A stretch of 64,000 nucleotides of DNA, taken from the NCBI RefSeq assembly GCF_000485795.1, contig NZ_AXZL01000068.1:1-64000 (forward strand), given 5' to 3'. The position numbers were made by a program, and so were the translations under genes. This DNA comes from Shewanella decolorationis S12. Its GTDB lineage: Bacteria; Pseudomonadota; Gammaproteobacteria; Enterobacterales; Shewanellaceae. This document shows, one piece after another, positions 1 to 64,000 of this stretch. The notes under the pieces were generated by a model that was not told where the DNA came from, ran no database searches, and worked only from the letters and a program-made list of their open reading frames with translations. The stretch's first letter is position 1, and each line of letters starts with the position of its first letter.

Positions 1-2
1 GG

Positions 3-81
3 CAAGAGCAGGGTCAACTTGCTCTTGAATAAAGGCCCCCTTTTAGGGGGTTAAAACAAAGCCACCTTCTTCAGAAGGTGG
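3..81. terminator. Three consecutive hairpins ahead of the DUF3224 gene
   Basis: Three inverted repeats follow one another: arms 3-10/20-27, 36-40/46-50 (five C against five G) and 62-69/74-81. None has a long T run, but the first two look like the tail of a gene outside the window. The third could belong to the leader of the next gene. The role is inferred; only the inverted repeats are seen. Confidence 0.4.
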
Positions 82-156
82 ATTCTTTACTTCACCTAGC
101 GGCTGGGAAAGCTAAGGTTTTGGCATAAAACATAAAATTAGAACAAGGAGCGTGTC

Positions 157-573
157 ATGGAAATGACCAAAGTCACGGGCAAATTTGATGTTAAGCTCAA
201 TCCCGAGAATGCCTATGCCACAGGTGTGGGCGGCGTGAACTTGGGCAGAATGACCTTAGATAAAACCTTTTATGGTGAGCTAGAAGCTCGCAGCCAAGGC
301 GAAATGCTCAGTGCTATGACAGCGGTAAAAGGCTCGGCGGGTTACGTGGCGATTGAGCAAGTCGTGGGAAAACTGTGCGGCAGACAGGGCAGTTTTGTGC
401 TGCAACATTTTGGCATTATGACTGATGGTCAAAACCGATTACACCTTGAGGTTGTCCCCCATTCAGGTGCGGGTGAACTCACAGGGCTATATGGCACTAT
501 GGCGATAAGCATCGAAAATGGACAACATTTTTATGAATTTAGCTTCTGCATCGAACAGGAAGCCGAAGCCTAA
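157..573 (+). CDS. DUF3224 family protein
   Basis: A 138-residue soluble protein with no signal peptide or membrane segment. Length and pattern (an opening strand ending KFDVKL, a central GRMTLDKTF stretch, and a late HSGAGELTGLYGTM block) fit the DUF3224 family, small beta-barrel proteins of unknown function. The ATG has an AAGGAG ribosome site 7 bases upstream. It is a single gene, closed by a hairpin terminator at 607-628. The fold is family knowledge; no substrate can be assigned. Confidence 0.85.
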   Translation: MEMTKVTGKFDVKLNPENAYATGVGGVNLGRMTLDKTFYGELEARSQGEMLSAMTAVKGSAGYVAIEQVVGKLCGRQGSFVLQHFGIMTDGQNRLHLEVVPHSGAGELTGLYGTMAISIENGQHFYEFSFCIEQEAEA

Positions 574-606
574 GGCATGATTAACATGACATCGCGCCGA
601 TAAAAC

Positions 607-628
607 AAAACCAGCCGAAGCTGGTTTT
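607..628. terminator. Rho-independent terminator after the DUF3224 gene
   Basis: A nine-base perfect stem (607-615 with 620-628) with a CGAA tetraloop. T-rich sequence follows on the + strand and A-rich sequence precedes it, so it can stop both the + strand gene and the converging BON-protein gene. Confidence 0.8.
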
Positions 629-655
629 GTGGTTTTTGCCCGAGTGACTAATATC

Positions 656-697
656 AAGCGTTGAATTGGCAAGCGCTGAATTAGCAAGGGCTGCATG
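656..697. repeat. 15-bp degenerate tandem repeat
   Basis: Units 656-670 and 671-685 match at 13 of 15 positions, and a partial third unit runs from 686. It sits between the DUF3224 terminator and the end of the BON gene. No function is evident. Confidence 0.45.
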
Positions 698-706
698 TCA
701 GGACCA

Positions 707-1255
707 TTATGAGGTTTTGACTTTGATTTTATCGACGACCTTTTTCACATCATCGGTATTTTTGGCAATGGTCAGGGCTAATTGACGCTCTGCATCGCTA
801 GCCACTTCACCCTGCAAGGTCACTACGCCATCGGCAACGTCGACATTAATTTGGGTGCCCGATACGTCGGTCGAGAACAACAGACGGGTTTTCACGACTG
901 TTGCAACCTTAGAGTCGGTTAGGGTCTTCACCACCTCACTGGTGCCTTCGTCTTCATTCATCACGGTTAATTTGTTATCGACCCCTTTTACCCCATCTAA
1001 GCTTTTGATGAGCTCAGCGGCGAGCGCCTTATCGACACTGCTCTCCACTTGACCGGTTAAGGTGACATGGCCGTTTTTCACGTCGGTCATAATGTCAAAG
1101 GAGTTGAGGTTAGTATTAAGCAACAAAGTCGTTTCGGCCTTGCCATCGAGCCAAGCATCTTTGGCATCGTCTTTCCAATCCTGTGCGGCGGCCACATTTA
1201 AACTGATAGAACCGACAAGTAAGGTGGTTAAAGCTAAAGTTGTCGTGTTTTTCAT
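707..1255 (-). CDS. Periplasmic protein with two BON domains (OsmY-like)
   Basis: 182 residues. The first ~24 form a signal peptide ending in AAA-Q, so the protein is expected in the periplasm. Two BON repeats follow, about residues 42-105 and 112-180. Each has the pattern of a short helix, a V-x-V-G/T-L strand and a small G-V core (GHVTLTGQV, GVVTLQGEV). BON proteins such as OsmY bind or protect envelope lipids during osmotic and other stress. A GGAGGA ribosome site precedes the ATG. It is a single gene. The family is well supported; direct partners are unknown. Confidence 0.88.
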   Translation of the reverse strand: MKNTTTLALTTLLVGSISLNVAAAQDWKDDAKDAWLDGKAETTLLLNTNLNSFDIMTDVKNGHVTLTGQVESSVDKALAAELIKSLDGVKGVDNKLTVMNEDEGTSEVVKTLTDSKVATVVKTRLLFSTDVSGTQINVDVADGVVTLQGEVASDAERQLALTIAKNTDDVKKVVDKIKVKTS

Positions 1256-1481
1256 AATGATATCCTCCGTTGTTATCTCGAAGGAACTAAAGCGTGAATC
1301 GTGCCAATATTTTTATCTTACTGATTTTAAATGTTTTAAGTGTTGTTTGCACTTATTTTAGGTGTTTGGCTTAATCGTCAAATCGGCGCTTTTTACCGAC
1401 AAAATGTAAATATTACCGAGGGTGATTAAGCGATTGGGCTTAAGTGGGATAGGCGTTAAGCTCAAATAGATCGCAGGCAAC

Positions 1482-1507
1482 AAAAACGCGGCTCAGTTGG
1501 CCGCGTT
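1482..1507 (-). terminator. Terminator of the DUF2383 gene
   Basis: Seven-base arms at 1485-1491 and 1501-1507 with a nine-base loop. Read on the minus strand, the stem is followed by a T run (A run at 1482-1486). Confidence 0.65.
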
Positions 1508-1526
1508 ATTGGCTGGCATGGCTGCC

Positions 1527-1991
1527 TTACAGGGCTTGGCTACGCAGGTGTAAGGTATCCAAATGGATTTGTAGCCAGGCAATATCTTCGGCCAATTGGC
1601 TGATTAACCTCGGGTGGTTGGCCTTTTTAATTAACTGTTTGAGATGGTTAAGGCGCTGACGCTCAAGCTCACAGAGCACGACGAGGGCATCGGCGAGTTG
1701 TTGTTTGATAAGTAAAGCATCGACATCGGCATAGGGCCGAGTCTGCGACGGCGGCACCGAGTTCGGGCCCATTTGTTGTAATGATTGGGCGAGCAATTGC
1801 TTAAATCGCGCCAGCATCCCTTGATACGTCTTGATTTGGGCGATAAAAATGCGTTTTAGGCTGTAGTCATCGACAGTGGTATTGGCCCGAGTATAAAAAT
1901 CCACGCCGGTTTGCGTCAGCTCGATTAACTCATTAACCAGCTTAATATCGGCGCTCAGCTCGGTCTGATGTTGCGCAACATTAGACGTCAT
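1527..1991 (-). CDS. DUF2383 (PA2169-like) four-helix-bundle protein
   Basis: 154 residues from an ATG at 1991, preceded by an AGGAGGT ribosome site; a longer in-frame reading lacks such a site. The all-helical sequence opens with the characteristic NELIELTQTGVDFY stretch, followed by a helix rich in F/L and K/Q. It resembles the ferritin-like DUF2383 group, often found with stress proteins. No di-iron ExxH ligand pair is obvious, so an enzymatic role is not claimed. Family assignment is by pattern only. Confidence 0.72.
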   Translation of the reverse strand: MTSNVAQHQTELSADIKLVNELIELTQTGVDFYTRANTTVDDYSLKRIFIAQIKTYQGMLARFKQLLAQSLQQMGPNSVPPSQTRPYADVDALLIKQQLADALVVLCELERQRLNHLKQLIKKANHPRLISQLAEDIAWLQIHLDTLHLRSQAL

Positions 1992-2244
1992 AACGACCTC
2001 CTGTGGTAGTTTGGGCTGCTCCGCCGACACGGATTGCCCAAGTTTTTATGGAAATATCAGCTTCATTCAGCTTCTATGCATATTTCGTTCACTTTTTAAT
2101 GATAAGTTAATGAATTGATTTAACTGATGATATTTATCCATTGTCGCCAGTAGCTTGCTTATTATCGGCAACTCTTACCGTTGAGATTGTTAAAATTTCA
2201 CGGCTGGCATACAGTGGTGCTTCATTCACAGGGAGTGGCACAAG

Positions 2245-3642
2245 ATGATCCGACCAACGCTTTTCTATCATCTACAGGACTTCGAGACCGAGCAGGCATT
2301 AGTGCAGCTCGAAGGCGCGCAGACCTACAACAAGCTACGCAGTACCGATGATTTATCTTGGATTAGTCAGCTGGAGGCCAATCGTATCGATGTGGCGATC
2401 ATTGAGCTGCCCCGTCTAAGCCGTGAAGATTACTTAGCCTTACTCGAGTCGAGCGCCATTGCGGATGTGGAGTTTATTTTCCTCTCCGACGGCCTGCCGA
2501 ATCCTCACCTCGATAAACTCTTGTCCAAATACGCGGGCTACCATTTCCGTAAGCCCATCGATATGTCGTTACTGTGCGAAACCTTAGCGGATTTTGCCCA
2601 GCATCTGGTTGCCAATACCTCGACACGCATTCGCCCCTTTGCCAGCGAGTTAGATCAATATGGTCTGCTGGTGGGCTCCTCATTACCTATGCACCGCTTG
2701 TATCGCACTATCCGCCGCGTGTCGGCCGCCGAGAGCAATGTGTTGATTATCGGTGAGAGTGGCGCGGGTAAAGAACTGGTCGCCAATACCATTCACTTAG
2801 CCAGCCCGCGGGTGAATAAGCCCTATATTGCGATTAACTGCGGCGCTTTGAGCCCAGAATTGGTCGATAGTGAACTCTTCGGCCATGTAAAAGGCTCCTT
2901 TACCGGTGCGAATCGCGATCATCAAGGGGTATTTGAGCAGGCCGAAGGCGGCACCTTATTCCTCGATGAAGTCACCGAAATGCCGCTTGAGCATCAAGTT
3001 AAGCTATTAAGAGTGCTCGAAAATAATGAATATCGCCCTGTCGGCAGCCCTAAGGTGCTCAAGGCGAATGTGCGTATTGTGGCGGCGACAAACCGCGATC
3101 CTTTAGTGGCGATTGAGCAAGGACAACTGCGGGAGGATTTGTACTTTCGCTTAGCGCATTTCCCCATTCAAGTGCCGCCATTACGGGAGCGCGGGGAAGA
3201 TATAGTGGGACTGGCGAAGCATTTTCTGGCCTATCGCAATGCGGCGGAAAAACAGAGCAAAGTGTTCTCGTCCTCAAGTTTAGAGGTGATTGCGGCCCAC
3301 ACTTGGCCGGGGAATGTGCGCGAGTTAAAGCATGCTATCGAGCGCGCTTATATACTGGCAGACCATGAGATTATCCCTGAGCATTTGCAGCTTACGCCCA
3401 GTTTGGATAAAGAGTCGGCTGCGGAGGAAAATGTAGTGATCCCCCAAGGTATGCGCCTTGAGGAGCTGGAGAAAATCGCCATTTACCAAGCGCTTGAAAC
3501 AAGTCAGGGCAATAAGACTGACACCGCCGAGCAGCTTGGGATCAGCGTTAAAACCCTCTATAACAAGCTTAGTAAATATGAGCAGGAGTCAGACGTTCAA
3601 ACCGCTGATGCAGATTCCGTTAGCAATAGCGTCGCCAAGTAG
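2245..3642 (+). CDS. Sigma-54-dependent transcriptional activator with a degenerate N-terminal receiver-like domain
   Basis: 465 residues. Residues 1-120 look like a receiver fold but lack a clear phospho-acceptor pocket, as in VpsR-like regulators. The AAA+ domain (about 140-375) has the Walker A GESGAGKE at 170, the sigma-54 contact loop GSFTGAN at 217 (Ser in place of the second-position Ala of GAFTGA) and Walker B GGTLFLDE near 236. A Fis-type helix-turn-helix closes the protein (about 405-448, TAEQLGISVKTLYNKL). It is divergent from the DUF2383 gene. Activation of sigma-54 promoters follows from the family; target genes and signal are unknown. Confidence 0.88.
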   Translation: MIRPTLFYHLQDFETEQALVQLEGAQTYNKLRSTDDLSWISQLEANRIDVAIIELPRLSREDYLALLESSAIADVEFIFLSDGLPNPHLDKLLSKYAGYHFRKPIDMSLLCETLADFAQHLVANTSTRIRPFASELDQYGLLVGSSLPMHRLYRTIRRVSAAESNVLIIGESGAGKELVANTIHLASPRVNKPYIAINCGALSPELVDSELFGHVKGSFTGANRDHQGVFEQAEGGTLFLDEVTEMPLEHQVKLLRVLENNEYRPVGSPKVLKANVRIVAATNRDPLVAIEQGQLREDLYFRLAHFPIQVPPLRERGEDIVGLAKHFLAYRNAAEKQSKVFSSSSLEVIAAHTWPGNVRELKHAIERAYILADHEIIPEHLQLTPSLDKESAAEENVVIPQGMRLEELEKIAIYQALETSQGNKTDTAEQLGISVKTLYNKLSKYEQESDVQTADADSVSNSVAK

Positions 3643-3663
3643 TAACCTACTTTAAATGCCTGA

Positions 3664-3750
3664 AAATAAGCTAATGCATTGATTCTGCTTTTGATTCAGC
3701 TTTGATTCAGAGTTTGGTTCAGAGTTAATTCTGAATGTGTTAGCTTATTT
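3664..3750. terminator. Large inverted repeat between convergent genes
   Basis: Perfect 11-base arms at 3664-3674 and 3740-3750 enclose a region of short direct repeats of TTGATTCAG type (3678-3733). It lies between the sigma-54 activator and the phosphatase/kinase gene, whose stop codon is inside the right arm. Probably a bidirectional termination region. Confidence 0.45.
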
Positions 3751-5428
3751 ATGACTCTGACTGCGGTTCATCATTTTGCGCTTGATAGGGCACAAACACC
3801 TTTAAAGAGGCGGGCAGGATATCGATATTGAGTTCCTCCGGCTCACAAATCTCGCCATCAATCACATACTTGGATTGGGGCTGACTGCTGATCTTCACCC
3901 TTTTAGCATGGGCATGTTTTACTTTGCCCGTGGTCGCAGAGCCGCTATTGGCGGCCTCTGTAATCCAGCCAGTAAAAGCCAGTTCAGCCAGACTGATAAG
4001 CTGTTCATTCGGCTCATTATTTGAATCCAACCAAGTGATATCCAGCAAGCCGTCTGTCATATTGGGTTCGCCCTTACCTTGGGCGAGTAAGCTGGTAAAA
4101 GGCGCGGCATTGGCAACCACTAGGCTGTGGGTTTTCACTGTCATTGGGGCCTGGTCATCTAAAGTCAGCTGCAACTCGAGGCTGGTGTCGGTATTCACCG
4201 CGCGCCACAAACCATCGAGGTAGGCGAGTTGGCCGAGAGCATTTTTACGCTCGCGGCTCGCCGACTCAATCATTTGCTGTTCAAACCCAATGCCGACCAG
4301 CAGTAACACCAGTCGCTCATTGCAACGCGCTGTGTCTATGGTCTGTGTCTGGCCTTGGATAATATTATCAAGGGCTTGGGAGACGGCATTGAGCTTACTG
4401 CTTAAACCAAAGAGGGCGTGTGATAGGGCATTAGTGGTGCCAAGGGGGATAATGCCTAAGGTGATATCGGTGTCGATAATCTCCGCCGCGACCTCAGTAA
4501 CTGTGCCATCGCCCCCGCAAGCGATGATGATATCGGCGCCCTGAAGCCGGGCTTTTTTCGCTTGGGTTTGGGCGCTAATCTCTGGCGTGGTGAGCGCTAA
4601 CTGCACCTCAAAATAGCGTTTCAGTTCAGTGCAAATTTGTTCGCCATGGGTCTGCCATTTACCCGCGCCAGAGACGGGATTGGCGATAATCCAGGCTCGT
4701 TTATGCAGTTTGATTTCCCCTTGAGTGTACATCTGCTCCAGCGCTTTAAGTTGCCAGCGATTTAACCCTGCGGTTTTACGAATGCTTTTAATCTGTTGCA
4801 GCACCTCGGCAAAACTGAGTTCGGGGCGGCGGCATACAAGATAAGCGGCCAGCACCATTACGGAGCGCCCGCGGCCGAGCGCACAGTGGATTAATACCCG
4901 CTTTTGGGCACGTACTTGTCGATGTAACCAGTTAATCGCCTGATTTAATTGGGCGCTAGTCGGTACGCTGTGATCAAGAATAGGGATATTAAGATAGTCG
5001 ATATGCTCTTCATACAGGGACACATCGAGGCCGTCGAATTCGGCGGTGACATCTAAAATAGCGTTAATGCCATAACGATTCAGTTTAGGTAAATCGGCAG
5101 CGCTTAAGCGGCTACCCAAGTACAGATATTTATCAATGGCTTGCATTGAAGGCATGCTATCGCGGCGGCGTGCCCAGAGATTATAGAGTCGGCATCCTAA
5201 TAAAAATGGAATAAAACCCCAACGAATATACCAAGGGATGGAACCATCCTGACGTTTTCTAAAAATACTGGCGAGATTAAACCAATAGGCCGAGCCGACG
5301 AGGGCGAGGGATAGGCTGCTCCATGCCCAAATAAAGGTTAGAATGGGAGAGTGGCCCGTTACGGCGAAATAGCCAAATAACAGCGCTCCGAACAGGTAGA
5401 AATACTTAATGTGGATCCTACTCAGCAT
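3749..5428 (-). CDS. Membrane-anchored dual-specificity phosphatase fused to a diacylglycerol kinase-like domain
   Basis: 559 residues from an ATG at 5428, spaced 7 bases from GGAGGA. Two hydrophobic segments occupy about residues 5-45. A dual-specificity phosphatase domain follows, with the CX5R signature HCALGRGRS (Cys182, Arg188). The C-terminal half is a DAGKc/LCB5-type lipid kinase domain with NPVSGAGK near 255 and GGDGTVTE near 305. The fusion suggests coupled lipid phosphorylation and phosphate removal at the inner membrane. The real substrates (diacylglycerol, sphingoid-like lipid, phosphatidylglycerol phosphate) cannot be told from sequence. A perfect 10-base inverted repeat lies just upstream (5471-5506). 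Confidence 0.82.
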   Translation of the reverse strand: MLSRIHIKYFYLFGALLFGYFAVTGHSPILTFIWAWSSLSLALVGSAYWFNLASIFRKRQDGSIPWYIRWGFIPFLLGCRLYNLWARRRDSMPSMQAIDKYLYLGSRLSAADLPKLNRYGINAILDVTAEFDGLDVSLYEEHIDYLNIPILDHSVPTSAQLNQAINWLHRQVRAQKRVLIHCALGRGRSVMVLAAYLVCRRPELSFAEVLQQIKSIRKTAGLNRWQLKALEQMYTQGEIKLHKRAWIIANPVSGAGKWQTHGEQICTELKRYFEVQLALTTPEISAQTQAKKARLQGADIIIACGGDGTVTEVAAEIIDTDITLGIIPLGTTNALSHALFGLSSKLNAVSQALDNIIQGQTQTIDTARCNERLVLLLVGIGFEQQMIESASRERKNALGQLAYLDGLWRAVNTDTSLELQLTLDDQAPMTVKTHSLVVANAAPFTSLLAQGKGEPNMTDGLLDITWLDSNNEPNEQLISLAELAFTGWITEAANSGSATTGKVKHAHAKRVKISSQPQSKYVIDGEICEPEELNIDILPASLKVFVPYQAQNDEPQSES

Positions 5429-5470
5429 TGGCATCTCCTCCATTGATAAGCGGCGAGCCTCAGGGAAACC

Positions 5471-5506
5471 CACTTTATCGTGACCAATGTCTGTCGCGAT
5501 AAAGTG
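5471..5506. promoter_or_regulatory. 10-base inverted repeat upstream of the phosphatase/kinase gene
   Basis: CACTTTATCG (5471-5480) pairs perfectly with 5497-5506 across a 16-base gap. No T run follows on either strand, so an operator or leader hairpin is more likely than a terminator. Function is inferred. Confidence 0.4.
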
Positions 5507-5582
5507 GCTCGGTGGTACTCAATTTAACTGTGGTTCCCCTGATAGGCTCGTTTGCGGGACTATCTACTCGCCGTCATCCGTT

Positions 5583-5777
5583 CTAGCAGCGGGTATCTTT
5601 CGCTTTAACGCCTTCTTTCAGTTCTTCACAGGCATCTTCAATCGCATTGCCGGTATCAGTGATGGCTTCATCGATTTTTTCGCCTGCATCCTCGGCGTGG
5701 TTGTCGCTACAGGCTGACAGCCCAAAAGTTAATAATAAGGCTAAAAATGCGGTGGTAATTATGGTCATAGGTTTCAT
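5583..5777 (-). CDS. Small lipoprotein
   Basis: 64 residues from an ATG at 5777, with an AAGGAGA ribosome site. A hydrophobic signal ends in the lipobox LSAC (Cys at about 23). The mature part is short, charged and helical (EDAGEKIDEAITDTGNAIED) and resembles entericidin-like or apolipoprotein-like stress lipoproteins. The DUF1328 gene lies 22 bases upstream on the same strand, so the two are probably co-transcribed. Exact function unknown. Confidence 0.75.
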   Translation of the reverse strand: MKPMTIITTAFLALLLTFGLSACSDNHAEDAGEKIDEAITDTGNAIEDACEELKEGVKAKDTRC

Positions 5778-5799
5778 ATCGATTCTCCTTTTATCCAAT

Positions 5800-5976
5800 T
5801 TAAGCGCGTGGTGCCTTGCCCTTAAGGGCGTTGACCAGCAGGGAAATCACAAGTAATACAATAAATAGGAAGAAAATAATCTTTGCGATCCCCGCTGCGG
5901 CGCCAGCGATCCCCGTAAATCCAAACAGTCCGGCGATAATGGCCACAACCAGAAACATTAAGGTCCAACCTAACAT
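5800..5976 (-). CDS. DUF1328 (YtjA-like) small membrane protein
   Basis: 58 residues, starting MLGWTLMF at 5976 behind an AGGAGGT site; a GTG six bases earlier falls inside that site and is unlikely. Two hydrophobic helices are separated by a Gly/Ala turn ([13 protein letters not shown]), the full pattern of DUF1328. Members are small inner-membrane proteins often induced by envelope or osmotic stress. It probably forms a two-gene unit with the lipoprotein downstream. Confidence 0.88.
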
Positions 5977-6574
5977 AGCCACCTCCTTTGTCTTATTTCG
6001 GTTTTTCGGTCTTCTTCACTCTGTACGATTACGTCGAGCGAGCTAGTGGAGTTCGTTGTTGAGAGCGAGTGAAGTAAGTTGAATGTGCCAAGTTGCGTCT
6101 TACATCCCGTTATCACTCAATCCCGCAATAAACTCACAATGGGGATATTGCGAGCTTAATGCCAACTTTGAGGTTTTAATTTAATTTATTGAATATTAAG
6201 ATTATTTTTAAATGCTGTACTGACGGGAGTATTGGTTGATATAAGCGTGATAGGCAATTTTTACCTGCGATTCGGTAAGAGTTGCCGTAGGGGAATCGAG
6301 GGGAAATCTCGTCCATCAAAGTTCGTTTCTGTAATCCATTTTAAAATCAGGCCGTATGTATTTGATAGTTTGCAGGCGAGCATTGACATGGCAGTGGCCA
6401 TCGGAAAAAGGGATTTTCCGTTGAGCCCCCAAGGATGGGTTCACGGCGTGCCACTGAAGTGGCAATGCAGAGCGGAAACAGAACTCAAATCGGCTTTTGG
6501 CATTATGTATTCGATTGATTGATAGTAACAATGCCGAGTGGAAGTTGACCCGTAAATGAATCAAAAATTGAAGT
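5977..6574. other. Non-coding stretch between the DUF1328 gene and the pfaD terminator
   Basis: About 600 bases. The first part presumably holds the DUF1328 promoter. From 6232 a 96-codon open frame exists on the + strand and an 82-codon one on the minus strand. Neither has a convincing ribosome site or family. The segment about 6380-6500 contains hairpins (6402-6408/6414-6420 and 6450-6455/6458-6463) and has the look of a dispersed intergenic repeat, which I suspect but cannot confirm from one copy. Confidence 0.4.
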
Positions 6575-6608
6575 CAAAAAAGCGGATTAAGTTTTCACTT
6601 AACCCGCT
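6575..6608 (-). terminator. Terminator of the pfa operon
   Basis: Eleven-base arms 6581-6591 and 6598-6608 with one mismatch and a six-base loop. Read on the minus strand they are followed by a six-T run (A run at 6575-6581). It lies just after the pfaD stop. Confidence 0.85.
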
Positions 6609-6630
6609 CAATAAGGTTTACCAAAGCGAA

Positions 6631-8283
6631 TTAACAGCGTTGCAGTGGTTTCCAGCGTTGCTGGCTGACTGGAATGCTTACCCCTTGGGATAACAACAGG
6701 TTAATCCGTGCTTGGTAGGCTGCGCCCTGCATTAAATGTTTGGCCAAATCAACCGCATTGCGCTCGCGGTAATCATCCAAATAACTGCCTTTAGCCCAGG
6801 CATTAAAGGCGCCGAGGGCCGGGCCTGCCCAAATCTGATAATCCATTTCGCGGCCGACTTCGCCCGTGTTTGACCAGCGACTCGAAAGACCTAAATACCA
6901 GCGGAAAATCAGTGCCATTTTGCGTTTTGGATTATCCAGTGCGCGCTCAATTTGCTTAGGATCGCGCTCATTAAAGTGCGCCACAGTGCCTGCCCAAATT
7001 TCATCTAATGAGGCGCGAAACACTTGCTCTTCCAGCTTCTGTCGTTCCTCTGCCGGGATCGCCTCAATCGAGTCGTAGCGGGTGTAAATCTCATAGAGTT
7101 TATTGGCGCGCATTGGGAATAGGGTGCCGCGCTTAACCACTTGTAACTTAACGCCCATTTCAAACATATCGGCGGCGGGCGCCATAGTCACATCGGCCAT
7201 TTCGGTGGTGGCGAGTAATTTACGGGTATGTTCGCTGGCCCCAGCCTCAACACAGGCTTGGTTGATTGAGCCAGTGACAATATAGGCCGCGCCCATATTG
7301 AAGGTCGCCAGCGCCGCATCAGGCGTGCCGATCCCCCCACCAGCGCCCACACGGATAGGCGTTTTGTATTGGTACTTGGCTTGAATGGTATCTTTGAGCG
7401 CCAAAATGGTCGGCAATAACGTGACCAGAGGGCGATTGTCGGTGTGGCCGCCTGAGTCGGCTTCGGCGGTAATGTCATCGGCCATGGGCACAGATTGCGC
7501 CATTAGCATTTGATCTTCGCTGATAAGCCCCTCGTTCACTAATTGTTGCAGCATCTTAACGGGGGCAGGCTCCATAAACTTGGTGGCCACCTCGGTACGA
7601 CTGATTTTAGCAATCACTTTATTGCCAATCACAATCTCGCCGTTGGCGTCGCGACTCAGGCCCGCGGCGCGGTAATAGACGATTTGCGGTGTTAAGCCCA
7701 AGAAGGCCGAGGCTTCAACCGTACGCACTTGATGCTTGAGGAAGAGTTCGACACTGCCACGCTCCAGCGCAGGCTCACTCGGGCTATGGATCAAGTTAAA
7801 GGCGTAGGGGCCATTGGGCAATGCCGCTTGAATGCGTTTAATCGCGGCTTCTACGCGCGATGGAATTAACCCCGCCGCGCCAAAGGAGCACAAGATGCCC
7901 GCCTGACCAAGAGCGATAACTAACTCTTCCGAGGCGATACCGTTAGCCATGGCGCCTGCGTAGTAGGCGTATTTCACCCCATGCACGCGGCGAAAATTAC
8001 TGTCACCCAAGCTTTGGGTGCCAAGGGCGGGGGCGAAGGCGCTGACAGGATGCAAACCATTGCTTTTGTGTAAGCCATTGCTGGCGGCAGTATCCGCAAG
8101 ACCCACCACCTCGGCGCTTTGGGCAATGCCTAGGCCTTTTTCGGCATGATTGACTAAGTAACAGGCTTGATTGAGATCTTTAAGTTTTTTGCCAAGGGAA
8201 TCGATATCGAAACTGATGGCGGCTTCATCAACCTGCCATGGCCAAGGACTGAGCTTATTATTATCGAGTGTGGTATTCGTCAT
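6631..8283 (-). CDS. pfaD: Polyunsaturated fatty acid synthase subunit PfaD (enoyl reductase)
   Basis: 550 residues. A TIM-barrel, FMN-dependent protein of the 2-nitropropane dioxygenase/enoyl reductase type, as expected for PfaD. Glycine-rich stretches (VGAGGGIGTPDAALATF, near 315) form the flavin phosphate site. In EPA synthesis PfaD acts in trans on the enoyl-ACP intermediates made by PfaA/C. The gene is last in the operon, 118 bases after pfaC, with a hairpin in the gap and only a weak ribosome site. Full length for the family. Confidence 0.95.
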   Translation of the reverse strand: MTNTTLDNNKLSPWPWQVDEAAISFDIDSLGKKLKDLNQACYLVNHAEKGLGIAQSAEVVGLADTAASNGLHKSNGLHPVSAFAPALGTQSLGDSNFRRVHGVKYAYYAGAMANGIASEELVIALGQAGILCSFGAAGLIPSRVEAAIKRIQAALPNGPYAFNLIHSPSEPALERGSVELFLKHQVRTVEASAFLGLTPQIVYYRAAGLSRDANGEIVIGNKVIAKISRTEVATKFMEPAPVKMLQQLVNEGLISEDQMLMAQSVPMADDITAEADSGGHTDNRPLVTLLPTILALKDTIQAKYQYKTPIRVGAGGGIGTPDAALATFNMGAAYIVTGSINQACVEAGASEHTRKLLATTEMADVTMAPAADMFEMGVKLQVVKRGTLFPMRANKLYEIYTRYDSIEAIPAEERQKLEEQVFRASLDEIWAGTVAHFNERDPKQIERALDNPKRKMALIFRWYLGLSSRWSNTGEVGREMDYQIWAGPALGAFNAWAKGSYLDDYRERNAVDLAKHLMQGAAYQARINLLLSQGVSIPVSQQRWKPLQRC

Positions 8284-8311
8284 TTGGACTGTTCACTTTT
8301 GGGTTTTTGGT

Positions 8312-8346
8312 TGCCGCAGTGGAGTTTATTCCCTTGCACTGCGGCA
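8312..8346 (-). promoter_or_regulatory. Hairpin in the pfaC-pfaD gap
   Basis: A perfect ten-base stem, TGCCGCAGTG (8312-8321) with 8337-8346, and a 15-base loop. No T run follows on the minus strand. It could be a stabilising or processing hairpin, or partial attenuator, setting the PfaD to PfaC ratio. Confidence 0.45.
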
Positions 8347-8401
8347 GTTGTGTGCTGTTTTTAAGCTAACTGTGGCTAATGCTGCAAGTTAGGCGCTAGC
8401 G

Positions 8402-11400
8402 CTATGCCTCTTCGATACAGATAGCAATATCGGTCACCTCATAAATGCGTAGACCATCCTTACTCAGGTTGGCATCGCCCTTGATGATGCGTTTACCGTC
8501 TTTATCTTCAATGCTGGTGATATGCACATCCAGCGACATCTGTTTGTTTAATGGATTAATTTGACCGCGATACTTCCATTTAATTTCTGACAGGATCTGG
8601 CCAAATTTCGGATTATTAAAGTCTGCGCCTAGGTCTTGGTCTATGGCATAGGTTTGCAGTAATTCGATGATCGCCTCGACGCCGAGGGAGCCTGGCATCA
8701 CTGGATCCTGATGGAAATGGAACTGGAAGAACCAATCGCTCGGGTCAATAGTGCGCTCGGCGTACAAGTATCCCAGACCCTTCTTACCGCCAGCTTTGAC
8801 AATCTCGGCCTTATCGATAAAGTTCAACTGACCACCCGCGAGGCGGTAGTGTGGCTTGCCATGCGGCGCTACAAAACTGCGGCCGTTTTTATCTAACAGA
8901 TTGATTTGGCTGTCGGCTTTTATACCGCGCTCAAGGTGCCAAGCTTGGGTGATTTTACCATTGTCGATACCCAACTGGTTTTTAAGCGCATCGGCCTTAA
9001 AGTAACCGAAAACCGCATTACCACGGTAGAAGGGTTCGCCATCGCAGCTCAGTTCGAAACTAAAGTTTTGAATGATATTGCTGCCAGCAATCACAGTGGA
9101 CAGCAGGCGCGAATCGTTGACTATGGTTTTACCGCGTAAATCCACTTCGCGCAGTAACTTGCCACTGCCATCGAGGTTGCGGAAGAATAACTCCTGCCCC
9201 GGGAAACCTAAGGTCGTGCCCATATAACCCGAGATAAAGCCATTGGGTTGCAGGGAGATTTCCATCAGCACAGAGTAGGGCATCACGCTCGGGTGACTGT
9301 TTTTAGCGTAATACCAAGCGTTGCTGGGCACTTCATACTCGGCAATACAGGAGGATGGCTTTTTCAGCTCACCACGCTTGCCCTCAATGGCCACCACTCG
9401 GGTGGTGAGTTGCAGATCGCCGCAAGGCGTGCGCGGCGGGATTAAGCCACGGTAAATACTAAAATCGGGGCCGAAGCAGTTTTCAATATCGCCAGTGGCA
9501 AACTCAAACAAATGATAAGGCGTAAACGGCAGGGTGTCGGGCACTCGGTTGGCGTACTTAGATCCTGCTGGCGCAATCGGCGCACTCACATGTTTAAGCG
9601 GTACAACGCCTTTATTCAGGGGAGCTGCAACGTCCGGGATTTGCGCCATCAGCGGCGCTTGTTCCGCTTGGTTGTCGATATTTGCTGCTTGCGAATCATT
9701 GCCTTGTGAATAATGGCCCTGTGAAGAACTGCTGTGCGAATAGCGGGTGCAATCCGCTTCTTCTTTAATCATTACCCCGAGGTTTTGGAAATCCACCACC
9801 ACTTTGCCATTGAGCAGAATATCGATATTCGCCTTGGCATAGGGGCGAGGGCTCATGCCAATTTCGGTGACTTCCATACGATAGGTGAGCGTGCCAAATT
9901 GTGGCAATACCTGACCGCGGCAGCGCACTTTTTGCGATGCGTTTTCAAGGGGTTGGAAACGACCGTTTGTGACGCCACCTGCTTGTGTATTAGCGTGCAT
10001 ACCAATATGCAGCATAAAGAATTGCAGTAACTGGCCACAACCTTCGGCCATCAGGGAGCCGGCCATCACTTGGTCGCCCTTGAAATGGCAGGGGAAATAC
10101 CAATGGTCGGGGGCTAGTTGCTTGTGACCTTCAACCAGCCCTAAGCCCCAAGCGCCACCATGCACGTCGAGCTTGCTGACTTGCTCGATCATCAGGAATT
10201 TTTCCGAGGCGAAGCAGAGTGAAGGCTGGAGGCCAAACTTTGCCTGATAGGCCGCATGTTCACCGCCGAAACAGCCGCCAATGTCGGCGCTCAGCAGACG
10301 ATGGATTTGGCCGTAGCTAAAGGCCGTTTGCGCGCAGTTAAGAAGCGGCGTGAAGCGTGGCTTATTGCCGTTTTGGGCATACTCATTAGCCAGTGCAATT
10401 TGTGCTTGCTCTCTTGCCTTAATTTCGGACTCGGTGCGGATCACCCCTTTGCCATCGGCCAGTTCTTTATCGGTAAAGAATCCCGCGCAGCCGCCGTCCA
10501 TTTTTAGGATCAGCTTATCGCCCACGAAGCATTCGTAGGAGAAGAAAAATAGCAGGGTATCGCCATTGCGGGCAAAGTGGTTGATGGAGATATCGTAGCG
10601 CAGGGTGTCGCCACCGCGGGGCAGATCCCCAAGGAAGGTGAGGGTGCAGTCGAGCAAGCGATAGACGCGCTCGCCTTTGTTTTCAAAATCGATACCTAAA
10701 TAGCTGATCAGCATTAAGTCGCACTGGCCCGATTCGACCGCCACCGCCCAAGGAATTTGGCCATCGACCAAGAAGGGCGCATCCACGGGAATATCGTATT
10801 CTGTGGTCATAGTGCTCGGCTGATAGCGGTTCATTTGCGCGTTGAGCTTAGTCACCCGCGAGACCAGCAGATAATCCGAGGTTGGCAGGCGCACCCGGCG
10901 TGCGTAGCTATCGATAATGGCGTAATCGGCACCAAAGACCTTGGCAATGTCACCCTCGGCATATTCCACCAGATCCTGATAGTTCCAAATGCAGGGCTTA
11001 TCCGCAGGAACGGGTGGTGTGTAGGGAGCGACATTCGCGTGATTAGGTTTTAACTCTGGTTTTAATTCTGGGCCTGATACAGCTTGCTGCGCCGTGGGAG
11101 CGACATTTGTGCTGGGGGCAACATGGGGTGTAACAGCCCCTATTTGTGTCGTCTGGGACAATTGCGCTTTTAACAGCGCATCGGCCAGTTTGAGCCCTTG
11201 CTCACGGCTCTGTAAAAAGGCTAAGTGCGCCTCGCGGGCCAATTGCTGGTTTTGCAACAGTTGCTGGTTTTGTAACAGTGCCGCGCTATCCTGCGACGCC
11301 CAATCCTGCGCCAAGGGTGCCGCCGAATATTGGTGTGGTGCGTTAGATGACATACCGCTCTCTACTGCTAATGGTGTGGCAAATGGGGTGACGTTTTCTG

Positions 11401-14317
11401 CCCTGATATCAAGTGCTGCTAGTTCTGTGGGCTTAGTTTGTCTCGACTGTTGGCCTAAAGGCTGCAACTGGCGCATTTTGCCTTGGATGGCGACAAGTGC
11501 TGGCAGTGGCGTATCCACAATATGTTGATAGATATCGCGGCCACCGAGCGTCACTGGTTTGATTAAATGCTTTTGCTCACTCAAGGTTAAATCTTGCTCA
11601 AGGCGCTGTTCTAGTTGCGCCGCCTGCGCTGTAGTTTGGCTTAACAGCAGCAGCGAGTTCACGCCTTGGCTTTGGGTGGAGACTAATGCCTGTTTAGCGG
11701 CGTTTTTATCTGAACCCGCAGACCCGTTCTTTAGGCTCATCAGGGCACTCAAAAGACTGGCCATACCCGCAGCGGCAAAGTTATGCCCAAGGGTATTGGC
11801 GACTCGATTGCATGGCGTCCCCATCAGATTAAGCTGCGTTAATAGCCGCTCCACTGGCAGTTGCTCTTCTGGGGCAATACATTGCTCAACCATATGGATG
11901 GCTGAGGGGACGGAAGGATTGGCGATAGCCGTTTCGGTTATCAGCGAATCTAACAGCTTGGGCAGCTGATGATTTGTGCCAAATGCTTGACCTAGAATGT
12001 TCCCGTAACCCGTTTGAACACTCTTGCTCGCTTGCTGGCTGGTCAGCACGATAGCGCCCGCGCCTTCACCCACCTTCCACTGTGGATTCGCGCTATTGGC
12101 ATCGAGATCAACGGCGATTTGAGCGTTTTTCAATATGACCTGTTCGACACTGCCGCTTAAATCCACGGCGGCAATCACTACGCCATCGAGGACCTCTTGG
12201 GACAGCAGGTTTTGCGCCACATCGATACAGCGGGCGACCGATTGCTCGGCGGCTGAAATGGTAAACGCCGGGCCGTTAAAGTCCCACAGCGAGGCGATAC
12301 GCGACGCCATAATATTGCCAATAAAGCTAGTGTATTGATTGAGCTTGGCGGCATCGAGCACGCTGTCCATAGCGATGGCTTCAAGGGCGAGGTATTCATC
12401 ATTGGAGAGGTGAACGCCTTGTTTCTTTAAGCTATCCGCCAGTTGAGTGTGCAAATTCACGCGGCCACGGAATTGGTGCAGTTCAAGCTCGGTTTCCATC
12501 GCCACTAACACCGCGACCTTGCTGCCAGCGGTTAACTTGGCATCGCGAATCGCCTCATCGGCGACTTTGATCAGCAAAAGCTGCTGGGAGATAAGTCTGT
12601 CATCCTCATTGGGCGGCACTTTAAAGCGCAAAAAGTCGAAGTCAAACTGCTCGATATAGGCGCCTTTGGGCGCGCGATTTAGGCCAAATTGCTGCAAGAT
12701 ATCGGGATGTTTATCTAAGCCTTTCCAGCGGTTAGGCGGCAGTGGGATAAAGGCATCTGTTTGGGCTAATAGCGCCTTATTCAACGCATTTATAGAGGCT
12801 AAAGGCCCAAAATGCGACGCCATGCCGATAACGGTTAATGCTTGCTGCTGATAAACAGGTTTGTTGGCTTGCTTCTTGGCTCTGTGCGCTGTCGGCTGAT
12901 AGGATTCCAACAACAGATGGGCATTGCAGCCGCCAAAACCAAATACAGACACCCCCGCATGGCGACGATCGTTGCCCGTTTTATCGGGCCAAGCCTGACG
13001 CTGTGTGGGAATATTATTACCGCTAAACAGCCCCTTAGGTGATGAAATCGGCGCCGTTAAATTGATACTTGGCGGTAGATGACCTGAACGCATGGCAAAA
13101 ATCATCTTCATGATCCCTGGCATGCCAGCAGCAGTGAGTAAATGCCCAAGGTTGGATTTAGCCGAACCTATCAGCGGCGCTTGAGTGCCGCCGAGTTTAT
13201 CTTCGAAAAAACGCTCCATCGAAGTGAGCTCAACCTTATCGCCTAGCGGCGTACCGGTCGCATGGCATTCAATCACTTCGATATTGCTCGGGTGGGTGTT
13301 GGCGGCGGCATAGGCGCGCTCGAAGGCTTGCACTTGGCCCTTACTGTTGGGGCTTAAGACAAATTGGCCCTTGCCATCGTTCGATAAGCCAATACCACTG
13401 ACCACAGCATAGATATTATCGCCATCGCGCTCGGCATCCTCTAAACGCTTAAGCACTAATACGCCTGCGCCTTCGCCTGCGAATAAGCCTTTGCTATTGC
13501 TATCGAAAGGCGCCGAAATCCCATGGTCTGGATAGGCGTGGAAAATCGAGAATCCCATATTGATAAAGAAGGGATCGGCGCCCGATACCGCGCCCGCGAG
13601 CATCATGTCGGCCTTGCCCGTAGTTAAATAATCGCAGGCCAATTTGAGGGCATAGACAGAGCTGGCGCAGGCGGCATCGAGGCTGAGCTGTGCACCGCCA
13701 AGGCCGAGGGCATCGCTTAACAATTTAGACGCTGTGTGGGCGATGGCGCCATTGGCTGCCAGTTGTGTGTCCGCAATTGACGCATTGGCGAAGGGTTCTA
13801 GAGAAAATTCGGGTTGGTTAAGCTTGGTTTTTAATGCCTTTTCAACCGCTTGATGGTAAATCGGTAAAAACAGTTCATTGGAGCTTGCGGTCGGGAACGA
13901 CAGCGTGCCCATCACTATCCCTGTGCGCTCAAGCAATGGCGCCGTTAAATCCACACCCGCATCCAGCAGGGCTTTTTTACTGCAATCTAATGCCCATAAA
14001 AAGCTTTCATCGAGCCCGTCAAAGGCCGTCGGCGGCAACTGATAACCCTGTGGGTCAAAACGAAAATTGCGGATATAGCCGCCCTTGTCGCAATAAAAAC
14101 GGTCGGCTTGGCCTTGAACGCCTTGGTAATCCGCTGGATTGGCATTGAGTTTGGCCGCGTCTATTTGGCTGCGGGAGTCTTTTTTATCCAGCAGATTTTG
14201 CCAAAACTGCTCCGGTGTGTCGGCATCGGGATATTGAACGGCAAGGCCGACGATAGCAATCTTTGGCACTGCGGTGCTGTGTTGCTGAGTAGGGTGAGCA
14301 TGCATTTGAGAACTCAA
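8402..14317 (-). CDS. pfaC: Polyunsaturated fatty acid synthase subunit PfaC (KS-CLF-DH-DH)
   Basis: 1971 residues. Domains: ketosynthase (about 10-460, active-site DAACASS with Cys217, ECHATGT and SNLGHLLTAAG His motifs); a chain-length-factor KS homologue (about 490-900) in which the Cys is replaced (SAAEQS near 692); and two FabA-like hot-dog dehydratases (about 1130-1500 and 1600-1960, DQVMAGSL and DPVMPGSL). These elongate and place the cis double bonds of EPA. The start is TTG: AAGGAG lies 7 bases upstream, and TTGA overlaps the pfaB stop; an ATG 12 bases later is the alternative. A Gln/Leu-rich duplicated linker occupies about 1010-1035. Confidence 0.95.
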   Translation of the reverse strand: MSSQMHAHPTQQHSTAVPKIAIVGLAVQYPDADTPEQFWQNLLDKKDSRSQIDAAKLNANPADYQGVQGQADRFYCDKGGYIRNFRFDPQGYQLPPTAFDGLDESFLWALDCSKKALLDAGVDLTAPLLERTGIVMGTLSFPTASSNELFLPIYHQAVEKALKTKLNQPEFSLEPFANASIADTQLAANGAIAHTASKLLSDALGLGGAQLSLDAACASSVYALKLACDYLTTGKADMMLAGAVSGADPFFINMGFSIFHAYPDHGISAPFDSNSKGLFAGEGAGVLVLKRLEDAERDGDNIYAVVSGIGLSNDGKGQFVLSPNSKGQVQAFERAYAAANTHPSNIEVIECHATGTPLGDKVELTSMERFFEDKLGGTQAPLIGSAKSNLGHLLTAAGMPGIMKMIFAMRSGHLPPSINLTAPISSPKGLFSGNNIPTQRQAWPDKTGNDRRHAGVSVFGFGGCNAHLLLESYQPTAHRAKKQANKPVYQQQALTVIGMASHFGPLASINALNKALLAQTDAFIPLPPNRWKGLDKHPDILQQFGLNRAPKGAYIEQFDFDFLRFKVPPNEDDRLISQQLLLIKVADEAIRDAKLTAGSKVAVLVAMETELELHQFRGRVNLHTQLADSLKKQGVHLSNDEYLALEAIAMDSVLDAAKLNQYTSFIGNIMASRIASLWDFNGPAFTISAAEQSVARCIDVAQNLLSQEVLDGVVIAAVDLSGSVEQVILKNAQIAVDLDANSANPQWKVGEGAGAIVLTSQQASKSVQTGYGNILGQAFGTNHQLPKLLDSLITETAIANPSVPSAIHMVEQCIAPEEQLPVERLLTQLNLMGTPCNRVANTLGHNFAAAGMASLLSALMSLKNGSAGSDKNAAKQALVSTQSQGVNSLLLLSQTTAQAAQLEQRLEQDLTLSEQKHLIKPVTLGGRDIYQHIVDTPLPALVAIQGKMRQLQPLGQQSRQTKPTELAALDIRAENVTPFATPLAVESGMSSNAPHQYSAAPLAQDWASQDSAALLQNQQLLQNQQLAREAHLAFLQSREQGLKLADALLKAQLSQTTQIGAVTPHVAPSTNVAPTAQQAVSGPELKPELKPNHANVAPYTPPVPADKPCIWNYQDLVEYAEGDIAKVFGADYAIIDSYARRVRLPTSDYLLVSRVTKLNAQMNRYQPSTMTTEYDIPVDAPFLVDGQIPWAVAVESGQCDLMLISYLGIDFENKGERVYRLLDCTLTFLGDLPRGGDTLRYDISINHFARNGDTLLFFFSYECFVGDKLILKMDGGCAGFFTDKELADGKGVIRTESEIKAREQAQIALANEYAQNGNKPRFTPLLNCAQTAFSYGQIHRLLSADIGGCFGGEHAAYQAKFGLQPSLCFASEKFLMIEQVSKLDVHGGAWGLGLVEGHKQLAPDHWYFPCHFKGDQVMAGSLMAEGCGQLLQFFMLHIGMHANTQAGGVTNGRFQPLENASQKVRCRGQVLPQFGTLTYRMEVTEIGMSPRPYAKANIDILLNGKVVVDFQNLGVMIKEEADCTRYSHSSSSQGHYSQGNDSQAANIDNQAEQAPLMAQIPDVAAPLNKGVVPLKHVSAPIAPAGSKYANRVPDTLPFTPYHLFEFATGDIENCFGPDFSIYRGLIPPRTPCGDLQLTTRVVAIEGKRGELKKPSSCIAEYEVPSNAWYYAKNSHPSVMPYSVLMEISLQPNGFISGYMGTTLGFPGQELFFRNLDGSGKLLREVDLRGKTIVNDSRLLSTVIAGSNIIQNFSFELSCDGEPFYRGNAVFGYFKADALKNQLGIDNGKITQAWHLERGIKADSQINLLDKNGRSFVAPHGKPHYRLAGGQLNFIDKAEIVKAGGKKGLGYLYAERTIDPSDWFFQFHFHQDPVMPGSLGVEAIIELLQTYAIDQDLGADFNNPKFGQILSEIKWKYRGQINPLNKQMSLDVHITSIEDKDGKRIIKGDANLSKDGLRIYEVTDIAICIEEA

Positions 14318-16695
14318 AGGGGTTCTCCTTCTTGGAATACGTTTGAATAATGGCCTAATGCGCTGGTGCTGACAGAATGTGGCGCTAGCGTTTTCGCTGT
14401 AGTCTTATCTGCAATCTTATCCGCAACGGGAGTGGCTGACTGAGCTGCCAATTGAGGCATAAGCGGCGCAAGGGAGAGTGGCACTCTATGGCTGATAAGT
14501 TGGGCTAAGCATTTGAGTAAACTGGTGATCGTATCGCTGCCCTTGGCATTGCATGCCATGGCTAATATCGGTTGTTCCTGTGTTTGAACGCCATCGGCGC
14601 CCAACTCTAGTTGGCGGCCGATTTTATCGATAAGTGTGCTGGTTTGCCTATCGGCGCCCACCTCAACAAATAAGCGCGCACCTTGGTTATAGGCGGTGTT
14701 AATCAGCGCGGTAAAATTAAGCGGCGCGCAAAAGGTGTCGGCAATACTCTTGGCAATGCTTTGGCTGTCGATGCTGACTGTACTTTGCTGCGCTGCGCTA
14801 ATGAAACGCACCTGAGTCTCGCAGGCATTCGCCTTTATGCCCAAGGTATAAAACCCTTGGATAGCACTGTGCTGTGACTGCGAGGGCTGAGTATGCATGG
14901 CGGTGACTTTATTGCTGGCAATGCCACGCTTATTCAGCCTTTTAAGGAGTTGTAAGCAGCTTGCTTCGCAGCCCGCGAGAATACAGGTATCACCCTGTTC
15001 AATCGCCAGATAAACCCGTGGAAAATCAGTCAGCAGGGCATTAATTTCGGCGCGAGAGGCGCGCACTAAAAAGCTGTTCCACACTAGCGGTGCATCTTCA
15101 TTCAATTGCCAATCGCGGCGCACCGCAAGCAGTGGGCCTGAAATCTCCTGATTGAAGATGGCACTGTTTTGGGTGGCGTGAATCAGGGCATGTGGCGTTT
15201 GCCAGATATCTAAACTTGCCCACATGGCCGCTTCACCCATGGAATAGCCCAGAGCGAGTTGCGGTTGGATATTAAAGACTCGAGTCAACAGCCGACTAAA
15301 AAGGTAACTGGCGCCAACACCGCTAATCGCAAGCTGGCTTAAGCTCATGTCTGCCGCGTCTTTTACATCAACAGCACTTTTGGCGTATGCAGCGCTTTGG
15401 TAAATCGCCTCGGCCTGCAGCATGGCGGGTAAATCCCCTTCGCGTTCAAGCTCGCGATAAAGCTCAGGGAAATAGCCATGTAAGTCGCTGAACATATTCG
15501 GGTAAACCGTACCGACGCCAGGATAGACAAAGGTTAAGCCTTTATCACCAAGGGGCGAGGCCGCAAAATAACTGCCCGCCGGGGTCTTAAAGACTAGATT
15601 GGTCGCTGGCGTTTGGGCTGGAGTTGGCGCAGGAGTCTGTTGCGTCTTTTCAATATAAGCGCGCATCGCCTTAGCTTCTTGCATTAACTCCTCAAGGGAG
15701 TCCGCCATCAGTACTAAAGCCAATTCATCCTTTGCTTGATAGCGCTTAAACCAATCACGGCCTTGGCTGCAAAGCCAATCTGTATCGGGAAAGTTTGCCG
15801 ATAAATCTAATGAATCAATCAGTTGTGATAACTGTACCGTTAAAGACTCAAGTGTATTGCCGCTGATGGGAATAAACAGTCTGTTGGCATTGAGCAACGG
15901 CTGAGGGATAAGCCGAGTGCCTTGGGTCAAGATAAGGCTTTGGGCGGTGCTCGCTTGAGGGGCTTTACCAAAGAGATTTAGGCTTAACACCCTTGCCTGA
16001 TGGGGCTTTGTAAACCAATAGCCTAGCTCCGCGGTTTTTACGGGCTTTTCAGCGTGCGGTTTAGCGTGCTGTTCAGCCAGTTGTGCTGCATCAGTCGCAT
16101 CAAGCATTGGGGCAATACCTTTGAGGCTGCGATGACTTAATGCCTCAACCGCTTGAGCTAATACATTCAACTGGCTGGCAAGATTGTTTGCCTGCGCGTA
16201 GCAATTAACCGCCTGAGTACAATCGCGTTTCGCCAAGGTTAAAGCGCTGTTTAAACAGCGCTCGACTGTATTTGTTTCTTCAGCTGTTTCAGCTTGGATT
16301 TGCGCTAATGCTGAAATATAAGCCTCGGCATGCAGATGTAACTGCGCTGCCATCAGCCCATCGAGCAGATACAGGCTACGGACTTGCTGCTGATATTCAA
16401 AGCGAATTTCAACGAGTTGTTTTTGCGCAATATGGGCGAGTTGCTCTGTGATCAAGGCGACCAGTGTTGGCTCATCAGATGGCTCATTAATTAGTGGCTT
16501 ATCTTCCACATTGAGCTGAATTCGACAAGCCATCAACTGCTGCAGCTTGCTGACATTGGTTTGTGCATTGTTAAGCGCACTCTGTATCCACTCATCACCA
16601 AGCCATACTGCTATTCGCAGTGGCTTGGTATTGGGATGTGGAGTGTTTAGTGCCGCATTGCTTAATGCGGCATTTGCGCTTGGGTAGAGTGTCAC
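14314..16695 (-). CDS. pfaB: Polyunsaturated fatty acid synthase subunit PfaB (acyltransferase)
   Basis: 793 residues. The C-terminal half is a malonyl/acyl transferase-like domain with the nucleophile motif GYSMGEA (Ser485) and an earlier TFVYPGVG stretch. The N-terminal half is a degenerate, low-similarity region without KS catalytic residues, as is usual for PfaB. The subunit is reported in the family to influence whether EPA or DHA is made. The GTG start overlaps the pfaA stop by four bases (GTGA), with a GAGG ribosome site inside pfaA. It ends in a four-base overlap with pfaC. Confidence 0.94.
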   Translation of the reverse strand: MTLYPSANAALSNAALNTPHPNTKPLRIAVWLGDEWIQSALNNAQTNVSKLQQLMACRIQLNVEDKPLINEPSDEPTLVALITEQLAHIAQKQLVEIRFEYQQQVRSLYLLDGLMAAQLHLHAEAYISALAQIQAETAEETNTVERCLNSALTLAKRDCTQAVNCYAQANNLASQLNVLAQAVEALSHRSLKGIAPMLDATDAAQLAEQHAKPHAEKPVKTAELGYWFTKPHQARVLSLNLFGKAPQASTAQSLILTQGTRLIPQPLLNANRLFIPISGNTLESLTVQLSQLIDSLDLSANFPDTDWLCSQGRDWFKRYQAKDELALVLMADSLEELMQEAKAMRAYIEKTQQTPAPTPAQTPATNLVFKTPAGSYFAASPLGDKGLTFVYPGVGTVYPNMFSDLHGYFPELYRELEREGDLPAMLQAEAIYQSAAYAKSAVDVKDAADMSLSQLAISGVGASYLFSRLLTRVFNIQPQLALGYSMGEAAMWASLDIWQTPHALIHATQNSAIFNQEISGPLLAVRRDWQLNEDAPLVWNSFLVRASRAEINALLTDFPRVYLAIEQGDTCILAGCEASCLQLLKRLNKRGIASNKVTAMHTQPSQSQHSAIQGFYTLGIKANACETQVRFISAAQQSTVSIDSQSIAKSIADTFCAPLNFTALINTAYNQGARLFVEVGADRQTSTLIDKIGRQLELGADGVQTQEQPILAMACNAKGSDTITSLLKCLAQLISHRVPLSLAPLMPQLAAQSATPVADKIADKTTAKTLAPHSVSTSALGHYSNVFQEGEPL

Positions 16696-19600
16696 TTAAC
16701 ACTTACCTCGGCCGTGCTTTGGACTGCTGCCTGCACTATCGTTTGTTGCTGAGGTTTATTGGCCAAAAACGCTTGGTTAAGCGTCTTGCTGATCGTGACT
16801 TTTGCTCGCTTCATCTCGCAGCTTAGACGGCCATCCTGGTGGTAGAGGGCAATATTGGCTTCAAGTGAACGGGACGAATGCTTGAGCACATCCAGCACCA
16901 ATACCGCCTTCTCGCCAAAACCTAAGGGCGAATAGGACACAAACTCGCCAATGGCACTGGGTAAGCTTGCCGCTTGATATTTAAGGCGTGCCCACACGAG
17001 CATGGCCTGCAATAACAGATCTTCGGCAAAGGGTTGTGTGCCTTTATCCTCAAGATTTGGCGCAAACTCGCCACAGTCATCTAAGTCCACCGCTGGCAGT
17101 GCTACCTTAGCGATAAGCTGTTGGTCATCAAAGGCGAGTACTTCGCTTATGCCTTGCAGTCTTGGGCCATGGAACAGTGTGCCATCGCTGTAAAGCGATT
17201 CTCGGTTCGCGATAGCGGGTTGCTGCGTTATCTCCTGCATTAGAGAATGCAACTCGCCAACCTCCAAACCCTGTGCGTCTGGCATATCATCCGTCTGTGC
17301 CACTAACACCGCCTGATACTGCGGGCGACCTTCAAAGCTGATCAGCGCGGCTAACGCCTCAGTCGATTGCTGTGTAGCGTCGGCAAGCGGCGTCAGCATC
17401 AATTCGAGCTCAATAGGCGCATTGCGTGCAAGCAGCGCCTCATCGAAGATAATCCCCTTGAGCAGTCGATAATCGCTGACACTCACCGCCTTACCTAAAT
17501 GGGCCTTGGCAGCCTCACGCATCCAATCGATGGCGCACACCGTTGGCAACACCGCATGACCATTAATGCAATGATCCTCAATAAAACTCATGCGTTTAGG
17601 GTCGAGGCTGCGCATGATGCGAATACTCTGCGACAACGTTTGGGCCATAGGCTGCGGATCTAACGCCGTGGTTAGATCCGCTTCAGGCTTTTTTGCTGAT
17701 GCAGCTTCAACAGTATTAGCGGTATTGCCCTGCATATCGGTTCCGATCAACAGCTGCGCCCCTGTATCACTCAATAATTGGCTGGCAAATAACTCGGCAC
17801 CCGCTTTGAGTGGAATGACATAAACTCCACGGTCGATAAACATTTTCTTCAGTGCTGGATTGACCATGCCGCCATCCCAAGGACCCCAATCGAAGCTCAT
17901 CACCTTGGCTTGTGGCAATTGCTGCGCAAGTTGCAGCGCAGCCTTATTGAGAATGTCATTAGACATGGCGTAGTCGCTCTGGCCGGCATTGCCGTAAAAA
18001 CCCGCCGCCGAAGAGAACAGGGCGATGAGCGTTAACTGGCTAAGATCCAGTGCCGATAGCAGATTGTTAAGTCCGGTCACCTTAGTGCCATAAACCCGCT
18101 CAAGTTCGCTTAAGGTTTTGTCTTGAATATGTTTATCGGCAAGTACACCCGCGCCGTGGATAATCCCCGTGATGGGCGATAGGGCGCTGATAGGTGCAAT
18201 AATGCTGGCAATGGCGGCAGGATCGTTAACATCCAGGCTTAAGTATTCGGCGCTGGCGCCAAAAGCTTCAAAGGCTTGCAAGGCATGGCTGATTTCAAGG
18301 CTGCTTTGTACTGGCCAAACTAAGGCATCCACTTGTTTTGGTGTGGGTTTATTACCCAGGCTTTGCAGATGTTCGATGGCAGCGGCTTTGAGTTCGTTGC
18401 GATTTTTACCCAGAGCCCAAGCGGGTATCCCCTGATGGGCGCTACGACCCACGAGGATAAAATGTGCCTTGCAGCGTTTCGCTAAACTTAAGGCGCACTC
18501 GAAGGTAACACCCTTAGCGCCGCCTGTGACGAGGATTTTGTCCGCCTTGCTAAGGGCGGCGGGTGGATGACGAAGTGCTGCGGTGCCCGCGACTAAGGTG
18601 GTGCGCTCAAGTTCGCTATCAATAGCAACTTCGACTGGCGCATCTTGAAGGTAGAATTCCTGCACCACCGCATTGGCAACCGTTTTAGCGTCCAAGTTTG
18701 GCGCGATATCCAGTGCGCGGCAGACCACTCCCGGCCACTCGTGATTTAAGGTTTTAGTGAGTCCAGAGAGCGCCGCTTGGTTGAGTTCACTCTGGCTAAT
18801 AACAGCGCCTGCCGACTCGTCCATGCCGATATAGCCAAAGCCGCCGTCGATACGGCTGACGGTGACAAAGCGGCAGTGGTCGCGCTCAGTTAACAGCGGT
18901 TGTAAGTACTTGGCGAACAAGAAGGCTTGCTCGACCGAGGCTTTGGCTTCGTCTGCCAGCACTAAGCCTGCACCTTTATCGGCAACGGACTTATGCTGTG
19001 GCTGCAGATGGATAAAGCCAGCGATTTGGCCAAGCGCTTCAATCTGATTGATGACCTCACAAATGCTTTCATCATCAATCGCCTCCAGCGTGAAGCTGGC
19101 AATATGGCTATCGAGTGGCGATGCGCTGGTCACAACCGTTTTGGGTGAGCGTACAACCGCAACCTTAACCCCTTGGGCGTGAAGCTTTTCGGCAATCACC
19201 CCCGCGTTGTGGCCATCGTCGCCAATAACGACGTAACAGTTTGCCGTCAGTTGAACATCGCTAGTTGCTATGATGCGCGCTAACTCAGCCGCCGCTGGCA
19301 ACTTTTTTAGCATCACCTCACTATGGGGCGGCAGGTCGATGGTGTCCTCGACGGTTTCTGCAATTGCCTCTTGAATTGGCGCAGCATGGTTTTGCTGTTG
19401 CGCCTCACTTGATGATTGCGAACCAGCATAGAGGGCGACAATTTCACCCAAGGTGCGACACTCGGCTAAATCTTCAGGGCCCAATTCTGGCAGGTTCGGT
19501 AGTTGGTCTTGTACTGTGCCTAAAATTTCCACACGCTTAATGGAGTCGATACCAAGGTCGGCTTCCATATCCATGCTTAGCTCAAGCATTTCAACGGGAT

Positions 19601-22600
19601 AGCCAGTCTTATCGGCTACTACAGCCATCATAGTGCGTTCAATCTCGCCATCGGATACGGCTGTGCTTACAGCTACCGCCGAGCTTGTGGCTACTGCACT
19701 TTGTATTGCATGGCTCACTGTGGCCGCAGCTGTTACGGCTGTTGATACTACAGGAGTCGCTTGGCTAAAGAGCGCCACAATTTCCCCTAGGGTGCGGCAC
19801 TCGGCTAGATCTTCTGGGCTGAGTTCTGGCAAGTTTGGCAGTTGGTCTTGTACTGTGCCTAGAATTTCCACGCGCTTAATGGAATCGATCCCAAGGTCGG
19901 CTTCCATATCCATGCTAAGTTCCAGCATTTCAACGGGATAGCCAGTCTTGTCGGCTACGACCGCCATCATAGTGCGTTCAATCTCATCATTTGAAACCGC
20001 CGCACTTGCAGCAACTGCACTTTGTGTCGCATGGCTAACAGTGGCGGCAGCTGTTACGGCTGTTGATACTAGAGGAATTGCTTGGCTAAAGAGCGCCACA
20101 ATTTCCCCTAGGGTGCGACACTCGGCGAGATCTTCTGGGCTGAGTTCTGGCAAGTTTGGCAGTTGGTCTTGTACTGTGCCTAGAATTTCCACGCGCTTAA
20201 TAGAATCGATCCCAAGGTCGGCCTCCATATCCATGCTGAGTTCCAGCATTTCAACGGGATAGCCGGTCTTATCGGCCACCACCGCCATCATAGTACGTTC
20301 AATTTCATCATTAGAAACCGCCGCACTAGCAGCGACTACACTTTGTATTGCAGGGCTAACTGTGGCCGCAGCTGTTACGGCTGTTGATACTACAGGAATT
20401 GCTTGGCTAAATAGCGCCACAATTTCCCCTAGGGTGCGGCACTCGGCGAGATCTTCTGGACTCAATTCTGGCAGGTTGGGTAACTCGTCTTGTACCGTGC
20501 CTAAAATTTCCACGCGTTTAATAGAATCGATACCAAGGTCGGCTTCCATATCCATGCTTAGCTCAAGCATCTCAACGGGATAACCAGTTTTATCGGCAAC
20601 CACTGCAAGCATGGCGGTCTCGATTTGTTGCACGACTGACTTCTCGGAAAGCGCGCTAGTTACTGTTGTCACAGTTTGCACTTGCGGCTGTGCGACTTGA
20701 GGTTGCTGAATTTGGGGCTCATTCACAGGCGGAATAGTCGCTTTTGGCTCTGCGACTAACGCTTGAATCACGGGCGACTGTGCTGGAGCGACAGGCGTTG
20801 CCACAGCTACCGCCACTGGTGCAGCGACTTGAATGGGGGCTTGAACCTGAGGCGCTGGCATTTGGCCGAGTAGAGCTAATGCCGCTTGGCTGCTGCTGGT
20901 CTGCAATTGCATAAATTCAGCATGGCTCTTTAGGGTTTGTGCCTGATGCTGGTGGAACAGCTCCATCGAGCGTTGCAGGCTCTCTGGAATGGCGATGCCA
21001 AGGCTTGCCATTTTGGCTTGCTCCGCCATCAGGGCACTGACGGTATCGCCGTATTGCTGCGGGATCGCTAAAAATTGTTGATGTAATTGCGCGGCCTGGG
21101 TTTGGGCGGCAAAAAAGGCGCTCAGGGCATCTTGAGTCGCCTGTCCAGCGGTAAAGTTGGTTGGCTGTGCAGGCGTTTGCTGTTGAATAGTATTGCTATT
21201 TTGTGCCACTGGCTTTTCCACTTCGACAACCTTTTCTAGAATTTTTTCGACAATCACGGGTTTTTCAACGACTTTTTCAACCACTTTCTCAACGAGGCGA
21301 TCCACATACTGCACTTGGCTGGCAATTTTGCCCGATTGCAGCGAATCGACCATTTTGCGGCGGGTACTAGGACTGATGTAGTTGGTTGCATTGAGCTTGA
21401 TATTCATCGCCGAAGGCGTTGCTGGCGCAATCAATTCGGCTTGATAAGGGTCTATTTCACCCAGTTTCACCCCAGCAACCGCCAGTTGCACCGCAGCGCT
21501 GCGCAGTTGGCTGTCGGAGTCGGCTTTAGGATTTGGGTTAATGCTGATAAGGCAAAGCTCATTTAACTGCTCGGCGAGGGTATTTTCTGTCAACTTTTGC
21601 AGAATGTTTTTCGGACCGAACTCGACAAACACCCGTGCACCAGCGGCATACATGGCTTCTAGCTGCTTGCTAAAGTGCACCGATTGCAACATATGATCTT
21701 TAAAGGCCGCTTTGATGGCGTTGGCATCGGTGGAATGCAGCTCTCCTGTGCCATTGGCATACAGGGCAATCTTTGGCGTGTTGAACTGAGCCTTATCAAT
21801 GGCTTCGCTAAAGGGCTTTTGCGCATGGGCAACCAATGGCGTGTGGAAGGCGCCGGAAACGGGCAGGGCAATCGCCTTAAAGCCTAAATCACCAATGGCC
21901 TTAGCGGCCTGTTGTGTCGCTGTGGTAGTGCCTGCAATCACCAGCTGAGTGGGGGAGTTGTAGTTGGCAATCTTGACGCCGTCAAACTGCGCCAAGCAAT
22001 CGTTGATAGCCTCAATATCCTGTTTTTGCTTAAGAATAACGGCATACATGACGCCAGCATCACGACTTGAGCTGGCATCTTGTGGTGACTGCGCCATTGC
22101 CAGTCCACGTTCAAAGGCAAGCTTGATGTAGTCATCCATTGAGATAACCCCTGCGGCGCACAGAGCCGAGAGTTCACCAAAACTATGGCCTGCGAGCATA
22201 TCTGGGGTGAAACCCGCCTGAGTAAACAGTGCGTATTGCGCCATAGAGAGCGCCCCAATGGCGCTTTGGGCGTAGAGGGTATTGGTTAATGCCGTTTCCT
22301 GCGCTTTTATCGACTCATCATCAAAGGCGGGAATCGGGTACAACACACTTGAAAGCACAGGCTTACCATGGGTACTAAACACTTTATCGCTGGCGTGGAT
22401 ATGGCGGCGAAGCTCGGGGAAGTTGTTGGCAATTTCCAGTCCCATATTCAGGTACTGCGAGCCTTGGCCTGCAAATAAGGCCGCGACCTTGGTGTTATCC
22501 TTGACCAGTGCCTGGGCGCGGAAACTTATCCCTGAGGGTAACTGCCAGCTCTCGGCGCTATTGGATTCTAGCTGCGCTATTGCTTGGGTTAACAGAGTCT

Positions 22601-24290
22601 GTAACTGGGCATAATCCTTGGCGATAAAACCAAGACGGGCTGATTGCGGGGGGAGTTCACGCAGGGCGTAGGATTTTGCAAAGGCAACAAAATGCGCCTG
22701 AGAAAGCTCAGCCTTGGCGGCGGTTGCTTGCTGCAGCGCGGTTTTTAACTCGCCCAGCAGCGCGGTTTTGTCGGCGGCGGTAAACAGCCAGCTTTGTGCC
22801 ACGCTGCGTTGGCGATAGGCGTCATCGCGCGCGTATTCTGGGCGGTATTCTTCGAGCACTAAATGGAAGTTAGTGCCCCCAAAACCGAAGGAGCTGATCC
22901 CTGCGCGGCGCGGCGTATCGTCACTGCGTTGGATCCAAGGGCGTGCCTCGGTATTGAGATAAAAGGGCGAGCGGGCAATGTTTAATTTAGGATTAGGCTG
23001 ACTGACGTTAATCGTTGGTGGCAAGACTTTATGGTGCAGTGCCAATGCTGCCTTAATCACACCCGCCGTGCCCGCGGTGGACTTAGTATGACCGACCTGA
23101 GATTTAACTGAACCTAAAGCGATATGCTGTAACTGCCCATTATCCTTAGAGAATACTGAGGTTAAGCCATTGAATTCGGCCACATCGCCTGCGGCTGTGC
23201 CTGTGCCGTGGGCCTCAATCAAGCCAACGGTGTGCGGCGCAAAGCCTGCGTCATCATAGGCGCGCTCTAATGCCTTGGCTTGGCCTTCGGGACGCGGTGC
23301 ATAAATGCTCTTAAATTTACCGTCCGATGAGGCGCCAACGCCTTTGATTACCGCATAGATACGGTCGCCATCGCGCTCGGCATCGTCGAGGCGTTTTAAG
23401 GCGACCATGCCGATGCCTTCGCCAATCATCATGCCCTTAGAGTCGATATCGAAGGGTTGGATTTGCTCGTTGGTGGTAAAGGCGGGTGTCTTTGAAAAAC
23501 TCATATACATGTACGGCGAGTTGTCGGTACAGACACCGCCGGTGATCATCATGTCGCTGCGACCTTCGGTCAGTTCGGTCAGCGCCATACGCATGGCGGC
23601 AAGCGAACCAGCGCAGGCGGCATCGACGACGCAGTTCATTCCGCCTAAATCGAAACGGTTGGCGATGCGTCCGGCAATCACGTTACCGAGGGAGCCGGGG
23701 AAAGAGTTTTCTTCCCAGTGGACATATTGATCTTGGAATTTTTTGATCAGCAGCTCGCTATCTTCATCGCTCAGGCCACTGCTTTTAAATACTTTTTTCA
23801 GCACCGGATATTGCAGGCGCGCATTGAGGCTATGGCTTAGTTTTTGACCGCCGCCAATCCCTAGGGTGATGCCGATGCGGTCACGGTCGTAGTCGTCTGG
23901 CAGATTGACATCCTGTAGGACTTCCTTGGCGACGACCAATGAGAGTAATTGTGAACTATCGGTGAGTTCCAAAATATTGGGTGGCAGACCAAACTCCATC
24001 GGATTGAAGTCAACCTCTGGCATAAACCCGCCGCGTTTGCAGTAGCTCTTATCGGCCTTGGACTTGTCCGCATCATAATAGTCATCAATCGACCAGTGGG
24101 ATTCGGGTACGTCGGTAATGGCATCAATCTTGTCGCAAATTAAATCCCAAAACTTATTTAAGTAGCGGGAGTTAGCAAAGATACTCGCCATGCCAACGAT
24201 GGCAATTGGCATATCTTTTAAGCGTTTATTCAGTCTCTTATCGGCTTTTTCATTGGTTGATAATTGAGGCTGTGAAGGGGTATGGCTCAT
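16692..24290 (-). CDS. pfaA: Polyunsaturated fatty acid synthase subunit PfaA (KS-MAT-4xACP-KR-DH')
   Basis: 2532 residues. Ketosynthase about 28-480 (Cys226 in VDAACAGS, IEAHGTGT, GHTKSTAG); malonyl-CoA acyltransferase about 600-900 (AGQGSQ, GHSFGEL with Ser703); a charged VEK-repeat linker near 1000-1030; four tandem acyl carrier domains with GIDSIKR serines at 1256, 1363, 1470 and 1583; ketoreductase about 1905-2140 (LVTGGAKGV, Tyr2107 in YAMSN); and a C-terminal dehydratase-like region about 2225-2500. It initiates and elongates EPA chains; the ACP serines are substrates for PfaE. The ATG overlaps the pfaR stop (ATGA), with GGAG 7 bases upstream. Other characterised clusters carry five or six ACPs, so four is at the low end. 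Confidence 0.96.
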   Translation of the reverse strand: MSHTPSQPQLSTNEKADKRLNKRLKDMPIAIVGMASIFANSRYLNKFWDLICDKIDAITDVPESHWSIDDYYDADKSKADKSYCKRGGFMPEVDFNPMEFGLPPNILELTDSSQLLSLVVAKEVLQDVNLPDDYDRDRIGITLGIGGGQKLSHSLNARLQYPVLKKVFKSSGLSDEDSELLIKKFQDQYVHWEENSFPGSLGNVIAGRIANRFDLGGMNCVVDAACAGSLAAMRMALTELTEGRSDMMITGGVCTDNSPYMYMSFSKTPAFTTNEQIQPFDIDSKGMMIGEGIGMVALKRLDDAERDGDRIYAVIKGVGASSDGKFKSIYAPRPEGQAKALERAYDDAGFAPHTVGLIEAHGTGTAAGDVAEFNGLTSVFSKDNGQLQHIALGSVKSQVGHTKSTAGTAGVIKAALALHHKVLPPTINVSQPNPKLNIARSPFYLNTEARPWIQRSDDTPRRAGISSFGFGGTNFHLVLEEYRPEYARDDAYRQRSVAQSWLFTAADKTALLGELKTALQQATAAKAELSQAHFVAFAKSYALRELPPQSARLGFIAKDYAQLQTLLTQAIAQLESNSAESWQLPSGISFRAQALVKDNTKVAALFAGQGSQYLNMGLEIANNFPELRRHIHASDKVFSTHGKPVLSSVLYPIPAFDDESIKAQETALTNTLYAQSAIGALSMAQYALFTQAGFTPDMLAGHSFGELSALCAAGVISMDDYIKLAFERGLAMAQSPQDASSSRDAGVMYAVILKQKQDIEAINDCLAQFDGVKIANYNSPTQLVIAGTTTATQQAAKAIGDLGFKAIALPVSGAFHTPLVAHAQKPFSEAIDKAQFNTPKIALYANGTGELHSTDANAIKAAFKDHMLQSVHFSKQLEAMYAAGARVFVEFGPKNILQKLTENTLAEQLNELCLISINPNPKADSDSQLRSAAVQLAVAGVKLGEIDPYQAELIAPATPSAMNIKLNATNYISPSTRRKMVDSLQSGKIASQVQYVDRLVEKVVEKVVEKPVIVEKILEKVVEVEKPVAQNSNTIQQQTPAQPTNFTAGQATQDALSAFFAAQTQAAQLHQQFLAIPQQYGDTVSALMAEQAKMASLGIAIPESLQRSMELFHQHQAQTLKSHAEFMQLQTSSSQAALALLGQMPAPQVQAPIQVAAPVAVAVATPVAPAQSPVIQALVAEPKATIPPVNEPQIQQPQVAQPQVQTVTTVTSALSEKSVVQQIETAMLAVVADKTGYPVEMLELSMDMEADLGIDSIKRVEILGTVQDELPNLPELSPEDLAECRTLGEIVALFSQAIPVVSTAVTAAATVSPAIQSVVAASAAVSNDEIERTMMAVVADKTGYPVEMLELSMDMEADLGIDSIKRVEILGTVQDQLPNLPELSPEDLAECRTLGEIVALFSQAIPLVSTAVTAAATVSHATQSAVAASAAVSNDEIERTMMAVVADKTGYPVEMLELSMDMEADLGIDSIKRVEILGTVQDQLPNLPELSPEDLAECRTLGEIVALFSQATPVVSTAVTAAATVSHAIQSAVATSSAVAVSTAVSDGEIERTMMAVVADKTGYPVEMLELSMDMEADLGIDSIKRVEILGTVQDQLPNLPELGPEDLAECRTLGEIVALYAGSQSSSEAQQQNHAAPIQEAIAETVEDTIDLPPHSEVMLKKLPAAAELARIIATSDVQLTANCYVVIGDDGHNAGVIAEKLHAQGVKVAVVRSPKTVVTSASPLDSHIASFTLEAIDDESICEVINQIEALGQIAGFIHLQPQHKSVADKGAGLVLADEAKASVEQAFLFAKYLQPLLTERDHCRFVTVSRIDGGFGYIGMDESAGAVISQSELNQAALSGLTKTLNHEWPGVVCRALDIAPNLDAKTVANAVVQEFYLQDAPVEVAIDSELERTTLVAGTAALRHPPAALSKADKILVTGGAKGVTFECALSLAKRCKAHFILVGRSAHQGIPAWALGKNRNELKAAAIEHLQSLGNKPTPKQVDALVWPVQSSLEISHALQAFEAFGASAEYLSLDVNDPAAIASIIAPISALSPITGIIHGAGVLADKHIQDKTLSELERVYGTKVTGLNNLLSALDLSQLTLIALFSSAAGFYGNAGQSDYAMSNDILNKAALQLAQQLPQAKVMSFDWGPWDGGMVNPALKKMFIDRGVYVIPLKAGAELFASQLLSDTGAQLLIGTDMQGNTANTVEAASAKKPEADLTTALDPQPMAQTLSQSIRIMRSLDPKRMSFIEDHCINGHAVLPTVCAIDWMREAAKAHLGKAVSVSDYRLLKGIIFDEALLARNAPIELELMLTPLADATQQSTEALAALISFEGRPQYQAVLVAQTDDMPDAQGLEVGELHSLMQEITQQPAIANRESLYSDGTLFHGPRLQGISEVLAFDDQQLIAKVALPAVDLDDCGEFAPNLEDKGTQPFAEDLLLQAMLVWARLKYQAASLPSAIGEFVSYSPLGFGEKAVLVLDVLKHSSRSLEANIALYHQDGRLSCEMKRAKVTISKTLNQAFLANKPQQQTIVQAAVQSTAEVSVK
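19430..20640 (-). repeat. Four tandem ACP-coding repeats in pfaA
   Basis: The ACP blocks repeat every 107, 107 and 113 codons (321-339 bp) and are close to identical at the DNA level, including the Ala/Val/Thr-rich linkers between copies 1-2, 2-3 and 3-4. Differences are mostly third-position changes. Such repeats can expand or contract by recombination. Confidence 0.9.
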
Positions 24291-25156
24291 AACGAGTCTC
24301 CACTGGCAAAGCGTTTGGCCGTTGCCTTATTAAGGGATTTAGCGATGGCTTTTGGGGTTTGTACGCCAGGAAAGCGGGCTAAAAAAGTGTGGTAGTTGCG
24401 TACCAGCAATTTACGCAGATGAAACGGCCCATCCTTCAGCACATAGGCGATGTAGCGATTGGCCGCTTGGGTGTTACTGTCTTGATAAATATCGATATAA
24501 ATCCAATCTGCCTTGCTATCTATGCCAAGGAGTACCGATTTAGGTTCGGCCTCGGTCAATTGCGGCGGCAGAGTGAGTGACACCACTTGTACTACGGTGT
24601 CTCCATCGGTACTTGGCAGGGCAAGCGCCTTGGCCAAGGTTTCGGAGTTGACCGTGTAGGTCTGAACATCGCTGCCTTGGCTGATAGGCAATTGATTAAA
24701 ATACTGTTTAGGCACAAGCTCTTGATCAAACTCATCGAGGCGCGAAACCCCATAACGCTTAAGGCAGCGGGCCAACCCCGAGCGGGACACATTGGGATTG
24801 ATAAAGGTTTGCGTTGCTTTAAGTAGTCTATCGAGCGGCAGTTTGAGCTGATATCTCAGTCCCACCACGACGTATTCTTCCATCGGCGTGAGGGTGGTAT
24901 TGAGGTGATGCGGGGTGTTCGGGCTGTCGTTCACAGACTCGCGCTTGCGCCATTTACGCACGGTCGCTTCGGTAATATTTAAAATTTTGGCAAGCTGACT
25001 CACACTTAATTCAGATTGCTGAATAAAGTGTCGCATCTCCGGCGTGGTGGTGGCATTGCGGTGCCTAGCCATTTTGGAGGCGGATTTGTGCTCAGGGCTT
25101 GGCTTATCAGCCTGAGCATTATCCGCGGCTTGAGTACCCACTTTTCGAGAACTCAT
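24287..25156 (-). CDS. pfaR: Regulator PfaR, helix-turn-helix protein with a transposase-like layout
   Basis: 289 residues. An N-terminal helix-turn-helix (about 40-75, SVSQLAKILNITEATVRKWR) is followed by a second DNA-binding-like stretch (90-150, with SRSGLARCLKRYGV), arranged as in IS481-type transposases. The C-terminal part (about 205-280) resembles the opening of an RNase H-like core (LGIDSKADWIYIDIY) but ends before the remaining DDE residues. In Shewanella pfaR is considered the activator of the pfa genes. It is the first gene of the operon, overlapping pfaA by four bases, and divergent from pfaE. The transposase origin is inference. Confidence 0.85.
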   Translation of the reverse strand: MSSRKVGTQAADNAQADKPSPEHKSASKMARHRNATTTPEMRHFIQQSELSVSQLAKILNITEATVRKWRKRESVNDSPNTPHHLNTTLTPMEEYVVVGLRYQLKLPLDRLLKATQTFINPNVSRSGLARCLKRYGVSRLDEFDQELVPKQYFNQLPISQGSDVQTYTVNSETLAKALALPSTDGDTVVQVVSLTLPPQLTEAEPKSVLLGIDSKADWIYIDIYQDSNTQAANRYIAYVLKDGPFHLRKLLVRNYHTFLARFPGVQTPKAIAKSLNKATAKRFASGDSL

Positions 25157-25536
25157 CTTGTTAGTGCTGTCCCATCTTTATTATTTTCATCCTACATAAT
25201 CTATCGGGACTGCTTAAACTTGCCTGCAAAAGCGGAGTGTGGACTCATGCTTAATCTAGGCTTAAAACCCGTGAGCTATGTGTTTTGTTACGCACAATGG
25301 TGATGCAGATTACCTGAGGTTTCGGCTCGATACAATCATATGGGACTTGAAATGATTTTTTAATGTTCAAATGATTCTGTTCAAGGGCAATAAATTCCTG
25401 TTCAGCACGGGACTTAAGCTTAAAGAGTCATTTAAATTCATAGAATTAGAAACAAAAATAAGATACTGCTCGTCAGGCGAGTAGAACTAAGTAGAATAGT
25501 ACAGCCGCTAAACTCAAGGATTGTTGGGATAAATGA
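25157..25536. promoter_or_regulatory. Divergent control region between pfaR and pfaE
   Basis: 380 bases without a gene; it must carry the promoters for both directions. Three direct TGTTCA copies occur at 25364, 25378 and 25399 (the first two extend to TGTTCAA). A TAGAAT hexamer at about 25493-25498 is a plausible -10 for pfaE. Toward pfaR, a GATTATG stretch near 25196 may be the -10, with no good -35. No palindrome stands out. Confidence 0.45.
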
Positions 25537-26535
25537 ATGAATATTGAGCTTTTTTTTATTCCATTAACCGAAATGGATGTGACCAGCACGAATGTGTGTA
25601 TGGCGCTCTTGAGTGAGGACGAGCGCGCAAAAGTGGCGCGTTACCGGGCGCCCAAGGCACAGATGAACGGTTTATTGGTGCGAGCGGCGCTGCGCTGCGT
25701 CTTATCTCAAGGACTACAATCTCGCGGTGGGGCCTCATCTTGCTCGCCCCAACGACAGATTGCGCCCCAAGATTGGTGTTTTGAGTATGGGAAAAAGGGC
25801 AAGCCTAGCCTCTGTCATAAGCAGTTTCTGAGCACTGGCATTGAGTTTAACTTAAGCCACAGTGGCGACTGGTTGTTGATTGCCTTGGCGCAAGATGATA
25901 ACAAGGGAGAAACCGCTAACACAGCGCTGCCCCGTTTAGGCTTGGGGGTGGATATAGAGCGTTCCCGCGCCAGCACTCATATTTACCCGATCCTGAATCA
26001 TTATTTTTCCCCGATTGAAGCCGAAAGCTTATTAGCCCTTGAAGGTGAAGATGCACAGCGGCAGCGCTTTTTTGACCTTTGGGCACTTAAGGAATCCTAC
26101 ATCAAGGCAACGGGTTTGGGCTTAGCACAGTCGCTGAAATCCTTTGCCTTTGACTTAGCACCAAACAGTTTGCTGGCGGTTGATGATGGCGTGCAGCAAG
26201 CTGCCGAACCCCGTAACAGTGTCGAACTTAAGCAGCAAGGGAACTTTGCTTCACCGAGCCAAGCTATGCTCAGTTCGTATCTTCAACTCCCGTCGCGTAT
26301 TCCACTTTATTCCAATATTAAGTTGCTGATTGAACCTGAAACTGCACAGGATGCCACAAGCTCCCATGCCCAACATTGGCAGAGTTACTTTGGCCGACTT
26401 GATGAGGAATATCGTTTTGGACTCAGTTTAGTGTTTGGTGATAGCTTAGTGCAGGATGACAGCTTGTCGAAGGTGACTATTTCGATGCAACTGACCAGTA
26501 TCACTGCATTACTGGCGGCGTGCTCGGCTATCTAG
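25537..26535 (+). CDS. pfaE: 4'-phosphopantetheinyl transferase PfaE
   Basis: 332 residues of the Sfp/AcpT superfamily. Magnesium and CoA motifs are visible: LGVDIERSRA near 150 and FFDLWALKESYIKATG near 185. It would convert the four PfaA ACP domains to their active holo form. The C-terminal ~110 residues extend beyond the core fold, as in other PfaE proteins. The start ATG has only a weak upstream site; a second ATG four bases earlier is out of frame. Transcribed away from pfaR. Confidence 0.93.
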   Translation: MNIELFFIPLTEMDVTSTNVCMALLSEDERAKVARYRAPKAQMNGLLVRAALRCVLSQGLQSRGGASSCSPQRQIAPQDWCFEYGKKGKPSLCHKQFLSTGIEFNLSHSGDWLLIALAQDDNKGETANTALPRLGLGVDIERSRASTHIYPILNHYFSPIEAESLLALEGEDAQRQRFFDLWALKESYIKATGLGLAQSLKSFAFDLAPNSLLAVDDGVQQAAEPRNSVELKQQGNFASPSQAMLSSYLQLPSRIPLYSNIKLLIEPETAQDATSSHAQHWQSYFGRLDEEYRFGLSLVFGDSLVQDDSLSKVTISMQLTSITALLAACSAI

Positions 26536-26637
26536 TGTGGCCTTCGCACTAAGGCTTAGGTCGCCTTTGTTCTTGAATCACTGCTTTACGCAAACCTTTC
26601 AAAGCACTTTCAACGAGTGTTTTAAATGGGTACTTAT

Positions 26638-26680
26638 AATTAGTATTTGGAATTAGTGTTTTGAATTAGTGCTTTAAATT
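26638..26680. repeat. 13-bp tandem repeat
   Basis: Three successive 13-base units starting AATTAGT (26638, 26651, 26664) plus a four-base remnant, AT-rich, in the gap after pfaE. No role is apparent. Confidence 0.6.
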
Positions 26681-26790
26681 CAGTTTCTTGCCCTTTCACT
26701 GATTTTGTTATTCCTCCCTCATATTTCATTTTGGATTAAACCTAGCTCGCTATAGTCACGCCAGAGAACTCACTGACAAGGTTGTTAATC

Positions 26791-27333
26791 ATGAAATTCA
26801 AATGCCTTTTATCGACCACCACTTTGCTACTGCTCGGTGGCTGTGGCTACTTTGGTGGCGATGAAAAACAGCAATTAGAGCAGGCATGGCTTGCTCAAGA
26901 TCCCCAACTACAACAAGTGGTTGAGCAAATCCGCAGCCGCGGACTCGATGTGGTCGCCCAAAGTGCGGCTGCGGGCACTGTGTCGGCCTGTGTGGCCGAA
27001 AAACTCAGCCAAGATCCCCTCGGTAAATTAGTGAGCGTCGAAGGCGCCTTAGTGGAGTCGGCCAAGGTGGCGGAATTGCTCGGCGATTTACAGAAGGTGA
27101 TGGAACAAGAGGTGAGTTTCGATCAAGTCGCAAGCCTGTTGCAAAAGGGCGCGGATGCGGCGGCCTATGCTAAAAGTTTGATCGAACAGCAGGGCGTCGA
27201 GCAAGCCATACAAAGCCTTAAGCAAATGGCTCTCGCCAGTGAACAATTTGCTCAGCAGGATTTAGGCGCGCATTTCCAGCAGTTACTGCTAGAGTGTAAA
27301 GCGACTCCTCCAGCGACAATATCGGCAAACTAA
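26791..27333 (+). CDS. Putative lipoprotein, Gln/Glu-rich helical
   Basis: 180 residues from the ATG at 26791. A signal sequence ends in the lipobox LGGC (Cys about 19). The rest is predicted largely helical and rich in Gln, Leu and Ala, with two further cysteines, one near 68 and one near the C-terminus, that could form a disulfide. I do not recognise a family. It stands alone between pfaE and a convergent sulfatase gene and ends before a shared terminator. Confidence 0.75.
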   Translation: MKFKCLLSTTTLLLLGGCGYFGGDEKQQLEQAWLAQDPQLQQVVEQIRSRGLDVVAQSAAAGTVSACVAEKLSQDPLGKLVSVEGALVESAKVAELLGDLQKVMEQEVSFDQVASLLQKGADAAAYAKSLIEQQGVEQAIQSLKQMALASEQFAQQDLGAHFQQLLLECKATPPATISAN

Positions 27334-27366
27334 TTTGGGCTTTAGATTAACGCCTTATCCTATAAA

Positions 27367-27390
27367 AACGCCCTGAAAATTCAGGGCGTT
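27367..27390. terminator. Bidirectional terminator
   Basis: Ten-base perfect arms (27367-27376 and 27381-27390) with a four-base loop and an A run on the left, between the convergent lipoprotein and sulfatase genes. Good for the minus-strand gene, weaker for the + strand. Confidence 0.75.
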
Positions 27391-27397
27391 GAGTTAT

Positions 27398-29386
27398 TTA
27401 CTTTGCACTTGGTAGCGGGACGATTTCAAAGTTTGGATCGAACTGTACTAAGCTTGACATGATTTTACCAAAAGCGGTTTTATCGCCTTCTAATTTAGCG
27501 CGACCATTGGCCAGTAAGTCTTTAAGGGTCGTTTTACCCAGTAAAATACCTGTAATGTCACGCTTATCAATATAGAGATCGCTATCCGCCGCGAGTGGCT
27601 TATCAACTTTAATATTACTTAAGTTACCGTTACTTAGCTCTACATAGAGAATGTCTTTAGTGTCTGGGTTAATCACATTAAGTCTTAACAGCCCAAGCTC
27701 AGCGGCTTTGATGCTATCCACTCTCACTGCGAGAAAGTCAAAAAGAGTTGAGATATCCATTTCGCCTAAAATATCTGCCGAGGCTGATTTGGGAGCGCCG
27801 GGTTGAATACCTACCCTTAACTCTTGGGCGCCAGTGAGGTAAATATTGCGCCATCCTGCGCCTTCGGCTTGATAACCCAGTTGTTCATAGGTATCGGCAA
27901 GTAACTGTCTGGCTTCTTTGTTATTCGGTTCTGCCATTACGACTTTATTGAGTGCCGTTGCTACAAAGCGGTATTCTCCTTGGGCATAATCGGCTTTAGC
28001 GTGTTTCAGCACGGCTTTAGCGCCGCCCATATACTCAACAAATTTGGCTGATTCATCCTTTGTGGGTAGTGGGTTTAAGTTGGCTGGATTCATATCGAAA
28101 TAGCCGAGGTACATGTTGTATACGGCTTTCGCATTGTGGCTATAGGTACCGTGATAACCATTGGTATACCAAGTATCACGTACTGCCTTGGGGATGGTGG
28201 TTTGAATTGCATCACCAATATCTTGGATGCCGACGCCGTTATTGGCTAAACGTAGGGTTTGATTATGGACTAGGCCATAGTTATCCCTTTGCATTCTTAA
28301 GTAGGCGTTGACATCTGCATTACCAAAGACAGGCGCAGAGTGAGCTTCAAACAATACCTGCGCATCATCACCAAAGCGTGTTAGCAATGCATTGATATCC
28401 TTAGACCATTTGATGGCATCCCGGACTTTTGCACCACGTAACGTGTAAATGTTGTGCATGCCGTGGTAGGTGAGTTCACCCGTCCATAGGGCCTTCATTG
28501 AGGGAATATAGGTGGCCATTTCCGACGCAGCTTCTGTGCCCGAGGCATCCATAAACACCATTTCGATACCATCAATAGTTAGCGTTTCCCATTTATCTTT
28601 GCTGTTAAGGGTGATATCGGGTTTTACATAGGTGACTTCGCCTTTGGATAGCCCTTTTGCGAGTGCAGCATCGACAATTCCTTGTTCATTGCGCTCTAAT
28701 GTGGCGCCGTATTGATAGGCGGCGCGGCGGCTCATGGCATTACCTGCGAGGACGTTTTCGTCAACAATTTCTTTGGTGATGTTATGGGAACCATAGACTT
28801 TGACATTCGGGTACATGTCTTTAATGGCGCGCGAACCACCGAAATGATCCGCATGACTATGGGAGTAAATCATCGCGACCACGGGTAAATCATTGCCCTC
28901 TGGTAAGTGTTTAAGCGCAAATTCTAGGGACAACTTTGCCGATTCTTTGGTGAGTAGTACGTCATAAAGGATCCAGCCCGTTTTACCGCGAATAAGGGTT
29001 AAGTTGGCTAAGTCGGTACCTCGAACTTGATAAATACCTTCAGTAACCTTGTATAGGCCGTTTGAGACCATATTCAATTGAGCTTGGCGATAAAGGGAAG
29101 GGTTGACTGTATCGGGGGTTTTATCGCTAATAAAACTAAAGTCTGCCCGTAAAATCGCTGCCGTAGGTTCATCGAGTTCGGCGATAAGATTCTTCGAAAA
29201 CTCTTCAAAGGCTTTTTTATCTGCGTAATTCAGTTTATCCGCTGCAGCTTTATTCGCCTTGATAGTGTGTTCAGTTGCAGCCTTTCCCTGATAGTGAAGG
29301 CTGATATGCTCGTGCTCATGTTCAGCTGCTGCGGCGTTAAAGGCAAAGCTTGCGATAATACTCATTGTGATTAGAGATTTTTGCAT
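27398..29386 (-). CDS. Periplasmic alkylsulfatase of the metallo-beta-lactamase fold (SdsA1/BDS1-like)
   Basis: 662 residues. A signal peptide (about 1-21, ending AAAA-E) is followed by a metallo-beta-lactamase domain with SHSHADHFGG (zinc ligands His176, His178, Asp180, His181), a dimerisation region around 400-530 and a C-terminal SCP2-like lipid-binding domain (about 535-660). This is the order of linear alkylsulfatases, which release sulfate from sodium dodecyl sulfate-like esters. A His/Glu-rich stretch follows the signal peptide. The divergent LysR-type gene next to it is the likely regulator. Confidence 0.9.
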   Translation of the reverse strand: MQKSLITMSIIASFAFNAAAAEHEHEHISLHYQGKAATEHTIKANKAAADKLNYADKKAFEEFSKNLIAELDEPTAAILRADFSFISDKTPDTVNPSLYRQAQLNMVSNGLYKVTEGIYQVRGTDLANLTLIRGKTGWILYDVLLTKESAKLSLEFALKHLPEGNDLPVVAMIYSHSHADHFGGSRAIKDMYPNVKVYGSHNITKEIVDENVLAGNAMSRRAAYQYGATLERNEQGIVDAALAKGLSKGEVTYVKPDITLNSKDKWETLTIDGIEMVFMDASGTEAASEMATYIPSMKALWTGELTYHGMHNIYTLRGAKVRDAIKWSKDINALLTRFGDDAQVLFEAHSAPVFGNADVNAYLRMQRDNYGLVHNQTLRLANNGVGIQDIGDAIQTTIPKAVRDTWYTNGYHGTYSHNAKAVYNMYLGYFDMNPANLNPLPTKDESAKFVEYMGGAKAVLKHAKADYAQGEYRFVATALNKVVMAEPNNKEARQLLADTYEQLGYQAEGAGWRNIYLTGAQELRVGIQPGAPKSASADILGEMDISTLFDFLAVRVDSIKAAELGLLRLNVINPDTKDILYVELSNGNLSNIKVDKPLAADSDLYIDKRDITGILLGKTTLKDLLANGRAKLEGDKTAFGKIMSSLVQFDPNFEIVPLPSAK

Positions 29387-29454
29387 AATATTTCCTACTT
29401 AGGAGGGTAACCAAGTTGTTAATGATTTGAGTATAGCCAGCTTGTGTATTTAGA

Positions 29455-29466
29455 TAACTCGAGTTA
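29455..29466. promoter_or_regulatory. Palindrome between the sulfatase and LysR genes
   Basis: TAACTCGAGTTA is a perfect 12-base palindrome in the 107-base divergent gap, 28 bases before the LysR start. It may be the operator of the adjacent regulator. Confidence 0.45.
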
Positions 29467-29493
29467 GCTTGGGTTGTAATATTCATCTTGTGA

Positions 29494-30459
29494 ATGAGTC
29501 ATCATCCTATGCCGACACAAAAGCCATTAGATTTGAACTTACTGCGAGTGTTTATGGTGGTTTATCGCACCCGCTCATTTACGCTGGCTGCACAGGAGTT
29601 GGACCTTACCCAATCGTCGGTAAGTAATGCCATTAGTCGATTGAGGGCATGGGTAGGAGAGTCATTGTTTACTCGTGTTGGGCGCGGGATCGAACCGACA
29701 GCGGTTGCACGTGAGATTTACCGCAAGCTTGAACAACCCATGACCGACATTGACAGTGTTTTGTTGGGATTTGAACATTTTGAACCTCACTCAAGTCAGC
29801 GGCACTTTTATGTTTATGCTAATGAATCAGTTATTGAGGCTTTGCAAGCTGGGGTTCAGTCCCTATTGCAGAATATGGATATTGAAGTGATTTTCCGTGA
29901 ATCCCCCCCTCAAGAGGTGGATTTATACCGTGATATTTTACTTGAGCGGGTTGCAGTGGCGATTGACATTAAACCCGCGCAGCAAAGTTTGCTCTCGAGT
30001 AAATTACTTTTTACCGAGACATTGGTATGCATTGTTAGTCAGCAGCATCCTCGTATTCAAGGTGCCATTACCAATCAACAGTATTTTGAGGAGAAACACG
30101 TATTTTTAAATTTGCGGCGTTTTAATTTGACTGCGGGGGACTTGTTTACAGAAGGCGTGTTGCCTAGGCGCAAGATGTACAGCGAGCAGTCATCCCTATT
30201 AAGTATGTTTGCAACCGTAGGTAAAAGTGAGGCGATAGGTATTGCGCCTTTGCGATACGCTAGTCAATACGCTGGAATCTTCGGTTTGCAGATTTTACCT
30301 ATGCCATTGAAAACGAGACCTATTGATTTGTATATGGTGTGGAGCAGCAAATATACACAAAACCCAAGCCATCAATGGTTGCGTCGCTTGTTACTTGATG
30401 CGAGTTCGACGAGCAACAACAAAAAAGCTCTAGATCAGTTTAGTCATGATTACAACTGA
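29494..30459 (+). CDS. LysR-type transcriptional regulator
   Basis: 321 residues. A winged helix-turn-helix sits at about 14-72 (LNLLRVFMVVYRTRSFTLAA, LTQSSVSNAISRLR), followed by a substrate-binding domain. The opening PLDLNLL and the spacing suit the NodD/LeuO-like subgroup. It is divergent from the alkylsulfatase gene across 107 bases, so control of that gene by a sulfate ester or fatty alcohol is a reasonable guess. An alternative start is the ATG five codons later. Confidence 0.9.
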   Translation: MSHHPMPTQKPLDLNLLRVFMVVYRTRSFTLAAQELDLTQSSVSNAISRLRAWVGESLFTRVGRGIEPTAVAREIYRKLEQPMTDIDSVLLGFEHFEPHSSQRHFYVYANESVIEALQAGVQSLLQNMDIEVIFRESPPQEVDLYRDILLERVAVAIDIKPAQQSLLSSKLLFTETLVCIVSQQHPRIQGAITNQQYFEEKHVFLNLRRFNLTAGDLFTEGVLPRRKMYSEQSSLLSMFATVGKSEAIGIAPLRYASQYAGIFGLQILPMPLKTRPIDLYMVWSSKYTQNPSHQWLRRLLLDASSTSNNKKALDQFSHDYN

Positions 30460-30469
30460 TTTAGAGCTT
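30425..30469. terminator. Bidirectional terminator overlapping the end of the LysR gene
   Basis: Sixteen-base arms (30425-30440, 30454-30469) with one mismatch enclose the last codons of the LysR gene. An A run at 30421-30426 supplies the T run for queF on the minus strand, and T-rich sequence follows on the + strand. Confidence 0.75.
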
Positions 30470-30497
30470 AGAATTTGTTTTAAAAAATATAATCAGC

Positions 30498-31358
30498 TTA
30501 CTGTCTTGCTAAGCGATGACTCTCGCCAGGGTGTTCAAAGTCACTGCGGTAAGGGTTGATGTCTAAACCGCCACGACGGGTATAACGGGCGTAAACGGTT
30601 AACTTAGCGCAGTGGCAGTAGTGTTTTAAATCGACAAAAATCCGCTCGACACACTGTTCGTGGAACTCGTTATGTTGGCGGAACGAAATCAAATAACGCA
30701 GTAACTTTTCGCGATCGATTTTAGGCCCTTGATAACGGATCATCACACTGCCCCAGTCCGGCTGAGAGGTGATTAAGCAGTTTGATTTCAACAGATTAGA
30801 GTTTAGTGTTTCGGCAACAATCTGTTTGTCATCTGTGCTGTTTTCAAGATAATCGGGATTAAAGTCATAGTCGCTGACTTCGATATCCAGATCGTCAATG
30901 CAAGTGCCTGGCAACTCGACGACGCGCTGAATACCAAAACTCTTAGGCTCGATGATCTTCACTGTGACTTGGCCTTGGGCACATTCACTGAGATCCCGTA
31001 CCAAGGTTTTTTGCACGGTTTCGATATTGTCGAACTTGGTTTGGTTAAAACTGTTTAAATACAGCTTGAAGGATTTTGACTCGATCAGATTTTGGCTTTC
31101 ATGGCTTAGCTGAATGTCGGCAATAGCCACCATAGGCTTGCCCTTGGCGTTTAGCCATGACAACTCATAGGCCGTCCAGATATCGGCTCCGTGGAAAGGC
31201 AAACTTTCCGCCGAGAGGTTGATAGCGTTACGGTTAAGTGAGCGAGGAACCCCTTGCAGCAGCGACGCATCATACTCGGCTTGGTAATCCGTGGCTTTAC
31301 CTAAGGTTAGGCCGGCAAGCTCTTTTGCATCACTATAGGGATCGTGATTGTGTGTCAT
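30498..31358 (-). CDS. queF: NADPH-dependent 7-cyano-7-deazaguanine reductase QueF
   Basis: 286 residues of the long, unsplit QueF type. It reduces preQ0 to preQ1 in queuosine synthesis. The catalytic Cys194 is in [12 protein letters not shown], and the NADPH-binding [14 protein letters not shown] motif is in the first half. I chose the ATG at 31358 (MTHNHDPYS), which gives the standard length; the open frame extends 65 codons upstream across the syd start and is not needed. Shares a short divergent region with syd, as these genes are neighbours in related bacteria. Confidence 0.95.
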
Positions 31359-31417
31359 CAATACTGTTTCCATGTCAAAATAGGCGCACATTATACCCGA
31401 AATTGGATTGTGCTTAA

Positions 31418-32068
31418 GTGTCTTGTCTGCCTGCTCTCGATAAATTTTTGCAAAACTATCATCAGTCTTACCTATCAACTTTAGGCGAATTACCGCGATA
31501 TTACCCGCGGGGTGAGCAATCTTTGTGTATTCAAGGTGAGTTTGATGAATCATCCGACGAGGCAGTGTCTTGGCTGCCCGTTAAGCGTGAACAGCTAGGT
31601 AGTTTTGCTAATGTTGAACATGCGCTTGAGCTAACATTATGGCCGGATATCAATCACTTTTATGGTGAGTATTTTGCGGCGCCCGTGCTGTTTGATTCAC
31701 CCTGGGGCACGGGCGAATTGCTGCAGGTATGGAACGAGGCGGATTTTGATGCTCTGCAGCAAAATATTATCGGCCACTTAATGATGAAGCAAAAGCTCAA
31801 GCAGCCAGCAACTTGGTTTATAGGTTTGCTCGATGAGGGCGATAAGATGCTAACCGTTGATAATGCCGATGGCAGTGTCTGGGTTGAAATTCCCGGCGAG
31901 CTTCCTTCTGCCCAATTGGCGCCGAGTTTAGCTGAATTTATTGAGGCGTTATCGCCACGTATCGCGCCGCCCGTCAAACATGAAGAATTACCTATGCCGG
32001 CGCTCGAACATCCGGGGATTTTTGCCAGCTTTAAACGTATGTGGCACAACCTGATAGGTAAGCGTTAA
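31418..32068 (+). CDS. syd: Syd, SecY-interacting protein
   Basis: 216 residues from a GTG. The soluble, acidic sequence contains the family core ([21 protein letters not shown], split here around the Trp) and VWVEIPGE. Syd binds the cytoplasmic face of SecY and is thought to proofread translocon assembly. The C-terminal tail of ~35 residues is longer than in E. coli Syd. Only 59 bases separate it from queF, so both promoters lie in that gap. Confidence 0.92.
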
Positions 32069-32124
32069 GCGCGGGGTAAATGTTGCAAAGGTCTCTTGAA
32101 AAGCCTCTTGCAAACCTGTTTCGT

Positions 32125-32157
32125 AAACTCGGCTCGGCTATTTAGCCTGCCGAGTTT
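32125..32157. terminator. Hairpin between syd and the Zn-ribbon gene
   Basis: Nine-base perfect arms (32125-32133, 32149-32157) with further inner pairing. No long T run. Probably terminates one or both convergent genes. Confidence 0.5.
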
Positions 32158-32177
32158 GCCATTCATCAATGGGTCAG

Positions 32178-32951
32178 TTATTGATGATCCCAAGACAAGT
32201 TAGACACTATGCGGCAAGGTTCGCAGCGAAAGTGGAACATATCTAATAGCGGCTCGTCGAGTTTCCAGTCGTGACTGCCACAGCGTGGGCAGGGGCGAGC
32301 TAACTCGGATTGCAGATCCTGTCCCCCGACGCGATATAAATAATAGTAGGTGGGGATTTTGGTCAGGTATTCGATTCGGCCGCGTAAGTCCCAACCTCTT
32401 CTAAATAAATCACTGTTTGGGCTGGATAATTCTTCCAGCGCGGCAAATTCTGCCTTAGTGGCTGCCGCCATTTGTAACTCATCACAGGCTTGCCACTCGG
32501 TTTGCCAGCGGATCACCCGTTTATGGTCACCATTAAAGGTGGCGGGGATTTGGTACAGCGGAATGGGCAGCAAGTTATCGCCACTTCGCAGGGGCGAGCA
32601 CATATGCACATAGCTAGTGTAGAGCAGCTGCCAGCTGGGTGGCTCAGTATTACTCACCTCAGAATTAATATCCTGACCGATGAATTTTTCGCGTGGCGCC
32701 AGTAGCTTAGCCTCGGTTAATTCCGCCAGCGCTTTTTTCACCCAAGGGCTGTGATAACGATGATTCAAACTGTTTTTTTCAGGCATGAGTAAGCGTACTC
32801 GAAATTCGCCCTCATTAAAGGCCACGGCAAATTCGCGGCCAAGGATTTGGCCATTAGCGCGGTAAGCTTCCAGTAATTGATTGATGGCACGTTCTGCCGC
32901 ACTGATGGTGGTATCGGCAAAGCATTCAAAGCGCAATTCGGTGACAAACAT
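32178..32951 (-). CDS. DUF2310 family Zn-ribbon protein
   Basis: 257 residues. The C-terminal zinc ribbon has CPRCGSHDW and CEPC (Cys pairs about 25 residues apart, near 223 and 243); the N-terminal ~200 residues are specific to DUF2310. The family is described as possibly nucleic-acid binding. Its start codon shares one base with the stop of the KfrA-like gene upstream (TAATG), so the two are translationally coupled and may act together. Confidence 0.82.
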   Translation of the reverse strand: MFVTELRFECFADTTISAAERAINQLLEAYRANGQILGREFAVAFNEGEFRVRLLMPEKNSLNHRYHSPWVKKALAELTEAKLLAPREKFIGQDINSEVSNTEPPSWQLLYTSYVHMCSPLRSGDNLLPIPLYQIPATFNGDHKRVIRWQTEWQACDELQMAAATKAEFAALEELSSPNSDLFRRGWDLRGRIEYLTKIPTYYYLYRVGGQDLQSELARPCPRCGSHDWKLDEPLLDMFHFRCEPCRIVSNLSWDHQ

Positions 32952-33334
32952 TAAGCGGATTTTCCTTGGGATTCGAGTTGACTGACACGTTGTTTCAGCT
33001 CGATAAGTTCATTTTTGAGTTGCATGATCTCGTTGTTTTTTAACGCGAAAGCTTGCTCAATACCCTGTTGCAACTGGGCTAACTGTTGCGCCAGTGTGGC
33101 GACTGTGAGTGGCGAAGCTTCGGCGGTGTCTGTTTCTTCAACCACGGGCTGAGTTTGGGCCGCTAAACGCTCACGCTCGGCTTTAGGTATCGATTTAAAC
33201 TGCTGTAACCCTTGGATTAGCAGCGGCATGGGGATTTTGTTACCGACGCGGCTTTTTATCAGGGCAAGGCTTGGGGTTTTACCGCTGGCTTCGAGGGCGC
33301 ACGCTGCTGCTAACACTTGGTCAATGGGACTCAT
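32951..33334 (-). CDS. Small KfrA-like DNA-binding protein with coiled coil
   Basis: 127 residues. The first ~50 (VLAAACALEASGKTPS, IKSRVGNKIP) follow the pattern of the KfrA N-terminal helix-turn-helix. Residues ~78-122 form a heptad-rich coiled coil (LAQLQQGIEQAFALKNNEIM). The layout is that of a miniature KfrA, but the similarity is by eye and the protein could be an unrelated helical protein. It is the first gene of a two-gene unit with the Zn-ribbon protein. Confidence 0.65.
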   Translation of the reverse strand: MSPIDQVLAAACALEASGKTPSLALIKSRVGNKIPMPLLIQGLQQFKSIPKAERERLAAQTQPVVEETDTAEASPLTVATLAQQLAQLQQGIEQAFALKNNEIMQLKNELIELKQRVSQLESQGKSA

Positions 33335-33481
33335 AATAAGTGAAATTCCTTAATCTATATCGTATTTTTCACTAACTCACTGGAGCTTGATTATTTTAGT
33401 TCTTATAAATCAACACATTGCTTTTTGGCATTGATTTTGCTTTTTGAGCATTTTTATAACAAGTACTCAGGAAGTCATAAT

Positions 33482-33880
33482 ATGAACGCAAATATTAATC
33501 GCAAACTCATCGCGGTCACATTTTTAGGGTTAGCAAGCTTAGGTCTTAGTGGTTGTGTGGTCAATGTCGGCGACAGTGAATCTAAGTGGGATAGCAGCGA
33601 ATCTTGGGAAATAACACAGGATAAAAACCGCAATAATCTGACTAAGCTCAGCCTTGGTATGAGCAAAGACCAAGTGATGACCTTAATGGGCGCCTCGGAT
33701 TTTAGCGAATCTTATCTGCAGCAGAATGGCGGCCAAGCCGATAAAGAAGTGTTGGTACTCTTTTATCGCACCCAGCATGCCCACAGTGACGGTAAAACCA
33801 CTAAGGATGAATGCACGCCAATCGTCTTAAGTAATAATGTGTTAGTGGGTTGGGGTGATACCGCCTACAGCAAGATTTAA
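33482..33880 (+). CDS. DUF3192 lipoprotein
   Basis: 132 residues from the ATG at 33482, behind a GGAAG site; the frame runs 19 codons further upstream without a ribosome site. Signal peptide with lipobox LSGC (Cys about 25). The mature domain has the LSLGMSKDQVMTLMG motif shared with BamE-like folds and a VLVLFYRTQ strand, typical of DUF3192. Location is probably the outer membrane periplasmic face. Single gene with its own terminator. Confidence 0.85.
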   Translation: MNANINRKLIAVTFLGLASLGLSGCVVNVGDSESKWDSSESWEITQDKNRNNLTKLSLGMSKDQVMTLMGASDFSESYLQQNGGQADKEVLVLFYRTQHAHSDGKTTKDECTPIVLSNNVLVGWGDTAYSKI

Positions 33881-33903
33881 CAACTTCACTATTCACTATA
33901 TTA

Positions 33904-33933
33904 AAGAAGGCCCTAAATTATTAGGGCCTTCTT
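33904..33933. terminator. Bidirectional terminator inside the end of the DUF2789 gene
   Basis: Thirteen-base perfect arms (33904-33916, 33921-33933) with an ATTA loop. The right arm is also the last coding bases and stop of the minus-strand DUF2789 gene. Confidence 0.8.
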
Positions 33934-34154
33934 AATTGTGCGTCAAGTTGCTCAATAAGCTCGGTCCATTGCGCGTCAGCCGCTAACGCTTCAATAAGAA
34001 AACTCTTTTGTGCCTGAGTCCAAAATGGGGCGTCAGTTAAATGTGTTTGTGGTGAAAGTTTGTGTGTCGCAATAAATTGTGTAATGGCTTGAGCTTGATT
34101 GGCTAATCCTAACTGTTCAAATAAATGGCTCATATCGACGGGCGTTGTATCCAT
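33921..34154 (-). CDS. DUF2789 family protein
   Basis: 77 residues, all helical. It has the family pattern DMSHLFEQLGL, FIATHKL and FWTQAQKSFLIEAL. Function is unknown in the family. An AGAGGATG stretch lies before the ATG. It converges on the DUF3192 gene, sharing the terminator. Confidence 0.82.
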   Translation of the reverse strand: MDTTPVDMSHLFEQLGLANQAQAITQFIATHKLSPQTHLTDAPFWTQAQKSFLIEALAADAQWTELIEQLDAQLRRP

Positions 34155-34272
34155 GTTTACATCCTCTCTGCGTACCTTTATCTAGGGTATGCAACTCACT
34201 AGAAAAAGCAATCTATGATTAAAATTTGCACTTTTTGGTTTACTTGATACATTGATTACTACTCATAAGAGT

Positions 34273-34286
34273 GTGATCTAAATCAA
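34273..34286. promoter_or_regulatory. FNR/EtrA-like site
   Basis: GTGATCTAAATCAA matches the TTGAT-N4-ATCAA consensus with one mismatch. It lies only 12 bases before the start codon of the acetyltransferase gene and abuts the ribosome site, so if bound it would more likely repress than activate. Confidence 0.4.
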
Positions 34287-34298
34287 GGAATTCTAATA

Positions 34299-34937
34299 AT
34301 GGACAATAATACCTTGGATGAGTGCCGTGCAGTTTACCTCACCGCCGAAGATTTACGCCTTGCCGCTTCGATTCTGTATAACGCCTATCATGACGACCCT
34401 TTCTTTGTGGATGCTTTGTCCACTTCAGACAAATTCGCTTATGAACAAAAGTTACGCGCAGCGATCCGTGAGGAACTCAATACACTTTGGCAGGAAAAAC
34501 AAGCACTAATAGGACTCTTTCATCAGACGCGATTAGTCGGCGTTGCTTGTGTTGTGACTCAAAAGGTACCGTTAGGTGAAGGTCGCTATTGGCACTGGCG
34601 ACTCAAAATGTTGCTCGGTACAGGATGGCAATCTACTCAAGCGATTATAAGGAAGGAATCGAGCATTTTAGAGCTGTTGCCGAGTAAGCAGTGCGGCATT
34701 CTGCAGTTTATTGCCTTGTCACCCAACGAACAGCATAAAGGTTTAGGGCATCAACTCGTGCAAGCCGTAGTGAGTTGGTGTGATGAACAACCTGAGCTTG
34801 AAGGTATTGGGGTCTTTAGCGCGCAGGAAGCTCACACTCGTCTTTTTTTAATGCATGATTTTGTTTCTTTGGGTGAACTTAATATTGGCAGTGTAGCAGG
34901 ACAATTACTCTTTTATACGAGTCAACAAGATGAATAA
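34299..34937 (+). CDS. GNAT family N-acetyltransferase
   Basis: 212 residues. The acetyl-CoA loop is visible as FIALSPNEQHKGLGHQLV (about 140-157), with the final strand-helix pair EGIGVFSAQEAHTRLFLMHDF. Substrate unknown. Its stop lies inside the next gene (8-base overlap), so it is co-translated with the DUF962 protein. An AAGGA site precedes the ATG. Confidence 0.85.
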   Translation: MDNNTLDECRAVYLTAEDLRLAASILYNAYHDDPFFVDALSTSDKFAYEQKLRAAIREELNTLWQEKQALIGLFHQTRLVGVACVVTQKVPLGEGRYWHWRLKMLLGTGWQSTQAIIRKESSILELLPSKQCGILQFIALSPNEQHKGLGHQLVQAVVSWCDEQPELEGIGVFSAQEAHTRLFLMHDFVSLGELNIGSVAGQLLFYTSQQDE

Positions 34938-35235
34938 ACCGTATCGCTCTTTTGCTGAGTTTTATCCTTTTTATCTTTCGCAGCACCAAGATTTGACCTG
35001 TAGGCGGCTACATTTTATTGGTAGCATTCTGGTTTTGTTATTAATTGTCATGGCGGTAGTCACTTCCCATTGGGGATTATTGTTATTAACTCCGGTCGTA
35101 GGGTACGGATTTGCCTGGGTGGGTCACTTTATTTTTGAACGTAATCGCCCCGCGACATTTCAATATCCGCTTTACAGTTTGATGGGCGATTGGGTGATGT
35201 TTGCACAAATTCTCACCGGAAAACTCAAACGCTGA
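34930..35235 (+). CDS. DUF962 (Mpo1-like) membrane protein
   Basis: 101 residues with two hydrophobic segments (about 28-65) and conserved motifs HFIGS, GHFIFERNRPATFQYPLYSLMGD, the latter shared with yeast Mpo1, an iron-dependent dioxygenase of fatty-acid oxidation. The His residues (28, 66) are kept. Overlaps the acetyltransferase gene by 8 bases. Given the neighbouring lipid genes, a lipid role is plausible but unproven. Confidence 0.85.
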   Translation: MNKPYRSFAEFYPFYLSQHQDLTCRRLHFIGSILVLLLIVMAVVTSHWGLLLLTPVVGYGFAWVGHFIFERNRPATFQYPLYSLMGDWVMFAQILTGKLKR

Positions 35236-35266
35236 ATTTGTATGGCAAGTAGGAAGCTTACTTCCG

Positions 35267-35284
35267 TGTGAGAGATCGCTTACA
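35267..35284 (+). promoter_or_regulatory. UvrY/GacA-type box upstream of the first CsrB-like RNA
   Basis: TGTGAGAGATCGCTTACA matches the 18-bp palindrome bound by UvrY/GacA/VarA upstream of Csr/Rsm RNA genes, near TGTGAGAGATCTCTTACA. It is 158 bases before the TAGAAT -10 element, a distance typical of these promoters. Confidence 0.85.
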
Positions 35285-35350
35285 AAGCCTGTAGGATAAA
35301 ATGTTTTCTCACTGACTGTTTTGTAATCATAGTTTTTAAAGTGTATTTAA

Positions 35351-35363
35351 AATCATGGTGTTA
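35351..35363 (+). promoter_or_regulatory. IHF-like site of the first CsrB-like RNA
   Basis: AATCATGGTGTTA fits WATCAANNNNTTR with one mismatch, between the UvrY box and the -10. DNA bending there would let UvrY contact polymerase. Weak evidence by itself; supported by a full match at the second gene. Confidence 0.4.
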
Positions 35364-35441
35364 TGTTTGAATAAAACGTGGTTGTATGAAAAATGCGCTA
35401 GCGTGTGTTCTTTAAGCGAAACAAAAATAGCGAGAACCACG

Positions 35442-35447
35442 TAGAAT
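35442..35447 (+). promoter_or_regulatory. -10 element of the first CsrB-like RNA
   Basis: TAGAAT within CGTAGAATT, a string also found before the second RNA. No TTGACA-like -35 is present, as expected for an activator-dependent promoter. Transcription would begin near 35454. Confidence 0.6.
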
Positions 35448-35454
35448 TTACTCA

Positions 35455-35975
35455 ACGCCAAAACAAACGGATAGCAGGGATTGCAATACAGGCGAGAGGG
35501 ACGCAAGAAGCGACGAATTAAGATTCTTGGATTTGAATCTCTGACTACAGGAAAGCTGTCATATGCCTAGGATAGGTTAAGGAAAAGCAGGGCTGCTTTC
35601 TCATGGATGATATGGAATTTATATCTGCTGGTATGGCAGGTTTCAGGATGATAAAAGCCAAGCTTAAGGATTAAGCGTTACTCAAAGTGTTAAGCCTTGG
35701 GTTAAAGGATAAGTATAAGGGTGAACAGCTTGTACTAATACTATGGATGGTGTTAAGCAGGATGCGACGAGGACGAACCATAGGATGTGGTTATAACCGA
35801 AGCAGGATTTTCGGTGCAACGGATTAAGTGTTATGGTTTTCCATACACAGGGAAAAGGGATACAAGGACGATTGCAGGAAGCAAACGTACGCATGGAAGG
35901 TGCAGGGAGCACAAACTGAGCAGGATGGCTTACAGAGAATAAATGGGGCGCACACGGTGCGCCCTTTTCTTTTTT
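35455..35975 (+). ncRNA. csrB: CsrB-type regulatory RNA, first copy
   Basis: About 520 bases without a credible reading frame, containing about 25 GGA motifs. Most are AGGA or GGGA in the CAGGAT, AAGGAT and CAGGGA contexts bound by CsrA, often in hairpin loops. It ends in a strong terminator (35946-35975). Upstream are a UvrY box, an IHF-like site and a -10. The RNA should sequester CsrA and so relieve its repression of carbon storage, motility and biofilm genes. Its last ~70 bases match the second copy closely. The 5' end is inferred from the -10 position. Confidence 0.88.
35946..35975 (+). terminator. Terminator of the first CsrB-like RNA
   Basis: Perfect eight-base GC stem (35946-35953, 35957-35964) with an ACG loop and a T-rich tract to 35975. 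Confidence 0.9.
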
Positions 35976-36508
35976 GCAATTCGAGTAATGGCTATTTGGC
36001 TAGTGCGTGTTGGCGTTGCTGAGATATTTGGGCTGCAATACAGCAGACAATTAGGCAAAGATCTGTACGGTTTGATGAAGTTTAGGTGAAGTAAAAGCCT
36101 TCGCCTTGTCTAAAGCCCGTTTAACTCCCGCTGAATGAATAGATATTTAATACAATTGGTATAATAACGCCTGCAACGTTTCCTGGCGGAGTCGTTTATA
36201 CATATTTTCTACCACAAGAGCTGCTTGTCATTGGGGGAGAAGAACGACACATCATTCCTGGTTTCGCGAGCACGTGCTTGCCAGAACGAACAACATCTGA
36301 TCTCGAAACGCCAACACTCCTAGAATGAACAGCATTAATTTCTGCTCGACAACATGAACTAGGTCATATTGTTCATTTTTATATGTTGATACAGACGTAA
36401 TTCTATAAAGTGACAGATTTCTGCTTATTCATTAAGACAATTGTGCCAGGGGATTCAGATTTTTTGGATGTCAAAATGTTTGACAAGGATAAAAATTGCC
36501 ATTGTCTT
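35976..36508. other. Gap between the two CsrB-like genes
   Basis: About 530 bases with no plausible gene on either strand. A TATAAT hexamer at about 36160-36165 and an AGCACGTGCT palindrome near 36270 are the only marks. Few GGA motifs, so it is not a third CsrB. Could hold a decayed gene or an unrecognised small RNA. Confidence 0.4.
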
Positions 36509-36526
36509 TGTGAGATATGTCTCACA
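36509..36526 (+). promoter_or_regulatory. UvrY/GacA-type box upstream of the second CsrB-like RNA
   Basis: TGTGAGATATGTCTCACA, with seven-base perfect arms, is 159 bases before the TAGAAT element of the second RNA. Extra TGTAAG-like half sites follow at 36531-36546. Confidence 0.82.
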
Positions 36527-36592
36527 AGTGTGTAAGTAATTTGTAAGTTCTTTGACTGACAATGACGATATTGTTTTTAATAAATTATTTTT

Positions 36593-36605
36593 AATCAAAA
36601 CGTTA
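36593..36605 (+). promoter_or_regulatory. IHF-consensus site of the second CsrB-like RNA
   Basis: AATCAAAACGTTA is a full match to WATCAANNNNTTR, in an AT-rich stretch between the UvrY box and the promoter. Confidence 0.55.
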
Positions 36606-36684
36606 ATAAATTTCCCCCTGTGTGAACTTAATATGGCACCTTAGATTTTTGGCTTTTGCGAAAGCTGGCCAGCCTTAGCTGTCG

Positions 36685-36690
36685 TAGAAT
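36685..36690 (+). promoter_or_regulatory. -10 element of the second CsrB-like RNA
   Basis: TAGAAT in CGTAGAATT, as at the first copy, with a GCGAAA string about 27 bases before it in both promoters. Start expected near 36697. Confidence 0.6.
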
Positions 36691-36697
36691 TCATTTG

Positions 36698-37123
36698 TAG
36701 ACGGAACTACAGCGAACAGGAAGTTAGCAGTCAGGATGATTGGACAGTGTTTAAGGAATAAACACTGATGGAGTGGTAAGGAGAGACTTTCAGGATGAAA
36801 GCGATGCGAACCACGGAAGGAAAGACTATCAGGGATAGATAGCCTAATTGCATAGGATTGCAATGGCACATGGAGTGCAATAGAAAGGATGCTACTGAAC
36901 CTATTTCACGGATGATGCTGGAACCGCTCAGGAAAGAGCAAGCTTGGTAAAAGGAACGCCAAGAGATAGGGAAGTACGTTGAGTACAGGGAAATATCACG
37001 GATTGAATAGGGATGCTGCAGGACGCAAGTTGACGCATGGATGGTGCAGGGAGCACGAAAATAGCGGGATAGCTTAACAGAGAACAGAAGGGCGTGGTCT
37101 TAAGACCACGCCCTTTCTTTTTT
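36698..37123 (+). ncRNA. csrB: CsrB-type regulatory RNA, second copy
   Basis: About 425 bases with about 26 GGA motifs (CAGGATG, AAGGAA, CAGGGA and similar) and no believable frame. It ends in a strong terminator. The 3' part shares with the first copy the string GGTGCAGGGAGCAC and the following GATAGCTTA-CAGAGAA region; the 5' parts have diverged. Role as for the first copy: a CsrA sponge under BarA-UvrY. Two tandem copies suggest duplication followed by divergence. Confidence 0.88.
37089..37123 (+). terminator. Terminator of the second CsrB-like RNA
   Basis: GC-rich perfect stem (37090-37100, 37103-37113) with a T-rich tract to 37123. Confidence 0.9.
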
Positions 37124-37235
37124 GGTATTCGTGCAGATAAAGCTGATTGAGTACGGATGTAGAGCCGAGCTATGGCTGAGTGTTATCTATACGACTCGGC
37201 GTTGTCTATTCAACTCAAAGGTCTACAGCAGTCAA

Positions 37236-37622
37236 TTAATGGCATTTGCCCGAGCTACAGCTACTTTGGCTGCCGCAACCACCAAACTTGCCTTTGGCCA
37301 TTGGTGCTTCTTGCCATTCTGGCTCTGGGAAAATAGGCCATTCAATCTTTTGCACTTTTTTCCCCAGCATCCAAATATGGCCGCGGTATTGGTTGATGCC
37401 ATCGGTGCTGAATTCGAATAGGTATTTTGCCTTCCAACAGATCCCTGTGGTGCCGCCAAGGCTGGGGCGAGCCGTTTCCATTGCGATGGCTAAGAGTTGT
37501 ACTTTTTGTCTACAACATTCTTTTTCGGCAAAAATACGGCTTAATTCTGCCATTTGGCGTAATTGCCAAAAGAAGGCCGCAACCACAATTAGCGCAATAA
37601 TTACCAGCAGATCTGACATCAT
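37236..37622 (-). CDS. DUF3301 membrane-anchored protein
   Basis: 128 residues. One N-terminal membrane helix (about 3-20) is followed by a conserved domain (YLFEFSTDG, EKECCRQKVQLLA) and a C-terminal tail with GGCG-SQSSCSSGKCH, a cysteine- and glycine-rich end that could bind metal. Function unknown. The ATG overlaps the stop of the DUF3549 gene by four bases (ATGA); a second ATG follows at once. Confidence 0.82.
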   Translation of the reverse strand: MMSDLLVIIALIVVAAFFWQLRQMAELSRIFAEKECCRQKVQLLAIAMETARPSLGGTTGICWKAKYLFEFSTDGINQYRGHIWMLGKKVQKIEWPIFPEPEWQEAPMAKGKFGGCGSQSSCSSGKCH

Positions 37623-38632
37623 TTACTTGTAGCCTTAAACAAGCCACCAATGGCCTGTGATAGTTGAACACTCCGATTGGGATTCCTTAATTCACCCAAT
37701 AAGTGGTTACGCAAACTGGGAATCGCCACAATATCAGCAAAGATCTGATTAAAAAAGGCTTGGGGTTGTCGCGCCAGTGCTTCGAGGTAAATACTGCGAC
37801 TCAGCTCTTGCTTTAATACGGTCCAGTTTCGGCCTGCGATGCTGATGAGTTCATTGGCCTCTAAGCGCTCGGTTTGTTGAAGATGGGCTAAGGCTTGTTG
37901 ACTCAATTCGGTATGAGAGGCGAGTGCGCGCAAGTAATAGGCTTGGTACTCGGGAGGAGCTGCCACAAACTTAGCATAAAGTTTATTCGCAAGTCCTTCT
38001 GTTAAATGCAGATGTTCGAGACATTGGCACAGGGCAATTTGCACTTCAATCGCACTATTGTCAAAACTGGCAAGGAGTTGCTGCTCGTGATCTAATTCCC
38101 CAAGGCGAACACATACGTCGCTCAAACCTTGCAGGCCAATATGCTGCCATTCACTCGGTGCAATTTGTCCCGAGAGATATTGCACTGCAAATTCATATTG
38201 AATAGAAGCGCTTAACCCTAATTGTTTACGCACTAAGGCGTTAAATACCGCCAGTTTTTCTTGGCTGGGCTTAAAGCTAAACGGATTGTTAGCGAGGCGA
38301 TCCTGTTGCTCATCGGTTAAGGGTTGAGTCGGATCTTGCCCCAGTGCCGTTAATACCATTTCAATAAACTGTGAGCGCGGCGCCGGCGAGAGCAGTCCTT
38401 GTTCGTCTAACGGTAGCTTTAGGAACCAAATAAAGTGCTGTTGGCTCTCGTTCCAAAACACGATGGCAAATTGGGCATGCCCTTGAATTGGGTAAGGGTA
38501 GGGTGTGACTAATGATTCGATTTGATGGAAGGCCAGCATATCGATGTGCTGTACTCTTCGTCCTAATTCATAGACTTGGAATTGGGTTTTGGCGGTCGTT
38601 AAAAATTGGCTAAGCGTGGTAATTTCAGTCAT
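37619..38632 (-). CDS. DUF3549 family protein
   Basis: 337 residues, cytoplasmic. The N-terminal part contains VYELGRRVQHI and a beta-rich domain; the C-terminal half is a helical, HEAT-like repeat region with alternating L/A helices. Family of unknown function restricted to gammaproteobacteria. Coupled to the DUF3301 gene. Confidence 0.82.
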   Translation of the reverse strand: MTEITTLSQFLTTAKTQFQVYELGRRVQHIDMLAFHQIESLVTPYPYPIQGHAQFAIVFWNESQQHFIWFLKLPLDEQGLLSPAPRSQFIEMVLTALGQDPTQPLTDEQQDRLANNPFSFKPSQEKLAVFNALVRKQLGLSASIQYEFAVQYLSGQIAPSEWQHIGLQGLSDVCVRLGELDHEQQLLASFDNSAIEVQIALCQCLEHLHLTEGLANKLYAKFVAAPPEYQAYYLRALASHTELSQQALAHLQQTERLEANELISIAGRNWTVLKQELSRSIYLEALARQPQAFFNQIFADIVAIPSLRNHLLGELRNPNRSVQLSQAIGGLFKATSK

Positions 38633-38763
38633 TTGGCTGCCATATCAATCAAAAAGGCTCAATAAATTGGCGACATTATAGGGGGAAGTTGTGCGCGATG
38701 GTATGATTGCCACACTTTTATCGCCTCAGTCGCAACGCTTAATTGTCGAATGACCGTGGCTTA

Positions 38764-39099
38764 ATGGACCTTATATCGATGCTTTACAGCCAAACTCAAT
38801 CCAAACTAGCCCAAATTGCCCACGAGCTACAAAGTGCCGGGCTTTGGTCTACTCGTGCGCCCAGTGATGAAGCCATGGCCAGTACGGCGCCTTTTGCCTG
38901 TGATCTTATGTCGTTAGAACAATGGTTGCAGTTTATCTTTATTCCGCGCATGCAAGCCCTTATCGATGCGGGGCAACCTTTGCCAAGCAAAATTGCGATA
39001 GCCCCGATGGCGGAACATGTGTGGTCCGAACAAGCGGCGTTAGCGCCTTTAATCGGTGTCTTAAATGAATTGGATATGTTGTTAAATGAACCTAGATGA
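38764..39099 (+). CDS. yqcC: YqcC family protein (DUF446)
   Basis: 111 residues from the ATG at 38764; a TTG 21 bases earlier or an ATG 15 bases later are alternatives, and none has a clear ribosome site. Core motif SLEQWLQFIFIPRMQALIDAG and KIAIAPMAEHVW fit YqcC, a small helical protein. It overlaps truC by 14 bases, the same neighbour as in E. coli, so it may assist tRNA modification. Confidence 0.85.
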   Translation: MDLISMLYSQTQSKLAQIAHELQSAGLWSTRAPSDEAMASTAPFACDLMSLEQWLQFIFIPRMQALIDAGQPLPSKIAIAPMAEHVWSEQAALAPLIGVLNELDMLLNEPR

Positions 39100-39940
39100 T
39101 GATTGGCTGGATATGCCAGAGGATAAATACAATCCAAGCGAGAGCGGCGAGCAGTCAGAGCCTGCGCCTGAACTGCGTATCTTGTATCAAGACGAGCACT
39201 TGGTGGCTATCCACAAACCCGCGGGATTATTGGTTCATCGCAGCTACTTAGCGCGGCGTGAGCGCTTTTTTGCGATGCAACTGACTCGGGACTTAGTTGG
39301 TTGCCATGTGTTTCCGGTACACCGTTTAGATAGACCCACCTCGGGCGTGTTGTTATTTGCTAAAAGCAGTGAGGTGGCCAACGCCCTATGCGAGCAATTT
39401 GCCAACCACAGTATTGAAAAACAATATTTGGCCTTGGTGCGTGGCAATATGCATGAGAGTGGTGTGTTGGATTATGCGCTCAAAGTCGAATTAGATGAGG
39501 TGGCTGACAAGTTTGCCAATCAAGATAAGGCCGCGCAGGACGCTGTGACTCAATATGAGCCGCTATTAAATACCGAAATTCCTTATCCGTCGGGGCGTTA
39601 TGCAACTAGTCGCTTCGCGTTAGTGAAACTGAGTCCAAAAACGGGGCGTAAGCACCAACTCAGACGCCATATGGCGCATTTACGTCACCCGATTATTGGT
39701 GATACCACCCACGGCGATGGTAAGCAAAATGCGTTTTTCCGCGCACATTTCGATATCAACCGACTGTGGCTGATTGCGAAAAAGTTAACCTTCACTCACC
39801 CGGTGACACTTGAGCGCTTAAGTATTGAAACCGAGCTTGAGCCAGAATGGGAAACCGTGTTTTCAGGACTGGGTTGGGATGATGCCGTACTTTGTTGCGA
39901 GCCAAGTGTCTTGATTGCAGAGCAAACGACGACCGTTTAA
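39086..39940 (+). CDS. truC: tRNA pseudouridine(65) synthase TruC
   Basis: 284 residues of the RluA family. Catalytic Asp82 is in HRLDRPTSG; the KIGRKHQLR-like motif is present as KTGRKHQLRRHMAHL. It modifies U65 of certain tRNAs. An N-terminal acidic extension (~25 residues) precedes the domain. Operon with yqcC. Confidence 0.93.
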   Translation: MNLDDDWLDMPEDKYNPSESGEQSEPAPELRILYQDEHLVAIHKPAGLLVHRSYLARRERFFAMQLTRDLVGCHVFPVHRLDRPTSGVLLFAKSSEVANALCEQFANHSIEKQYLALVRGNMHESGVLDYALKVELDEVADKFANQDKAAQDAVTQYEPLLNTEIPYPSGRYATSRFALVKLSPKTGRKHQLRRHMAHLRHPIIGDTTHGDGKQNAFFRAHFDINRLWLIAKKLTFTHPVTLERLSIETELEPEWETVFSGLGWDDAVLCCEPSVLIAEQTTTV

Positions 39941-40388
39941 GGCAATGCTTGTTTGGGCATTTAGGGCCTGTGGTCGCTTAAGAGGCGACTCCTAGCTTAA
40001 AGATACTTCTAGCCTAAGGCGAGTGCTGACTTAAGCTTGCATCTTGGAGATATGTCTAGTTGCATGCAATTCACTGCAACATTCGGCGGTTTTAACTAAC
40101 GGTTGCTTTGAGGTTGGATATCAAGCTGGCTAAGGTCGAGTATTCCGCCGAGGCGTTAGGCGGTAATTGCAGATTTTGCTGGGCGGCGTGAAAGTAATGT
40201 TTACGTCGTATTTGGGTGGTTTTATGTTGGTGCTTGAGGTGTTTTTGCCTATTGCTCTGTCGCATCAGTTTGCTTCCCCATGCTCAATAACTTGATTTAT
40301 AAAATTTTTACCTTGTTGCTTGCCCTAAAGCCTCACAATAAAGTAACTTCAGCTAAGTTGCGTTTACGCATGTGGCACGGAGTATATC
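39941..40388. other. Region between truC and yqcA
   Basis: 448 bases on the + strand without a gene. The minus strand carries a short reading frame at 40092-40265, listed separately. Nothing else is clear; the yqcA promoter presumably lies near 40310-40370. Confidence 0.5.
40092..40265 (-). CDS. Putative small basic protein, 57 residues
   Basis: ATG at 40265 is preceded by GGGGAAG at a spacing of 7 bases, and a TATAAA-like element lies about 25 bases further upstream. The N-terminal half is very basic and His/Gln-rich (RQKHLKHQHKTTQIRRKHYF), which suits nucleic-acid binding; the C-terminal half is an amphipathic-looking helix (EYSTLASLISNLKA). No family recognised. Chance open frame remains possible. 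Confidence 0.45.
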   Translation of the reverse strand: MRQSNRQKHLKHQHKTTQIRRKHYFHAAQQNLQLPPNASAEYSTLASLISNLKATVS

Positions 40389-40853
40389 ATGAAAAAAGTT
40401 AATCTGGTGTTCGGCACTGTGTATGGTAGCGCACAATTTACCGCCGAAACCTTAGAAAAAGCGCTGACAGAACTTGGTTATGACGCCAAATTGTGGCAAC
40501 CGAATGAAATTAGCCAATTTACGCCACCACAGGATGAGTTGTTAGTGGTGGTGACCTCGACGACAGGGCAAGGGGATTTACCCGACGATATCCAGCCTTG
40601 GTATTATCATCTTAAGGAGACGGCGCCTTATCTGCCTGAGCTGAAATACAGCGTAATCGCACTTGGTGATTCGAGTTACGATACCTTTTGCGGTGCGGGT
40701 AAATCGGTAGATGAATTGCTCAGTGAGTTAGGTGCTAAACCCGTTGTGGCGCGTCTTGAAATTGATGCCTGTGAAACCATGGAACCTGAGGTCGAAGCGA
40801 TAAAATGGCTGGAAAGCTGGAATCAAATCGTCAAATCCGAACGCGCCGCTTAG
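40389..40853 (+). CDS. yqcA: Flavodoxin YqcA
   Basis: 154 residues, short-chain flavodoxin. The FMN phosphate loop is FGTVYGSAQFTAE (residues 8-20); other loops are STTGQGDLPDD and ALGDSSYDTFCGAGK. A probable electron carrier, linked in gene order to truC as in E. coli. ATG preceded by CACGGAG. Its last 49 bases overlap the start of the PTS gene in another frame. Confidence 0.9.
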   Translation: MKKVNLVFGTVYGSAQFTAETLEKALTELGYDAKLWQPNEISQFTPPQDELLVVVTSTTGQGDLPDDIQPWYYHLKETAPYLPELKYSVIALGDSSYDTFCGAGKSVDELLSELGAKPVVARLEIDACETMEPEVEAIKWLESWNQIVKSERAA

Positions 40854-42286
40854 GTCATTTCGTTACTCAACAGTGGTTTAAATTTGCCCAGCGTTTAAGT
40901 CAGGCGCTGTTAATTCCGATTGCTATTTTACCCGCGGCGGGTGTGATGCTGGGCTTAACCGTAAGTCCAATCCCTTTTATGCCTGAGGTGCTAACCGTAT
41001 TGATGCTGGCGGTTGGCAAGCTGATTTTTGCCATCATGCCCATGTTGTTCGCGGTGGCGGTGGCGATAGGGTTTTGCCGCGATCAAGGTATCGCCGCTTT
41101 TACCGCTGTATTTGGTTATGGGGTGATGACGGCCACCTTAGCCGCATTAGCGGATCTCTACCAACTGCCGACCCAATTGCTACTTGGCATGGAAACCTTA
41201 GACACTGGGATAGCCGGTGGCATGTTGATTGGTGGCGTGACTTGCTTTGCCGTGCGCTGGAGCCAATATATTCGCCTGCCGGCGATTTTCTCCTTTTTCG
41301 AGGGGCGACGTAGCGCCTCTTTATTGATCATTCCGTTGGCGATGGGTTTAGGTTATATCCTTGCCCATGTGTGGCCGCCGTTATCTCTTTTAATCGAGCG
41401 TGTTTCCGATTGGGCCGTTTACCAAAAGCCGGCCATCGCCTTTGGTGTTTATGGCGCGTTCGAACGTTTACTCATTCCCCTTGGTTTGCATCATATCTGG
41501 AATGCGCCTTTTTATTTAGAAGTTGGCCAATACCCGTTACAGAATTCGGAGGTGGTTCGGGGGGAAGTAGCGCGCTATTTAGCGGGTGATCCGCAGGCGG
41601 GGAATTTAGCGGGCGGTTATTTGATTAAAATGTGGGGATTGCCCGCAGCGGCGCTGGCGATTTGGCGCTGTGCCGATCCCTCGGAGCGTAATCGGGTCGC
41701 GGGCATTATGCTTTCCGCTGCGGCGGCCAGTTGGCTGACAGGAGTCACAGAGCCGATTGAGTTCGCCTTTATGTTTGTGGCGCCGATTTTATTTCTTATC
41801 CATGTGGTGTTGTCGGGGCTGGCATATTTTGTCTGCATCTTACTCGATATTCACCACAGTATTGTGTTCTCCCATGGGTTGGTGGATTTCACGCTGTTGT
41901 TTTCCCTGTCGCGCAATACGGGCTGGTTTGCATTCTTAGGGCCGCTGACGGCGGTGATTTATTACCTGCTGTTTAGGGGCAGTATTTTGGCATTTAATTT
42001 AAAGACGCCAGGACGTCTCGAACCCGATGAACCCCATGGTGCCAAAGAGAGCTTAAGGGCCATCATTGCGGCATTGGGCGGTCGCGAGAATATTGTTGAG
42101 CTCAATGCTTGTCTCACCCGTTTACGTTTAAGTGTGCACTGCCCTGAGCTCGTCAATAAAGTGCGACTCAGCCAGCTCGGTGCTAAGGGCGTGATAGTGA
42201 TGGGCAAAGGTGTACAAGTGGTGTATGGCACCAAAGCCGAAACCCTACGCAAAGTCTTGCAGCGTTATTTAGATACCCGGCGTTAA
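40805..42286 (+). CDS. PTS transporter EIICB, glucose/glucoside-like (PtsG type)
   Basis: 493 residues. EIIC: about ten membrane segments from residue 30 to 405, with GLHHIWNAPFYLEVGQY and the signature GVTEPIEFAFMF. EIIB: about 415-493 with phospho-acceptor Cys436 in NACLTRLRLSV. No EIIA domain, so an EIIA-Glc in trans is needed. Closest by eye to E. coli PtsG; the true sugar is uncertain (glucose, N-acetylglucosamine or maltose-type). The ATG lies inside yqcA and its ribosome site is weak, so the exact start is not sure. Confidence 0.85.
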   Translation: MAGKLESNRQIRTRRLGHFVTQQWFKFAQRLSQALLIPIAILPAAGVMLGLTVSPIPFMPEVLTVLMLAVGKLIFAIMPMLFAVAVAIGFCRDQGIAAFTAVFGYGVMTATLAALADLYQLPTQLLLGMETLDTGIAGGMLIGGVTCFAVRWSQYIRLPAIFSFFEGRRSASLLIIPLAMGLGYILAHVWPPLSLLIERVSDWAVYQKPAIAFGVYGAFERLLIPLGLHHIWNAPFYLEVGQYPLQNSEVVRGEVARYLAGDPQAGNLAGGYLIKMWGLPAAALAIWRCADPSERNRVAGIMLSAAAASWLTGVTEPIEFAFMFVAPILFLIHVVLSGLAYFVCILLDIHHSIVFSHGLVDFTLLFSLSRNTGWFAFLGPLTAVIYYLLFRGSILAFNLKTPGRLEPDEPHGAKESLRAIIAALGGRENIVELNACLTRLRLSVHCPELVNKVRLSQLGAKGVIVMGKGVQVVYGTKAETLRKVLQRYLDTRR

Positions 42287-42442
42287 TATTGAATCTTATT
42301 GAAATTAATCGCTGCTTTATTGTGTTTAATAAAGTTAACTCACAATAAATTCACTTTTTATCACAAAAAATAAGCTTTTCATGCTGTGTGAGTGAATGGG
42401 CTATGGCACACTCAAATAAGGGACCATAGAGGAGATCAGATT

Positions 42443-43318
42443 TTGCAGTCACAGCATGAACAAGTATCGAACGCGAAACCCGCCTTAGCACGTAAAATCC
42501 TGATGACAGATTGCGCCGATGCCCAAGGGCTTATCGCCAAAATCACCAGTGTTTGCTTCAATCATCAGCTTAACATCATTAAAAACAGTGAGTTTGTGGA
42601 TAATGCTCAGGGGCGATTTTTTATGCGCACTGAGCTCGAAGGGCACTTTAACAGCGAGCAATTGCTACAAGATCTGCGGGAGGTGTTACCCGCACAAAAT
42701 CATATGACCTTGGTCAGCGCGGGTAAGAAGCGTATCGTCGTATTAGTCACCAAAGAAGCCCATTGTTTGGGTGATCTGCTGATGAAGGCCTACTATGGCG
42801 GCTTGAATGTTGAGATAGCAGCCGTGGTGGGCAACCATGATGTGTTAAGGGAATTGGTTGAAAAATTTGATATTCCTTTTCATCTAGTCAGTCACGAAGG
42901 GCTCGACAGAATTCAGCATGAGCAGGCGTTACTGGCCGCTGTGTCGCAATACGCGCCCGATTATCTGGTGCTCGCTAAATATATGCGGGTGCTGACGCCG
43001 GATTTCGTCGCCGAATATCCAAACCGTATCATCAATATCCATCATTCTTTCTTGCCAGCATTTATCGGTGCCGCACCTTACCGCCAAGCCTGGGAGCGAG
43101 GGGTAAAGATTATCGGTGCGACGGCGCATTTTGTGAATAATTGCCTCGATGAAGGGCCCATCATTAAACAGGATGTGATCCCCGTCGATCACAGTTACAG
43201 TGCGCTTGAAATGGCTAAAGCGGGGCGAGATGTCGAAAAAAGCGTCCTCAGCAAAGCATTACAACTTGTGCTGAATGAGCAAGTAGTGGTCTACGGCAAT
43301 AAGACCATTGTGTTTTAA
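42443..43318 (+). CDS. purU: Formyltetrahydrofolate deformylase PurU
   Basis: 291 residues from a TTG at 42443, chosen because GAGGAG lies 8 bases upstream; earlier in-frame codons lack such a site. N-terminal ACT domain (KILMTDCADAQGLIAKITS), C-terminal formyltransferase-like domain with NIHHSFLPAF and GATAHFV. Hydrolyses 10-formyl-THF to formate and THF, balancing one-carbon pools. Confidence 0.9.
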   Translation: MQSQHEQVSNAKPALARKILMTDCADAQGLIAKITSVCFNHQLNIIKNSEFVDNAQGRFFMRTELEGHFNSEQLLQDLREVLPAQNHMTLVSAGKKRIVVLVTKEAHCLGDLLMKAYYGGLNVEIAAVVGNHDVLRELVEKFDIPFHLVSHEGLDRIQHEQALLAAVSQYAPDYLVLAKYMRVLTPDFVAEYPNRIINIHHSFLPAFIGAAPYRQAWERGVKIIGATAHFVNNCLDEGPIIKQDVIPVDHSYSALEMAKAGRDVEKSVLSKALQLVLNEQVVVYGNKTIVF

Positions 43319-43508
43319 GTCGTTAAATTTTATTTGAGTATCCCCAGCACGCTCTTGCCTATACCGTGATGGGGATCTTATGTTTCAGTTTTAGCTTGTG
43401 GCTTACATTAGCTTTGCTATCCTTATGTTTAATAGGATTTTTGCTTTGTTCATGTCCTAATGAGTTTTTAAGTCTACATTCCTATTTTTAATCAAGGATG
43501 GAGGTTGG

Positions 43509-45437
43509 ATGTCAACAAATCGCGGTCTAATTGTCGGAACGATGGATCTACCCGATGGTTTGCATTTGTCTTGGGCACAACTCGATAAAGAGTTTCGTGT
43601 TCAAAAAATGAGTCAAGCCTTTTATGAGCGCTGTAACCGCTCAGCAGCGCAAATCATTAATAAACCCATTTGTCAGTTATTCAGTGCTTTTGACACTGAT
43701 TTATGTGCCGATATTGAGCATCGTAGCGATGGCTATATCGGTTTCCAGTTACAGGACAATAATGGTACGAATGTGCATTTTGCTTTGCATGCAGTCCCAG
43801 AAGATGGATGGTACTTGATCTTATCTGAGATTAATTTTGAAGATCCCAAAATTAAAGAGTTGCATGTAGATTATCGCCGAGCAATCCAAGCGAGCGACGT
43901 TTGGTTACAGCATATTGAAGAAGTCATAAGGTCTTCTCCAGAGGATGTTTTCCGCGTTGCTGTAGCCAAATATGTTGCACTCAGTAGTAGTCGGCATGGA
44001 TTTATTCTTTTACATAACGAAAAATCGAAATTACTTACCTTGGCGGCTAGAACCCAATATCCCCAGTCTAAGATTGGCCTCCAAGACATAGTCGAAGAAG
44101 AAACCCAAGCTCCTGAAACTGAAAGTCTTGTTTGGCTTGAATGCGCTCAAAACTTTAAGCCTATCATTAAAAATAGCCTAGGTAAGCCAGCGGGTACCGA
44201 GCGAGTATTCGATAAATTACTGCTTGATGAACGCTATTTAGCGGTACCCATTTTATTTCGAAATCGGTTGATGGGAATTATTTGCGTCGTTGGTCGAAGT
44301 GACCCCTACAGTCGTCAAGATGCCCGCTCATTGCTCACTTTTGCGAGTATTTTATGGCCCTCGATTGAGCTTCCACGAAGTTTAAGGGCGGTGTCTCGTC
44401 AGTCCAAAATCATCAAGGCGCAAAAGGAACAATTATCCCAATCGTTAACCCAGCTTATCAGCGCCATTTCCGAGGCATTAGAACTTAAAGATGCTTATAC
44501 CGCGGGGCATCAAAAGTCGGTAGCCCAATTAAGTTATCTAATAGGTGAAAAACTCGGACTTGAACCGCAGCGTTTAGAGGGGCTAAAAATCGGTGCACTG
44601 GTGCATGACATAGGTAAACTTGCAATACCATCGCAGATATTGACTAAGCCTTCAAAACTATCCAAAGAAGAATACGCTTTAATTCAAACTCATCCACAGC
44701 ATGGAGCAGAAATAGTAGAGGATGTCGAATTTCCTTGGCCCATAAAACAGATGATATTACAGCATCATGAGCGGCTTGATGGATCGGGTTACCCATTGGG
44801 ATTGAAGGATAAAGCGATTCTTTATGAGGCTAAAATTATTGCCGTTGCCGATGTGGCTGATTCAATCCTATCACATCGACCTTATCGTCCGTCATTGGGA
44901 TTGGCGAAGATGACAGAAGTGCTGCGGACGGGTAAAGGGACCTTATTTGATCCTGACATAGTTGAAACCTGTTTAGAGGTACTTATTAACCGTGAAATTA
45001 GTATTAGCGATCATATAGGTTCTGCCGCGCTAGACCCGGTAGTGACAGTCACTTTAGACCATGAGTTAGCCGACATTAAACGACTACTGACTCACGCCCA
45101 TGCTAAAGTGGCAGTTGTGCAGGATGAAGAACATCACCTCATTGGCGTTATCACCCTAAGATTATTGGACTATTGGCTCAGCCCTCTCATTGGCAGTGCA
45201 GCCGAGCGAGAACAGGATAGGGCTTTTTTGCGTAAAAAAGCCCATCAAATCATGGAGCATTCTGTTCCTTTAATTAGTGATGTGGCGACTTCAGAAGATG
45301 CGTTGCAGCAGCTTAATGAGTCTGACTCTGAGTTTTTGGTGGTTGTGAATAAGGCGCAACATGCAATAGGCGTAATTGGCTGGCGTGCAATAGCGATGGC
45401 GAATAAGTTAAGGCAGGATGTAGAGCGTTTAATTTAA
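43509..45437 (+). CDS. Signalling protein: GAF, HD-GYP phosphodiesterase and paired CBS domains
   Basis: 642 residues, no membrane segment. PAS/GAF-like sensor regions occupy about 20-290. The HD-GYP domain (about 310-490) keeps HDIGK (His366-Asp367) and HHERLDGSGYP (His419-420; GYP at 427-429), so c-di-GMP hydrolysis is expected. C-terminal CBS pair (about 500-640) probably binds an adenine nucleotide or SAM. The combination would link energy or redox status to c-di-GMP turnover. Single gene with its own terminator. Confidence 0.88.
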   Translation: MSTNRGLIVGTMDLPDGLHLSWAQLDKEFRVQKMSQAFYERCNRSAAQIINKPICQLFSAFDTDLCADIEHRSDGYIGFQLQDNNGTNVHFALHAVPEDGWYLILSEINFEDPKIKELHVDYRRAIQASDVWLQHIEEVIRSSPEDVFRVAVAKYVALSSSRHGFILLHNEKSKLLTLAARTQYPQSKIGLQDIVEEETQAPETESLVWLECAQNFKPIIKNSLGKPAGTERVFDKLLLDERYLAVPILFRNRLMGIICVVGRSDPYSRQDARSLLTFASILWPSIELPRSLRAVSRQSKIIKAQKEQLSQSLTQLISAISEALELKDAYTAGHQKSVAQLSYLIGEKLGLEPQRLEGLKIGALVHDIGKLAIPSQILTKPSKLSKEEYALIQTHPQHGAEIVEDVEFPWPIKQMILQHHERLDGSGYPLGLKDKAILYEAKIIAVADVADSILSHRPYRPSLGLAKMTEVLRTGKGTLFDPDIVETCLEVLINREISISDHIGSAALDPVVTVTLDHELADIKRLLTHAHAKVAVVQDEEHHLIGVITLRLLDYWLSPLIGSAAEREQDRAFLRKKAHQIMEHSVPLISDVATSEDALQQLNESDSEFLVVVNKAQHAIGVIGWRAIAMANKLRQDVERLI

Positions 45438-45453
45438 CGGAATTTGGTTGATA

Positions 45454-45482
45454 AAAATGCCAAGCAGCTTGCTTGGCATTTT
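45454..45482. terminator. Bidirectional terminator
   Basis: Twelve-base perfect arms (45454-45465, 45471-45482) with A run left and T run right, between the convergent HD-GYP and dapD genes. Confidence 0.9.
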
Positions 45483-45507
45483 GTTATCCCGCTATGTAGC
45501 GAAACGC

Positions 45508-46332
45508 TTAATCGACGATACGTAACAGTTCGTTGATACCCACTTTACCGCGGGTTTTTGCGTCCACTTTTTTCACAATGATGGCAGCGTATAGGCTGTA
45601 TCTACCGCAAGCCGATGGCAGGTTACCCGATACCACGACTGAGCCAGCTGGTACACGGCCGTAGTGGATTTCGCCCGTTTCACGGTCATAAATACGGGTG
45701 CTTTGGCCGATATAAACGCCCATTGAAATCACTGAGCCTTCTTCAACCACGACGCCTTCAACGATTTCTGAGCGTGCGCCGATAAAGCAGTTGTCTTCAA
45801 TAATGGTAGGGCCCGCTTGCAGCGGCTCGAGTACGCCACCGATGCCCACACCACCGGATAAGTGCACGTTTTTACCGATTTGCGCACATGAGCCAACGGT
45901 TGCCCAAGTGTCAACCATAGTGCCTTCGTCAACGTAGGCGCCAAGGTTCACGTAAGAAGGCATTAACACAGTGTTTTTACCGATAAAAGAGCCTTTACGT
46001 ACGGTTGCCGATGGCACCACACGTATAGCTTCGGCTTTAAAGCGGGCTTCGTCATATTCGGCGAACTTTAACGGTACTTTATCGAAATATTTGGTTTCGG
46101 CACCATCGATAACCGCGTTATCGAAAATACGGAATGACAGTAATACCGCCTTCTTCAACCATTGATGTACATGCCATTGGCCATCGATTTTCTCGGCGAC
46201 GCGCAGTTCACCTTTATCGAGCATATTGATGACATTTAGCACATCGTTACGCACGCTTGCGTCAACAGTGCTTGGTGTGATGTCGGCACGCGCTTCAAAT
46301 GCGGCCTCAATACGTTGGCGTAAAGCCTCCAT
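45508..46332 (-). CDS. dapD: 2,3,4,5-tetrahydropyridine-2,6-dicarboxylate N-succinyltransferase DapD
   Basis: 274 residues, the usual length. Left-handed beta-helix repeats ([40 protein letters not shown]) span about 110-235. Transfers succinyl-CoA to tetrahydrodipicolinate in lysine and diaminopimelate synthesis. It follows glnD by 18 bases and is probably co-transcribed. Confidence 0.97.
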
Positions 46333-46350
46333 TTACTTCTCCCGTTTTGG

Positions 46351-48936
46351 TTAATTGGTTGACTCTGTGTTGATGGCGCTCAGCGCGCTAATCAAGGCTT
46401 CCTTGAGCGTATTCTCTTGGGTTTCATTGAGTTGCAAGCCATCATTGGTTTGCAAAATAAAAAAGTCTTCGGCTCGCTCGCCAATGGTGGTGATCTTGGC
46501 GGCCAGCAAGGTGGTGTTGCAGCGATAAAAAATATCGCCCACTTTAGCTAATAATCCCGGCGTATCCAAGGCGATGAGTTCCATCATACTTGTACCATGA
46601 CGGTGACTCTCAAGGAAACTCACCTGAGTGGGAACATTAAAAGGTTTCATCTTGCGTGACAGCTTTCTAAAGCGCGGCAGCTTAGGATTATCGCTTGCAA
46701 GCGCCTTTTCAAGGGCCTTACGGATACTCTGAATACGTGAGAGCTGGCTCACGGGGGCGCCGTCTTGCTCGAGGATAACGAAGGTGTCGAGGGCGTAATT
46801 ATCCTTCGATGTCATAACGTTAGCGTCGTGGACGTTGATGTTTTTATTATCGAGCACCGCCATCACAGTCGCGAATAGCTTAGGTCTATCCTGACAGTAG
46901 ACAAAGAGTTCAGTGCCGCCGCGCGTCGTGTGCTTAGACACTAGCACTAGCGGCTCGTCCAACTGTTTATGCTTAAGGATGGCTTCGGCATGCCAAGCAA
47001 CCTGATTCGGCTGGTGTCGCAAAAAGTAGTCGGCCTTAAAGCGTTGCCAGAGAGTATCTAAGTCTTTTTCTTTTATGCCGCGCCGTAGTAATTCTTTTTT
47101 AGCCTTGGCTTGATATTCCCGCACCCGTGCGCGAATATCGACGGGTTTTTCTTTGCCGCGCGCGAGCACCCTTTGGGTGGAAAAATATAAGTCGCGTAGC
47201 AGTGAGCCCTTCCAGTTGTTCCAGGTCTTCTCGTTGGTGGCGCAGATATCAGCGACGGTTAAGCAGTATAAATAACTTAAATGCACCGCATCGCGTACTT
47301 TGCTGGCGAAGTCGGCCACCACATCGGGATCGGAAATATCGCGGCGCTGGGCAGTTACCGACATCACTAAGTGATTTTCGACTAACCAAGCGACTAAGCG
47401 GCCATCATGGTCGTTCAAGCCATGGAGCTTACAGAAGGCGAGGGCATCGCTTGAGCCAAGCTTGCTGTGATCGCCGCCGCGTCCCTTAGCGATATCATGG
47501 AAAATTGCGCCGAGAACTAACAAACCTTTTTTCGGCAACTGATTGATAAGCACTGAGCCTAAAGGAAACTCTTCCTTCTGCTCAGGCTGAGAGAAGCGCT
47601 CGATATTGAGCAGCAATCTGTGGGTGTGTTCATCTACCGTGTAGGCGTGGAACAGGTCAAACTGCATTTGGCCTTCGATATTGCGCCATGCGGGCAAATA
47701 GGCCGACAGCACCCCGTGTTTGTGCATCAGCGATAAGGCCGCGATGCCACGAGGATGTTTTAAAATTTCCATAAAGGCTTGGCGGCACTGCGGATTTTCC
47801 TGCAAGGGTTGCAGCTGTGCCCGGCGTGCGCGCCTTAGCGATCTTAGTGTCGGCGCATAAATGCCTTTGATATTGGAGTTTTTAGCGACATGGACAAAGA
47901 GGCGTACAATTTCTTCGCCGCTATCGAATAAATCGTCCCTTAAGGCCTCGATAAAAGCACCGCGGCGTTGATAGTTATTGTCAATCGCTTGAATCTCTAA
48001 GGCCTTGGTTTGGCCCAGTGTCGCCCGCTTAAACAGCTGCAACAGCATTTCGTTCAGCTCCATCACGCGGCGCACCGTGCGATAGTAGCGTTTCATCATC
48101 TGCTCAACGGCGAGTTGGGTGGCGTCTTCATAACCCATGAGCTCGGCCACTTGGCGTTGGACATCGAACAGCAGACGATTTTCATCTCGACCGACCGCCA
48201 TATGCAGGGCAAAGCGCAGCTTCCACAGAAAATGCTGACATTCGAGCAGTTCTTCCAATTCGGCGGGTTCTAAAAACTCGTATTGAACCAGTTCTTCTAG
48301 GCGTGAGGCGCCAAAGTGGCGCATAGCAACCCAGGCGATGGTTTGAATGTCCCTCAGGCCGCCGGGGCAACTCTTGATATTGGGCTCAAGGTCAAAGGCG
48401 CTCGCCTTGGCATGGCGGGCCGTTTGTTCATCACGTTTGGCGATAAAGAACTGGCTCGACGTCCAAAAGTCGCTCTGACGGATGGCATCATAGAGTTGAT
48501 CAAACAGGAATTCCGGGCCAGAGAGCAACCGAGCCTCGAGCAGGTTAGTGGCGATGGTGATGTCTTCTCGACCCAGATTTAGAGTATCGCTGAGGGTGCG
48601 AACACTGTGGCCAATCTCAAGGCTGGCGTCCCATAAAAAGGCGATAAATTCGCTGAGCGCGGTTTCGGCCGCCTTTGATAACTCACCTTCGAACAGGAAT
48701 AATAAATCGACATCCGAGTGTGGATGTAACTCGCCGCGACCATAGCCGCCAACGGCAATCAGGGCGATGGGATATTGGTCCAGACCGTGCTGTTGCCAGG
48801 CCTGTTTGACGAGGGAATCGACGAACTGACAGCGCTGCGTCACTAGCTCTTCAATCGGTTTTTTTGCTTTGAATCTTGCTAAAAGCGTTTGATTCTGTTC
48901 GATTAATGATTGTTTAGCTAGCAGAGCTGTATTCAT
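46351..48936 (-). CDS. glnD: Bifunctional uridylyltransferase/uridylyl-removing enzyme GlnD
   Basis: 861 residues. Nucleotidyltransferase at about 60-200 ([19 protein letters not shown]), HD domain at about 430-600 ([13 protein letters not shown]), and two ACT domains at the C-terminus (about 680-860). It adds and removes UMP on PII proteins in response to glutamine. Full length. Between map and dapD, all minus strand. Confidence 0.97.
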
Positions 48937-49004
48937 CGAGTCCCTTGTTTGGATGAGTTAGGTGTTCAGTAATCCTCTGAGTCCTAACGTACTAAGTATG
49001 TCGC

Positions 49005-49802
49005 TTAGTGATTAATGATTCGCGGGAAGTCTTCCTCATCACGCAGAGTCAGGACTTCTACACCGGTTTCAGTCACTAATAATGTGTGTTCCCATTGGGC
49101 TGAATTTTTACCATCTGAGGTGGTTACAGTCCAATTATCATTGCGGTCTAACACTGTGGTGTGGCGACCAGCGTTGATCATCGGCTCAATGGTAAAACAC
49201 ATGCCTGGGCGTAAAATGGTGTTATCGCCATTACGGTAGTGCATAACCTGCGGCTCTTCATGGAAACCAGCACCAATACCGTGACCACAATAATCTTGCA
49301 CGATGGAATATTTCTCAAGACCTGTTTTGCTGGCTTTGATGAATTTTTCGATAGTATTGCCGATTTCTCCCAGTTTTAACCCCGGGCGAACCTTACGAAT
49401 GGCGAGGTATAAACTCTCTTGCGCGATGCGGCACAGGCGCTTGTCCTTAGGGCTGACTTCACCGATTAAGAACATTTTAGAGGTATCGCCGTGGTAACCG
49501 TCTTTGATGACTGTGATATCGATATTGAGAATATCGCCATCCTTGAGAACGCGGTCGCTAGGAATACCATGGCAAATCACGTTGTTTAGCGAAGTACAAA
49601 TCGACTTAGGAAAACCATGGTAGTTGAGCGGGGCAGAAATCGCCCCTTGCTCTTCGGTATATTTGGCGCAGATATCGTTGAGTTCATTAGTGCTCACGCC
49701 GGCCTTAACATAGGGGGCGATCATTTCTAATACTTGTGCGGCCAGCTTACCCGCTGCGCGCATTTTCTCGATTTCTTCTGCTGTCTTAATGACTATACTC
49801 AT
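49005..49802 (-). CDS. map: Methionine aminopeptidase, type I
   Basis: 265 residues. Metal ligands appear in DITVIKDGYHGDTSKMF, GHGIGAGFHEEP, FTIEPM and QWEHTLLV. Removes N-terminal methionine from nascent proteins. Divergent from rpsB, as in many gammaproteobacteria; 68 bases separate it from glnD. Confidence 0.96.
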   Translation of the reverse strand: MSIVIKTAEEIEKMRAAGKLAAQVLEMIAPYVKAGVSTNELNDICAKYTEEQGAISAPLNYHGFPKSICTSLNNVICHGIPSDRVLKDGDILNIDITVIKDGYHGDTSKMFLIGEVSPKDKRLCRIAQESLYLAIRKVRPGLKLGEIGNTIEKFIKASKTGLEKYSIVQDYCGHGIGAGFHEEPQVMHYRNGDNTILRPGMCFTIEPMINAGRHTTVLDRNDNWTVTTSDGKNSAQWEHTLLVTETGVEVLTLRDEEDFPRIINH

Positions 49803-50110
49803 TGCGTTTTCTCTTGTGTCTTCGATGTCTATTGGCGCTATCTACCCGATGCAAAAATTTGTGCTTTAGGGCTATTTATGGTATAAAGCGCGCCGTTATG
49901 TTTAAGTCTTGCAGGTTGTTTAAGGTTAGCTTTTGCTTATCTTAACCCAAGGCAAGACTAAAGATGGCGGCCATTATACATGGCAATTTATCTAAATACT
50001 AAATCACACACGTGTCGACACATTCTTCGGGGTGCCCTCAGCTGTTAACTGCGGGGTCGAAGACATGGGATACGTGGAGGTCTAACCCCCTAAATTTTAA
50101 GGTAATAGAA
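49803..50110. promoter_or_regulatory. map/rpsB divergent region with rpsB leader
   Basis: 308 bases. About 50010-50090 has the sequence character of the conserved gammaproteobacterial rpsB 5' leader (GGGGTGCCC, GGGATACGTGGAGG), where ribosomal protein S2 binds its own mRNA and represses rpsB-tsf. A TATACA element near 49976 is a plausible -10 for rpsB. Confidence 0.6.
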
Positions 50111-50839
50111 ATGACTACAGTTTCAATGCGCGATATGCTCCAGGCCGGTGTCCACTTCGGTCACCAAACCCGTTACTGGAACCCAAAAATGAAGCCATTC
50201 ATTTTCGGTGCTCGCAACGGCGTTCACATCATCAACCTAGAGCATACTGTGCCAATGTTCAATGAAGCACTGGCTTTCATCAGCAACGTTGCTTCAAAGA
50301 AAGGTAAAGTATTATTCGTTGGTACTAAACGTGCTGCTGGCGAAGCGATCAAAGAAGCTGCTATTTCTTGCGATCAGTACTACGTTGATCACCGCTGGTT
50401 AGGCGGTATGCTGACTAACTGGAAAACCGTTCGTCAGTCAATCAAGCGTCTGAAAGAACTGGAAAGCCAATCAGTAGACGGTACTTTCGACAAGCTGACC
50501 AAGAAAGAAGCGCTGATGCGTACTCGTGAGCTTGAAAAGCTGGAAAAATCTTTAGGCGGTATTAAGAACATGGGCGGCCTGCCAGACGTATTATTCGTTA
50601 TCGGCGCTGACCACGAGCATATCGCTATTAAAGAAGCTAACAACCTGGGTATCCCTGTTGTTGCAGTTGTTGATACTAACTCTGCTCCAGACGGTGTTAA
50701 CTACATCGTTCCTGGTAACGACGACGCAATGCGCGCTATTCGCCTGTACACTACTTCTGTTGCTGCAGCCGCTAACGCTGGCCGTGGTCAAGATTTAGCT
50801 GTTCAAGCTGAGCAAGACGGTTTCGTAGAAGCCGAATAA
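50111..50839 (+). CDS. rpsB: Ribosomal protein S2
   Basis: 242 residues from the ATG at 50111 ([10 protein letters not shown]); the frame extends upstream through the leader but is not translated there. Strong codon bias, as expected for a highly expressed gene. Small-subunit protein. Confidence 0.98.
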
Positions 50840-50870
50840 TAATAAGGCGGGATGAGTTTCATCACCCTTA

Positions 50871-50920
50871 TTAACCAAGATTTTGATTGGTTAACAGGGG
50901 CCATTCGGCCCCTGTTTTAT
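50871..50920 (+). terminator. rpsB-tsf intergenic hairpins (attenuator)
   Basis: A stem at 50871-50878/50887-50894 is followed by a GC-rich stem with a T run (50893-50902/50907-50916). The stems share two bases, so they could compete. E. coli has a similar partial terminator here that lowers tsf transcription. Confidence 0.65.
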
Positions 50921-50958
50921 ATCTGCAAATTAGTCGAATTTTTAGAGAGGATTTAACA

Positions 50959-51810
50959 ATGGCAATTTCTGCTGCCCAAGTTAAAGAACTGCGCGAGCGT
51001 ACTGGCGCAGGCATGATGGATTGTAAAAAAGCGTTAGAAGAAACCAACGGCGACATGGAGTTAGCAATTGACAACATGCGTAAGTCTGGTGCTGCTAAAG
51101 CTGCTAAGAAAGCAGGTAACATCGCTGCTGACGGTACTATCCTGATCAAAAACGGTGAAGGTTTCGCAGTACTGTTAGAAGTAAACTGCCAAACTGACTT
51201 CGTTGCTAAAGATGCGAACTTCTTAGGTTTTGCTAACGCTGTTTTAGACGTTGCTGCAGCGTCTAAAGTGTCTTTAGAAGACTTAAAAGCCCAATTCGAA
51301 GAAGCCCGTGTTGCTCTGGTTGCAAAAATCGGTGAAAACATCAACGTTCGTCGCGTTGAGTACATCGACGGCACTCAATTAGCTTCTTACCGTCACGGTG
51401 AGCGTATTGGTGTTGTAGTAACGGGTGAAGCGGATGAGGAAACTCTGAAGCACCTAGCAATGCACGTTGCTGCTTCTAAGCCTGAATACGTTAACCCAGA
51501 AGACGTTCCAGCTGACGTAGTCGCTCGTGAACAAGCTCTGCAAATCGAAATCTCTATGAATGAAGGCAAGCCTGCTGAAATCGCAGAGAAAATGGTTGTT
51601 GGTCGTATGAAGAAGTTCACCGGTGAGATCTCTCTGACTGGTCAAGCTTACATCATGGAACCAAAGAAAACTGTTGGCGAATTCTTGAAAGAGAAAGGCG
51701 CTAAAGTCACTAACTTCATTCGTTTAGAAGTGGGTGAAGGTATTGAGAAGAAAGAAGAAGATTTCGCAGCTGAAGTTGCTGCTCAAATCGCCGCTTCTAA
51801 AAAGGCTTAA
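50959..51810 (+). CDS. tsf: Elongation factor Ts
   Basis: 283 residues from the ATG at 50959 behind AGAGGA. N-terminal UBA-like helix ([19 protein letters not shown]) and the TDFVAKD motif that contacts EF-Tu. Exchanges GDP on EF-Tu. Strong codon bias. Ends before a terminator. Confidence 0.98.
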
Positions 51811-51830
51811 TCGCCAACGCTAAATACCCC

Positions 51831-51858
51831 CAAGACCGCAGCAATGGCTGCGGTCTTG
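51831..51858 (+). terminator. Terminator between tsf and pyrH
   Basis: Perfect 12-base arms (51831-51842, 51847-51858) with an AATG loop, only a short T run. Probably partial. Confidence 0.7.
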
Positions 51859-51880
51859 TTATGACCAGGATATAAAAATT

Positions 51881-52609
51881 ATGAGCACCAATCCAAAACC
51901 TGCATTTAGACGCATTCTTCTAAAATTAAGTGGCGAAGCACTGATGGGCGACGAAGGCTTCGGCATCGACCCTAAAGTGTTAGATCGCATGGCTCAAGAA
52001 GTGAAAGAGCTGGTAGAGTTAGGCATTCAGGTGGGTGTGGTCATTGGTGGTGGTAATCTATTTCGCGGTGAAGGCCTAGCAAAAGCTGGCATGAACCGTG
52101 TGGTGGGCGATCACATGGGTATGCTGGCAACGGTTATGAACGGCTTGGCCATGCGTGATGCCCTGCACCGTGCCTATGTTAATGCTCGTCTGATGTCGGC
52201 AATCCCGTTAAAAGGGGTGTGTGACGACTACAATTGGGCTGAGGCTATCAGCTTATTAAAATCAGGCCGTGTAGTGATTTTTGCTGCGGGTACTGGTAAC
52301 CCATTCTGCACTACCGATTCTGCTGCTTGCTTACGCGGCATTGAAATCGAAGCAGAAGTCGTGCTAAAAGGCACTAAAGTTGACGGCGTTTATTCTGACG
52401 ACCCGATGAAAAATCCAGAAGCCGTGAAGTACGATGAATTATCGTACACTGAAGTACTGGACAAAGAATTAAAAGTAATGGACTTAGCAGCCTTTACGAT
52501 GGCGCGTGATCATGACATGCCAATCCTAGTATTCAACATGAACAAACCTGGTGCACTGCGCCGTGTGGTCATGGGTGAAGAAGAAGGCACATTGATCAAA
52601 GCGAAATAA
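51881..52609 (+). CDS. pyrH: UMP kinase PyrH
   Basis: 242 residues. Amino-acid-kinase fold with [10 protein letters not shown] and [10 protein letters not shown]. Phosphorylates UMP to UDP; hexameric and GTP-activated in the family. AGGA site before the ATG. Confidence 0.97.
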
Positions 52610-52638
52610 GTTTTTAATGACCAAGAAGGACATTTAAC

Positions 52639-53196
52639 GTGATTGCAGATATTAAAAAAGATGCTCAAGAGCGCATGGGTAAATGCGTAGAAGCGACTAA
52701 GAACCAAATGGCGAAAGTACGTACTGGTCGTGCACACCCAAGCTTACTGGACTCTATCCAAGTGTCTTACTACGGCACTATGACTCCACTCAATCAAGTG
52801 GCAAACGTGGGTGTTGAAGATGCACGCACCCTGTCTGTGACAGTGTTTGATCGCAGTGCAATCCAAGCGGTTGAGAAAGCGATCATGAGCTCAGACCTTG
52901 GCTTAAACCCAATGTCAGCGGGCGCAACTTTACGTATTCCATTACCTGCACTGACTGAAGAACGTCGTAAAGACTTCATCAAGGTAGTTCGTGCAGAAGC
53001 CGAAGGCGGCCGTGTGGCGATTCGTAACGTACGTCGTGACGCGATTTCTGAAGTGAAGAAGCTCGAAAAAGCCAAAGAATGTACTGAAGATGATGTTCGC
53101 CGCTTTGAAGACGAAGTGCAAAAGTTCACCGATGCTCACATTAAGAAGGTCGATGAGATTTTAGCGGCCAAAGAAATTGAGTTGATGGAAGTCTAA
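52639..53196 (+). CDS. frr: Ribosome recycling factor
   Basis: 185 residues from a GTG at 52639 behind AAGGA. Contains the family motif [12 protein letters not shown] and the C-terminal coiled helices. Splits post-termination ribosomes with EF-G. Terminator at 53224-53252. Confidence 0.97.
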
Positions 53197-53223
53197 TCTC
53201 AGGCGCTATAAGCTAGAGTTGCT

Positions 53224-53252
53224 ACGCCGTGTAGGGGTATACTACACGGCGT
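53224..53252 (+). terminator. Terminator after frr
   Basis: Perfect 11-base arms (53224-53234, 53242-53252), seven-base loop, T-rich tail. Confidence 0.8.
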
Positions 53253-53278
53253 TTGTCTATTTTAAAGGGTTGTAATAG

Positions 53279-54106
53279 ATGTCATCCACAGTGGAATTTG
53301 ATCCGCAATCTAGGTCGACTGAGCAGGATGCTTGTGCTCAGACAAGCTTACCGGAGGTATTACCCGAACTCGTTAAACAGTCATTACCTAAACATGTTGC
53401 GATTATTATGGATGGTAATGGACGTTGGGCCCAAACCCAGGGCAAACCACGAGTAATGGGGCATAAAGCCGGCGTAAAGGCGGTGAGACGTGCGGTGAGT
53501 GCGGCCAGTCAGTTAGGGATACAATCGCTGACGCTATTTGCGTTTTCCAGCGAGAATTGGCGTAGACCCGATAAAGAAGTCAGCTTGCTGATGGAATTGT
53601 TTTTTACCGTGTTACAACGGGAAATTAAGTTACTCGATAAGAACCAAGTCAGATTGAATATCATCGGCGATATCAGCCGTTTTTCTGCGCGTTTACAAAA
53701 ACAAATTCGTGCCGCAGAAGAAAAAACCGCAGGCAACAGTGGATTGATATTGAATGTAGCGGCTAATTACGGTGGCCGTTGGGACATACTGCAAGCTGCG
53801 CAAAAGTTAGCTGAAAAGGTGGAAAATGGCGAAATGAACAGCAGTCAGTTCACCGAAGAAGCCCTGAGTGAACATTTGTGCATGCAAAATCAGAGTGAAG
53901 TTGATTTAATGATCCGTACGGGTGGGGATTACCGGATCAGCAATTTTGTGCTCTGGCAGGCTGCCTATGCTGAATTGGTGTTTATGGACACCCTTTGGCC
54001 TGATTTCGATGAACAGGCTTTTCATGAAGCGATTGCCACTTTTGCCAGTCGCCAGCGCCGTTTTGGTTTGACCGGAAGTCAAATTGATGAGATGCGCGCA
54101 TTGTAA
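53279..54106 (+). CDS. uppS: Undecaprenyl diphosphate synthase UppS
   Basis: 275 residues. Catalytic Asp45 in [11 protein letters not shown]; later motifs [14 protein letters not shown] and [19 protein letters not shown]. The first ~35 residues are an extra acidic stretch, so the start is less certain; no strong ribosome site. Makes the C55 carrier for peptidoglycan and O-antigen. Confidence 0.95.
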
Positions 54107-54126
54107 AACGTCATGAGGGATTTTTT

Positions 54127-54984
54127 TTGCTAAAACAACGTATAATAACAGCAATTTGGTTAATTCCATTAGTTTTGGGAGCGATCTTTTTACTCCCCGT
54201 AGAGTACTTTGCTTGGGCCCTAGTGGCCGTGTTTCTGATCGCCGCTAAGGAGTGGGGCAGGATCATCGATAGTCAATGTGATGTGACTCAATGGAGTTTT
54301 ACTTGCACCGTCGGTATTTTGCTTATCGCGTTGAATTTAATTGTTCCCGCCGACACCATTTGGCTTAGGGGACAAATTCATCCTATCTATCTTGCCGTGA
54401 TGGCCATCGGTGCACTGTGGTGGATAGTGTCGCTGCTGTTGGTGGTGACTTACCCTAAGAGCGCCAAACTCTGGCAAAAGAACCCCATGCTAAAGTCCAT
54501 GTTTGGACAACTCACCTTAGTGCCTTGTTTCGTGGCGCTGATTGCTCTCAAATCCATTAGCTCGCAAATATCGACTTACTATGGTGGGTCATTGGTATTA
54601 CTGGTGATGCTGATTGTTTGGGCGGCGGACTCGGGCGCGTATTTTGTCGGTAAAGCGGTCGGCAAGACCAAGCTGATGCCTGCGGTGAGCCCCGCAAAAA
54701 CCTTAGAAGGGTTACTGGGCGGCCTGATGACGACACTAATTGTGGTCGCTGGCGTGATGTATTTTTCGCCTGAGCAGGAATTAGGTTTAGTGGTCGCGGT
54801 CACCCTTTTTGTGGCGCTGATATCGGCGCTTGGCGATTTATCCGAGAGTATGTTTAAGCGTGCCGCCTGCATCAAAGACTCGGGCACCATTCTGCCTGGG
54901 CATGGTGGCGTTCTCGATCGCATCGACAGCCTCACTGCGGCCTTGCCGGTGTTTACCTTAATCTACATTGCATTCTGGATGTAA
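54127..54984 (+). CDS. cdsA: Phosphatidate cytidylyltransferase CdsA
   Basis: 285 residues, about eight membrane segments. Signature [21 protein letters not shown] near the C-terminus. Makes CDP-diacylglycerol from phosphatidate and CTP. Start is TTG, behind GAGGGA. The next gene begins 4 bases after the stop. Confidence 0.95.
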
Positions 54985-54988
54985 CGCT

Positions 54989-56179
54989 ATGCAAAATATG
55001 GTGATTTTGGGCGCAACCGGGTCGATTGGTGCCAGTACTTTAAGTGTGATTTCGGCTAATCCCGATGCCTATCGAGTTTACGCTTTAGTGGCGAATGCGA
55101 GTGTCGATAAGATGCTCGCCCTGTGTTTGACCCATCGCCCCCAAGTCGCCCATATGGTCGATAGTCAGGCCGCATTAACGCTACACGCCAAGCTTCCCCC
55201 TGAACTTAATATCAAAGTCAGTAGCGGTGAGGATGAACTCATCGCCTTAGTCACAGCCACCGAGGTGGATACTGTGATGGCGGCAATTGTTGGCGCAGCG
55301 GGGTTAGTGCCCACCTTAGCTGCTGTTAAGGCGGGTAAGCGGGTATTGCTTGCCAATAAAGAAGCCTTGGTGATGTCAGGTGAACTCTTTATTGAGGCCA
55401 CGAAAGCTTCGGGCGCCACACTGTTACCAGTCGATAGTGAGCACAATGCGATTTTTCAATGCTTACCCGAAGAGGTGCAGGCCAATTTAGGCCGCTGTGA
55501 CTTAGCCGCATCGGGTATTTCCCATATTTTATTGACAGGCTCTGGCGGCCCCTTTTTAACTACTGAGCTTGCCAGCCTTGCGTCGATGACACCTGCGCAG
55601 GCCTGTAAACATCCAAACTGGTCGATGGGCCCGAAAATTTCAGTCGACTCTGCCACTATGATGAATAAGGGCTTGGAGTTTATTGAAGCGCGTTGGTTGT
55701 TTAATACCCAGAAAGACCAATTAAAGGTGGTTATCCATCCGCAGAGCGTTATCCATTCGATGGTGCAATACCGGGATGGTAGCGTGATCGCGCAAATGGG
55801 TAACCCGGATATGCGTACACCGATTGCACATTGTATGTCCTATCCACAAAGAATTCGCTCTGGCGTTGAACCTTTGGATTTTTTCAAAGTCGGACAGTTA
55901 AGCTTTTGTGAGCCAGACTTTAATCGCTTCCCCTGTTTGGCGTTAGCGATTGCCGCGTGTGCCCAAGGCCAAGAAGCAACTACGGTACTCAATGCCGCCA
56001 ATGAAATCGCCGTCGAGGCATTTTTACAGGGGCAGATTGGTTTTACCCATATCGCCAAGGTGAATGAAGCTTGTTTATCCTCTGTGCCTAAACGGGCGAT
56101 GACCAGCATCGATGATATTATCGCCCTCGATGCACAAACGCGGATTTATGCCCGCGAACAGTTAGCGAAATTTGCTTAA
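54989..56179 (+). CDS. dxr: 1-deoxy-D-xylulose 5-phosphate reductoisomerase
   Basis: 396 residues from the ATG at 54989; a longer frame starts in cdsA and another ATG follows at 54998. NADPH motif [12 protein letters not shown]; metal/substrate motif [11 protein letters not shown] and [11 protein letters not shown]. Commits carbon to the MEP isoprenoid route. Confidence 0.96.
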
Positions 56180-56229
56180 CCCTCATTTAGTGTGGCTTAA
56201 GCGGATTTGACGATGACATAAGGAGTGGA

Positions 56230-57600
56230 ATGTTAGATTTTTTGTGGAACTTAGGTTCGTTTATCGTTGCGCTTGGGCTGCTCATCACCGCCCACGAATA
56301 CGGCCATTTCTATGTTGCACGTCGCTGTGGCGTGAAGGTTGAACGTTTCTCGATTGGTTTTGGTAAGGCTATTTGGCGCAAAGTGGGTCAAGATGGCACT
56401 GAGTACGTCATCGCCATGATCCCATTAGGCGGCTATGTCAAAATGCTCGATGAGCGAGTAGAAGACGTACCCGATGAGTTAAAGGACCAAGCCTTTAACC
56501 GTAAGACTGTTTGGCAACGGATTGCGATTGTGGCCGCAGGGCCTATTGCTAACTTTATCTTTGCGATTATCGCGCTGTATTTTATGTACTTAATTGGTGT
56601 GCCATCGCTCAAGCCGGTGATTACCTCGACGACACCTGGCACGGCAGCGGCGCAAATCCAAGTGAACGAGCCAATGCAAGTGACGGCGATTTCAGGCCAG
56701 CCAGTACGCAATTGGGAAGAAGTGAATTTAGCGCTAGTTGGCCATATCGGCGATGACAGCTTAACCGTCTCCCTTGCGCCGCTAAATGGCTTGCAGGGTT
56801 TAGACACCACAGCTCGCACTTACACCCTTGATACCCGCGAGTGGCGTTTCGACCCAGAAAAAGAGTCGCCAATTACAGCGTTGGGTCTGGGCGTGTATCG
56901 CCCTGCGATTGAGCCACAAATTGCGCTCATCAGCGAAGGCAGTGCGGCGGCTAAGAGTGACCTGAAGGTCGGTGATACCTTGGTTGCCATCAATGGCCAA
57001 AATTACACCGATTGGCAAGCTTTTGTTGACATTATTCAACATTCTGCCAATGTGCCTGTGGAGTTAACAGTGCGCCGTAATGGCGAGCAGTTTGCCATCT
57101 CCGTGACACCTGCAAGTGTTAAAAATAGTGATGGCAAAGAGGTAGGCGTGCTCGGGGTGATCCCAGCTCAGGCACAGTGGCCTGAGAATATGCGCCTGCA
57201 ACTCGAATATGGCCCAATCGAATCTTTTGCTATCGCAGCCGATAAAACATGGCAACTTGTTGCTGTGAGCTTTAAGATGATTGGCAAATTATTTACTGGC
57301 GATGTGTCAGTGAAAAACTTAAGTGGACCTATCTCAATCGCACAGGGTGCGGGCAATAGTGCAAACTATGGCTTGGTTTACTTTCTCGGTTTCCTCGCGC
57401 TTATCAGTGTCAATTTAGGCATCATTAACCTGCTGCCATTGCCTGTGCTCGATGGGGGACACCTGCTGTATTACTTCGTTGAGGTAATCACTGGTAAACC
57501 TGTGTCTGAAAAGGTGCAGGAAATAGGATTCAGATTTGGGGCAGCATTGCTGCTGATGTTGATGAGCATCGCGCTCTTCAATGACTTTGCCCGACTCTGA
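56230..57600 (+). CDS. rseP: Site-2 protease RseP
   Basis: 456 residues. Membrane metalloprotease with HEYGH at 22-26, two PDZ domains (about 115-310) and the second metal motif NLLPLPVLDGGH. Cleaves anti-sigma factor RseA in the sigma-E envelope response. Next to bamA, whose product it monitors indirectly. Confidence 0.96.
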   Translation: MLDFLWNLGSFIVALGLLITAHEYGHFYVARRCGVKVERFSIGFGKAIWRKVGQDGTEYVIAMIPLGGYVKMLDERVEDVPDELKDQAFNRKTVWQRIAIVAAGPIANFIFAIIALYFMYLIGVPSLKPVITSTTPGTAAAQIQVNEPMQVTAISGQPVRNWEEVNLALVGHIGDDSLTVSLAPLNGLQGLDTTARTYTLDTREWRFDPEKESPITALGLGVYRPAIEPQIALISEGSAAAKSDLKVGDTLVAINGQNYTDWQAFVDIIQHSANVPVELTVRRNGEQFAISVTPASVKNSDGKEVGVLGVIPAQAQWPENMRLQLEYGPIESFAIAADKTWQLVAVSFKMIGKLFTGDVSVKNLSGPISIAQGAGNSANYGLVYFLGFLALISVNLGIINLLPLPVLDGGHLLYYFVEVITGKPVSEKVQEIGFRFGAALLLMLMSIALFNDFARL

Positions 57601-57631
57601 GCAAGGACAGACTAATAATTAGAAGTGCTCT

Positions 57632-60112
57632 ATGAGATTGAATAAACTTTTTGCCTCGATGTTATTCGTCGGTGCGTCGTTTTCAGGGACTGTGTTGGCG
57701 GATACTTTCCAACCCTTTGAAGTGACCGACATCCAAGTTGAAGGTTTGCAGCGAGTCGCACTGGGTGCTGCCTTGTTAAGCTTACCAGTGAAAGTGGGTG
57801 ACACTGTTGACCAGTTAAAAATTCAACAAGCCATTAAAAGCCTGTACGCATCGACTAACTTTGAGAACATCTCAGTCAGTCATGATGGCGGTGTGTTGAT
57901 TGTCAAAGTCACTGAGCGACCAACGATCAGTGCCGTGACCTTTGAAGGCAACAAAGACATTAAAGATGAGCAGTTACAGGAAAGTCTGGACGGCTCAGGC
58001 GTGAAAGTCGGCGAGTCCTTAGACCGTACTATGCTGACGGGCATCGAGAAGGGATTACAAGACTTCTACTACGGTGTAGGTAAATACGGCGCCAAAGTGG
58101 AAGCGCAGGTGATTAACTTACCCCGTAACCGTGTCGAACTCAAATTCAAGTTCACTGAAGGTTTAGCGGCTGAAATTCGCCAAATTAACGTGGTTGGCAA
58201 CAAAGAGTTCACTGATGCCGAGCTTATCGGCATGTTAGAGCTTAAAGACTACGTGGCCTGGTGGGATCTGTTCGGTGAGCGTCGTTACCAGAAGCAAAAA
58301 CTGCAAGCCGACCTTGAAACCATTAAAACCTATTACCACAACAAGGGTTATATCCGCTTTGAAGTCACCTCGACTCAAGTGGCGATGACGCCTGACCGTA
58401 AAGGTTTGTATATCACCATCAACGTCAACGAAGGTGAGAAGTACAAGGTTAAAGACGTTAACCTCACTGGCGACTTAATGGGCCGTGAAGAGTTAATGAA
58501 ATCGATTCTGCCAATTAAGGCGGGCGATATGTACAACGGTGGTGATGTGACCTTCACCGAAGAGATGTACAGCAAGTACTTAGGCCGTTTCGGTTACGCC
58601 TACCCTGAAGTGAAAACCTACCCTGAAATTGATGATAAAACCAAGGAAGTGACCTTAAACATCAATATCAAACCGGGTAAACGTGTTTATGTTCGCTCTA
58701 TCAACTTTACGGGCAACACAGTTACTAAAGATGAAGTGATGCGCCGCGAGCTGCGTCAGATGGAAGGTGCTTGGTTAAACTCAGCGCAGGTTGAGCAATC
58801 TAAAGCCCGTCTAAACCGCTTAGGCTTCTTCGAGACCGTTGATACCGAAACCATTCAAGTGCCAGGTACCGATGATTTAGTCGACGTGGCTGTTAAGGTC
58901 AAAGAGCAACCATCGGGCTCATTTAACGCTGGTGTGGGTTATGGTACTGAATCGGGTTTAAGTCTGCAGTTTGGTGTGCAGCAGAATAACTTCCTCGGTA
59001 CGGGTAACCAAGCGGGCGTGAGTTTAAGCACCAACAAGTATTCTAAGAACGTTAACTTGTCTTACACCGATCCTTATTGGACCAAAGATGGAGTGAGCTT
59101 AGGTGGTAGCGTTTACTGGAACGAGTTCGATGCGAATGAGGCTAACCTTGAACGCTATAAAAACAGCTCCTACGGTGTGGCGTTAAACTCAGGCTTCCCG
59201 ATTAACGAATACAACCGTATCAACGGTGGTATTGGCTATCGTCATAACACGATTTCAGAAATCTCAGCCTACGAACAGGCACTGCGTTTCTACAATATCT
59301 ACCGTGACGATGATCCGAATGCCGATTTAAGTTTTGATAACTTCGAGCTGAGCTTAGGCTGGTACCGCAGCACCTTAAACCGTGGCACCTTCCCAACGGA
59401 CGGTTCGTCACAGCGTTTAAGCGGTAAGATGACAGTACCAGGCTCAGATCTGCAGTACTTTAAGACTGACTTTGATACTAACTATTATTTCCCCATCAAT
59501 CGCAGCCACAGTTTTGTAGTGTTAGCGCGCGGTCGTTTAGGTTATGGCAACGGCTATGGTCAATTTAATGATAATGACCAAATTCTGCCATTCTGGGAAA
59601 ACTATTACTCGGGCGGTAGTACCTCACTGCGTGGCTTTAAGTCTAACTCGGTTGGTCCTCGTTCATTCTATCTCTACCGTGGCAGTGAGCCTTGTGCGCC
59701 AGATCCATCGGGTGACGGTTGTAGCTTACCGGGCGATCCAAACAGTATTCAGGTCAGTTCTGGTCGTTCAATCGGTGGTAACGCGATTGCAACTGCGAGC
59801 ATGGAATTGATTGTGCCAACACCATTCTTGGATGAGGCCTACACGAATTCTGTTCGTACCAGCTTCTTCGTCGATGCGGGTAACGTATGGGATACTGAGT
59901 TCGATTTTGCTAAGTATCAAACGCTGCCAGCGGAAGAGTTTGATAAGTTGCAGGACTACAGCGATCCGGGTCGTATCAGGGCATCTTGGGGGGTAAGCTT
60001 ACAGTGGCTGTCTCCTATGGGGCCAATGGTATTCAGCTTGGCATGGCCGATTAAAGAATACGAAGGCGATCAAACAGAGATCTTCTCGTTCAATATTGGC
60101 AAAACTTTTTAA
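57632..60112 (+). CDS. bamA: Outer-membrane assembly factor BamA
   Basis: 826 residues. Signal peptide (about 1-23), five POTRA domains (about 25-420) and a C-terminal 16-strand barrel with GGSTSLRGF in loop 6, ending in an aromatic residue (Phe). Folds beta-barrel proteins into the outer membrane. Confidence 0.97.
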   Translation: MRLNKLFASMLFVGASFSGTVLADTFQPFEVTDIQVEGLQRVALGAALLSLPVKVGDTVDQLKIQQAIKSLYASTNFENISVSHDGGVLIVKVTERPTISAVTFEGNKDIKDEQLQESLDGSGVKVGESLDRTMLTGIEKGLQDFYYGVGKYGAKVEAQVINLPRNRVELKFKFTEGLAAEIRQINVVGNKEFTDAELIGMLELKDYVAWWDLFGERRYQKQKLQADLETIKTYYHNKGYIRFEVTSTQVAMTPDRKGLYITINVNEGEKYKVKDVNLTGDLMGREELMKSILPIKAGDMYNGGDVTFTEEMYSKYLGRFGYAYPEVKTYPEIDDKTKEVTLNINIKPGKRVYVRSINFTGNTVTKDEVMRRELRQMEGAWLNSAQVEQSKARLNRLGFFETVDTETIQVPGTDDLVDVAVKVKEQPSGSFNAGVGYGTESGLSLQFGVQQNNFLGTGNQAGVSLSTNKYSKNVNLSYTDPYWTKDGVSLGGSVYWNEFDANEANLERYKNSSYGVALNSGFPINEYNRINGGIGYRHNTISEISAYEQALRFYNIYRDDDPNADLSFDNFELSLGWYRSTLNRGTFPTDGSSQRLSGKMTVPGSDLQYFKTDFDTNYYFPINRSHSFVVLARGRLGYGNGYGQFNDNDQILPFWENYYSGGSTSLRGFKSNSVGPRSFYLYRGSEPCAPDPSGDGCSLPGDPNSIQVSSGRSIGGNAIATASMELIVPTPFLDEAYTNSVRTSFFVDAGNVWDTEFDFAKYQTLPAEEFDKLQDYSDPGRIRASWGVSLQWLSPMGPMVFSLAWPIKEYEGDQTEIFSFNIGKTF

Positions 60113-60168
60113 AAGGCATACACTCGGCAGGTTTTGCTGAATATAACAAAGGTAACAAGGAGTCTATT

Positions 60169-60675
60169 TTGAACAAGATGGTAAACCGTGCCCTGGTGAC
60201 GTTGGCTTTATTAGGTGCACCTTTAGCGGCGCAGGCAGAAAATATTGCTGTTGTTGATATGGGCGCTGTGTTTGAACAGTTACCTCAACGTGAGCAAATC
60301 ACTCAATCTCTCAAATCTGAGTTTGGTGATCGCATGTCTGAAGTTCAGAAAATGCAAGAAGAAATGCGCTCTCTGATGGAGAAGCAGCAACGTGATGGCG
60401 CGTTAATGAATGACACGCAAAAAACTGAGCTGGTTCGCAAGATGGAAGCGTTAAAATCTGAATATCAGTTGAAAGGTAAAGCATTGGATGAAGACTTACG
60501 TCGTCGCCAAGGTGAAGAGCAAAACAAACTGTTAGTTAAGGTGCAAAAAGCTATTAACACTATCGCTGAAAAAGAAAAATATGATTTAGTTTTACAGCGT
60601 GGTGCTGTCATTTATGTTAAGCCAAATGCTGACATCAGTGGCAAAGTGGTTGAAGCCTTAAGCAAAGGCAAGTAA
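60169..60675 (+). CDS. skp: Periplasmic chaperone Skp (OmpH)
   Basis: 168 residues. Start is TTG at 60169: AAGGAG lies 6 bases upstream, while the ATG three codons later is too far from it. Signal peptide ending AQA-E; long coiled-coil arms (about 45-130). Holds unfolded outer-membrane proteins for BamA. Confidence 0.95.
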   Translation: MNKMVNRALVTLALLGAPLAAQAENIAVVDMGAVFEQLPQREQITQSLKSEFGDRMSEVQKMQEEMRSLMEKQQRDGALMNDTQKTELVRKMEALKSEYQLKGKALDEDLRRRQGEEQNKLLVKVQKAINTIAEKEKYDLVLQRGAVIYVKPNADISGKVVEALSKGK

Positions 60676-60678
60676 TTG

Positions 60679-61704
60679 ATGAAAAGTGTGACTTTAAAAG
60701 AGCTAAGCCTGTTATTAGACGGCGTTGTTCAGGGCGATGAAACGTTAGTGATCAACAGCGTTGCGACACTTGAACATGCCCAGTCGGGTCAAATCTCTTT
60801 TTTAGCCAACAGCAAATACCGTGCTCAGCTTGAGTCAACTCAAGCGAGCGCGGTGTTATTGTCGGCTAAAGACGCGCAGGACTACTCAGGCACTGCGTTA
60901 GTCGTTAAAGATCCCTATGTAGGGTTTGCCCGTGTGGCACAGTTTTTAGATACCACGCCCAAAGCGGCTGTGGGTATCCATCCTTCGGCGCAAATTGACC
61001 CTTCTGCCCAGTTAGGTGAAGGGGTGGCAATTGGTGCTAATGTGGTGATCGGCGCGAACGTGATCCTCGGCGAAAACGTACAGATTGGTGCGGGTTCTGT
61101 GATTGGTCAAGATTCCATCGTAGGCTCTAATACTCGTCTGTGGGCCAATGTGACCCTCTATCATAATGTTCATTTAGGTCAAGATTGTATTATCCATTCC
61201 GGCGCCATTATTGGCTCCGACGGTTTCGGTTACGCCAATGAGCGTGGTCGGTGGATTAAAATTCCACAAACCGGTGGTGTCCGTATTGGCGATCGCGTTG
61301 AAATCGGTGCGAACTCAACTATCGACCGCGGTGCTTTAGGTCATACCGAGATCCACAACGGTGTGATCATCGACAACCAAGTACAGGTTGCCCATAACGA
61401 TATTATTGGTGAAAATACCGCGATCGCTGGCAGCACGACCATTGCTGGCAGTGTCACTATTGGTAAACACTGTATTATTGGTGGTAACTGCGCGATTGCG
61501 GGCCACTTGAGCATTGCCGACGGTGTCCATCTCTCTGGCGCGACAAACATTACAGGTAACATGCGTGAACCTGGTTTGTATTCTTCTGCGACAGTGGCAA
61601 TGGAAAACAAAGTGTGGCGCAAAAATACAGTTCGCTTCCGTCAATTGGATGAACTGTTCCAACGCGTGAAAACGTTGGAAAAGAATTCAAATACACCAGA
61701 GTAA
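60679..61704 (+). CDS. lpxD: UDP-3-O-(3-hydroxymyristoyl)glucosamine N-acyltransferase LpxD
   Basis: 341 residues from the ATG at 60679; a TTG just before is also in frame. N-terminal uridine-binding domain, then hexapeptide beta-helix (about 100-310). Third step of lipid A synthesis. Starts 3 bases after the skp stop. Confidence 0.96.
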   Translation: MKSVTLKELSLLLDGVVQGDETLVINSVATLEHAQSGQISFLANSKYRAQLESTQASAVLLSAKDAQDYSGTALVVKDPYVGFARVAQFLDTTPKAAVGIHPSAQIDPSAQLGEGVAIGANVVIGANVILGENVQIGAGSVIGQDSIVGSNTRLWANVTLYHNVHLGQDCIIHSGAIIGSDGFGYANERGRWIKIPQTGGVRIGDRVEIGANSTIDRGALGHTEIHNGVIIDNQVQVAHNDIIGENTAIAGSTTIAGSVTIGKHCIIGGNCAIAGHLSIADGVHLSGATNITGNMREPGLYSSATVAMENKVWRKNTVRFRQLDELFQRVKTLEKNSNTPE

Positions 61705-61736
61705 TTGCCCCAAGGCAATTTTGAGGAACTAGGTTC

Positions 61737-62201
61737 GTGTCTAATCAAATGAACACTATGGATATTACGGAGATCCTTAAGTATCTACCCCATAGATATC
61801 CATTTTTATTAATCGATCGCGTTTTGGATTTCACCCCAGGTGAGAGTCTCCATGCGATTAAAAACGTGACGATTAATGAGCCCTTTTTCCAGGGGCATTT
61901 CCCTGTTCAGCCTGTTATGCCCGGCGTGCTGATTTTAGAAGCTATGGCACAGGCCACTGGATTGCTCGCATTTAAAACAATGAGCGATGACGTGCCGCCT
62001 CCAGGTGTGTTGTACTATTTTGCTGGTATCGATAACGCGCGTTTTAGACGTGTGGTTGAACCCGGCGACCAAATCCATTTTGAAGTCAAAATGATTAAAG
62101 AGCGCCGCGGGATTGGCGTTTTCTATGGTGAGGCCAAAGTGGATGGTGAAGTGGTTTGTTCCGCTGAAATCATGTGTGCCCGCAGAGAGATTAATCAGTG
62201 A
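61737..62201 (+). CDS. fabZ: 3-hydroxyacyl-ACP dehydratase FabZ
   Basis: 154 residues from a GTG with GAGGA upstream. Hot-dog fold; His54 ([11 protein letters not shown]) and Glu68 are the catalytic pair. Competes with LpxA/LpxD for hydroxyacyl-ACP, which explains the clustering. Stop overlaps the lpxA start (GTGA). Confidence 0.96.
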
Positions 62202-62968
62202 TAGATACATTAGCGTTTGTGCATCCCGATGCAAAAATTGGTAAAAACGTCACCATAGGTCCATGGAGTTATGTGGGCGCGGGTGTCGAGATTGGTGATG
62301 ATTGTTGGTTAAGTTCCCACGTAGTGGTGAAGGGCCCAACCATTATCGGTAAAGGCAACCGTATTTTCCAATTCGCCTCCGTGGGTGAAGAATGCCAAGA
62401 CAAGAAATACGCTGGCGAGCCGACTCGACTCATTATTGGCGATAACAACGTTATCCGTGAGCATGTGACCATTCACCGTGGTACGGTTCAAGACAATAGT
62501 GAAACCCGTATTGGCTCAAACAACCTGTTTATGAACTACGTGCATATCGCCCATGACTGTGTGGTTGGTAATAACGTGATTATGGCTAACAATGCCTCTA
62601 TCGCGGGCCATGTGCATGTGGGTGACTGGGCGATTCTCGGAGGTATGACTGGCGTTCACCAGTTTGTGCATATCGGGGCCCATGCCTTTACTGCGGGTTG
62701 TTCGTTACTGCTACAGGATGTGCCACCCTTTGTGATGGCGGCGGGACAACCTGCCATTCCCCGTGGCTTAAACAGCGAAGGTATGAAACGCCGTGGTTTC
62801 TCAAAGGAGAGCCAATTAGCGGTGCGTCGTGCCTATAAAACCTTATATCGCAGCAGTTTAACTGTTGACGAAGCGGTTGAAGCGCTTGCCGAGGATGCGC
62901 AGAACGATGAACAAGTTAAGTCGTTCATTGAGTTTGTTAAATCATCGGGTCGCGGCATTATTCGTTAA
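62198..62968 (+). CDS. lpxA: UDP-N-acetylglucosamine acyltransferase LpxA
   Basis: 256 residues from a GTG overlapping fabZ by four bases. Beta-helix repeats, catalytic region [10 protein letters not shown] (HIAHD at 116-120), C-terminal helical tail. First step of lipid A synthesis. Confidence 0.96.
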
Positions 62969-63083
62969 GAGTCTTAGACTCTACACTATGCCATTCATAG
63001 GCACTGCTCGTAATATTCTGCTTTAGATAATGCCATGGCAGAGATGCGCTGCGGTGCCATTCACTTGTCAGATATGATTGGTT

Positions 63084-64000
63084 TATGAGCAAAAAATCTC
63101 AATTAGTGTTTGCAATGGTCGCCGGAGAACTCTCCGGCGATATTTTAGGTGCAGGTTTAATGGCTGCACTGCAAAAAACACACCCCAACGCCCGTTTTGT
63201 CGGTATTGGTGGACCTCGTATGGAAGCCTTAGGCTTCGAATCCCTGTTCGCGATGGAAGAATTAGCCGTGATGGGGATAGTCGAAGTGCTATCACGCTTA
63301 CCGCGATTACTCCATGTGCGATCATCCCTGATTAAGTCCATCACCGAACTTAAGCCCGATTGCTTTATCGGTATCGATGCACCGGATTTTAATATCGGTC
63401 TCGAGCTTAAGTTAAAGGCGCAGGGGATTAAAACCGTTCATTATGTGAGCCCTTCGGTATGGGCATGGCGCCCTAAGCGTATTTTTAAAATCGCTAAGGC
63501 CACCAATATGGTGTTGTCGTTATTACCCTTTGAGAAAGCTTTTTATGATAAGCATCAGGTGCCTTGCACCTTTGTTGGCCATACCTTGGCAGACGATATT
63601 CCGTTAGAGAGTGATAAGGCAAGTGCTCGTCAGTTGCTTGAGCTCGATCCTGAAGCTGAATACCTCGCCATTTTACCCGGCTCCCGTGGCGGTGAGTTAA
63701 AGCAATTGGCCGAGCCGTTTGTTAAGGCGGCATTGCTTATTAAACAACAATTTCCTGATATTCGCTTTGTGACGCCCTTAGTGAATCAAAAGCGCCGTGA
63801 GCAGTTTGAGCAAGCGTTAAAAGACTATGCACCGGATCTGGAAATCCATATGGTGGAAGGTAAGTCTCGTGAAGTGATGGCCGCCGCCGATGGCATTTTG
63901 CTCGCCTCGGGCACGGCAACGCTTGAGGCCATGCTGATCAAACGTCCTATGGTGGTGGCGTATCGCGTGAGTCCAATGACCTACCGTATTGCTAAGCGTA
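63084..64000 (+). CDS. lpxB: Lipid-A-disaccharide synthase LpxB (partial, 3' end beyond window)
   Basis: The frame opens at ATG 63084 ([19 protein letters not shown]) and stays open for 305 codons to the window edge. GT19 features: [34 protein letters not shown] and [10 protein letters not shown]. Joins two acylated glucosamines in lipid A. The 115-base gap after lpxA shows no terminator, so it is probably in the same operon. Confidence 0.95.

Follow-up and report, generated by a model that had tools for sequence, protein, structure and literature searches.

PfaR, a degenerate IS481 transposase at the Shewanella pfa locus, and the transposon-end-like sites that probably serve as its operator

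Transposase-derived regulators are well known in eukaryotes, and the transcription factors with such an origin include the Pax/paired-domain proteins, FHY3/FAR1 and the bacterial TldR proteins that arose from TnpB. To our knowledge, few bacterial examples are understood down to the operator. With PfaR, which is encoded next to a polyunsaturated fatty acid (PUFA) synthase gene, they have in common that a transposon DNA-binding protein was kept as a regulator after its enzymatic activity had been lost. PfaR differs in that its ancestor was a bacterial transposase of the DDE type (IS481) and in that it is coupled to a biosynthetic operon, whereas TldR, a TnpB derivative (PMC13418256), is RNA-guided.

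PfaR itself is no newcomer to the literature. Wan et al. (2016; PMC4744452) modelled it on MuA, reported that the catalytic residues are not conserved and spoke of an 'inactive transposase', and, in its title, the paper by Wei et al. (2023, AEM; cited in PMC12016545) calls it a positive transcription regulator of the pfa genes. The activator role that an earlier note had proposed from the DNA alone is thus already published, as is the inactive-transposase view. Neither that title nor the accessible part of Wan et al. gives an insertion sequence (IS) family, a transposon-end match or a sister lineage, which the present analysis adds. In our search, outside which most subscription papers lay, PfaR was nowhere linked by name to IS481 or to a transposon-end operator, and this is weak evidence of novelty.

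The window, i.e. the whole stretch of DNA analysed here, comprises 64,000 nucleotides of Shewanella decolorationis S12 (contig NZ_AXZL01000068.1). In it, pfaR (24287..25156, minus strand; 289 aa) lies directly upstream of pfaA (16692..24290, minus strand), the PUFA synthase gene, recognized by a TIGR02813 match over the cut-off. According to the list of open reading frames, the pfaR stop and the pfaA start share the ATGA at 24287-24290, and this 4-nt overlap leaves no room for a right transposon end. On its other side, pfaR is separated by a gap of 380 bp from a divergent, phosphopantetheinyl-transferase-like reading frame (25537..26535, plus strand) that, by position and content, is probably pfaE.

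Homology to IS481-type transposases, suspected in the earlier note, was confirmed by profile search. The NCBIfam IS481 profile (NF033577) matches PfaR with E=4.2e-21, pairing residues 43-261, nearly all of its folded part, with profile positions 7-203 of 284, i.e. running through the helix-turn-helix (HTH), the second DNA-binding domain and the start of the core; it is the sole strong NCBIfam family match, and PfaR orthologues of other genera behave alike. Direct phmmer comparison with the intact transposases L108 and L114 gave E=2e-37 and 1e-40, respectively. Against nine of ten aligned intact transposases, 46-55 of 103 residues of the HTH region (~50%) and 14-20 of 69 residues of the core (~25%) are identical; the more divergent tenth, L154, shares 30 of 92 residues in the DNA-binding region and 18 of 69 in the core. 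In the tree, all PfaR sequences form one clade (support 100/99). Tree and phmmer results establish shared ancestry, and PfaR descends from IS481 transposases.

Descent is not membership, though. The score of 75.7 bits lies below the curated family cut-off of 224, the DDE triad is gone and no inverted repeats bound the gene, so that PfaR is homologous to, without being a member of, the IS481 family in its functional sense; being truncated, present in a single copy and equipped with an insertion of its own further distinguishes it from these transposases. The low score, together with the fact that Pfam returns nothing for PfaR apart from weak, generic HTH matches, could be taken to mean that PfaR is an ordinary HTH regulator whose resemblance to transposases arose by convergence or does not go beyond the HTH. 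Such a reading is very improbable, given a profile match that spans both DNA-binding domains and the core, a DNA-binding region about half identical to that of transposases and half an RNase H core in both the structure model and the fold search.

The AlphaFold2 model of PfaR (mean pLDDT 73.8, pTM 0.57) shows two helical DNA-binding units followed by three strands (residues 190-195, 207-213 and 218-224) and a helix (228-242) of an RNase H fold, the very order of parts that had been read from the letters alone. The HTH occupies residues 39-70 (24947..25042, minus strand), after the subgroup hallmark HxNATTTP, while model, fold search and alignment agree on a second helical DNA-binding domain at residues 91-134 (24755..24886, minus strand). 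The DNA-binding part is separated from the core by an insertion of ~45 residues that transposases lack (~residues 140-186; 24599..24739, minus strand), predicted to form a beta hairpin and a helix. The half RNase H-like core itself extends over residues 187-256 (24389..24598, minus strand). No PDB chain matched PfaR when searched by sequence. By fold, IS21 IstA (8b4h, 8q4d) was the best match over residues 37-262 (Z 6.7 and 5.9), even though it is an active and longer transposase with a sequence identity of about 15%. The DNA-binding half of PfaR recovered Pax paired domains and Tc3, and residues ~183-262 recovered HTLV and HIV integrase cores (Z about 5-5.5, rmsd 2-4), so that the RNase H-like similarity whose absence would have spoken against a transposase origin is present. 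Such structural similarities are modest, the best Z being 6.7 and no Foldseek E falling below 0.007, and they count as supporting evidence only.

Alignment with the intact transposases indicates that the core is catalytically dead. All ten carry D, D and E at the catalytic positions; in PfaR, the first (D1; 24581..24583, minus strand) is V192, the second (D2; 24398..24400, minus strand) is R253, and the protein stops before the E. The earlier note had PfaR end before the other catalytic residues, which holds for the missing E part but not for D2, past which the protein extends. Likewise, the stretch GIDSKADWIY (24497..24526, minus strand) does belong to the RNase H-like core, yet it aligns to the transposase sequence 'VAIDRATRWVY' and forms the second strand, with a non-catalytic D, rather than the D1 strand. 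A first alignment by hand had located D1 in 'YTVNSETL', as a D-to-N change, whereas alignment with the intact transposases places it at V192. In other PfaRs, the D1 position holds V/A/E, M/L or Y/K/R/N and the D2 position R/K/E/N/G/A; none keeps a D at either, and the E region is absent, although two rows of the alignment have a C-terminal tail there that is unrelated to it. Computation thus shows that PfaR catalysis has been lost.

A protein that is shorter than IS481 transposases and devoid of their catalytic residues might simply be a decaying pseudogene that came to lie at this locus by chance. We regard this as next to impossible: the frame is open, dN/dS amounts to 0.02-0.14 in PfaR pairs across Shewanella and other lineages—a sign of purifying selection—and both the strict co-occurrence with pfaA and the conserved upstream sites described below are at odds with decay. 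Among 117 Shewanella genomes, 109 contain PfaR and 109 contain PfaA over the cut-off, with the same eight lacking both. An order-level survey found PfaR accompanying pfaA in families f1, f4, f6 (one genus), f11, f12 and f16 as well. The proposal that PfaR is the fixed leader gene of the pfa operon therefore stands for all 109 pfaA-positive Shewanella genomes and for several other genera but does not extend to genera f2/g4 and f21/g23, where direct inspection of the region upstream of pfaA turned up no PfaR. It is also absent from single genomes of f6/g88 and f9/g72, whose PfaA match is weak. By inference, g13 corresponds to Colwellia, f21 to Vibrionaceae and g4 to Moritella, the last in agreement with the absence of PfaR from M. 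marina that Wan et al. (2016; PMC4744452) mention. PfaR of the third lineage, f12, nests within Shewanella PfaR, which suggests transfer of the locus. With catalysis lost, purifying selection in force and the locus fixed, PfaR is a domesticated transposase, as had been surmised, and phylogeny and single-copy synteny fit this conclusion.

What DNA might such a protein recognize? Intact ISs of the IS481 subgroup nearest to PfaR have ends of the form TGTnnGGTCCCnnnnGATT. An intact relative in G130, whose limits were set from its two copies, measures 1070 bp, with ends TGTTGGGTCCCTGATGATTG and TGTCAGGTCCCGGACGATTG and a 6-bp target duplication, GTTACT. Further intact elements have the same kind of end, several of them with 6-bp duplications, and the same end core recurs in later-found intact elements from organisms labelled Opitutus, Devosia, Nitrococcus, Paraglaciecola and others. 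The nearest intact elements thus have in common with the PfaR locus not only about half of the DNA-binding region but also an end sequence: Shewanella, Colwellia-like genomes and the third lineage all carry this core, as GTnnCnnnnGATTGT and on the same strand, in the region upstream of pfaR, where it abuts a putative -35 box.

In the window, pattern search located a proximal site 42 nt before the start codon (ATG) of pfaR (25198..25210, minus strand), reading AATCTATCGGGAC on the plus and GTCCCGATAGATT on the minus strand. The distal site, GTCCCATATGATTGTAT (25330..25346, minus strand), was found by pattern search, phylogenetic footprint and a matrix of IS ends, and its 3′ end coincides with the putative -35 box. 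Within the whole 4.84-Mb genome, there are 14 copies of the strict core AATCnnnnGGGAC, the opposite-strand reading of the IS end core; 12 copies lie inside long reading frames and the two intergenic ones, 25198-25210 and 25334-25346, are both situated between pfaR and pfaE. A strict site on the same strand is present in 63 of 65 distinct Shewanella upstream regions, compared to none on the opposite strand of these regions and none for the reversed pattern. The TGT tip is found on none of 101 strict Shewanella sites, and tip-matching positions are not conserved.

Upstream of Colwellia-like pfaR, the strict AATCnnnnGGGAC does not occur, and motif counting brought out GTATCGGGTGATTGT instead, a variant located where the site was expected and similar to the GTCCCGGGTGATTC of one intact element. 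The site of the third lineage (L076-L079) reads GTTCCGGCA[GC][AG]TTGT, a better candidate than the one initially considered at about -490, which resembled coding sequence. The common pattern GTnnCnnnn[GC][AG]TTGT covers 60/60 Shewanella regions with the anchor, 4/4 of f12 and 19/20 Colwellia-like loci at a background of 0.01 per 400 nt; the twentieth Colwellia-like locus, L096, has a looser-pattern site further upstream. Because related genomes are not independent, such counts show conservation; agreement with transposon ends that had been defined independently carries more weight. A weight matrix derived solely from IS ends ranked the pfaR-upstream sites first, with p of 0.0003-0.03 in nine of ten regions (p=0.16, not significant, in the tenth, L099), and no such site was present in ten 5-kb regions upstream of pfaA from genomes without PfaR. 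By these computations, the sites upstream of pfaR match transposon ends in sequence, over a core of ~9-11 bp, a length at which a relic end and a later-arisen site cannot be told apart.

The site, in the window the distal one, runs into a TTGTRT element, followed by a 17-bp spacer and then TAATCT/TAGTCT in Shewanella or TATATT in Colwellia-like genomes. In the window, the putative -35 is TTGTAT (25330..25335, minus strand) and the putative -10 is TAATCT (25307..25312, minus strand), a pair whose spacing the footprint shows to be conserved. The Shewanella -10 is poor, and a consensus promoter scan did not call the TAATCT element. An end-like site abutting a -35 box resembles the layout of class II activators, and we consider it likely that PfaR, its IS481 catalysis lost, kept end recognition and uses the upstream sites as its operator for activating pfaR-pfaABCD. 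In a single capture event, one transposase of the subgroup would have become part of a pfa locus, and it would since have passed on with the pfa genes by descent and by transfer. Having lost D1, D2 and E, it would have kept its bipartite DNA-binding region and, with it, recognition of the inner part of the terminal inverted repeat, GTCCCnnnnGATT. The putative bound sequence is GTCCCnnnnGATTGT, in which GTCCC and GATT are the bases expected to matter, and the upstream sites would differ from true ends in lacking the TGT cleavage tip. On the -35-abutting site, PfaR may help RNA polymerase to start the pfaR-pfaABCD transcript, amounting to class II-like activation combined with self-activation, while the second site near the start codon, present in most Shewanella, may tune or loop. 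Which promoter is used and in which direction each site regulates are inferred from this arrangement.

The same arrangement could be read the other way round, with PfaR sitting over the -35 and so repressing the promoter of its own gene, in the manner of many transposases acting on their ends, while it activates pfa elsewhere or indirectly. The overlap of the distal site with the putative -35 and the location of the proximal site within the leader region would suit such self-repression. Lying downstream of the putative start, the proximal site would be unusually placed for an activator. We nevertheless think it unlikely, as the 4-nt overlap between pfaR and pfaA looks like that of one operon and as PfaR is reported to be positive, if one follows the title of Wei et al. 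(2023).

Activation through these sites would leave room for two histories, in that the sites may be physical relics of the original transposon end or may have arisen later, favoured by the DNA-binding domain that a domesticated IS481 regulator inherited. Later origin is a serious, if somewhat doubtful, possibility: besides the shortness of the matched core, Shewanella has two sites where the original end could account for one at most, site distances differ between genera, and intact elements have no fusion of site and promoter. What argues for relics are the single-site Colwellia-like loci, in which 102-178 nt (mostly 102-146) separate the site, on the same strand, from the conserved TTP codon downstream of it, compared to the 110-122 nt measured in intact elements. 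Should the pfa operator indeed be a transposon end, the whole route by which a mobile element became a gene switch would be laid out in testable form, it would be clear where the control of EPA/DHA synthesis in bacteria came from, and omega-3 production could be tuned through an operator of exactly known sequence.

The subgroup may have been put to use more than once. Degenerate IS481-derived proteins of ~265-310 aa adjoin an operon for PTS EIIC, Asparaginase_2, M17 peptidase, EIIB and EIIA in Enterobacteriaceae, Pasteurellaceae and Vibrionaceae; an asparaginase motif is nearby in 70 of 71 non-transposase loci, and the remaining one has an EIIC motif. These proteins form one clade (96/93) placed beside PfaR (92/91), in a tree that carries a long-branch warning. 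No clear transposon-end-like site was seen at these relatives (looser pattern in 10/40 on one strand and 2/40 on the other), where the conserved motif is GTGA-N6-TCAC, which looks like a CRP site. The broadest reading would be that an IS481 element turned, where it stood, into a regulatory unit under its own control, its transposase becoming PfaR and its left end the omega-3 operator-promoter, and that the same subgroup was reused, or a sister of PfaR redeployed, as a regulator of the PTS/asparaginase operon across Enterobacterales; we find this conceivable but stop just short of favouring it. A further degenerate relative, L084, lies within a type VI secretion cluster.

Between its DNA-binding part and its half RNase H-like core, PfaR carries a specific insertion (window 24599-24739) that is predicted to form a beta hairpin followed by a helix and that has no counterpart in the transposases; it is a candidate for RNA polymerase contacts or multimer formation.

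Degenerate IS481-derived proteins also form a second lineage, which is found Enterobacterales-wide at ~70 loci (L083, L085-L091, L201-L278) next to an operon of PTS EIIC, Asparaginase_2, M17 peptidase, EIIB and EIIA genes. Their catalytic residues are gone, and a motif upstream of their genes resembles a CRP site; the transposon-end-like site is not clearly present in these upstream regions. The PTS-linked protein is likely a second regulator of transposase origin. Separately, a lone degenerate IS481-like protein (E=2.5e-14) is encoded within a type VI secretion cluster (L084:5612-6451, minus strand), adjoining Ser/Thr kinase and TssK/VasE genes.

PfaR itself is missing at complete pfaA loci of two genera, f2/g4 (genomes including G117, G142, G164, G183 and G200) and f21/g23 (including G179, G225 and G378), where other genes occupy the upstream side. 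PfaA of the window (16692-24290) contains four near-identical tandem acyl-carrier repeats (LGIDSIKRVEILGTVQD). Shewanella genomes G018, G056, G065 and G088 harbour two PfaA-like loci (the second being, e.g., G088:C11 or G018:C34) but a single PfaR, and G059 contains a second, degraded PfaR-like fragment (G059:C85:138-317; 37% identity, 3 stops).
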